In this document: positions 1 to 64,000 of the stretch, piece by piece | Position numbering within the stretch: the stretch's first letter is position 1 | Layout: every line of letters begins with the position of its first letter | Assembly (NCBI GenBank): GCA_903813345.2 | Contig: CAIIXF020000003.1 | Location: 7,527,815 to 7,591,814, forward strand | DNA: 64,000 bases | Reading direction: 5' to 3' | Source: Owenia fusiformis | Taxonomy: Eukaryota > Annelida > Polychaeta > Sabellida > Oweniidae | Position numbers and translations under genes: made by a program | The notes under the pieces: generated by a model | Database searches by the model: none | The model's input: the letters and a program-made list of their open reading frames with translations, nothing else | What the model was told of the DNA's origin: nothing

Positions 1-287
1 ATCGCTACATTGTAGCAATTTCACTGAGATATGGGCCCTGAAAATCATGTAATTTTAGCAAAAAATGAAGAAATAACCTGCAATTTTGACGGAATTTCAG
101 AGGGCTTTCTTTCATTCCAGACCCTCCATGGGCCTCTTATGACCATTCTTATACTCACACAATGGTTGAAAGTGATTTCAAATCATTGTTTGCCCTACGC
201 AGAACGAAAAAAATCGATTCTGTTCTCAAATTCTGCTAGAATATTGGTCTCTGGCCAACTAGCAGACAATTTTAGGCCTCATATTAA

Positions 288-756
288 GGTATGAGTACCG
301 TAATCCAACACCAAATTCGAAAATTCATAACAATACTTTGCACATATGGCGTTCGTGACCAACTATAAAACGCTTATCCCCCATAGTGTTATATATCAAA
401 ATGTACCTGTTCATATAGGGGTTCGATTGATCTACATCAAATTATAGGGAGTCAGGTTACTTTTTGAGATATCAGCGTCCATTTATTGTGACTCGCGTTT
501 GCTACGACTTCCTCAATTCTGATATGATGGGCAAACGCGTAGTAAACATGCTCCCGTCGGAACTATTTTTGACCTACATCGCTATTTACGTAATTCAAAT
601 GAAAGTGGAACTCCTCCTCTTTATTTTGATACCAAATAGTGGCATACTAGGTACCCTAGAAGCCAACTATGGCGTTATTTAGAACAATACCACGAGTTTT
701 TAAATGGACTATATAGGGGTCATACCTTTTGGCGGATGGATATGGAACCTCATACC
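288..756. mobile_element. piggyBac-like MITE, copy 1
   Basis: A 469-bp insertion is present in this satellite unit and absent from neighbouring short units. TTAA flanks both sides (284-287 and 757-760), while the empty unit has a single TTAA. The ends are inverted repeats: GGTATGAG at the start, CTCATACC at the end, with an imperfect 19-bp match (about 13 of 19). TTAA duplication is the hallmark of the piggyBac superfamily. There is no transposase frame, so it is non-autonomous. Assignment to piggyBac rests on the TTAA duplication alone. Confidence 0.8.
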
Positions 757-3700
757 TTAATGTGTTATGACATCACACTGATTTTTGTCTCTGCAACTTT
801 TTTTGGCAGAAAATATCATTTCTAGTTCAAAAATGCATAAAAACGTCGGAAATGGCTGAATATGTGAAAAATTTATCCATTTAGGCTAGAAAGGGTTAAT
901 TTGCCCTACCCCAAATACGTCTGAATATGCTAGTCTAACTTTGCCATTGTGACGTCACAAATCTAACCTGACTATCTCTGAGTTTATTGAAGAAAATGAT
1001 ACGTCTGACAAACAGCTTTCATTCCCTATATGGCACACCTTCTACTAAGAGTTGCATCATTGACTAAATCTAAGACAAAGGCCCTGTGTCCCGAGGATTT
1101 TGACTGAAATTTGGCCATTTTCGCCCAATTCTAACTAAATTGCAGTTTCCCTCACACCTGTATTTTGAAATAAATATTGCTACAATGTAGCAATTTAAAA
1201 ATCACACATGCTTACTGTTTCTGTCGACCTGACACGTGTATCTAGCCTGTAAAAATGAAAAATCGCTACATTGTAGCAATTTCACTGAGATATGGGCCCT
1301 GAAAATCATGTAATTTTAGCAAAAAATGAAGAAATAACCTGCAATTTTGACGGAATTTCAGAGGGCTTTCTTTCATTCCAGACCCTCCATGGGCCTCTTA
1401 TGACCATTCTTATACTCACACAATGGTTGAAAGTGATTTCAAATCATTGTTTGCCCTACGCAGAACGAAAAAAATCGATTCTGTTCTCAAATTCTGCTAG
1501 AATATTGGTCTCTGGCCAACTAGCAGACAATTTTAGGCCTCATATTAATGTGTTATGACATCACACTGATTTTTGTCTCTGCAACTTTTTTTGGCAGAAA
1601 ATATCATTTCTAGTTCAAAAATGCATAAAAACGTCGGAAATGGCTGAATATGTGAAAAATTTATCCATTTAGGCTAGAAAGGGTTAATTTGCCCTACCCC
1701 AAATACGTCTGAATATGCTAGTCTAACTTTGCCATTGTGACGTCACAAATCTAACCTGACTATCTCTGAGTTTATTGAAGAAAATGATACGTCTGACAAA
1801 CAGCTTTCATTCCCTATATGGCACACCTTCTACTAAGAGTTGCATCATTGACTAAATCTAAGACAAAGGCCCTGTGTCCCGAGGATTTTGACTGAAATTT
1901 GGCCATTTTCGCCCAATTCTAACTAAATTGCAGTTTCCCTCACACCTGTATTTTGAAATAAATATTGCTACAATGTAGCAATTTAAAAATCACACATGCT
2001 TACTGTTTCTGTCGACCTGACACGTGTATCTAGCCTGTAAAAATGAAAAATCGCTACATTGTAGCAATTTCACTGAGATATGGGCCCTGAAAATCATGTA
2101 ATTTTAGCAAAAAATGAAGAAATAACCTGCAATTTTGACGGAATTTCAGAGGGCTTTCTTTCATTCCAGACCCTCCATGGGCCTCTTATGACCATTCTTA
2201 TACTCACACAATGGTTGAAAGTGATTTCAAATCATTGTTTGCCCTACGCAGAACGAAAAAATCGATTCTGTTCTCAAATTCTGCTAGAATATTGGTCTCT
2301 GGCCAACTAGCAGACAATTTTAGGCCTCATATTAATGTGTTATGACATCACACTGATTTTTGTCTCTGCAACTTTTTTTGGCAGAAAATATCATTTCTAG
2401 TTCAAAAATGCAGAAAAACGTCGGAAATGGCTGAATATGTGAAAAATTTATCCATTTAGGCTAGAAAGGGTTAATTTGCCCTACCCCAAATACGTCTGAA
2501 TATGCTAGTCTAACTTTGCCATTGTGACGTCACAAATCTAACCTGACTATCTCTGAGTTTATTGAAGAAAATGATACGTCTGACAAACAGCTTTCATTCC
2601 CTATATGGCACACCTTCTACTAAGAGTTGCATCATTGACTAAATCTAAGACAAAGGCCCTGTGTCCCGAGGATTTTGACTGAAATTTGGCCATTTTCGCC
2701 CAATTCTAACTAAATTGCAGTTTCCCTCACACCTGTATTTTGAAATAAATATTGCTACAATGTAGCAATTTAAAAATCACACATGCTTACTGTTTCTGTC
2801 GACCTGACACGTGTATCTAGCCTGTAAAAATGAAAAATCGCTACATTGTAGCAATTTCACTGAGATATGGGCCCTGAAAATCATGTAATTTTAGCAAAAA
2901 ATGAAGAAATAACCTGCAATTTTGACGGAATTTCAGAGGGCTTTCTTTCATTCCAGACCCTCCATGGGCCTCTTATGACCATTCTTATACTCACACAATG
3001 GTTGAAAGTGATTTCAAATCATTGTTTGCCCTACGCAGAACGAAAAAAATCGATTCTGTTCTCAAATTCTGCTAGAATATTGGTCTCTGGCCAACTAGCA
3101 GACAATTTTAGGCCTCATATTAATGTGTTATGACATCACACTGATTTTTGTCTCTGCAACTTTTTTTGGCAGAAAATATCATTTCTAGTTCAAAAATGCA
3201 TAAAAACGTCGGAAATGGCTGAATATGTGAAAAATTTATCCATTTAGGCTAGAAAGGGTTAATTTGCCCTACCCCAAATACGTCTGAATATGCTAGTCTA
3301 ACTTTGCCATTGTGACGTCACAAATCTAACCTGACTATCTCTGAGTTTATTGAAGAAAATGATACGTCTGACAAACAGCTTTCATTCCCTATATGGCACA
3401 CCTTCTACTAAGAGTTGCATCATTGACTAAATCTAAGACAAAGGCCCTGTGTCCCGAGGATTTTGACTGAAATTTGGCCATTTTCGCCCAATTCTAACTA
3501 AATTGCAGTTTCCCTCACACCTGTATTTTGAAATAAATATTGCTACAATGTAGCAATTTAAAAATCACACATGCTTACTGTTTCTGTCGACCTGACACGT
3601 GTATCTAGCCTGTAAAAATGAAAAATCGCTACATTGTAGCAATTTCACTGAGATATGGGCCCTGAAAATCATGTAATTTTAGCAAAAAATGAAGAAATAA

Positions 3701-3910
3701 CCTGCAATTTTGACGGAATTTCAGAGGGCTTTCTTTCATTCCAGACCCTCCATGGGCCTCTTATGACCATTCTTATACTCACACAATGGTTGAAAGTGAT
3801 TTCAAATCATTGTTTGCCCTACGCAGAACGAAAAAATCGATTCTGTTCTCAAATTCTGCTAGAATATTGGTCTCTGGCCAACTAGCAGACAATTTTAGGC
3901 CTCATATTAA

Positions 3911-4379
3911 GGTATGAGTACCGTAATCCAACACCAAATTCGAAAATTCATAACAATACTTTGCACATATGGCGTTCGTGACCAACTATAAAACGCTTAT
4001 CCCCCATAGTGTTATATATCAAAATGTACCTGTTCATATAGGGGTTCGATTGATCTACATCAAATTATAGGGAGTCAGGTTACTTTTTGAGATATCAGCG
4101 TCCATTTATTGTGACTCGCGTTTGCTACCACTTCCTCAATTCTGATATGATGGGCAAACGCGTAGTAAACATGCTCCCGTCGGAACTATTTTTGACCTAC
4201 ATCGCTATTTACGTAATTCAAATGAAAGTTGAACTCCTCCTCTTTATTTTGATACCAAATAGTGGCATACTAGGTACCCTAGAAGCCAACTATGGCGTTA
4301 TTTAGAACAATACCACGACTTTTTAAATGGACTATATAGGGGTCATACCTTTTGGCGGATGGATATGGAACCTCATACC
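3911..4379. mobile_element. piggyBac-like MITE, copy 2
   Basis: Second copy of the 469-bp element, flanked by TTAA at 3907-3910 and 4380-4383, at exactly the same position in its satellite unit as copy 1. It shares several single-base differences from copy 1 with copy 3. The copies therefore arose by amplification of a unit that already carried the insertion, not by independent insertions. Confidence 0.8.
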
Positions 4380-7300
4380 TTAATGTGTTATGACATCACA
4401 CTGATTTTTGTCTCTGCAACTTTTTTTGGCAGAAAATATCATTTCTAGTTCAAAAATGCATAAAAACGTCGGAAATGGCTGAATATGTGAAAAATTTATC
4501 CATTTAGGCTAGAAAGGGTTAATTTGCCCTACCCCAAATACGTCTGAATATGCTAGTCTAACTTTGCCATTGTGACGTCACAAATCTAACCTGACTATCT
4601 CTGAGTTTATTGAAGAAAATGATACGTCTGACAAACAGCTTTCATTCCCTATATGGCACACCTTCTACTAAGAGTTGCATCATTGACTAAATCTAAGACA
4701 AAGGCCCTGTGTCCCGAGGATTTTGACTGAAATTTGGCCATTTTCGCCCAATTCTAACTAAATTGCAGTTTCCCTCACACCTGTATTTTGAAATAAATAT
4801 TGCTACAATGTAGCAATTTAAAAATCACACATGCTTACTGTTTCTGTCGACCTGACACGTGTATCTAGCCTGTAAAAATGAAAAATCGCTACATTGTAGC
4901 AATTTCACTGAGATATGGGCCCTGAAAATCATGTAATTTTAGCAAAAAATGAAGAAATAACCTGCAATTTTGACGGAATTTCAGAGGGCTTTCTTTCATT
5001 CCAGACCCTCCATGGGCCTCTTATGACCATTCTTATACTCACACAATGGTTGAAAGTGATTTCAAATCATTGTTTGCCCTACGCAGAACGAAAAAAAATC
5101 GATTCTGTTCTCAAATTCTGCTAGAATATTGGTCTCTGGCCAACTAGCAGACAATTTTAGGCCTCATATTAATGTGTTATGACATCACACTGATTTTTGT
5201 CTCTGCAACTTTTTTTGGCAGAAAATATCATTTCTAGTTCAAAAATGCATAAAAACGTCGGAAATGGCTGAATATGTGAAAAATTTATCCATTTAGGCTA
5301 GAAAGGGTTAATTTGCCCTACCCCAAATACGTCTGAATATGCTAGTCTAACTTTGCCATTGTGACGTCACAAATCTAACCTGACTATCTCTGAGTTTATT
5401 GAAGAAAATGATACGTCTGACAAACAGCTTTCATTCCCTATATGGCACACCTTCTACTAAGAGTTGCATCATTGACTAAATCTAAGACAAAGGCCCTGTG
5501 TCCCGAGGATTTTGACTGAAATTTGGCCATTTTCGCCCAATTCTAACTAAATTGCAGTTTCCCTCACACCTGTATTTTGAAATAAATATTGCTACAATGT
5601 AGCAATTTAAAAATCACACATGCTTACTGTTTCTGTCGACCTGACACGTGTATCTAGCCTGTAAAAATGAAAAATCGCTACATTGTAGCAATTTCACTGA
5701 GATATGGGCCCTGAAAATCATGTAATTTTAGCAAAAAATGAAGAAATAACCTGCAATTTTGACGGAATTTCAGAGGGCTTTCTTTCATTCCAGACCCTCC
5801 ATGGGCCTCTTATGACCATTCTTATACTCACACAATGGTTGAAAGTGATTTCAAATCATTGTTTGCCCTACGCAGAACGAAAAAAATCGATTCTGTTCTC
5901 AAATTCTGCTAGAATATTGGTCTCTGGCCAACTAGCAGACAATTTTAGGCCTCATATTAATGTGTTATGACATCACACTGATTTTTGTCTCTGCAACTTT
6001 TTTTGGCAGAAAATATCATTTCTAGTTCAAAAATGCAGAAAAAACGTCGGAAATGGCTGAATATGTGAAAAATTTATCCATTTAGGCTAGAAAGGGTTAA
6101 TTTGCCCTACCCCAAATACGTCTGAATATGCTAGTCTAACTTTGCCATTGTGACGTCACAAATCTAACCTGACTATCTCTGAGTTTATTGAAGAAAATGA
6201 TACGTCTGACAAACAGCTTTCATTCCCTATATGGCACACCTTCTACTAAGAGTTGCATCATTGACTAAATCTAAGACAAAGGCCCTGTGTCCCGAGGATT
6301 TTGACTGAAATTTGGCCATTTTCGCCCAATTCTAACTAAATTGCAGTTTCCCTCACACCTGTATTTTGAAATAAATATTGCTACAATGTAGCAATTTAAA
6401 AATCACACATGCTTACTGTTTCTGTCGACCTGACACGTGTATCTAGCCTGTAAAAATGAAAAATCGCTACATTGTAGCAATTTCACTGAGATATGGGCCC
6501 TGAAAATCATGTAATTTTAGCAAAAAATGAAGAAATAACCTGCAATTTTGACGGAATTTCAGAGGGCTTTCTTTCATTCCAGACCCTCCATGGGCCTCTT
6601 ATGACCATTCTTATACTCACACAATGGTTGAAAGTGATTTCAAATCATTGTTTGCCCTACGCAGAACGAAAAAAATCGATTCTGTTCTCAAATTCTGCTA
6701 GAATATTGGTCTCTGGCCAACTAGCAGACAATTTTAGGCCTCATATTAATGTGTTATGACATCACACTGATTTTTGTCTCTGCAACTTTTTTTGGCAGAA
6801 AATATCATTTCTAGTTCAAAAATGCATAAAAACGTCGGAAATGGCTGAATATGTGAAAAATTTATCCATTTAGGCTAGAAAGGGTTAATTTGCCCTACCC
6901 CAAATACGTCTGAATATGCTAGTCTAACTTTGCCATTGTGACGTCACAAATCTAACCTGACTATCTCTGAGTTTATTGAAGAAAATGATACGTCTGACAA
7001 ACAGCTTTCATTCCCTATATGGCACACCTTCTACTAAGAGTTGCATCATTGACTAAATCTAAGACAAAGGCCCTGTGTCCCGAGGATTTTGACTGAAATT
7101 TGGCCATTTTCGCCCAATTCTAACTAAATTGCAGTTTCCCTCACACCTGTATTTTGAAATAAATATTGCTACAATGTAGCAATTTAAAAATCACACATGC
7201 TTACTGTTTCTGTCGACCTGACACGTGTATCTAGCCTGTAAAAATGAAAAATCGCTACATTGTAGCAATTTCACTGAGATATGGGCCCTGAAAATCATGT

Positions 7301-7536
7301 AATTTTAGCAAAAAATGAAGAAATAACCTGCAATTTTGACGGAATTTCAGAGGGCTTTCTTTCATTCCAGACCCTCCATGGGCCTCTTATGACCATTCTT
7401 ATACTCACACAATGGTTGAAAGTGATTTCAAATCATTGTTTGCCCTACGCAGAACGAAAAAATCGATTCTGTTCTCAAATTCTGCTAGAATATTGGTCTC
7501 TGGCCAACTAGCAGACAATTTTAGGCCTCATATTAA

Positions 7537-8005
7537 GGTATGAGTACCGTAATCCAACACCAAATTCGAAAATTCATAACAATACTTTGCACATATGGCG
7601 TTCGTGACCAACTATAAAACGCTTATCCCCCATAGTGTTATATATCAAAATGTACCTGTTCATATAGGGGTTCGATTGATCTACATCAAATTATAGGGAG
7701 TCAGGTTACTTTTTGAGATATCAGCGTCCATTTATTGTGACTCGCGTTTGCTACCACTTCCTCAATTCTGATATGATGGGCAAACGCGTAGTAAACATGC
7801 TCCCGTCGGAACTATTTTTGACCTACATCGCTATTTACGTAATTCAAATGAAAGTTGAACTCCTCCTCTTTATTTTGATACCAAATAGTGGCATACTAGG
7901 TACCCTAGAAGCCAACTATGGCGTTATTTAGAACAATACCACGACTTTTTAAATGGACTATATAGGGGTCATACCTTTTGGCGGATGGATATGGAACCTC
8001 ATACC
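7537..8005. mobile_element. piggyBac-like MITE, copy 3, at the array edge
   Basis: Third copy, 469 bp, with TTAA on its left (7533-7536). On its right it is followed by TTTAGCATGG, not by the satellite. The array stops at the terminal inverted repeat, and unique PNP intron sequence begins within a few bases. Confidence 0.8.
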
Positions 8006-8089
8006 TTTAGCATGGAGTTATTTTGGCAGTGTATTATTTAAAACTTAATATGACGTCATGAACCTTAATTATTTCACTGTATTATTTAG

Positions 8090-8292
8090 GAATGAGCACT
8101 GTCCATGAAGTTATCATGGCAAGACATTGTGGAATGCGGGCATTTGGCATGTCACTCGTTACAAACAAATGCGTTATGGACTATGACGAAGATAGGAAAG
8201 CCAATCATGAAGACGTGCTAGAAACTAGCAAACTTCGTGGAGAGGACATGCAGAAACTTGTCACCAAAATGATTGAAAAAATTGAAGTTTAA
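8090..8292 (+). CDS. PNP: Purine nucleoside phosphorylase, last exon (gene partial, 5' exons outside window)
   Basis: This exon encodes the C-terminal 66 residues of a trimeric purine nucleoside phosphorylase, the cytosolic enzyme that phosphorolyses inosine and guanosine to base plus ribose-1-phosphate. It starts after an AG acceptor at 8088-8089 and supplies the last two bases of a Gly codon, giving G-MSTVHEVI. It ends at a TAA (8290-8292). Family residues are visible: Met of GMST, Asn of VTNK and His of KANHED, corresponding to human Met219, Asn243 and His257 in the nucleoside pocket. The C-terminus (MIEKIEV) matches the family's usual end. The upstream exons are not in the window, so the whole 8-kb satellite array to the left must lie in the preceding intron, unless this is an isolated exon copy. 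I cannot tell whether the rest of the gene is intact. Confidence 0.88.
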
Positions 8293-11060
8293 ATATCCAA
8301 AGTAACCTCAATAGTGTAAGCATAATCAAAATTTGGCCACGTGTGCGTTTACGGATATCCTTGACCAAAACATATAGTTATCTGTAAAAGTCACATGGTC
8401 AGTTATACGAGGAAAACTCTGCTTTTGGGTGGAGTAAATCGCTTAGCGTATTTGCCCAAAACTATTTAAAAATACCGAGTAAAGAAAATAAACATGTTAA
8501 GTGAATCTAGTTAAATTTCATCTAAACTGATAGAACTGTGTGTTTAAGTAACCAAAAAATATTTTGATATTCATCCTTATTTAAAAAACTTATGCTAAAC
8601 ATAATATTTTATTTCTCTAGCCTTAAACAGAGTTTTGTATTTATCACATTACAATTTATCATTGCAATCCTGGTATTAGAAATTTATCTCATAAAACTCA
8701 TATCTACTGCAGAAGGGTATTGTGTGATTTGCATTTGATATTACTAGGGTGTAAATGGAAAAGCTGTCTGCTGTGAGGGATAAAGAGGTTTTGGCTGTTT
8801 GCAAGAGCTTAATATAAACTCATCTTTTCTGGACTTTAACAGAAATTACAGAATGTTACATGCAAATGATATGTACATGTTCTTTTTACATGGTTATTTT
8901 GTAAAATATATACATCTGAGTAAAATTGTGAGGTTTCAAGAAAAATCAGGCTTGTTCACCAAATCAGACAAATCCTTTTACCGATTTGCAACAATAATGC
9001 AAAAATCTGAAAAGAATGGTAATAGGGTAGCAGTGAAAGCAGTTATATAAAGGCATTGAGATTTTAGTACCTAAAAGTATTTATAAGTCATGTTTATTCC
9101 AAAATGACATGGGTTGGTGATTGGTCATGAATTTGTATTTTCAAGTTCAAAATTATGATGTGAATCATTTAAAGTTCATTTTCAAGTAAGTAAGGTAAAT
9201 TTTCCTATGTGCTTTTGGAAATAATTTGGCAATCAGCGGCTGGAAGATGATTGTATTGATCTTAGTATATTTTGGCAAATACCACTAATGTATATTATAT
9301 GGTTGCACATTTATACAACTAACTGCCAAAGTTATTAATTTTATAATATTTGTTTTTGAACTATATTGTATTTACTCTAATTAAAGTAGCAATAAACAAA
9401 ATGGACAATGGACTTTATTCCAGAATATGTACAGGGTGACCCTAAAAACAGAACCAAAGATTTATTTCTGTTTTTGGGTCACTCTGTATAAGGCTAAAGC
9501 TAATTATAAAGAAGGCCTAAAATAAATTCAGGAAGATGAGTGTATGTTTATCATATATGTACATGTACACTTACCACGGTATATACATTTGAAAATGAAG
9601 AGAATATAATATTGTATCTTTTCTTTATCTCAGGCTAATTTTGATAAAGTAGGCCTAAAATAGAATAAGAATAATTACTTGTACCATGTGCCTATTTTAG
9701 GCTGAAATCAAATTGTAATATGCACAAATGTTTTGCAAATCAGCAACAATGAATGATTTTAGTTGTTTGGGACCAATAGATGAGTGAACAAACATTATTT
9801 TTTAAAATGTACCCCATTTGGCATCTACTGTTTTTATTTAATATATTTTATCAATCGGAAAAATTGGTAAATTTTTTTTGTACATATTTATATAAAAATA
9901 TATTGTAGTAGATGTACAACACAAAGGCATATTTGTCTCTGTATTCACAATAGAATATTGATCTATTTACAATAAAGGGCACAATTGCAAATATATTACA
10001 GATAATAATATATTCTTGTATATTACTGAGAATATATATATATGAACACTAAAATGTAAATCATGTATTCTTGTAATTCTTGTATATGAAATGCAACATT
10101 ACAATAACAAAACTTGAAATGTGTTTAAGCAAACATTTAATTAATTCCATATAAAATTCATAAAAAAACTAAATGTTTGACTCATTATTTTTATGTATGG
10201 ATGTTATTAAAATATCATGGGCTTTATGTACTCTTACATATAATGTATGTACATTTTACCAACTTTGGACCATGCCACCGGCACCAGGACGCAATGGGCA
10301 CGAACATGTAAATATTCATATGCTGTGCTAATAAATCTTTAACTAAAAAATTTTTTGTGTGTTTTTGTACTAATTTGCTCTCAAAATTGGAGGAAATAAA
10401 GAATCATATCATATGTTTATCATATGTGTATATGATAAATTACCTTATTCAATTATATTAAAAGTGGGTGTTTGAAAGGTTATCATTGAAATTACAAAAT
10501 AAATGATTCTTATCTGTCTTAAGATATTTTAGGTTTAGATTTTCTATTATGTCTCCATCAAGGAGTGATGACATATTATTTCTGCCGCCAGTTTTTATGT
10601 TTAGTGCCAATTTTTGATGTCTCACTTTGTTACATTTTTATCATTGTCGCCTACCTGTATAGAATGGAGCCAACAAAAAGTCAAAAAAGCAAGCTCGATT
10701 AAATGTTTAAGAACCCCTATTCTTTATTGAAAATGGATTCTAGCAATACTAGCCGATATGAATTTACTTGTTGAGACTCGATCAACTTGAGTTCTTAGAA
10801 AAGGAGGATTTCAGCAAGGCTGCATTGACTTAACATGGGGGTATACATGTACTTAATTGGTTCATGACTTGGCATCACGATATCATCATATATGGTCACA
10901 TACTTTTATTTCATTTGCAAACGCTAAAATCAAAACGTTTGTATTGACTTCAATTTTAACCTACCATCATATATGTCACTATGGGGATAGATACAAAATC
11001 CTCATTTGGAAAACTTAAGTTTCAAGAGTTTATTGAGCCTCAACAATTTCCATCCATTTT
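8293..11060 (+). other. PNP 3' UTR and AT-rich intergenic sequence
   Basis: No coding exon is recognisable. The sequence is very AT-rich and could hold a long 3' UTR on the plus strand. AATAAA-type hexamers occur near 9393, 9970, 10327 and 10387, and I cannot say which is used. One small hairpin element lies at 9432-9486. An 83-codon frame at 8799-9050 has no recognisable similarity or codon signal. Confidence 0.4.
9432..9486. mobile_element. 55-bp hairpin element with mariner-like ends
   Basis: An almost perfect hairpin flanked by TA on both sides (9430-9431 and 9487-9488). The arms begin CAGGGTGACCC and end GGGTCACTCTG, matching the CAGGGTG ends of the longer TA-flanked elements at 29577 and 58352. 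It looks like a minimal two-end remnant of a Tc1/mariner-type element. Confidence 0.55.
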
Positions 11061-11065
11061 CCACA

Positions 11066-11250
11066 TAATTTTTTGGTAGCTCATGACACCCCTGGGGTCA
11101 ATTTTAGCCTCTTAACTCCACAAGAAAACAATGATTTTTCAATCGAATGGTGTCATATTGTAAGAAAATGATTCATCTTTGAAATGATACAACATACATG
11201 GTATGATACTTATCTTTAAACTTGGGTATTGTTTTTATGGCCCACCCTGT
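11066..11250. repeat. Dispersed repeat shared with 61579-61931, ending in a CAGGGTG-type terminus
   Basis: The stretch containing GACACCCCTGG and the following ~110 bp recurs near 61845-61950 and, inverted, near 61590-61665. At 11238-11251 the sequence ends in CCACCCTGTA, which resembles a terminal inverted repeat of the TA-flanked elements here. The opposite end is not found nearby. Confidence 0.5.
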
Positions 11251-11645
11251 ATACGTGGAAATTCTCAAGAGAGTGTATAGTCTTATGAATCCCTCTATCC
11301 CTAAAATGCATTGCACTACGTTATTTAGTGGAAACACATACTGACATCTATCCCTTAGAAAGGTGCATAAAAGCATGTTTTATACAGAATTTATGTGAAA
11401 ACACATGTGAAATACATGTACTAATATCATGTTACTGCAAAGTTGGACAAAATGGCAGACAAAGTGTCTGAAAATGAGGACAAAATAAATAAACCTTTTT
11501 ACATTTATTCCGTGAATTTAAAGCGTCTTCTATTTGATTGGCCAGAGTTGTGGTTGCTAGAACAACAGAAACAACGAAAAGACGGGGCAACTTTTTTACG
11601 TCACAACTTTCCAAAACATATTTATTCTTTCTGATAGCTTTATTC

Positions 11646-12630
11646 CGCTGCCACCAAATGTAACCGGACGAAACGGGGAAGGGAAAGGGACTTTTAAACA
11701 GGGCCTAATATAGCAAATATAACATGCAACACATATGCAACACGACAAGTGATGTAAAATATATAAATATGTACAATTGTTTATTTAATTTAATATAAAA
11801 CAGAACATAGAACACAAATAAAACACGAACTTGTAATTGCACTGATTATGATATTTGAACTAGTTATAGTATTACGGCAATATAAAAATGTCTATTTAAA
11901 ATGTCTATAGAACTAGAAATACAGAGATGTCTATTAAAAATGTCTATAAAAGATAATAAAAGCTATGCGAGACGATAAGAGGCAACCGGTTGTGGGACTG
12001 GCCCTTGAAGTCGTCGTGGACTTGATCACGATGATGGGGGACTTGCATAGAGTGTAGGTTCTCGACTTTTGGAGACTGGCTGCTCTTGATGGGCTTGGCT
12101 GACTGTGTGGTCTCAACTCCTGTGGTGACGCTATTCCTTCAGCGAATTCCAGCCGTTACGGCACCCCAATGGACTGCTGTAGATTCACAGCTTACGAATC
12201 CTTATCTTGGGTTGCTCACTGCTGCATATTGCTGTTGGTGAAGTCTGTAAGCCGAAGTAACGCCCAATCCAGAAACAGAAATGTTGTTCACCTAGAAAAT
12301 GTGCATAGCCCTACCTTGTAGTCGTGCCTCCTGATATCGTCTGACGCCCTACAACGCTGGCGATCTAACATTCGATTCAATAGTGAGTTGATACAAAATC
12401 AACCAATCAGATTATAGATAGATATTTCCAACTCGCGTTCGAATTGCGTTTTCCGTCGTGGTTTGCTTCTTCGAAGTAACAAAACTGGTTTATTTCCATT
12501 TAGTCTATCACACAGGATTCATATGTAAAGTGTTGCTCCGTTTTTGTGTTTCAGTGAAATAGACTTTAAAATATCAACCGCAACTGCGAAAGCTTTATGT
12601 ATTAATAATTTCGTTAAGCAGACCGTTACA
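11646..12630 (-). mobile_element. LTR of a retrotransposon plus start of its primer-binding site
   Basis: The inserted block reads on the minus strand as a ~972-bp segment (12630 down to 11659) that begins TGTAACGG and ends GGTTACA, the TG...CA form of an LTR. It is followed directly by TTTGGTGGCAGCG (11658-11646), which resembles the tRNA-type primer-binding site after a 5' LTR in Gypsy-like elements. The internal region and second LTR are absent. The insertion point in the mariner element is exact when compared with the uninterrupted copy near 29770. No target duplication is evident. Assignment to Gypsy is inference. Confidence 0.55.
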
Positions 12631-12703
12631 ATACTCACGGGTCTATAACTACCACAAATACAATATAAAAACAGTCCTAAAGTCCCATTGTTATGAAAAT
12701 AAG

Positions 12704-12986
12704 CTATTCAACATAATGTCTATCTCTAGCTATACACTTCTTATGCATATTCACCCACTCTCTAAACACACTTTCAAACCCATTCTTGCCCATTTCCCGA
12801 AGTCTTGCCAAGACATGTGATCCGAGTTCACACACAGCTATGCTAACTAGTGAAATTTTTAGGGCACTGGGGCTACCCCTACTTGCACACCCTCCATATT
12901 CCCCAGACCGTGCACCCAATGACTTTTACTTATATGCAGAACTCAAGCGTGACTTGAGAGGAAATAAATTTGGAAGCACTGATGAA
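12704..12986. pseudogene. Mariner transposase fragments in opposite orientations
   Basis: On the plus strand (about 12828-12986) a frame encodes HPPYSPDRAPNDFYLY followed by AELKRDLRGNKF. This is the conserved region around the last catalytic Asp of D34D mariner transposases. On the minus strand (about 12835 down to 12704) a second frame encodes the transposase C-terminus, with VFREWVNMHKKC before the stop. The two meet head to head near 12835. This shows an inverted duplication of the 3' part of a mariner gene and no functional enzyme. Confidence 0.75.
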
Positions 12987-13225
12987 ATTTGGAACCAAAG
13001 AGTGTTCATTTAGATCAGGATGAGTAGTTCAAGTCAAGTGACCTAGTTTTGAACTTTATGAATTTTTGAGCTAGGATTTTATAACTTCACTTTCTATCAA
13101 GTTTATAGGATTAGGCATCAGATCTTTCAATATTATGCAGTCATTTTATATTCTGAATATTACTAGTTAAGTTACATGCAGCTTCAGTGAGATTCAAGTT
13201 GAAGATAGTGAAATGCCAGCATGTG

Positions 13226-13767
13226 AAATTTCAGTTTGAGTATTTGAAAATGGAGGACGTTTGTTTATTTCCATACTTTCAAAGGTATAATCTTACTTGA
13301 TTTTACATACATTCCATGTGTTCTACTACACATTGTATAGATTCATCGCGCAATTTACATTGTATTATTACTAGAAAAGCCATATAAACAAAGATAGAGA
13401 ATATCCGCTCCATTTGCATTTTCACTGTTGCTTGTATCCCCCTTTAAACGTGGTCACGTGGTAGGGTAGCGTAATGATGTGGAAGTGGGATAACATTGAA
13501 ATATTGCCCCTGTCCAAACCATACTTTTGAGCTATATGATTGCCCATATGTGTTAACCAATATAAACTAAAACTGGGAGACGAGAAAGGCAAAATAACGT
13601 GGGTAGTCACGATATATTGTATTCACACGTAGCTAAATAGGGCTTAATAAGATAAGGAACTGACATGCTTTTAAATTAAACATCTAGGAGAGTTTCACCT
13701 GCTAGGTTGGTTTCAAATAATGCACCATTGACATTGTCCATATCTATGAGTCCACCATCATAAGCCA
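13226..13767 (-). pseudogene. P450 relic: 3' half of exon 3 plus intron 3
   Basis: Bases 13699-13767 match the 3' half of exon 3 of the neighbouring P450 genes (residues like GLIDMDNVNGALFET), followed by the conserved donor at 13697-13698. The sequence further down to ~13226 aligns with intron 3 of copy B in two blocks (about 28970-29151 and 31467-31745). The 5' half of the exon is missing. The relic lies just past the end of gene A, in the same orientation, and lacks the 2.3-kb transposon found in copy B. Confidence 0.75.
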
Positions 13768-14397
13768 TCGGCGTAGCGCTATTTTTCTAAGTAGTACGCC
13801 ACGCCACCACCACAGGAACAATAGCTGGACAAATATTCCACATGACAGTTATACACCTTTCTATTTAATTCTGTCATGAATATTCATAAGGCCAGCGAGT
13901 ACAGCAGTGACGTCACTAGCGGAGTCTCGTATTGAATAGTACAGGGGACCGGGAAAATCAAACTGAAATAGTTGATAAATTCTTATCTGATTCAGTCTAA
14001 TTATATACCATTGTTGATCCAATGAAAAATAACTAATTGTCTGTTGGGGAATGGTAGATCTTAATTCTTATTTACTAATTGTGTAATTCAAACAACATTC
14101 AAGCATTTTGGGGTGTTTTGCCAGGTCATAAATTTCTGAGTTTCCAACTATATCGTGATACACAAAATATCATATTTTTTACCCATAAAGACGTCATTTG
14201 CACAAAGTTTCTAAATTCTTTGTTTGCTGGTTACCTGATTGGTGTATCAATAAACGCACAAACATTCAGAGTACCTGGAGAAAATTCTTTCACTGCTGCC
14301 ATCTTTAGATCGGTCTCAAATATTAAAGTTTCAGTTCTTAGCGTATTACATATTACGGGTGGCTCTCTGCATATAATTAATGTAATCACAAGATCTG
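13768..14397. other. Intergenic sequence downstream of P450 gene A
   Basis: No exon is recognised. A 108-codon plus-strand frame at 14079-14405 overlaps the 3' flank of gene A and has no family signature. Confidence 0.4.
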
Positions 14398-14403
14398 TTT
14401 ATT
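14398..14403 (-). terminator. Poly(A) signal of P450 gene A
   Basis: AATAAA on the minus strand, 25 bp past the stop codon of gene A. Position and sequence are canonical, but use is inferred. Confidence 0.5.
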
Positions 14404-14427
14404 AGGCTCACTTTATATTTGTTATTG

Positions 14428-17400
14428 TTAGCCATTCTTGTTCAATGGTTCTACTTTCAAACAGAATGGAGGCGATTGATAAGTGAAAGCAACGCTGAAG
14501 GTCTTCAGGTCAAGCGACGGAATATTATCCTTGTCAACAGGGACGAATCTCAATTTGTGCATCATATTTGAGACAAATAGAAAAATCCTGTCCATTCCTA
14601 TTTTCTCGCCTGGGCATGATCTCTTCCCGATTCCAAATGGGAATAATCTGCAATTCAAAATGAGAGTTGATAATGATATGATACCTTACACATATCTGAA
14701 ATTATGTTTAAAAATGCAATCATATGGAAGCCATTACAATCCAAAGCGTAATCATAACTAAATTGATGAAAATGAACAGAGTTAAATTCATGACTCCAGA
14801 TTACAGACTTTTGTCATGGAAAAGATCTAATACTTCATCCTCTGATATAATGACAAAATTAGAAAGAAAACGTATGCATATTTTACAATTAACAATATTT
14901 TTACTCACTTTATGATCGATCGCGAAATATCATCATCATATTGATTTTCTAATTCCAAAATGTCATAAAATGTTAATCCGCAGTTCCCAAGTGCCGATTT
15001 CAGATTCAGAATCCTGAGCAAATTATCTAATCTATTAAATTGAGACACTTTGAAATTCACCCTTTTTAGGAGTCAAACGTCTGAAATACTAAGAGGAACT
15101 TTGTAATCAATTACTTGCAAGAAATTTTATAAAATATTGGACTAAAGTGTCGTGATAGCCGCGAAAAATTTAGAAACTGACCTAGATTTTGACCTTGACC
15201 TTGGACACTTTTATATTGTTTAAACTTATCTTAAAGGTCAAAATGAATATTTCAAACTTGACCTTTTTTGATCGGATCTCAATTTCTTACTTTTTGCCTA
15301 TTTATGGGACGCTATATCTCAGAATCCATAAGAGTCAAGTAAAAAACGGATGGAACATATTTAAAAGCTACGTTGAACAAAAATCGAAAAATAATAATTC
15401 ATAACAAAGATAACTGACAAATTGTAAATTTGACCTAGAGTTTGACCTTTTGCCTAGATGAAATTTGACTTTCTGAGCAAGACAGTCGCATACATTAAAA
15501 TATAAATAGAGTTACCCTTGTCGTTTTCTAATTGCTGAGAAAACGGGTCCAGGCAATAATAAGAATTTTCGATCTGGGTTGCATATTTTATATAAAAAAT
15601 GATGTATAAAGTATAGTATAAAGTAAGAAAATAAAAACGATTATTTTAGACATTGATTAGTATTCTGATAAAGAGCGTGAACGTCTTACCAAATGTACGC
15701 CCCTGTATGGTTAGCATTTGATACAAAACTGTAATAATAACTTACGCTTTGACATCTGCTAGCTTGTAAGCTTTGCCATCGCTGTCCAGAAATCTATCTG
15801 GCTTGAAAGTAAGGGGGTCAGTGAAGTAGTGGGGGTCATGATGGGCTGTCCATAGATTCATCCATACCTGCAATAATGAATACTCAAAAAACTGGCCATG
15901 GTTTCTCGTACACCATGTACACCATGAGTATAAAGCCCGGGGTATAAAGTATCAATATGATTATTACACACGTATGGTTGCTACACAAAACGCGGTACAT
16001 GCAAGTGAGTACCTGTGTATCTTTAGGTATTTTATATTGGCCGAGACTTGTATCACATGTGGTCTTATGGGGAAAGCCCAATGGAGCCGGAGACATGAAT
16101 CGAAAGTTCTCCAATATTACTGCCTCTGTAAACGGCAGTTTTTCACGGTCGGCTAGAGTTGGAGATTTGTCTGCAGGAATTACAGCTTGTATCTCCGAAA
16201 TAAGTCTCTCTTGGACATCCGGGTAATTAAGCATAAGCAGGATGAAACAGTCAATGTGTGCTTTGGTAGTCACCGTACCTGGAAGAGCATTTACATCACA
16301 ACGATTTCAAAGGACTTCATTAAGTACAGGGTGTTCGAAAAAACGCAACCCAAAGAAATCGCTATATCTTGAAAAACGCTGGTTCAATTATGTTCATTTT
16401 TTCAGGAAGGAAATAAGAGACTGTGTATGTATTGCTCCTGACCTGTAGATTGTTAGTTGTAAAACATGATGCCTTGGACACCTGCTCAAAATGAATCTAT
16501 TTTTCCTAAAATTGGATCATTGGCCATTAAACTTTCATAAGAGTTTGTGCCCATTGTGTGATTTAAGTTAAATAAACAATTCGTCTTGGGTCTTAGGAGA
16601 AAATAATTTTTCCTAATACCTAAAACTCATTGTTTATCCCTATCAGAATTTCACCTGCTACGATGGTTTCATATAATACACCATTGACATTGTCCATATC
16701 TATGAGTCCATCATCATAAGCTGTCAGTAGTGTGCCTAGTACAGTTGATATGCGTTTGGTATCCTTCAAGTTTGATTCTTCTGACTGGAACACAGATATA
16801 AATACATCTCGCAATATGGCGTGTTATGCAGTCGTGATAGCAAACGGTGAGTGGAAGATCGCCCTGCTGGTGACCTTATCCAACGAAAATGGAGATTATA
16901 TTTCACTTCACAGTAAGTTCGGACGGTGACTCTGCATAGCACAACATTAATCAAACGTTTTAACTTCTATTTACAAAAACGATAAATATAGAAATTACAA
17001 TAATATTAAGGAGGTTTAACAAAGTGAATGTCCAATTAGTGATGGGTCCAATAACAGTGTAGATTAAGATCATTGATTAATAATCCAATATCCAAAGACG
17101 AGAGAATCTAATAAACAGAAACTCCAAGAAGTAGCAAATCCCACCGAACAGAAAACAGCCACCTTGAAAAATTTTCTTGAACAGGTATCAACAATGGTGG
17201 CTTTTTTAGCTACCCTCTTGGACATTCTGTCTTGAACAGATCTCCTTTGACTCTAGACATCAGCATATAACATTTTACTTTTATTTGAGTTATCAAGGAT
17301 TACATATTTTGACAAATGGCGGCCATTTTGATTAATAGTGACAGCCTGCCTCTGTATTCCGAAATGACATTTCCCGAAAAATCCTGCTTTAATTAATCCA

Positions 17401-20400
17401 TTTTATCATCATCAATTTGCTTGAAATTGTACATGCCATTAGGTGAAAAGGCGAACAATAATGTCTAAGGGTATAGGGAAATATTTTGTTAAATGTTAAA
17501 ATTAAATGAAATAAAGTCAGAATTTTTTTTCATATTGTACCTTGGATCTAAAACTATCAATCCATGACTTAAAGATGTCACTTCCAACTTTGTTCGCTTC
17601 CATTAAATCTCTGTAAGACTTTGTGCCAAAGTGACGAAGCCATGGAAAGATATCCAACTCCTGACCAAACCCTTGCGCCAAGTGTTGCTGTGCACGATGC
17701 ATCTTATCTACAGCGACGAAATCATCCTCTATGAAGTCCACATTTTCTCCAAGTATCTGTCATTTACAATAAAAATACTGAAAGTTCGTTAAAGAACTGG
17801 GTTAAATTCGGCTTGGACTATTGCATGGTTTCTCTGAACTATAAGAAAAATCCATTCTCATATGAATATTTTAATTTTCGAATTTTGTATTTTTTAAAAT
17901 ATCAATTATCGTAAATTGTCCCATATTCGGTTTTACTTATTGGGGGTAAACTATACGTTAAGGTTAAAAACGTCTTACCATAATCATACACATACTCTTT
18001 TTTATTTATTTTTATTTCTCTATTCAAACATTACAAGTACAATAATTAGAACAATTCAGATATTTTTCACATCACCTCCATTCATTCAGACATTTGCAAC
18101 AGTCATACTTTTAAGTACAGGTACATAATAAAACATATTTTTTTCAAATTGCGCCTCATACAAATTGGGATTCACTTCGTCGAACTCTTTTATAAAAATA
18201 TAGGACTTAATTGCAAGGGTAAATCTATTTGGTAAGATATTATTCTCATTAACTTGCCTTCCAAAAATCATGTCATGGGCATTTAAGTCGAAATCAACTT
18301 TAAATAAACGCTTTAAATTCCCTTTGATTGCTTTCAGAAATATTTGAATCCTTTTGCACTCCCAGAATTCGTGTTTTAACATCTCCAGAGGCACAATAAT
18401 TACATTTAGAATCTTTTTTAATGCCTATCTGCACTAAAAAGGCATTTGTAGTACAGATACCATGAAGTATTTTAAATTGAAGTTGTCGCGTTTTATTCTG
18501 TTTCGTACACATATAAGGCATCTTAAAATAATCGGTTCTGTTTAATTCACGATCATGTTTGTCTTTATATAACAGTTCCAAGAACTTGTTTCCATTTAAT
18601 ACTGTTTGAATTGATTTAACCGTTAAACTAGAAATTGTCACCTGTTTTCCACCAAGATTCAAATACATGAATTCTTCCTGTATGCTGGGTTCAAAGGTCG
18701 AATTTAAATCCGATTTCAATAAAAGTTTCCAATCATTCGGTATAGTCGATATGATTGAAAAATACTCAAGAAAGTTGATATTAATATTATACTTAGTTTT
18801 AAACCCATTGTACTGTACAAAATCCCATTTTCGTTAAGAAGGTCATTAATATAAATGGCTCCCTTTTCCATGACATGTTTGTACATCACCTCCTAATCAT
18901 TAATTAGGATTGATTTGTTATTCCAAATTATTTCACCTTTAACCTCTGAACTGGTTCTAGGCGGCGACATATTTCTTAATTGTGAATAGTTTCGAAGCAA
19001 ATTCATATAAAAGGTAGGAACATTGTGTGCCAGTGTTTTAATATCATAAGTACATTGCAACAAAAAACTCAGTCCTCCAAGACGCTTGAAATAAACTTGA
19101 GGAATAAGTGTGAGTAATATAAGAAAGGTTAAAATGATGCAATATTAAGGACAGTTTTAGTAATGAATAAGGTAATGTTGTTGACCCCCCTATCACACCA
19201 AACTAGTTCTTACCGTTCTTGCCAGTCCTACGAAAACGTCGTAAAACGGGCTCAATCTGGCTGTGGTCGGGAAATATGTCTAAAATAATTAGCTTCTTCG
19301 TTCATAAACAGTCTTCAATACGTCCATCTCATTCGCAGTTCGTTCAGGTCGCACCACGTCGGTGTGCAACGTTGTACAACGCGTCCCTTAGTCTAGAAGG
19401 TCATCATGACCTGATTACAGAACGGTATGGTCGCCATCGAATTTTGAATCGATTCAAAATTCTAAAATCACCTTCCCATCCGAGAACGTTCATGAAATAT
19501 CTAAGAGGTGAAACATCTAGGAGTGAAATGTGTAGGTGTGAAAACTCTAGTTGAGATGTCTAGGGGTGATATGTCTATCGGGTAAATGTCCAGGGGATGA
19601 AATGTCTAAGGAGTTTTGAAACAACTAGGGGTGAAATGTATAGGGCATAAAATGTTCAGGGAGAGAAATGTCTAAGGGGCAAAACATCTTTGGGTGAAAT
19701 GTTCTATGGGTGAAATGTCTAAGGGGTGAAACATCTAGGGGTGAAATGTCCATAGGGTGAAATGTCTACTATTGTCAAGGGGATGAAATGTCTTAGTTGT
19801 GAAACATCTAAGGGTGAAATATATAAGGGGTGAAATGTCCGAGAGGTCACCCCTGGACTTTTCATCCCTTAGACATTTCACCCCTCGAAATATCAGCCCT
19901 GAAACGTTATACCCCTAAGATGTTATACCCCGACACATTTCACATCCTGGACGCTTCACCGCCATATATATGAATATACATGCATAATATCAAAGGCTGC
20001 GTCATTAGAGAATTTTAATTCAATTAACATGAAAGTATTTAATTTCTTCTCCAAGTAACACTTAATTAATTGAGGGTGAAATGCCAAGAAGTAAGAGGTC
20101 TAAGGGGTGTTATATCTAGGGGTGAAATGTCTAGGAGTGAAACATCTAGGGGTGAAATGTCTATGGGGTAAAATCTCCAGGGGATGAAATGTCTAATGGG
20201 TGAAACATCTGGGGGTGAATTGTCTAAGGGCCAAACAACTAAGGGGTGAAATGTATAGGAGATGAAAAGTCTTGAAGTGAAATGTCCAAAAGGGAAAAGG
20301 TCTAGAAATATATATATGTACCAAAAAATCATTCAAAATCTTGCAGCTTTTCACCATTCTGAGCACTTTTCAAGTGATTTTGGGCCAAAGTTGTGAAATG

Positions 20401-23400
20401 TGAACCTAATGAAAATAATGAAAAACACCCCCCCCCCTGGGGGTGTTTTACGGGGTAAATAAATTATTCCTCCTTAAATTTCATTTTATTAGTATTTATT
20501 CTATAAGAACTGCATTCTGTTTCATCTATGTTGGTCTAGAAATGAAAGAAAAATATTTATATACGCATGGTGATAAGAAGTGGAAAATTAAATAAAAAAG
20601 AGTAGATGATAGTATATCTGAAAATGAAATGAAACTGAATTATTTGCAAATACGTTTCATTTTTTTCTTAAAAAGTGATAAAGCTATGGGCATGGGATTA
20701 CTACAGTCTCCCACAGACATAGCTGTGCATATTCAGGAATATTTTCAAGCCCAAATCTTGAATAAAACAAAAGTATATGTAATGGAAGATAACATAAGTA
20801 CCCCCTTTAAAATTGGGGGCATTTTAGGGGGTTAATCAGTTATTTCTCTTTAACAATCATTTTTACACATTGAAAAAAATTTCATAATATAATTTGATGT
20901 ACCATTGATCAATATGAGCTATCAAAGGTGTCCTTGTGTTCCAGCTATGAATATAAAAATTAATTTTAAAATTTGGGTTAAATTATAGGGGGCGCCACCT
21001 ATAGGGCCGATTTTCACATTCGTTGCCGGGGCTAGGACAAAGAACCCAAGCTCAAAATAACCCCAAGACCTTGCTTTATATGAATCCAGTGAGAAACTTA
21101 GGGCACAAAAAGTTTTTTAATATTTTGCTCAGCTGCTGACCTATCAAGTAATAATGGACATAGGTCAAGAAGAACATTGGTGGTCATTTAAATTAACGGT
21201 CATTTTTTAAATTAACGAACATAAGCTTCCAGTGACTAGTCGCTTTCTCCATTGTGAACATATTAATCATTCTTAGACCCCCATCCTCAAAATCCCCTAT
21301 CAGAGTATTTCGCTTAATTTTCTCACCCTTTCCTCCCCATAAAACTAATAGACTAGTCGTTGAGCCTTCGTCAAGATATCATCAGGCGTATTGGTCATTG
21401 TCATCGAGTATATTAGCTTCGAAACTGCCTGGGACTTGATTATGAGTACCTTTCCATAAAAAGTAAGATCTCGTTTTGACCACAATATAAGAACCTTTTC
21501 AAGCATATTTAACTTTCTCTCAAAATTATCCGTGTTATTTGCATTTGTGTCATATAGCAATCACAAATCAGTGAACACACCTTGGATCAGTATGAAACTG
21601 ACTGGACCTATAGCGAAATACATGTCCCATACCTTGTGAAATTTCATCTCTTTTGAGCAAATACTCACAATTAAAGAGACATTTTCTATGAACTTTGGAG
21701 AATCTTTGTTGATTTTGACCCTTGATTAAGTAACAACTGTTTTGATTGGCTGGTGATTTAATGGCTATTTGAAAGTTTGTTCGCTCAGTCCTGACAATAG
21801 ACTAGATGCGAGTAGAAATGAACTTGATTTACGTCATTAAATATTCAAAATTCAGTCAAAGTGATGTCATATTTGAAATCTACATGTAAAAATACATCTA
21901 AAAATATGGTTTCGAAAATTGTTCATCAACTTTGAAAATTTAATCTGTTTTGAAAATGTGACTTCTAGTTCGGGTTGATTCCCCATAGACCCCATATTAC
22001 AAAATCACAAAAAGTGAAATATCTTTTCTTGTATTGGACATATAACATTTTCTTTTACTGGACATACTTTAATTTGCATAACTATTCGATACATAAGGGC
22101 TATATGAAAATTGAGCCACTAAAACAGATGTAATTTAAGTTAAAGGGAACTTTCTACTATACCCGCCATGCTATCTGACCCGAGCGAGCCACCTGGTGAT
22201 GAAACTGGTAACTAACTACTCGCATTTGCGTTATTGTATAAGCTGCACTAAGGGTATGGAAAGAGGTGAAATACCCTTGGACCAAGGATGCCCAAATTAT
22301 AAAAAATGTAACCATATTTAGACAAATGAATGCATTGTTGTAAAAATCTTTAGTTTTCCTAAAATAAAGTATATCCACTTTGGAGATATTTAGAAATCAA
22401 ACATGGCAAGGAATGATATGCATAATATTCCAATAATTATTGTCCTTACTTTACTTCTACTCTGGTAGATCTGATACCAACTTGATAAAAACCATAGTTA
22501 TACCCCCTCTGGTAAATTTTTGGTAAGCCTTACGCGACATTCAATAAAATGAATTGTTTTGATTTAGCACAAAAATCGTGACAAGTGAACTTTTGATTTA
22601 TGAAACATTGACTACAAGAGGTATATACTATTTCCCCTTTTGTTTACATGTGGAGGAGGAGGGGTTCATTTCATAAAAATTAAAATAAATAAATTTGTGA
22701 ATGAGACCCAATCATCACTTCAATTTTAATAACAAGTACTTTGTTAAGACTGACTTCAATTTTTTCTAAATCATCTACAAGTTCTCTGAAGTTATAATTT
22801 GACTTTAGTTTTGAGAATTTACCTTCAACGTTAACATAGGTTTAAAAGGTATTTTTCAACTTTCTTCAAATCGACCAATTTCAAAATCATCTACAAGTTT
22901 TCGAAAGTTTGTTTAAAGTATTTGACCTTCAATGACCCTTTCAAGGTCAAAAAGGTATGTTTTCAATTTGGTTAAAATTGACGTATTTCTTTTTTCAAAA
23001 TTATCTACATTTTTTCGATAGTTCAAATCTGACTTTAGATTCTGAGATTCGATCTTCAGTAACCTTCTCAAAGTAGAAAAGGTCAGGAAGGTATTCTTCA
23101 ACTTGCTAGATACTTTCTAACGTGTAACAGATCGGAAAGGCATTCAGAAAAACATTTTCACCTAGAACCACTCTCCGAACCTCATATGAACAAAATAGAT
23201 AGGCACAGTCATACAATTGGTCATTGAAAATGTCATAAATATCATATTGATATTACCTAAGTCTATTCTCCTTTTTTCAATGAAAAATGAATGAAAATCT
23301 GATGGAAAGTTGGAATTATTTTCACATATTTTTGTGTGTTAACTTCAAAGAAAAATTCTAAGATAACCATCGAGGTCAGACATTTTAAGTATACACTAGC

Positions 23401-24241
23401 ATGTTTCTTAGGATACAAATTTTGTAAATAAGGACATTTAAATTGAAAATATAAAATCATTGACATTTTTTTTTTATTTGAAAACTTATCATATAATTGT
23501 TAATTTTACCTCTTGGAGATGAAAGGGTTAATTTTCTCAATTTTGTACGAGCAAACATCCAAAAAGCGACCAGATCCTTAAAGCTGACACTCTCACCTTT
23601 GCAATGGTGTATTGAAACCTGAGGACTAACAGCAGCCCTACTTTGGATTGAAATATGCCAACCGTTAAAGTGATTAAATGATCAAGGTTAATTAAACTTA
23701 CCAACTTCAAAATGTATTTTGTGATACAGCGATCTAAAGGGGTGATTGGATTGAACGCTTCACCATTGTGTGACAAAAACTCTGTAATGCATTCTTCAAT
23801 CGATTCAATAGATATATCAACCATACGATCAGATGCTTCTCCATACTGTTTGAGTCCCTGGACAGCAAGTTTTCGCATTAGCTTATGCGATTCGTTGAAG
23901 TCTTGAAAGGCAACACCTTTGTCGCCACCTGGAATGGCAAAAAGGAATCGCCAAGATTTTGGTCGTCCTGCAAAATCATCTGACCTAGTCATCATGATCG
24001 TTTCATAATCGCTACAAACAACAACTTCTTCTCTGAAAAGTTGGAGTTTGAAGACATTTCCGAATTCCTTCGCCCATTCTTGAATCTGAATATATGGTAG
24101 GTCTTTGGAGAGTTGTAGCGCATTTCCTATTAAAGGAATGCCTTTTGGTCCAGGTATGTCTATCTTCCGCCATCTGAATAGGAATGCAATTAGAAAAAAT
24201 ATTCCTACAACCAAAGACCCTGTGATAAATACAACTGCCAT
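14428..24241 (-). CDS. Cytochrome P450 (clan 2, CYP1/17-like), intact gene A, six exons
   Basis: Exons on the minus strand: 24241-23702, 17756-17541, 16784-16655, 16278-16013, 15867-15746, 14647-14428, joined by GT/AG sites into 497 codons plus stop. The product is a microsomal heme monooxygenase-type protein. An N-terminal membrane anchor (residues ~3-22) is followed by a Pro-rich hinge (DIPGPKGIP). ExxR (ENFR), PxRF (KPDRF) and the heme loop FPFGIGKRSCPG are all present. The start is MAVVFITG, conserved in copies B and C. Upstream in-frame Met codons are not conserved. Oddities: the I-helix motif, split across exons 3 and 4, reads AGTVTT with Val in place of the acid, and the helix-C WxxxR reads HKLMR. 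DTSLGQYKIPKD and HDPHYF are CYP1/17-like, but the exact family is uncertain. Intron 1 (5.9 kb) holds LINE pieces, satellites and repeats. Confidence 0.88.
15060..15480. repeat. Degenerate AGGTCA/TGACCTT-rich tract in intron 5 of gene A
   Basis: Several TGACCTT and AAGGTCA hexamers cluster here (for example near 15190, 15234, 15260 and 15430). The sequence resembles a decayed version of the minisatellite at 39260-40320 in gene C. Confidence 0.4.
16326..16355. repeat. Solo CAGGGTG-type transposon end in intron 3 of gene A
   Basis: TACAGGGTGTTCG followed by AAAAAACGC resembles the TA-flanked mariner-type termini at 29577 and 58352. No partner end is seen within ~300 bp, so this is probably a truncated element. 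Confidence 0.35.
18086..19095 (-). pseudogene. L1-type LINE ORF2 C-terminus, 3' fragment
   Basis: Conceptual translation gives a non-LTR retrotransposon ORF2 tail. A hydrophobic stretch around FKRLGGLSFLLQC comes first, then FLEYFSIISTIPNDWK, QFKILHGICTTNAFL with IGIKKDSKCNYC (zinc-finger-like), and HEFWECKRI. The frame is broken at least twice (a TAG near 18896 and a frameshift near 18380). It continues the fragment at 21187-21556 and lies in intron 1 of P450 gene A. Confidence 0.7.
19188..19476. repeat. Dispersed repeat, inverted cognate at 54788-54962
   Basis: About 175 bp (19303-19476), including GACCTGATTACAGAACGG, matches 54788-54962 in reverse orientation. The preceding sequence from 19188 (CTATCACACCAAACTAG) matches 53464-53485. 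Both halves therefore belong to one repeat family whose larger copy spans 53460-54990. The 111-codon plus-strand frame across it is not supported as a gene. Confidence 0.6.
19480..20310. repeat. Degenerate GGGGTGAAATGTCTA minisatellite with an orientation switch
   Basis: Short units of ~13-20 bp built on GGTGAAATGTCTAGGGG run from 19480 to ~19850. They switch to the reverse complement (CATTTCACCCCT) from ~19850 to ~19950. After ~130 bp of unrelated AT-rich sequence they resume in the first orientation at 20085-20310. Units are irregular in length and sequence. Confidence 0.8.
21187..21556 (-). pseudogene. L1-type LINE ORF2 fragment, 5'-truncated
   Basis: The minus-strand frame encodes YDTNANNTDNFERKLNML, then LTFYGKVLIIKSQAVSKLIY. 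After a frameshift it continues as a typical ORF2 segment (FIWGG, GEKIKRNTLI, DFEDGGLRM). It stops abruptly near 21190, where ~2.1 kb of unrelated satellite sequence separates it from its continuation at 19095. The 5' end near 21556 fits the usual 5' truncation of LINE insertions. Confidence 0.7.
22730..23110. repeat. Decayed nuclear-receptor-half-site minisatellite in intron 1 of gene A
   Basis: The reverse complement resembles the ~135-bp units of the array at 39260-40320 (AGTCAGATTTGAA, GTAGATGATTTTGAAA, AAGGTCATTGAAGGTCA), with many substitutions. About two to three units are recognisable. Confidence 0.55.
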
Positions 24242-24762
24242 CGTTGAACTACTTATAAGTGCCAAAAAATATGACAAAGATCGCATAAAAACAGCTCCGT
24301 TATCTATCATCTGGGTCAACGTGTAACGATTATACTCACGGGGACTATCCAGGCCCAGTTATGCTTCTCGAAATCGCGAACAAGTACCCGCTGAAAATGC
24401 GAGCATACCTGTATATCCGATTCTTTGTACAATCTGGGAAAATGGACCAAATTGGTGATAATACATTTATAAGGCTCTGTAAAACGACATCAATACCTTT
24501 AAAATATGTATATTTACCTAAAATTGATATGAAATATGATCGATTCTTCTTTGCTGTTATGGAAAACGGGCGTACATACTCCAAAGTGTCCATGCCATAG
24601 AAGGCTGATTTGGTTGAAATATCAAAGCATAACGTCAAATATGAAAATTAGTATACTATCAACCAGAAATCGACGTTATCAATCAAATATATTATAAATA
24701 TCTTTATTTCAGTTCCAGAGTCCATATGTAAGATGAAATCAAATTATCATTTTGAAATGCAC
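24242..24762 (-). promoter_or_regulatory. Upstream region of P450 gene A, conserved with gene C
   Basis: About 520 bp directly upstream of gene A aligns closely with 43877-44820 upstream of gene C, which has a ~300-bp extra stretch. It must include the promoter and 5' UTR, but I cannot place a start site. No convincing TATA box stands out. Confidence 0.45.
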
Positions 24763-26092
24763 TGATACGACGTCAGATACTGTACATCACGGCGTAACAT
24801 TGTAATTGTCCATTTTACCGACAAAATGCAAAGATTTACGCGATAAATATGCGCAATGCTCCTCCAAGTAATTGCAGAAGTTCTAATATTCGTGGAATCT
24901 TCTTAAAAACTTCAAGTTTTGTTCAGATTAATGTGTGCTTCAATACAATTCTATATTCAAAAAGGTTGTATCACGATATACAGAATTAGAATCACCAGAA
25001 AGTAGACATTTCAAACCCTACCCGTTTTCTTCTTTGTCGCGCTTTTCGGCCCCGCGCTCTCGTTGTCGCACCGTCTTTCTAGACACTTTCAAAGTGCCCC
25101 TTGTCATATTCAACTGATATACACAGACGGGAAGATATTAAGGATTGTTAAATGCATTATTTGTAATTGATTTTAACTCGAATATTTAGTTTTATTTATT
25201 TGAAGCAATGAATAATAAAGGAGAACATATAATACGCTAACGGCATAACGTCTTATTTTGTAAAGGCTTCACTTGGGGTTGCGGTGATAAATGATGTCTA
25301 TCTCAATATATACTGGATCAAATTAAATGAAATTAATTGTATGTAGTAAGGGGTATATTTAATAGAACATGCTGAAACATTGAAAAGTTTTGAATGTTTA
25401 TCCCTTAATTAGAAATATTTGAACTCAAAAAATGAAACGTAATTTTGTGAATTTTTCACATGGCTTCACTTCATATTTCTTTCAATTTATGCTTCTTACA
25501 GACTGAATTTCAATCGAAATGATATAGTTTTTTGATAAAAATATAGAATATGATATGCCTTTCAGGAATCAAAAAATAATAATTCACCTTTCAAACGATT
25601 TAATGTTTAATTGATCAAAATATATATCTTGTTGGTACGAAATTCTGCCTGTCCACACTTTTTTTGCATAAATATAAGCGTTAAGTTAGCATTGTTATAT
25701 TATGACGTCATCAACCAGAATCTGTTTGTCTTTTTCAAAATGGTGAATTTAAATATTGTGAAAGTTTGAGAAAGATCCGTTAAGAAATGAAAAAGTTATC
25801 TTCATTTTTCGTTTAAAATTGAAATCATTTTTCTTCAAAATGTTACAGTCCACACCCGGTTTTAGCATATAAAGTCGCATAATACGGCTTGCGTGATTCG
25901 CATTTAAAAAGTCCCAAATCAGTTATTTGGAATTCTGATAGGCAAAATATTTCATGGACATACGTGTTCAACTGATGACGAAAAATTGTAGAAAAATATG
26001 ATTTTGCTGTCGAGATATTGCGGTTTTAAAAGTAAGAACGCATGTAAAAATGCAGTAAAATGCCGCGATGTACAGTATCTGACGTCGTATCA
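24763..26092. mobile_element. 1.33-kb insertion with ~27-bp terminal inverted repeats
   Basis: The ends are inverted copies beginning TGATACGACGTCAGATACTG and continuing to ~27 bp (24763-24789 and 26066-26092). The block is absent from the otherwise collinear region upstream of gene C (44809-44838), which gives an empty-site comparison. No transposase frame is visible. The target duplication is unclear, so I do not assign a superfamily. Confidence 0.65.
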
Positions 26093-27035
26093 CTACGTAC
26101 TGAACTTATCTTCTGTAATATTTGAAAAAGATTTTACCTCATTTCGACCCGCTTAGATTTTTTGAAAGGCACACTTTTAAATAATGTGTCAAGTACTCTC
26201 GGGTGAATTTATATGAACTGCATCATTCAATTGCTCATTTTGGTGTTTTAGTAAAGTTAGTCCTTACATACACACCCCATTCTCTTAAACGGCGTAGCAC
26301 CGGAAGTTTACGACGTTATACCCAGTATATTCGGCGGGAGATACGAAAATACTCATTAATTTCGACGTTTTGACAGTCTAATGAATATGGTCATTTCCAT
26401 TTTCATTTTATGACAGAACTGTAGGCAATATGTACAATTGACATATCAGTTTATTTCTTAGATTCTCAAACCAAATATCTCACAAAAGATCTGCGATATG
26501 TTGATTGCACTCCATCATGATGAACCATCACGTATCATTTCTTGTCAGTCTTTCTAGTAAAACATAAAGATGCTATTAATTAAATAATTTATATTTCCCT
26601 AACTTATATATGCTTTTTTATTTTATCTTTTTTTGAAAATACACCCTTAACCTAATTATCACATAATCCTAATTAGCTTAATTAAGTGCATACCCACGTT
26701 TCCTGGGGAAATGAAGTGCATTTACAAAACATTTATAAGGGAGGGGGAGGGAAATAATTATAAAATTTCTCAATAACGTGTACCTTATTATTGTTAACTC
26801 TGTTAGCAAGGTCAATATGACATTACATGGTAATACAGAACTTAGTGATGAAGATAATAAACTTCTTCTGTAAGCTACTTTAAAAGATATATATTACACA
26901 CCAAACCAGAATTTGCCATATTGCATACTGTTTTTCATGTGAAACCTCTTATACCAGACTTGATTATATTTTTGTTTATATATGAACAGATATGAATGAT
27001 TGTAAAATAATGTTGTATTTGATTTGTATACTAGA
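26093..27035. repeat. Segmental duplication, upstream flank of gene A (pairs with 44822-45975)
   Basis: This block is collinear with 44822-45975 upstream of gene C, apart from ~200 bp extra in the latter. Together with 24242-24762 it shows that the duplicated unit carried ~2 kb of 5' flank. Both copies contain a short frame ending IIVNSVSKVN[M/V]TLHGNTEL (stop at ~26870 here). Confidence 0.7.
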
Positions 27036-27039
27036 ATTA

Positions 27040-28460
27040 CGTTGATAAACAAATAACAAACAAGAATGTGTTTTGTTTGGCGATATTACATAATGTTACA
27101 TAATATATTTCTAAATACTAATTGAAATAAATGATTATACCATGACTAATTGACTAACTACCTAAAGATTATATAATAAGTGTATATGTAGTTACGTAAT
27201 TAAAAAACAACCGCGCACTTGTTCCACTATGAACAGTGCTCCAGAGGCTGTCAAGAACAGAATGAGCATAGCTCAAATAAATGAGAGTACAATAAAAACG
27301 GTACATACAATGTTCAAAAGTGCTAAGGCAGACATGAACTGTGATGTAAAAGTGCAAGTGTACGTAAAAAACTGAGAATCAAGTAAAAACTGTGAAACAG
27401 GTACAAATACATTTACAAAAACGTCACGTTACGTGACACCTTTAAACAAACATAATAACAGATATAAATGCAATCAAAAACTATAAATGAACAGCGTGTA
27501 ACTGCACGCATATAAATTACAAAGAGTTACAATATAAATACCGATGCGGATTAATTTGTATGACTAAACTGTAACAATAAAGACAATCAAGAACAGTGAC
27601 TCAACCAGTAGAATACCGTGTAGTAAAATGCTTCTTACATTGGCATTCGGCAAGGCTAAAAGACATTCATAAAAATGTGCTACAGGCGCATTGGTTTACA
27701 CGCTATTAGAAAATATGAACACATAAATTACATCAACAGAATGTTTACAATATTACAATTTATTACATACTGTATTCGAAGAAAACACACAATAACCATT
27801 ACATGTAATATTTGGAGATATCGTGGAGATATCAAGGGAGTGGATACTTCATTGATGAGGATGCTTTGGTAACGCGAATTTCTTGTCCTTCATCCCCGAG
27901 TGACACCAACAACTAGCATTTGATCATTAGGACCATTAGTGTATTAATTCGCTTAAAATTTATTTTTATTTTTTAAAATCAGACAAGTAAAATTGTAAAA
28001 TACGTTAAAGAGGCTCATGCAAGGAACAGAAAGATGATTTCCATGAAGACTTAATTGGTTATTTTGTATTTATATTTATATTTTATAATTATGGATTAAG
28101 TCAAAATTAGACGTGGTTGATAAGTCCAAAGTGGGCTTGGTTTGATATGAAACTTTATTTTGTATAATTTTATCATGGGCATTCAATAGAGTATATGACT
28201 AACCACTATAAATTACAAATAAAAACAAACAAACATATAAGTTTAAAGCAAGTACACCCTTAAAATATGTGAAGTCATATTGTTGTGTATCAAAGTAGGG
28301 AATACTTCATAGATAGTGTTGCTATAGCAACGCATATCTCTGGTACACCACCTCTGGGAGACCCTCAACAACTAACATTTGAAGTCATGCCAACATAGAT
28401 CAAAATGGTATAAGTGCCTATACTCTACTCCTTTTTGCCGTAAACCTTTCCCAAACCTCC
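27040..28460. other. Intergenic sequence between P450 copies A and B
   Basis: I find no exons 5 or 6 for copy B here. Two diverged direct repeats of ~85 bp (around 27838 and 28295, both with GATACTTCAT-like and CAACAACTA motifs) are the only structure I can support. Confidence 0.45.
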
Positions 28461-29576
28461 CTACAAACTATTAGTAGAAAAAAGTATCAAAATGATTATT
28501 GAACACAAATTATTGCTAAACAAAACATGGTACGTGTGTATGAATACCTGTGTATCTTTAGGTATTTTATATCGCCCGAGACTTGTATCACACATAGTCT
28601 TATGGACAACACCCAATGGACCCGGCGACATGAATCGAAAGTTCTCCAATATTACTGCCTCTGTGAATGGCAGTTTTTCACGGTCAGCGAGAGTTGGAGA
28701 TTTATCTGCAGGAATTGCAGCTTGTATCTCCGCAATAAGTCTCTCTTGGACATCCGGGTAATTAAGTATAAGCAGGATGAAACAGTCAAGGTGTGATTTG
28801 TTTGTCACAGTGCCTGGAACAGCATCAACATCACAGGGATTTTAAAACGACTCTAATAATTCACGTTAATATAAATCCAAGTCATAACATTTTGGAGGCT
28901 ACATCACCCTAAGTTACTCCGATACTGTAGCCTGTATTTCTTTAAAAGGGATACAGGCTACAGTGAAGTTGCAAATGGAGGACGTTTGTTTATTTTCATA
29001 TTTTCAAAGGTATAACCTTACTAGATTTTACATACATTCCATGTGTTCTACTACACATTGTATTTAGATTCATCGCACGATTTACATTGTATTATTACTA
29101 GAAAAATCATATAAACAAGGATAGAGAATATCCGCTCCATTTGCATTTTTATGGCCTTGCCCAAGTCGGTCTCTTTTACTTATCTACTTATACGACCCTG
29201 CAGCGTTAGCTCATTATTATGCACTGTCAAAAACAAGTACACTTTTCAGCTTTTCACCGGGACCTTTCACGAACAAATCCTTGCACGAATTCATCATGAA
29301 AATACAAATATTTTATCAGATAAATATCAATCAGAGTTTAGTGGATGCCGGAGTATCGATCGGTCTACCCGAGGTGAGAAGATTTCAACAATTAACGTTG
29401 AAACGATCGTTGAATTCAAATGATCGAACATGTAGGCCGAGATTCAATCACTAATCGACGACTCATGGCCCGCTTCATTGACTAGGTCTTTGTGCATTTT
29501 CATCCCTAAATCAGTTTTAAATCAACATTGAATCGCATGATTTAATTTATATTAATGACTCTTACATTCCAATGTA

Positions 29577-30583
29577 CAGGGTGTCCAATAAATAAGGTGA
29601 AAGATATTGTAACTTTCTTAATATTGCACCAATCTTGATGAAATTTTCAGAGTTTGTAGCCCAAACCTTTTTACCTTTATTCCGTGAATTTAAAGCGTCT
29701 TCTATTTGATTGGCGGGGCAAGTTTGTTTACGTCACAACTTTCCAAAACATTTTTATTCTTTCTGATAGCTTTATTCATACTCCCAGGTCTATTACTACC
29801 ACAAATACAATATAAAAACAGTCCTAAAGTCCTATTGTTATGTTATTGTTATGAAAATAAGCTATTCAACATAATGTCCATCTCTAGATATACACTTCTT
29901 ATGCCTATTCACCCACTCTCTAAACACACTTTCAAACCCATTCTTGCCCATTTCCTGAAGTCTTGCTAAGACATGTGATCTGAGTTCACACACAGCTATG
30001 CTCACCAGTGAAACTATAAGGGCACTGGGGCCATCCCTACTTGCACCCCCTCCATATTCCCCAGACCTTGCACCCAATGACTTTTACTTATATGCAGAAC
30101 TCAAGCGTGACTTGAGAGGAAATAAATTTGGAAGCACTGATGAACTCAGATCACATGTCTTAGCAAGACTTGGACAAGAAAGACAAGAAATGGGTTTGAA
30201 AGTCTGTTTAGAGAGTGGGTGAATAGGCATGAGAAGTGTATAGATAGCGATGGACATTATGTTGAGTAGCTTATTTTCATAACAATGGGACTTTATGACT
30301 GTTTTTATACTGTTTTTGCGGTAGTAATAGACTTGGGAGTATGAATAAAGCTATCAGAAAGAATTAATATGTTTTGGAAAGTTGTGACGTAAACAAACTT
30401 GCCCCGCCTTTTTGTTGTTTTGGTTGCTATAGCAACCACAGCTCTGGCCAATCAAATAGAAGACACTTAAATTCACGGAATAAAGGTAAAAAGGTTTGGG
30501 CTACAAACTCTGAAAATTTCATCAAGATTGGTGCAATATTAAGAAAGTTACAATGTCTTTCACCTTATTTATTGGACACCCTG
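29577..30583. mobile_element. Complete mariner-derived foldback element, 1007 bp
   Basis: TA flanks both ends (29575-29576 and 30584-30585), and the termini read CAGGGTGTCC. The inverted arms run several hundred bp (29577-29985 and about 30150-30583). The left arm carries the transposase C-terminus on the minus strand (VFREWVNRHKKC, stop at 29862). The loop and right arm carry PPYSPDLAPNDFYLY and the C-terminus on the plus strand (stop near 30269, with frameshifts). The left arm lacks ~45 bp present in the right arm. The element is an inverted duplication of a D34D mariner 3' end and cannot encode an active transposase. Confidence 0.85.
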
Positions 30584-30837
30584 TACATTTAATTATATAA
30601 TATATTGTAACACTAAAGAAACATTCGATCAGATCATTGAATTTCAAGTCGTAGACGGGAAGTTTGCTTTGTTTATGCAGGTCAACCTGATAACGTTTTG
30701 ATTGGCCAATCAGCCTGAAGTCACACGTCGTGTCCACGCGATCTTGTCAATCAATAAGGTTTCGCGATGCCCCTGATAGCATAGGTATTATGGAAATCTC
30801 GAAAACGCTGAATAACTCAGCATAATATCAGCAGATA

Positions 30838-31382
30838 TTTATCGAATTCTACGACCACTATAGATTGTGGTCGTACGCCCGTATCATTGGTAAGCCAATG
30901 TCTTTCTACAATGTCGGAGAATGAACTACGCATTGCACCTACCTCGATACATTCCAGAGTATTTTAGAATTCTTTTATGTTGTTAGATCGCCAATTGTAT
31001 GGGTTTTTATCGGCAGAACGAAGAGATTTTAGTTTTTACATCGGAAATATGTCAGCAATTTTCAAAATGTCGGAAGGGGAATTCCCCGGGGATTTCCCTT
31101 ATGACTGGTGCATGCCGGGAACTGAATGGAGGAATTTGACGGTTGAAATAAGTTAAATATTACACGCAAATATTGCTATCAAAAACGAAAACCTCTTCGT
31201 TCTACCGATAAACCCATACAATTGGCGATTCAACTACATAAAAATAATTCTAAAATACTAAGAAATGTATCGAGGTACGTCGTTTAGGTGTGCAATGCGT
31301 AGTATTTCCTCCAACTTTGTAAAAACATTGACTGACCAATGATTCGCGCGTACGGCCACAATCTAAAGGGGTCGTAGGATGC
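30838..31382. repeat. ~545-bp palindromic (foldback) segment inside the 2.3-kb transposon
   Basis: Two ~205-bp arms (30838-31045 and 31178-31382) are inverted copies at roughly 85% by eye. For example, CGCCAATTGTATGGGTTT near 30990 returns as AAACCCATACAATTGGCG near 31207. No coding potential is seen. Confidence 0.75.
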
Positions 31383-33224
31383 GATAAAGCAGATATGTAT
31401 TGGATTGTACAAGGCGGTAATAATTCAAGATCAGATAAGTATAAAATACCAACTTGGGCAAGGCTAGCATTTTTACTGTAGCTTGTATCCCCCTTTTAAC
31501 GTTGTCACGTGGTAGGGTAGCGTAATGAAGTGGAAGCGGGATAACATTGAAATATTGACCCTGTCCAAACCATACCTTTGAGCTATATGATTGCCCGTAT
31601 GTGTTAACCAATCTAAACTAAAACTTGGAGACGAAAAATGCAAAATAACTTAGTCACGATATATAATATTCACACGTAGCTTAATAGGATGGGGAATTGG
31701 CATGCTTTTAAACTAAACATCTAGAAGAATTTCACCTCCTAAGATGGTTTCAAATAATGCACTATTGACATTGTCCATATCTATGAGTCCATCATCACAA
31801 GCTGTCAGTAGTGTGCCAAGTACAGTTGTTATGCGTTTGGAATCCTTCGAGTTTGATTCGGACTGGAACACATATAAATACATCACGTTACATCAGTGTC
31901 ATTTGATCTTGGTATTTTGGGTTATACATTCGAAACATGTAATCATACTCATATGTGCATCTACGATTGTCTCCAAGTTATCTTGGGATTCAGAGTTGCC
32001 GCCACTTTCGCTGCCTTGAAATAATTCCAAAATGATCGCGCCACTTTTCTCGAAAAGTACTTATTTCATTCCTCTTTGCCGAACCTAAGTTCGTCATTAT
32101 CAATTAAAATTGTACATGTCGCTAAGTTCACACGTGAACAATAATGTCTTGAAATTTCGAAATGGCCATCGCTTTAATTGTCAAAACTATAGCCAACTAC
32201 AAACCTATTAAGTTTTGTTCCTTTTACTTTTGCCTACCTAAGAGCGCATGTACCCAGAACACTACAGCTTCATAAATGTTTTTACCAATTTTGGTCATAA
32301 GCCAAAACGTATATTCCATCAATTCGCTTGAAATTGTATCTTCATGAAATGGAACTAACTCAGAATTTATTTATCTTTGTTTTTATAAATTATATGGTAC
32401 CTTGGATCTAAATCTATCAATCCATGACTTAAAGATGTCACTACCAACTTTGTTCATTTCCATCAAACCTCTGTAAAGACCTTGTGCTAAAGTGACGCAG
32501 CCATGGGAAGATATCTAACTCCTGACCACTACCTTGTGCCATGTGTTCCATTCCACGCTGCATCTTCTCTACAGCGACGAAATCATCCTCTATTAAGTCC
32601 ACATTTTCTCCAATAAAAATAAGTATTTTAAGAACTGAGCTCAAGGCATAGAGCATTTGTTTTTATCATTCTTTGTTGTCATGTCTATTTTCTAAAAATC
32701 CCCAAAGTGCATACTTTTATTCCGAAAAAAACTAAAGGTTTTCAAAATAATGTATTATTTTTCTATTTTTATTGTTATCACTTTGTTATTTGTAGAATTG
32801 AAAGATTTTCCCATTTTCACACTTTGAATCCTTAATAATTTCATTTATAACAAATTATAACTTTTGGAGATTGTATTTGAGACTCAGATCATAAGGAAAG
32901 GGTTGGCATGCCAATTGTAAATGCCAATTGTACATGTTGCTTGCAATTTTGGCACCCCTTATGCATCTGATTCTGCATTCTATGCTTAGAAACTGAGTTA
33001 CACCTCTACCAGATGTTTTAACATAGACTTTATTTGGAAAGCACGAACTTTATACAACCTTTTTCCAGTCAGGTATGAATCGATCCTTTCTCGCAAAAAA
33101 TCAATCGACAAAATTGAAATTCTGAAAAAAGCAACTAAAATTTTGTTAATCACGGTTGAAATTTTGATCACGGTTGAATATTTCTTCATTTGATCAAGTA
33201 ATTATGAGGTGTTGCATATTTTGT

Positions 33225-34020
33225 GTTACCCTAAATTCTGTTACGCATATTCCGTAAAGAAATATGACATATTCACTTACGTTGTATGACAGATTCACCT
33301 GCGGTATATGGCATATACATTAACCAATGAGAACGCGATGCGGAAGTACGCAATTGTCAATTACATCGATCAACAGGTCAGTGCATTGACTATATGAACT
33401 AATAAAATTGAATAACATACACCGGTGGTGCCTGAATTGTTTGATGTAGTTTTAAATATGTGTTACACGCAAAACACACTTCAAGGGAAACATTATTAGA
33501 CATAATTAAACGAACTTACGTTCGTGAAGCTTATGAGTGACTTTTACAACCAGATCAACAGGTTACAAAGACCAGATAAAAAAAACTTAAAAAACACGAG
33601 TATTTGATCGCGGTCAATACGTTACTGATACTTTCAGAAGTATCATTTACTAATCACATGTAATAAACTTACTCAGTCACTCCAGTATTCATATTTTAGT
33701 ATCGAAGCGATAAAAACAATGGTAATCCATTATAGTTTTACATTTAGTGTTGATTCTCTAAACCAATCAAATCAAGGGAATTTTGTATGATGTTTACCGT
33801 ACGGTAAATGCCATATTCCGCAACGTGTATGTCATATTCATCGAGTGAATATGTCATATTACGCAGGTGAATATGAGGTATTCACTATATCATATTTTAA
33901 TGCGGAACATGCCATACTCACTTGCGGAATATGTCAGATACCACAGGTGAGTATGTCATATTCACTTGTATCACAAATACCGCAAAACCATAAATGTATG
34001 CCATACACCGCGTAAAAACT
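33225..34020. repeat. Foldback satellite of GAATATGTCATATTCAC-like units, intron 1 of copy B
   Basis: Short units with ATATGTCATATTCAC and GCGGTATATGGCATA motifs occur at 33225-33330 and, inverted and more numerous, at 33795-34020. About 460 bp of unique AT-rich sequence separates them. Each unit is itself close to palindromic. Confidence 0.6.
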
Positions 34021-35533
34021 TCAATGCAAAATGTTTAGAAGTATTTTTGACATTGTGATTTAACATTATGTTATTGATATAATGGGATAAACCATGAATC
34101 CAGTACGTTATAAATTACCCTTTATTTGCATGTTTGTCAAATGTGTGACCAGAAATAAACGTTATACTAAGTCAAACATTAAAACTAGTGATTAAATGCC
34201 CAAGGTTTATAAAACTTACCAAATTCAAAGCGTATTTTGTGATACACCGATCCAGGGGGGTAACTGGATTGAACGCTTCACCATTGTGTGACAAAAACTC
34301 TGAGATGCATTCTGTTATCGACTCCATAGATAAATCAACGATACGATTAGATGCTTCTCCATACTGTTTGAGTCCTTGAACAGCAAGTTTTCGCATTAGC
34401 TTCTGCGATTCGTTGAAATCTTGAAAGGCGATACCTTTATCGCCACCAGGAATTACAAAAGTAAATCGCCAAGATTTTGGTCGTCCTACAAAATCATCTG
34501 ACTTTGTCATCATGATCGTTTCATAATCGCTACAAACGACAACTTCTTCTCTGAAAAGTTGGAGTTTGAAGACACTTCCGAATTCCTTCGCCCACTTTTG
34601 AATCTGAATATATGGTATATCTTTGGAGAGTTGTAGCGCATTTCCTAATAAGGGAATGCCTTTTGGTCCAGGTATGTCTACATTCCGCCGTCTGAATAGG
34701 AATGCAATTAGAAAAAATATTCCTACAACCAATGAGCCTGTGATTAGTACAACTGCCATCTTGGAACTAGCTATTTAGTATGAGAAGGAAGAAGAAACGT
34801 ATATGATAAAAAATTATATCTCACGTTTTACTAGTCTGTCTCGGTCAGAGTGCATCGGAAACGATCATACTTCTTATAACATTGTATAACACTACTAATG
34901 CGCGTATGACATTTAAAGTTAACACAATCTGGCCTAATATGCTAATCTGACTGTATAAATCTTGCTTTAACTTTATTTATTGTTAAATTCAACATAAAGT
35001 ACATGGAATTCACGCCTCGTATGTTTTTTTAATTGGACAGATAGTGAAACTTTATTGCCTTTCTAGCAATAATTCAAGCTACCTGTACGAAGATCTACAG
35101 GCTCATTTCGGATAAGTCATCTTATACGTTTTATGTTATTGTGTCATAATAACTTTTAATTAACCTTGGCAAAAAGTATTGAAAAATCTAACCCGGCGAG
35201 AGGCTGCCATATTAGATTTTCAAGAACGAGGCTGATTTGACTTGATTACTAACTCAAGTTTTATTAAGAATGGTAACTAACTTTTATATGCCAAATTTCA
35301 TCCTTCTGAGCTCCATTTTCTCAAACCTTTCTTAAGAACCGTTTAATGAAGGTAAAATGGGTAAAATGAAACAACCTTCAATCCATTTTGTTCCTAACAA
35401 TGCAATTTTTCCCTAAAATGGAGTAACATCTTTCATTTTTCACATATAGACCACATTTTCGATTTTCACTTAAAAGCATCTTTGACAAGTCTCGCGCATG
35501 CGCGATCGAGGTCTGGAAATTAAGAAAGCTACG

Positions 35534-35700
35534 TATTCCCACAACCAATGAGCCCGTGATTAGTACAACTGGCATCGTTAAACTTGCTATAAGTGTACGA
35601 AAATCTGTAAATTATAAAGATCAGTCTCGTTGACCGTATCTGATTTGGTCAAGGTGCATCGTAAACGATCATACTCCTATCGTGTTGTTTAAAGCTGGAC
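35534..35700 (-). pseudogene. P450 relic: first 14 codons and promoter of a lost copy
   Basis: The reverse strand reads MPVVLITGSLVVGI (35575 down to 35534), matching the start of copies B and C, and then departs into unrelated sequence. Upstream, ~100 bp (to ~35680) resembles the region upstream of copy B, including TGCATCG and AACGATCATAC. This marks the 5' end of another duplicated P450 whose body has been deleted. Confidence 0.7.
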
Positions 35701-35869
35701 TACGCTCCGAAACGCAATCTTGGCCATTTCAAAGATTTTTCATTGAATTTGCTTCGATCGGAGCCGGCGATATGATTTTGGAAAGGTTTCTAAATGAAGA
35801 ACGTGACGTCACTACCGAATCATAGCATTCAAAATAAGTAGCGTTTATTTACCACATTCATAAAAATAT

Positions 35870-35936
35870 GGTGGTGTTGGGCTAGAATCCTCGCTGAGCA
35901 CCCAGGAGGCCCGGGTTCGAATCCAGCATTAGCCTT
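35870..35936 (+). other. tRNA-like sequence or tRNA-derived SINE head
   Basis: GGGTTCGAATCC at 35917-35928 is a perfect RNA polymerase III B box. Before it lies GGGCTAGAATCCTCGCTGAG, which resembles a degenerate A box and anticodon arm, and a T-rich tract follows. The T stem has two mismatches and the acceptor stem does not close, so I favour a tRNA pseudogene or SINE over a working tRNA. Confidence 0.45.
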
Positions 35937-36978
35937 TTTATTTTTTTAACTAAATGATTGTTCTTTGATATTACGCAGAAAAAAACAATTTTTATTTACA
36001 TAAACTTTATATTAGAGCTTGAAAATGTAAAAACAATATATGTCAACATATTGCGTTTTGGAGCGATGTGCAGGTTTAACAAATACTAACGCCTGTAAAT
36101 GGGTTTAACAGTTTCGGATAACCATTATCTGACCTATTATGTTGACCTGATTGTGTGGATGGAGAGCTTGATTTAGTTGATGAGTATGATTAATTACAAT
36201 GAATATTTTTTGATGTCACAAATGTTGAATTTGGAGGACAAGTTTGTTTGCATACTTTCTTTACATTGATATCTCAAAACTGGGTCGAAATACCTTCTGA
36301 CGGCATAAGGTAATCACTATTATCATATTCCCCACTATCTGATTAATTCAAAAGAAAAATATTGAATTTTAGTGTCAACAACAGATTTAAAATTCCATTT
36401 AATTTCTAAGTTCGATATTCAATTTCAAAATATTTTTTATTCATTAAGTAGGTGGTACACTGTACATGCAGTGAATCCAGTTTATCCAAATACCTCTATC
36501 TCTATTCCGAACACATATCAAAGTGAACTTTGCTTGGTTCCATTGACTAACACGTTTATAAAACCTTGAAATATGAACATCTGCTTAATTCTGGACACTT
36601 TAAACCGGTCCAAGGGGTGTTCGGATCAGACAGGTTTTACTGAATATACATGCTTTGATACACTCAGTGTGGCAAAATAACAAGTAAACTATATACTTTA
36701 CTTGTAACAATAACAACAAAATTCCATCTTGATTTGATGCCCATATCACTAAATTGGATGAATGTTTTGATGACCTACTTTATGGAAACAAATATATAAA
36801 ACGGTTTATGAACCTTATGATAGCAAAATGCTGAGACTATTTTTTGTCTATAAGTATACATACAGTGTCAAAGAAAATGTGAAAGTATAGTGCTATTACT
36901 GCATTAGAATTCAGATTCAGATTTTTAAGAAAGGGGGGCGAGTTGTTTGTAGAATGAATCGGGGGATTTTTTTCATGA

Positions 36979-49300: not shown

Positions 49301-50998
49301 GTGAATAGACTGGGGTCCCCGCTTTGAACCAAGCTGTGTTAAGCTTTCCCACGCTTTGAGTCAAGCTTTGTTGAGCTTTGTTACGGTTTGTTAAGCTTTG
49401 ATACGCTCTCGGCGCTTCAATCAATTCGTAACAGAGCGCCCAAAATTTGTAAACAGTTTAACATTTTTTGGCGCTCTTGCCGAATATCCCGCTTTACTCC
49501 GAACTTTTCTACGACCTATTACGATCCCGACGCTTTAATCAAGCTTTGTTACGCTTTGGTGCCGCTTTACAATCCGCTTTAAAGCGCCATCAAAGCGCCG
49601 TTGGTGCGAACGCTTAAACAGTTTAAATTTTTTAGCGCTCTTGCCGAATATCCCGCTTTACTCCCGAGCTTTTCTACGACCTTTTACGACCCCGACGCTT
49701 TAATTAAGCTTTGTTACGCTTTGGTGCCGCTTTACAAGCCGCTTTAAAGCGCCATCAAAGCGCCGTTGGTGTGAACGTACCATGACTTAGCTTTAATGGG
49801 AGATGGTGGCCTGGCTATAAATTATGGACCTGAAACATTCTTAAGTAGCACCCCTTCAAAAGTAATTGAAACAATTATACATAGACAATTTTTATCTTTT
49901 CTTTTGGGAAAAATAACTTGATTTATATAATTCAGAGTGTTTTGCCAAAAGAAAGTACTTTTAATCAGTTAACCTGACCTTCCTGATAATTTGTTACCAA
50001 AAATTGCTGATGACACGTCACTTTATAACTCCGGAGAAAAGTGGGAATTAATTGATATGCACCAGCCTATTCAAAATGACTTTGATAATTTTGCTCTATG
50101 GGCATACCTGGAAATGACTTTTGAAAGTACAAAAAGCACTGATTTGATTTTCACGACAACCAGAAACTTAACTATTGAACCAACTCCTTTACATCTAGGA
50201 GATATTATAGTCATTAGCATTAATAAGGGCTAATTTCGGACCAACACTTGAACTTAATGATCATATTGGTCAACTTATCACAATAGTAATTTCCTTGATT
50301 CGACCTTTACATGTAGATACGCGGTGCGATCGAATCATTTTGGTAACTGACCCGAGCTTGACAATTTGCTAAGAAATTGCAATACAATTTATTCTTTAAC
50401 TTAAAATCTAGTCCAAATTTTACATAATGAAGCACTCCATACAATTGTTATTCCATTCGGATTATTGTAGGACATTAGTTTGAACCCAGTTCTGACCAAA
50501 TACGAAGTTACTGGAAATGGCACAGACGTCCAAGTTCTAAATTAAATCTTCAACTCTACATGACCCTTTTCATTTTTCAAAGACAATTGAGTATTACTTT
50601 CTATCAAAGCGATCCTTTAAGTGATAATAACAGAAGATAAAATTCATATTCAAGTCTATTGATGGTACAGACTGCATATCGTTGTACTCGTACATCACAA
50701 AAACTCATTGTTATCTGAAAAACACATAGTTAGCTGAAAAACACACAATTATCTAAAAAACACACACTTAGTTATCTGAAAAACACACAGTTATCTGAAA
50801 AACACAAAGTTATCTGAAAGGGCCTGTGTGTCATACACAGGCCATTTGAAAGAACACTTATTTACCTTCCATAAAAAACCTTCGAAACCATTTTGCACAT
50901 TTCGTAGAGCACTCCACTTCATCCTCTGTCACATTAATTTCCTCGATGCCTGACTGACTGGTACTTTCAGTCATTGGTATATCCTTGTTTTCATTCAT
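46331..50998 (-). CDS. TauE/SafE-family membrane transporter T1, three exons
   Basis: Exons on the minus strand: 50998-50866 (133 bp), 47861-47634 (228 bp), 47283-46331 (953 bp). They join in phase 1 at GT/AG sites to give 437 aa. TauE/SafE (sulfite exporter) family proteins move sulfite, sulfonates or related organic anions across membranes in bacteria. The animal substrate is not established. Exon 1 encodes a hydrophilic N-terminus starting MNENKDIP. Exon 2 has a membrane segment (FVGPAISATVVYFFW). Exon 3 has the paired family motifs SVGGGVVAFPV and ALAGTGLDIVCF, about eight membrane segments in all, and a cytosolic tail ending NKAFEVI. The start Met is supported by a matching exon in T2. 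Intron 1 (3 kb) holds foldback repeats and a LINE fragment. Confidence 0.85.
47985..49781. mobile_element. Cluster of foldback elements with GTTCACACCAACGGCG ends
   Basis: At least two nested or adjacent units share inverted ends. One is a 170-bp unit at 48111-48280 (AGCTACGTTCACACCAACGG and its complement). The other is a 1425-bp unit at 48357-49781 (GGTACGTTCACACCAACGG and its complement) with arms over 150 bp. The interior is made of degenerate GCTTTGNTNNGC-like repeats in both orientations. A short conserved-looking core with a TATA motif and an ATG frame lies at 48940-49108. All of this is in intron 1 of T1. The superfamily is not determined. Confidence 0.75.
48940..49108 (+). pseudogene. 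TATA box and 37-codon start of a probable transposon gene
   Basis: TATATAAA at 48940-48947 is followed 48 bp later by an ATG (48995) and a 37-codon frame beginning MAEQRDPEIPDGPEHD and ending ENFQA at a stop in the repeat (49106-49108). The acidic, low-hydrophobicity peptide stands out from the surrounding GCTTTG repeats. It looks like the promoter and first exon of the element's lost transposase gene. I do not recognise the family. Confidence 0.4.
49985..50400 (+). pseudogene. LINE reverse-transcriptase fragment (CR1/Jockey-like)
   Basis: The plus-strand frame encodes IADDTSLY, a variant of the RT catalytic [F/Y]xDD motif. NDFDNFALWAYLEMTFESTK follows at the spacing usual for RT palm and thumb, then HLGDI and, after a frameshift, FGPTLELNDHIGQL. 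The domain is short and broken, so this is a dead fragment. It is in intron 1 of T1. Confidence 0.65.
50711..50820. repeat. Minisatellite of TTATCTGAAAAACACACAG units
   Basis: About six units of 17-24 bp, adjacent to the donor of T1 exon 1. Confidence 0.8.
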
Positions 50999-50999
50999 A

Positions 51000-51980
51000 C
51001 TTTTTATTCCGTTCGTTGTTTTAACATGTATTGAATCGCATTGTTCAATTCTCTGTTCGAAAGTAGGTTGTCAATTACAACTTTCTCTTCATACTTCGAG
51101 GCCGGCAGTTAGCCTTGAATGAATACTGCATCACACTTAAGATGTTTGATTCTCATCTTGTTACAATACGAATTACGTTCGGTTAAAGGTGTACCAGACA
51201 ATGTAAGATGGCTATTAAAGTGTCAACGAGCCACCAATTTTAAGCTCTTGAAGACACTATTAGATTTGGGGCATCGTAACTTTGTTTAAAAATGTATTCT
51301 TGGTGTTCACCATGAACATTTGCTTTTATGTTTAAGAGTCTCAGCTTAGAGCACGTGTTTTTGTGCTACTGCTTGCTAGTTACAGTTAAAGTTAATTTAA
51401 TGATGCAACACATTGGAACATTCCAAACCATTTGCACTCGACACGATAAGTGGGCATATCAGAGCATATATCAAATTATGTGGCAGTGCAACCAAAGTAG
51501 ATACACTTTACATCAACAGTTTTTCTAGTATGTCGGGATACAATACAGAACTTTGAAATCGTAGAAATGAATAAAATATTAAATAAATGTAATTTTATGT
51601 AATATTTTCCAATGAGTCTTTTTATGTCGTGTTAAAAACATTCAACGTTTTTTAATCAAACGTATCATTAAGAATGGTAGCTTTTTTCACACAACGTGTA
51701 AGCTAATGAAATATCGAAAAATATATAATATATTATTCAGATTATATTATGATATGATTATAGTAATGTCAAATTGACGCTTCCCGAAAACGGGGATACA
51801 CATATTCCATGCAGATACATCTCTGTTTCAAATTAATTCTCTTGAAGAGCAAAATTAATGTACTTAATTTCCCATAGCCAGGACCATACATTATTGTAAG
51901 TTGAATGAAATTTCAATTGTCCACATTGTGAGATACACACATATGCGTATCATACCCAGGCCTCCTAGACTTCCAACAAC
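51000..51980. other. T1 5' flank
   Basis: AT-rich sequence upstream of T1 exon 1. It must contain the T1 promoter. I find no further exon. Confidence 0.4.
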
Positions 51981-51983
51981 GCG

Positions 51984-52140
51984 AACATCAGTTCTGACCT
52001 CGCGAACTACGTTCCTTGCACTCGAACCACGATTCTCACATCGCGAACGCAAAATCTTTAACCGCGTACCACCATTTCCTTGTTCCCAAACATATTTCTC
52101 CACTTGCGCACAGAGATCCGTAACTGCGAACCACATCCCT
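51984..52140. repeat. Degenerate ~21-bp tandem repeat with CGCGAAC core
   Basis: About eight units of 19-23 bp start with CGCGAAC or CGAACCAC and end in TTC-rich sequence. Examples are at ~51984, 52004, 52023, 52040 and 52058. CpG-containing cores recur at the unit starts in an otherwise AT-rich region. The two opposing 80-90 codon frames follow from the repeat and are not genes. Confidence 0.6.
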
Positions 52141-52328
52141 AATCGAAAAAAAATTGTTTCCTTGTTTCACTAAGTTGACTGTTGACATACATGCCCTACA
52201 TATTGGCATATAACTTGGAATCCCAAACCCTGTATAATGTACAAATTGTTCGCACAAATTGATCATATCAAAGCAACATCGGGTATCGTCCTGATCTAGA
52301 TTAAATAGTTTCAAGGGAAATACACTAT

Positions 52329-52334
52329 TTTATT
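52329..52334 (-). terminator. Poly(A) signal of TauE gene T2
   Basis: AATAAA on the minus strand, only 5 bp past the stop codon. Confidence 0.45.
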
Positions 52335-52339
52335 TACAA

Positions 52340-55300
52340 CTAGACATTTCGACATTTTGTTCTGTCGATGTAGTATTTTTCTTGAAACCCCTTGTTCAAA
52401 TGTTCATTCTTTACCGAGGGGTCAGCGTTGTCTGCAACTGTGAACACTTTTTGAGTTCGTACACCACTTTGTACACTACCATTATCCACCATCGTGATTT
52501 TTCCTTCCTCTATTTGTTCAACTTGTTTCAAAAGTTTGGCTCCAGCCAGTGTCAGCAGAAAGAAAATGAGGCCTCCGCCCACAACGATTCCCACAGCTAG
52601 ACCAATCAGATCAGGGGTCAAAGGTCGTATGACTACGAATGAGCCAATCAGCGCTGCAGTAGTGATGATGTAAACAAATGAAGCCAAAACCAGGCGGTGT
52701 AGATAGCTACCTATAACAGATCCCATCGGTGCTCCAATGACAACGATTGGGATGCAAACTAACAAGTAATGAAATGCATCAGTTGAAGCATTGTATTGTA
52801 TTACTGATCTCCAATACGTAGCAAATGCAGTATTGATACCCATGAGTATAACTGATGTTGGAGTTGCCGTCTTTTCAGTTACACGGAACAGTAATGTCAT
52901 GACGCTGAAACTGACTATGTCCAAACCACTGCCGACAAGAGCAGTAAATATTCCTCCAACAAGTGCAGTCAAGAATAAAACAAAACCTTTCCATGTGTTC
53001 AAGTACGGAACAGTTAGAAATGTTTTTCTATTACGATATCGGTTCAGAAGAAACAATGCGAATGCAAATGCAAAACAGAATGCTGTAAACGTGAACTTTT
53101 TTCTTGGCGGAGACAGATGTTGATCGACAACCTCAAAACCAAAGATAGCGCCAAAAACACCCCCGATCGAGCAAATAATGATGCTGTTCCAATCCACTTG
53201 AATGCCCATGAAGTAGATGACGAAAGAGGCGGATGTCATTCCACAAAACTGAACCATTAGACTGAAGTCTCGTGCGATGTTTGGGGTCACGTTGACGACA
53301 AGCGTCATGACAGGGAACGCCACAACTCCCCCTCCAACGCTAGTCATCCCTGGAAATGTAAAAAGCAATTCACAAATAATTCATTTTTTGTAAAGCTGGC
53401 TGGAATTGTGACATCGAAACACCTATTTCGTTTCTCAGTATTTACCAAATAGTTCACCTAACCCTACTATCACACCAAACTAGATCTCACTACGTTTTCG
53501 AAAACGGGCTTAAACTGTGCACGAACGGATTTGACGTACTAAGAACCCACTAAGAACCGTTTGGGATCTGTTTACAAACTTCATGAAACTACTCAAACGA
53601 GTAGGTCCAGAACCTAGAGAATGCTCAAAATTTTCTGGTGATGGTCACGTTCTGCAATCAGAACGAGTGACAACGTACTTAAGACGACCTGGACGCACCG
53701 GGGACACACTACGAACGGAAGTGTCGTACTTTAATCCTACAAGGGACGTATTACGACGTTGTGTAGTCAGGCGTAAATTGCAGCTGTGAGTGAATACGGA
53801 AAACATCGCACTGAGTATTTCCGCAATCGGGAAAATAGGGGATTATATTAATCCGTTCTGCACGGATTAGGGACACGATGTTCACTATTTTAGAACGAGT
53901 TCAACCGTATGGAAATTTGGTGGATAATTCAGTAACATATTAGGGCGTAATGAGAACGAGGTACAACTAATTGTCAACTGGTTTAAACTGATTAAGAACG
54001 TTATCGAACTGCTTGGATACGAACGACAATTTGAGCCGATCTAAACTTTTAATACCAACGTACTGCAGACGGAATAAAGGAGAGGTTAAGCTAACGATGT
54101 TTTTCACAACGTAACCGTGAACGCAAAGTACAAAAATTAACAAAGGAATGTATCGAGCGCTCATAGTTTTATGCGCGCTTAGTCTACTTCAGATACTCTT
54201 TCAGCTTCATAGTTTCGGGTTTAGAACGGGAGATTTTGAAATTTGACGTTGGGTCAACGGGAACCATTTTACTCGTGTCTATTGAACACTATGCTGTCAA
54301 TTTTGATTTCGATGCACAGTTGAATTCTTGCTGAACACGATGATGTATGTCAAGCATGATTTAGCGCCAAAAATCATACGAAACGAGCTCGTTTAAAATA
54401 TGTATTAGAAAACCAGCTATAAAACCGCATCAATGACATACTATAGAATCATTACACGCTATGGTGTAGTCTAAACAAACACTGGATTTGAACGGCTATT
54501 TATATGAGAAAGCTACATGAATTTGTATATGGTCGAGTGATACGTACAGGTTCAGTTTCTATTATATATGCAAAGCTTAACCTCTCAAATGACGAGATGA
54601 ACGTATTAAAAACTGCTTATGAACGAATTAACAAAAATAGCTTTCACGCCAGAACAGTTGTCACTGCGTTTATCAAAACATTGCCGAATCGGTTTTAAAC
54701 TGTGTGCGAACTGAATGAACGTAGCTACAACGTTCTACGGTCTGTTTACGAACTTCATGGACTTTCCCGGACGGGAAATGTGATTTAGAATTTAGAATCG
54801 ATTCAAAATTCAATGGCGACCATACCGTTCTGTAATCAGGTCATGATGACCTTCTAGACTAAGGGACGCGTTATACGACGTTGCACACCGACGTGGTGCG
54901 ACCTGAACGAACTGCGAATGAGATGGACGTACTGAAGACTGTTTATGAACGAAGTAGCTAATTATTTTAGACAATTTTAATTTTCCGTTTGACAGGGATT
55001 GGAAACGCGTAGTGTATTTTCGAAAAACAGCTAGGTGAGTTTTTATTTGATACCCTGTGAATGTTTTGCGGTGTTACCTTATCTGGCAAAACGCTCATAC
55101 TTTTCCCAGTAGCTACAATAGGAGCATCAAATTGTTATGAATAAAAAGCTATACATTTAGTTTTCTAGAATGTGGGGCTGACCAAAGACATTTTTCAAAA
55201 TATTTCTGTTGTATAATCCAATATTATTGAAAAACTCGATTTTTATGTCAATTTGTAACAGCTAAATGTTTCCCCGATGTAGTGGGATCAGTATAATCGT

Positions 55301-57894
55301 TTTGGTAGAAGAGAGAAGAGAGGTAGTTTTCGTAGTGTATACGAAATCACTCTGCGCTTTCCATACCATGTTTGAAAAAAATGAATGTATAGCACTGGTT
55401 TTATTTTAATTTTTATGTTCCCAATGTTATTTCCCCATTAAAAAAGCTCATCCTCTCCATTGATTTCAGCTCATTTTTGGTCATCTAAATTCAGTATCTT
55501 TAAAGTAACTTTGAAAAAGTATGTTGATTGGTCTATTGCCAATTGGATATCACTTATGATTAACTTAATTACCATTGTTATACTTTTCCTTCCTGCAAAC
55601 GTATTCCGAGTGAACACAATCAGGGGGCCAAAACATTGTGAACTATTTATTCAAAATTACAGGAGTGAGCGTGATAAGCTCTACTCAAAATGTATTCTGA
55701 GTGAACTCAACATGGGGGCCTAAACATCGTCAACTATTCATTCATAATTACAGGAGTGAACGTAACCAGCTCTATATTCATGTAGTCTAATGTGCCTATG
55801 TAGACGTCATCGTAGGCTCATGAATATATAGTTCAATTGATTGAAACCGAAACAACACGTTCACTGAAGTGTGATTTATTAAGAACAACAAACGATTATT
55901 TGTATTTTTATATTCTAATTCATTTCCTTATGCCATGATGAAGTTTATTCAACGGGAGTCGCAATTATGTATATATATCGTACAATAAACACTTTAAATA
56001 ACCTACTCGTTCCTTTGTTGTTGTTTTTTATTTAAACGACATATAAACACGGTGACACTACGCAATGTTAAATGTTACATTAGATATAGACATAAGACAC
56101 GTCTAGCACATATGCACTATGTAGTTGTGTACTGTACACCATGTATATAAACTGTACTACCTGCAATGAGAGATCCGAACACCATGGTGACGGACATCTC
56201 ATATCGTTCCACAAATAAGTACCACATGTTCCACTTGATCATATAGGCCAGCCAGAGAAAATAGACAACAGTTGCGCTTATTGCAGGTCCTACAAACCTC
56301 CTATATTTCACGAGGGCTGTCCTATACCAGGATGCGTCATGTGGTAATGTCTTGATAGCGTCTGTATGCTCCTTGTCCAAAACTTGACCTTTAAAAGTAA
56401 ATTTCATTCAGTTTCATTTCAATTGAATTTGATTTGATAAAACAATCATAATATATGAAAGAAGATTTACATGAATCAAATGTGGAACCGGAAGTAATAG
56501 TTTCAAGGTCAACTATGAACACCACATAGCTTCTCCTGACCGATAATCCTTAGATTAAAGGGGCAACAAGGCCTGTAGAGAAAAAATCGAAAGATTTTAC
56601 TTTTCTGAGCTATCGGAGCAGCACTTGGCTTCACATCTTCTTTGACATACCTATTTTCTTAAAATGTATGGATAAACTATCAATTCCAGCATTAAGAAGT
56701 GTTTCAGTTCAAAGTTTCTATAAAGGGAGTTCCACTTATAGATTTTTAAGATCCACCACGTTCCAAGAGGAATATCAGCTGAAATAATGTTCGTTCAGGG
56801 GGTTTGGTTAAAAGCTACCCCGATATTCTAATTAATTGGCCCCCTGTACAAATTACATCTCACTTTATTAAGAAGTAATAGATGCACTGGCGGATCCAAA
56901 AGCTAACAAGGGGGCCCAAATTTGAGCGAGGAAAACGTTTTGGGCTCCTAGAACCACAAATTGAGCCCATATTTTGAAAACTCAAGGCCCATTTTTGATG
57001 ATTTGACCTAAAAGCCCATTTTGGGCCCACAATAAGGGGAGATGACAGAATGCTGGATTGACGGATTTGTGTCAACTTTTATACGCTGATGTGTTTTGGT
57101 AGAAATCGGGTCAAAAGTTTATTCCAAAATGACTGCTTAGTTCAAAAGGCCGCCTTATTTAATAATCAATATTTTGATTTGGTCCAAGTATTATACAAAA
57201 AAAAATTCTATGGGGAGGGGTGACTTTTGGGTATGGTTATGATGGTTATGCCAATGCACCGCAAGCTATACCCTAGACCATCTCTTGTGCACTCTTGGCA
57301 TATCTTAGAGCCATGTTTGCACCATTTAAAAACAAATCTTTAAAACAATAAGGTAGATCATAATAAGCATCGTGAGTATAGATTTTAACAAACGGAGACA
57401 ATACGACGTCACTGCTTCCTGGTCATTTCTGTCATCATCCGATGCAAACGGAGCCTGCGGGAAATATTTTTATACTACTTTTTTTACAATTCTATTGATA
57501 TTAGTTGTCAACTTCACATATTTGAGTCTATTTGAAGTCGCAAAACGGCTTAGTTTCAGAAGTATCCCTTTAAACTCAAAAGTGACCGTTGCATCCGCAC
57601 CAAAACGCTCATTTCTGCCGCACCAAATATTTCCCAAAGGCTCCGTGTGCATTAAGTGTTGATGGTGCAGACCACATATCAATATACATGATAAATACGT
57701 TGGTATTTAGGGTCACAATGATAGATACAGACCCTCTAAAATAACATTTATTTACCTTCCATAAAAAACTTTCGAAACCATTTTGCACATCTCGTAGAGC
57801 AATCCACTTTATTCTCTGTCACATTAATTTCCTCAATGACAAGCTGACTGGTACTTTCAATCGTAGGTACATGTATCACATTGCTTTCATTCAT
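52340..57894 (-). CDS. TauE/SafE-family membrane transporter T2, three exons
   Basis: Exons on the minus strand: 57894-57756 (139 bp), 56388-56161 (228 bp), 53349-52340 (1010 bp), in the same phases as T1, giving 458 aa. Exon 1 starts MNESNVIHVP and shares EEINVTE and the CAKWFR end with T1. Exon 2 carries FVGPAISATVVYFLW. Exon 3 carries SVGGGVVAFPV and ALVGSGLDIVSF. The cytosolic tail extends past the NKAF-like motif (NKGFQEKYYIDR) where T1 and T3 stop. This suggests loss of the ancestral stop, giving 11 extra residues. Intron 2 holds the repeat at 53460-54990. The likely role is anion transport, as for T1, with no evidence for the substrate. Confidence 0.87.
53460..54990. repeat. ~1.5-kb dispersed repeat with internal direct repeats, intron 2 of T2
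   Basis: The left end (CTATCACACCAAACTAG) recurs at 19196, and the right part (54788-54962) recurs inverted at 19303-19476. Internal direct repeats at 53512-53590 and 54694-54772 share TTTAAACTGTG-like and CTGTTTACGAACTTCATG sequences. No recognisable protein is encoded. The CG-containing GAACG motif is much more frequent than in the flanks. Confidence 0.6.
55598..55785. repeat. Two-copy 91-bp tandem duplication, intron 2 of T2
   Basis: Two copies of a unit with GGGGGCC, AACTATT and AATTACAGGAGTGA, offset by 91 bp, at about 85-90% identity by eye. Confidence 0.7.
57440..57652. repeat. ~210-bp inverted repeat, intron 1 of T2
   Basis: GCAAACGGAGCCTGCGGGAAA at the left pairs with the inverted copy at 57625-57652. 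The interior is AT-rich. It may be another small MITE. Confidence 0.45.
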
Positions 57895-58349
57895 ACTGTT
57901 TATTCCATTCATTTTTGTTTTAACACGAATTGAATCGTATTGTCCTGTTCCCTGTTCGGAAGTAGGTCATCGATTAAAACTTCAATGAATACTGTATCAC
58001 ACTTAGTTAGATCGTCATCTTTGTATGGTATATAATAATACGTATATAGAAATACGTTTGAATAACGTATGTACCAGTATCACGATGGTTAATAAATTGT
58101 CAACGAGTCACCGATTTTACGCTATCGATGACACCTGTAAAGGACGTGGGTAACAAAGGGCTGTTTTTGCTCCTATATCGTATATCATAATGAAGAAAAC
58201 TCATTTGTGCTTCATAAAAATATAATTTCAGTAACTTTTGACCTTTGGTGTTAAGACTATAGTCAGTTAAAGGTGATATAATTGTTGGTGTTTTTACAAA
58301 ATATCATTACATTATTTATTGTTGTCTTAGTAAATATGATAAACCAGTT
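57895..58349. other. T2 5' flank
   Basis: Upstream of T2 exon 1. The first ~200 bp resembles the T1 flank at 51000-51200 (for example GTTTTAACA and TTGAATCG), so promoter sequence was duplicated with the gene. No further exon is seen. Confidence 0.45.
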
Positions 58350-58351
58350 TA

Positions 58352-59422
58352 CAGGGTGTTCCAAAAAATTGGAACATTTGTTAATTGAACGCAAATCCTT
58401 TATTTTTCCTCTAAAATGCACCAAAGTTTTACTAAACATAGTTCAGTCACTTATTTATCTGGTGTAAAGTTTACAGGTGCAAACCACAAAGGTAACATCT
58501 TAAACTAGTCAATGTTTTATAGGACCCCCTTTTCTTAAATATACACTTGTCAATTTTGCTGCTTCTTTTTCAAGTAATCTTTATGTCAAAGCTTTAATGA
58601 AAATTATAATTGCTATACTCGTTTTATAAAATCATATTCAGTTGACAAGAGGTATTTACATCTATGGTTTACTAGAAAACTATTGTGTAGAATACCCAAA
58701 CTAATTATTTTTATTTAAGAGGGAAAAGGGAACATGTCAGAGGTGAGTGATTGCTTAACCCATACAGCTGCTAAAGTGACAAAATCATTATTTCCACTTT
58801 TCGGTTAAGGCAAAACTGACCAGTTATTTACAAGGCGTTATTAAAGACCAACTCTAAGCACATATAATATATCATTTGTGGTCTGGGAGACTCCTTTATG
58901 ATATTGATATTCGTATATATTGATATATTCTATGAATATTATTCATATTAAAACAATAAAGGGGAGGAGGCTTTATTCACCAGTCAAAGCTACCCTGGAA
59001 GGATATTCTATCAGTAATACACGAATACACCCAACAATAGCCATCAAAATATACTTGATGCCCATTAATTTGGATAAAAAATGTTGAATACGCTACCAGA
59101 TGTGATCTTCCAAAGCAAAGATATAGGGAGTTTGGTCAAGCTGAATTTTTTTATTAAGATGGCTTTGACAAAAACAAACAAACAGCAAACTGAATGAATA
59201 ATTTCAAAACTGAGTCCTGGGCTGGATCTTGTAATTCAGGATTAGAGGGGTCATATCAAACATTGTCTAGTTTAATGCATTAATTTTTTTGTTTGTACCT
59301 ATAAACTTTACATGAGATAGATAAATGACTGAACTATACTCAGTAAAGTTTTGGTGCATTTTAGAGGATCAATAAAGATTTTGCATTCAATGAACAAATG
59401 TTCCAAATTTTGGACCACCCTG
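58352..59422. mobile_element. 1071-bp TA-flanked mariner-type foldback element
   Basis: TA flanks both sides (58350-58351 and 59423-59424), and the termini begin CAGGGTG[T/G]TCC. The inverted arms extend ~190 bp with high similarity (to ~58540 and from ~59235), and weaker symmetry continues towards the centre. There is no transposase frame. The TA target and end sequence place it with Tc1/mariner-type non-autonomous elements. Confidence 0.82.
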
Positions 59423-60700
59423 TAGATATATCAGAATGTTTTTTTTCAATAAAATGTGAAATAATTTTTATCATTATAAAACAGACTTCTCAAGAGAGAA
59501 AATTGAAGAAAATATTTTCCTGGAAAAGCACAAAGGACAATATTGGCAAAAATGACTATTGTCTTTTATTCATTGGAATATAACTTGTGTTTTCTTCCAT
59601 TTGTTTCTAATCACAAAGGAAAACATCTGAAGGACTTCAATACAAGGAAAACCAAAGATTTCCTCCTATTTTAAACCCATAAATAAAATCCAACATGAAT
59701 TCAAGAAAAGGGGGATTGATAGCCTGTGCCAATATATATCCTTGAGGACTCCATATATTTCTTAAAGTTAGATTCTACTCTGAGAGTAAAACACTTGCAA
59801 TACCATGCAACCTCTTATAACTGATAACGTTGAGGTAATTTTGTAACTGCAAATATCTATATTTTCTCATCAAAAAATATACCATATTTTGCATGAGACA
59901 AACCCTCTGATTACATTTTAATTCTCAGAAATGTGCATGTGCCATCTTAAATATAATATATAGGGTGGGCTAATGTGATGTGATGTATCGTGGGTGATAT
60001 GTTAAATAAATTATTACTGATATAAATACACTAAATGTGTAATAATTCTATGAATAAAAGTGCAAACTTTGCCTAAGTGTGTGTACAGCTCAGAACAATG
60101 TGAATATAAAATCACATATAGCAAGTAAAGCAGTTAATTGTAATAAAGGTAGCATGTAGATTTGTTTGTATTGATATTTACATTTGTAAATATGTAAAAT
60201 GTAATTAAGCCTCATAAAGAGGCATGAAGCTTTATATGTATGTTGTAACATTTTAATTTTGGGATGAAAATAAAGTATATCTTCAACTATTTATTGAGCT
60301 GTACGTCCATCAAATGTATCTCTTCTGTCTCACTGAGGAATCATTGAAGTGGTAATGTGAGATATACACATAGGTTATAGGTCTCGAGCATATGCAGGCA
60401 TCATAAAATGCATGACATCCATGACAGGCGCCTCGTCACAGACTGACATCAAAGTGGATTCCTGGTTAGACCCGTGCCCTCGGCTAGTCATCTCATCATT
60501 TAGCATCATCATAGAAATCCTGGTTTATCAAAGACTTGGAAATATACCTCGCATATACTGGGCCCTGGAGATGCGATGTTATGAAACAGTGGCTTCAAGT
60601 TTCTAAAACATTACTCTGCTGAGTGATGCACTAATATAGGATGCTGAATTTTACAAAGCATCTTTGATACACTTGTTGAATAATTTGACAAGGCCTTTAA
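59423..60700. other. AT-rich intergenic sequence
   Basis: No coding exon is recognised. AATAAAG near 60269 and the composition of 59600-60300 would fit a plus-strand 3' UTR, but no upstream exon is seen. Confidence 0.3.
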
Positions 60701-60704
60701 ATAC

Positions 60705-60930
60705 GTAGGTGTTACATGGGACCTTTAAATACTGAATTGTCAAATATCCTTGTACAGGATATAAATTAGTACAGGGCCTTTAAGTGATTTGACAAATATC
60801 CTTGGACAGGATACGAATTTATACAGGACCTTTAATTGACAAATATCCTTGGACAGGATACGAATTTATACAGGACCTTTAATTGACAAATATCACACAG
60901 GGTCTTTAAATATTCTTGTACAGAATATAT
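60705..60930. repeat. Minisatellite of ~47-53-bp units
   Basis: About four units with GACAAATATCCTTGGACAGG and ACAGGACCTTTAA. The units at 60791 and 60838 are almost identical. Confidence 0.8.
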
Positions 60931-61578
60931 TATGTGAAGACATCGGCATCTGGTCGTTTGGCTCAAGCATCAACCCCAGGTGTTGGTCTCATCGAAGATC
61001 CCCGGGTGATTTCTATCTTTCCCTTTCAATCGTTATTTCTCATAGAAAACACCAACAAAACTGAATTTAACTTTCTATATACATCTATTTACACTTTTAT
61101 ATACGCTTCCCCCCCCCCCCCCCTAGTACATAATTCGTGTTCAGTCGTTACATTCTAGCTCAAATTCTACGGAGCTCAAAGTTTTCCAACTTTTCTCTCT
61201 CTTATGTGCATTGCGCATGTCCAAGACAGTCCAAAACGCCACAAATGGCAATTGACGCACCGCGCATGCGTCCCGGAAGTTAAGAAAGTCTAAACTTCCG
61301 GTAAAAACAAAACGTGAACATTTTATATTTACACTTAAATATGAGAAGATAGTAAGAGATTACATTAATATAAAATGATATAAGAATGCTGAAATATGAT
61401 GCAAATACATGATTGAACTAATGAATTGAACAGTTGAAGGTAAGAAAGAATGACACGTAAAAGATCGAGTGAAATGAATTTGTAAATTTTCTGAGTTCCT
61501 AAAAAGGTTACAATATGATGGATATCATATGATATATGTTACATCATGCCATGTATTATATACCAGTTTGAAGAGCAA

Positions 61579-61931
61579 TTTCCAGCAATATAACATCATT
61601 GGATTGAACAACTGTTGTTTTCTTGTAGAGTTAAAGGCCATTGGTGACACCAGGGGTGTCTTGAGCGACCAAAACAAAATTATTCACTGCGGATTTCCAA
61701 ATTGTAGAAATATGATGGAAATTTGAACTTTGGAACCTTCAAAAGAGCTGATACATTTATACAAGTTTAGTGTAAAAATCAACCAATGATTCTTGTATCT
61801 TTTTAATTAACCATCGATGGTGTATTACTCTTCTTTTTTCGCGCATGACACCCCTGGTGTCGATTTTAGCCCCTGACTCCACAAGAAAACAAAGGTTTTT
61901 CAATTGGATGGTATCATATTGCTAGGAAAAA
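61579..61931. mobile_element. ~350-bp foldback element of the GACACC[A/C]GGGG family
   Basis: Inverted arms at 61579-61672 and 61838-61931 (TTTTCTTGTAGAGTTAAAGG versus its inverted relative, GACACCAGGGGTGTC near the inner ends). One arm matches 11079-11210. No coding frame is present. Confidence 0.65.
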
Positions 61932-62227
61932 AATATTTTTAAAATGACAACTTTTCTAATTTTTTCCTCCATGATACTGTACACCACACAGTTACACTGC
62001 TAATATTGTGCAGGAAACCATCAGATAACTTGCAAAATAGATGACAAAACTGCCCTCAGTTCCATACTCTTCAGATGAGACAATCCTTGTATTTGCTGTT
62101 TTCAATAGGATGAAGGATCAATTAAGAGGGGCACTTTGTGGAAAAATGCAACATTTTTCGACTGTAGTCCAGATGGCCCTTCAAACAAGTTTTCCTGGTG
62201 GCTTCAGAGCACAGTTAACATATAATG

Positions 62228-62363
62228 CCTTGGACACATTTGCTACGATTTTCACTACGGCGCCCGACCGATTGAGTATTTTGTTCAAAATTGAATACAA
62301 ATTGGAACAAAACACTCAATCGGCCGGACGCCGGCCGATGGATCGGAGCAAATGTGACCAAGG
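62228..62363. mobile_element. 136-bp palindromic MITE
   Basis: The ends CCTTGG[A/T]CACATTTGCT are inverted, and a second inverted block (GATTGAGTATTTTGTTC with GAACAAAACACTCAATC) surrounds an 18-bp centre. No coding capacity. Confidence 0.75.
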
Positions 62364-62740
62364 AATTAAGCACCAGTGATTTTACATAAACACATAATAT
62401 TTCGATAGCTGTGACTATAAATATTAAGTTAAATCATCTACACCATTATTTTGACCTAACAAATTAGATATGCTGATATTTTAAGAATCAGTTGGGAATT
62501 ATTTTTACATCTTATGTAAGAGTTCCATGAGAAAATAACAAAAAATCTTTGAAATGAGAGTATTTTCCGTGAACTCATTGAACGGCCTGGTATAAGTAAA
62601 AACGAAAACGAAAGTGTCAAAAATACTTGAAATGATGAGAACTCCAATTTTGAAATACAATCAAGGATATCAAACATGTTTCGTACACGTAAATTCGTAC
62701 AATTAACCTTCTATTCTATTACAGCTTTCTGTAAATGTGG

Positions 62741-63714
62741 TCATATCTCTTGAAAAGCTTTATTTGAAACTCCGTTCTGCATCGAGGAGGGAGCGTTGTC
62801 TGCAACTGAGAATATTTTATTAGTTATAACATTACTTTGTACGCTATCGCTATTTGTCATCGTTATATTTTCTTCTTGTTCCTCCACGTGCTTCAAAAGT
62901 TTGGCCCCAGCCAGTGTCAGCAGAAAGAAAATGAAGATTCCGGCCACAACGATTCCCACAGCTAGACCAATCAGATCTGGGGTCAAAGGTCGAATGACTA
63001 CGAATGAGCCAATCAGTGCTGCAGTAGTAATTATGTAGATCAATGCAGCCAACACCAAGCGGTGAAGATAGCTCCCGATAACAGATCCCATTGGTGCTCC
63101 GATGACAACGATTGGGACACAAATTAACAAATAATGAAATGCATCATTTGAAACATCGTTGTGTATTACTGCTCTCCAATACGTGGCAAATGCAGTATTG
63201 ATACCCATGAGTATAACAGATGTTGGAGTTGCCGTCTTTTCAGTAACGCGGAACAGTAATGTCATGACGCTGAAACTGACAATGTCCAATCCACTGCCGG
63301 CAAGAGCAGTAAACATTCCCCCAACAAGTGCGGCCAAGAATAAAACAAAACCTTTCCATTTGTTCAAGTACGGAACAGCTAGAAATGTTTTTCTATCACG
63401 ATATCGGTTTAGAAGAAACAATGCGAATGCAAATGCAAAACAAAATGCTGTAAACGTGAACTTTTTCTTTGGCGGAGTCATATGCTGGTCGACAACTTCA
63501 AAACCAAAGATAGCGCCAAAAACACCTCCGATCGAGCAAATGACGAGGCTGTACCAATCCACTTGAATGCCCATGAAGTAGATGACAAAGGAGGCGGCTG
63601 TCATTCCGCAAGACTGAACCATAAGACTGAAATCTCGGGCGATGTTTGGGGCGACGTCGAGGACAAGTGTCATAACGGGAAACGCTATAACTCCTCCACC
63701 AACGCTTGTCATAC
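62741..63714 (-). CDS. TauE/SafE-family membrane transporter T3, last exon (partial gene)
   Basis: This is the third paralogue's large exon: a phase-1 acceptor at 63715-63716, then two bases completing Gly and 323 codons to the stop. SVGGGVIAFPV and ALAGSGLDIVSF are present, with the conserved DFSLMVQSCGM and RPLTPDLIGLAVG blocks. The tail ends SNKAFQEI. By analogy with T1 and T2, two upstream exons with the N-terminus and first membrane segments should lie beyond the right edge. The frame is intact, and the tail resembles T1 more than T2. Confidence 0.87.
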
Positions 63715-63716
63715 CT

Positions 63717-64000
63717 GGAAATTACAATTAACAAGCTATTCACCATTTTGTTACACTGGGCGAAATGGGGTCCTTGAGACCTCTGTCTTTTGTCGGTATT
63801 AACAAAAAGATCACGCTGGATAGTACTACATTAGCCAATCAGAATGCTTTGGTTCTAGCAAAGACGTCCAGAAATTGTATCAAAGATTATCACATAGCTA
63901 TATCGTCAGTCTGTAGTTTTAATAGTAATTACATACTACCCCACACATAATTTCGTGTTAATTTCGTAGTAACACGAAAAATAGGTTGTAGTTTTTAAAT
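63717..64000 (-). other. Start of intron 2 of T3
   Basis: By gene structure this is the T3 intron. An inverted repeat around 63952-63978 (TTTCGTGTTA with TAACACGAAA) is the only structure noticed. Confidence 0.5.

Follow-up and report, generated by a model that had tools for sequence, protein, structure and literature searches.

A MITE-like transposon and a non-coding passenger probably form one mobile unit that gives rise to tandem arrays in Owenia fusiformis

Results

At the left edge of the window (the whole 64,000-nucleotide stretch analysed here, contig CAIIXF020000003.1, positions 7,527,815 to 7,591,814 of the Owenia fusiformis assembly) lies part of a tandem array built from two sequences, a 469-bp insert that we call A and a unit of 787–789 bp (nominally 788 bp) that we call B. 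The model that best accounts for this array and its relatives, and in which we have good confidence, is that of a mobile composite that expands locally and recurrently loses A without a seam. Two same-orientation copies of A would frame B, the outermost A ends serving as the ends of the whole unit, and A-B-A (1.73 kb) and longer forms would insert as a single piece. At some positions A would then be excised almost or entirely without scar, so that only one 4-bp site remains and B adjoins B, and later block duplications would copy the current pattern of A and B into local three- and four-unit repeats. Loss of A followed by block duplication would thus give the window its higher-order look.

Composition of the array in the window

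Three copies of A lie in the window, at 288–756 (A05), 3911–4379 (A06) and 7537–8005 (A07), each beside a TTAA (284–287, 3907–3910 and 7533–7536); all features given here with window coordinates are on the forward strand. The starts of these TTAA sites are spaced by 3,623 and 3,626 bp, which bears out the preliminary description of an insert that recurs in units 1, 5 and 9. That the insert is a transposon also stands, its ends being 12-bp perfect inverted repeats (TTAAGGTATGAG/CTCATACCTTAA). A05, a 469-bp non-autonomous transposon with the ends GGTATGAG...CTCATACC, differs at three sites from A06 and A07, which are identical. A07 is the terminal copy and its final base is the array end; it is followed by TTTA (8006–8009), the right half of an outer 4-bp target duplication whose left half is the TTTA at C3:7517124-7517127.

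Four B units stand between successive A copies of the window. The first set comprises units 14 (757–1544, with TTAA at its start), 15 (1545–2331, joined to unit 14 by a single TTAA, A being absent), 16 (2332–3119) and 17 (3120–3906), and the second set units 18 (4380–5168), 19 (5169–5956), 20 (5957–6745) and 21 (6746–7532). The right part of unit 13 (unit positions 506–789) occupies 1–283 and extends left beyond the window. Identity of the window units to the reference unit, B unit 18, is 99.6–99.9%, which excludes a chance origin of the repeat. The window and the two left pieces that were fetched contain zero N's, and some A-run differences between B units could be assembly errors.

The full array and its host gene

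The window covers the right-hand part only of an 18.7-kb array (C3:7517128-7535819), both ends of which fall exactly on an A and both outer sides of which are flanked by TTTA. Its order is A BBB A BBB A BBBB A BBB A BBBB A BBBB A, giving B sets of 3, 3, 4 (one unit truncated), 3 (one truncated), 4 and 4; the second B unit is truncated in the third set, and A and the first B unit are fused by a deletion in the fourth. The left part is a three-unit repeat of 2,834–2,835 bp, sets 1 and 2 of which share 117T>A in their second unit and a deletion at 42 together with 382A>G and 426T>A in their third. In the right part A06 and A07 (409C) are the same and both unlike A05, so the copied block was BBBB+A. 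The array therefore shows two block duplications, one of three units on the left and one of BBBB+A on the right, the latter being what we would regard as the last block duplication in the window.

These observations qualify the proposal of a regular four-unit higher-order repeat amplified in 3.62-kb steps. The last step in the window did copy four units plus one insert, but on the left the repeat is of three units, with markers of its own, and over its whole length the array is irregular. The insert would moreover be the mobile frame of the repeat instead of a passive tag. The sequence variant GCAGAAAA, which had been put forward as a second marker of the four-unit register, is indeed present near 2410 (unit 16) and 6034 (unit 20), but across the full array it occurs in units 8, 10, 13, 16 and 20, the A-run after it being one base longer in unit 20.

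The last coding exon of a purine nucleoside phosphorylase (8090–8292; PF01048 positions 174–233; its left border, the splice acceptor, read by eye) starts 84 bp past the array end, and another exon match to this enzyme lies left of the array at C3:7510508. Since the array sits between the two matches it is most likely intronic, as had been suggested, although one stretch of the PF01048 profile between them was not located. An empty site was sought in paralogous purine nucleoside phosphorylase introns, where no alignment at the insertion point was obtained; these introns align only from ∼27–30 bp right of the array, the left flank being unaligned.

The A/B family across the genome

Genome-wide, with at most one mismatch, there are 178 B-A, 177 A-B (counted with a pattern holding one free base) and 57 B-B junctions, and 488 exact 25-base left ends of A. 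A genome search for other arrays of the unit had been named as a check in the preliminary description; among the junctions listed, contigs 1–7 hold 79 loci with exact A/B or near-exact B/B junctions. In these A frames B as A-B-A (1.73 kb; 25 loci), A-B-A-B-A (10 loci) and longer forms: 5 loci are A-B-B-A, 1 has five B and 2 have ∼20 or more B. The rest are 29 loci with a single outer junction (15 A-B only and 14 B-A only) and 7 others. On contigs 1–7 this map is complete only where A-B and B-A junctions are exact; junctions with one mismatch enter the genome totals and not the map, and B-B junctions are those listed. The 29 single-junction loci mix mutated junctions, truncation and loss of A and so are no measure of the rate of A loss. 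Right-end junctions alone give a count of 64 loci.

B is a non-coding, TTAA-bounded 788-bp passenger that carries two further TTAA sites inside, and in the loci read A always occupies one junction in one orientation. In the second large array (C5:17.32 Mb), one end of which lies beyond the portion read, the B sets are 1, 3, 2, 2, 2, 1, 2, 4, 3, 2 and 1 as far as read, and there are 4 distinct sequences among its 23 full B units.

A and B probably move as one unit

We compared the 4-mers that flank A and A/B elements at 55 loci, 34 fetched as arrays and 21 as single A's (two of which proved to be A-B). Sixteen loci were dropped where an intact A end was missing on one or both sides; the arrays among them ran off the fetched piece (L025 and L030), were three bases short in the first A (L024), or lacked an A or were decayed (L010, L026, L067, L068, L070 and L074). 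The outer 4-mers were identical in 21 of the 25 arrays with both outer A ends intact, and within one mismatch in all 25. In arrays without TTAA at either end the match was exact in 15/15, as against 24/210 cross-locus control pairs. Inner full-length A's that were scored had TTAA on both sides (15/15), whatever the outer duplication. Given the matching outer 4-mers, the best reading is that the unit moved by means of the A ends at its two sides. In four arrays the left side is TTAA and the right side a different 4-mer, a bias for which the composite model offers no explanation.

Distances between A's and between B's correlate across 32 loci (Mantel r=0.71, a value reached in none of 5000 permutations), which indicates that A and B spread together; from an initial 36 loci, the four that lacked full-length A and B were dropped, and at most three copies per locus were used. 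Moreover, L066 and L069 are both A-B-B-A and nearest relatives in different genomic places, so that A-B-B-A itself can move.

Probable growth of arrays in place

Within loci, copies of A (29 loci) diverged by a mean of 0.0019 and copies of B (19 loci) by 0.0035; between loci the means were 0.0147 and 0.0158, respectively. In a tree of B (62 rows from 96 units, identical units of one locus being merged), 14 of the 17 loci with at least two distinct rows formed a group of their own, as counted by eye on the drawing, the exceptions being L012, L025 and L066. B units thus mostly cluster by locus, consistent with arrays having grown in place. The first A was strictly nearest its own array in 18 of 29 loci and tied in 8; in the other 3 (L027, L028 and L069) it was nearer an A of another locus.

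Expansion after insertion would proceed most simply through unequal exchange between direct repeats. Transposition by way of the facing ends of two neighbouring A's is a possible alternative route. The use of ends of neighbouring copies is known for maize Ac, where two nearby transposons duplicate adjacent DNA by reversed-ends transposition, whereas here only the geometry fits (PMC3744419, in the portion available).

Probable loss of A at inner junctions and array ends

A B-B junction holds one TTAA and a B-A-B junction two; the single TTAA is exactly what precise excision of A would leave. The B-B state is scattered on the B tree, with 8 changes (bootstrap 7–9), at least 4 of them forced by supported branches. 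We infer the direction of change, A lost rather than gained, from parsimony together with losses at array ends.

Losses at the right end come from A-B-only loci, 12 of 15 of which were viewed: 8 have the right end of B with A gone and 4 have no B end. Among the 8, C2:25441276 was dropped for a mutated B end and C4:7377260 had its left side unread, and the remaining six together with L010 and L026 make eight A-B elements without a right A and with both flanks read. All eight stop at the last base of B. What follows is the outer duplication in L059/L084 (TTGA) and L095/L085 (TTAG), and the inner TTAA in L057/L083 (outer site TTGG) and L102/L094 (outer site TTAG). In L026 and L096/L086 it is TTAA, inner and outer sites agreeing, so that these two cases are uninformative as to which site was kept. 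L101/L093 has TTAT with an outer site of TTTT, possibly a mosaic of TTAA and TTTT, though a single-base mutation could also produce it, and L010 has TCT, one base short of its outer site TTCT. At the opposite end, the left A of L067 is gone and the outer ATAA remains, the same 4-mer as on its right. Of the 14 B-A-only loci, 10 were viewed; the left A is absent with TTAA kept in 2 (C1:5185476 and C2:27036547), and the other 8 show a mutated or B-B junction, a truncation or the lack of a B start. An exact-pattern search for the B end followed by a non-T base gave 0 matches and one for the B start after a non-T site base gave 2 (L067 and one on C237), both patterns being blind to outer sites whose first base is T, such as TTGA and TTAG.

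Read together, the junctions support the view that the loss of terminal A's was clean, precise to one base or better. The terminal cases are what would follow if two 4-base overhangs paired and their mismatches were then repaired, and the excising enzyme would be a transposase acting in trans. Alternatively, the TTGA and TTAG cases could be A-B moved by an A-like B end (CCTCATA vs CCTCATACC).

The B-B junctions might have formed with no loss of A at all, either by tandem duplication through TTAA microhomology or by transposition with facing A ends that joins the ends of B. TTAA bounds B on both sides, so either route would yield an identical junction, and reversed-ends transposition makes tandem duplications in maize (available portion of PMC3744419). 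We nevertheless consider this explanation unlikely. Clean terminal loss of A shows that excision happens, and several of the terminal losses have non-identical 4-mers, which do not fit microhomology deletion, since that needs identical 4-mers.

Recurrent loss of A from a mobile composite could also be generalised. We tentatively propose, as something short of probable, a class of composite DNA transposon in which inner MITE copies turn over by scarless, mismatch-tolerant excision that leaves either the inner or the outer site or a mosaic of the two, and which turns dispersed A-B-A insertions into new satellite arrays.

Order of events in array formation

A different history would have B-B arrays form first and A insert later, separately, into B-B junctions. 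The TTAA on both sides of an inner A is what normal insertion would give, but we regard this history as quite improbable: A sits at one junction and in one orientation in the loci read despite the two other TTAA sites in B, copies of A within an array are almost identical, A and B divergences vary together among loci, B-A junctions outnumber B-B junctions (178 vs 57), and terminal losses of A are observed.

There is very little room, too, for a genuine satellite, regular in its four-unit higher-order repeat and tagged once by a transposon. The two complete sets of the window do keep one register, and A06 and A07 are the same sequence, but the set sizes vary from 3 to 4 here (two of the six sets having a truncated unit) and from 1 to 4 in the second large array, A-B-A (25) and A-B-A-B-A (10) stand against 5 A-B-B-A among the 79 loci listed on contigs 1–7, and 25 of the 34 loci fetched as arrays have intact outer A's and a 4-mer repeated with at most one mismatch. 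As a general description the four-unit satellite is refuted, and it holds locally only.

The primer-binding site of LTR retrotransposons starts with TGG. It is highly improbable that A represents an LTR, from a short retrotransposon whose tandem copies make up the arrays, for although A(BA)n with shared inner copies is the plan of tandem LTR elements (available portion of PMC11899658) and a 4-bp duplication is also compatible, the termini of A are GG...CC instead of TG...CA and form, TTAA included, a 12-bp inverted repeat, TGG is absent from the first 30 bases of B and a purine tract is absent before A (by eye), and precise loss of A leaving one 4-mer would be unexpected for an LTR.

Relation to known systems

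One genome holds the series of single A, A-B-A, A-B-A-B-A, A-B-B-A and arrays of 20 or more units. Satellites can arise from transposons, and the intermediates are seldom laid out together. The series carries step markers and a visible excision signature, and offers a natural test of the passage from interspersed transposon to tandem array. It suggests that a higher-order pattern may result from the loss of transposons, and not from block amplification alone, and, if the reading of mismatch-tolerant excision is true, the higher-order pattern of satellite arrays would record transposon excision.

We know of no described case in which complete MITE copies inside an array leave cleanly, and the available portions of PMC6004289, PMC12628747, PMC9659126 and PMC11899658 describe none. 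For Owenia satellite DNA no account was found in the open-licence literature, where one in other wording could escape a search. Xstir/Xmix and miDNA4 appear to be the closest precedents we met for tandem repeats carried by a MITE (PMC6004289, PMC12628747 and PMC9659126, each in the portion available). In Xenopus Xmix/Xstir (T2-MITE), a MITE that targets TTAA carries tandem repeats, which expand there, as here, but Xstir repeats are believed to have originated within the MITE itself, whereas here a complete two-ended MITE recurs within the array and is seemingly lost cleanly (PMC6004289 and PMC12628747, in part). In miDNA4 of Xenopus tropicalis a MITE likewise holds a satellite of variable copy number; that satellite lies inside one element, whereas here complete MITE copies lie between the units (PMC12628747 and PMC9659126, in part). 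Tandem LTR-retrotransposons of plants (rice) form head-to-tail multimers with shared terminal repeats that are read as a single insertion, as is A(BA)n, but here a DNA-type transposon with inverted repeats serves as the terminal repeat and is apparently able to leave precisely (PMC11899658, in part).

Identity of A

A is a MITE-like, non-autonomous DNA transposon with a 4-bp, TTAA-preferring target duplication. The inverted ends match at 12/12 bases including TTAA, and its longest open reading frame is of 72 amino acids. Target duplications of single A's were exact in 7/14 and within one mismatch in 13/14 (control, 33/182 exact); since a single nested site is common to 8 of these 14, which are therefore not independent, we rely on the array figures. 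TTAA is the commonest outer site yet a minority, at 6 of 21 exact array duplications.

Precise, scarless excision at TTAA is characteristic of piggyBac. A resembles piggyBac in its TTAA preference and, judged from the terminal-loss junctions, would also excise precisely, but the A family has many non-TTAA duplications. An assignment to piggyBac would fit poorly, since the target is not TTAA-specific (6/21) and the ends of A are unlike those of local piggyBac copies (9 loci): candidate ends starting CTC or CCT were present in 4 of these 9 (one also with AAG), and the 7-mers GGTATGA or TCATACC in 3 of 9, with zero correctly ordered pairs. The termini of A are GG...CC, so that GG (purine-purine) stands at both ends. 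Kolobok has a purine-purine (RR) terminus and a TTAA target, which the termini and the TTAA preference of A resemble, but most A-family duplications are not TTAA (PMC6004289, in the portion available).

No transposase with A ends was found beside the 9 piggyBac and 5 THAP loci, a non-exhaustive search of 14 loci. The search for ends, with at most 2 mismatches in 14 bases plus an exact 4-bp duplication, gave one weak pair only, in L079. DDE_Tnp_4 is present in the proteins scanned from three of the five THAP loci. At one THAP locus, L080, the left end of an A-B array lies ∼0.95 kb from a shortened THAP frame, and we take the two to be neighbours. A long candidate with the left end of A, at L045 and L063, proved to be A with a ∼0.9-kb insert.

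A ribozyme or structured RNA, and with it a retrozyme-like tandem element, gained no support, Rfam on window positions 3700–5300 having given one chance-level match (E 0.86). Nine of the 20 single A's fetched have a common flank, aaaaattgtgctATAA|A|ATAAgcttcaa. This flank had raised the candidate of a second composite of A and cargo, which we read instead as A nested in another repeat.

Ends and internal features of the proposed composite

The 788-bp passenger unit B carries two near-palindromes (ATTGCTACAATGTAGCAAT), at window 4799-4819 and 4883-4903, which form a 21-bp inverted pair with 63 bp between them. Its right end, directly before TTAA, is CCTCATA (for example, window 7526-7532) and resembles CCTCATACC, an end of the inverted-repeat transposon A; B may once have carried its own transposon terminus.

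The outer 4-mers, which flank the outermost A ends, are unequal in four A/B arrays (L011, L015, L021 and L069). The left side is TTAA in all four, and the right sides are TTAT, TTAT, CTAA and ATAA, respectively. This bias towards TTAA on the left is not accounted for by the model of a mobile composite element.

A within and beside other sequences

At L043, L047, L049, L052-L054, L058, L061 and L062, A always lies at the same ATAA site within a different dispersed repeat, with which it seems to spread as a passenger. The A-bearing repeat at L061/L064 shows a tandem duplication of 960 bp, in which A is included. A shortened THAP-domain frame lies ∼0.95 kb to the left of the A-B array at L080 (G000:C8:3659800-3663300), and we take it to be a neighbour of that array.

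Genes and other repeats around the array

Two more copies of the purine nucleoside phosphorylase gene lie at G000:C3:7442596-7446980 and C3:6301514-6305170, with 90% and 97% identity, respectively, to the window copy over ∼257 bp around the last exon. The intron adjoining the array in the window copy differs from the introns of both.

Three similar cytochrome P450 N-terminal frames on the minus strand (window 23537-24358, 34172-34774 and 43319-43939; one of the three scanned) constitute a tandem gene family. Three similar TauE/SafE-like membrane protein frames, also on the minus strand, stand in tandem at window 46331-47308, 52340-53380 and 62741-63721 (again, one of three scanned). Further tandem repeats in the window are 15-16-bp TGAAATGTCTAGGGG arrays (19493-20286), a 138/274-bp array (39309-40122) and a 165-bp doublet (49450-49777).
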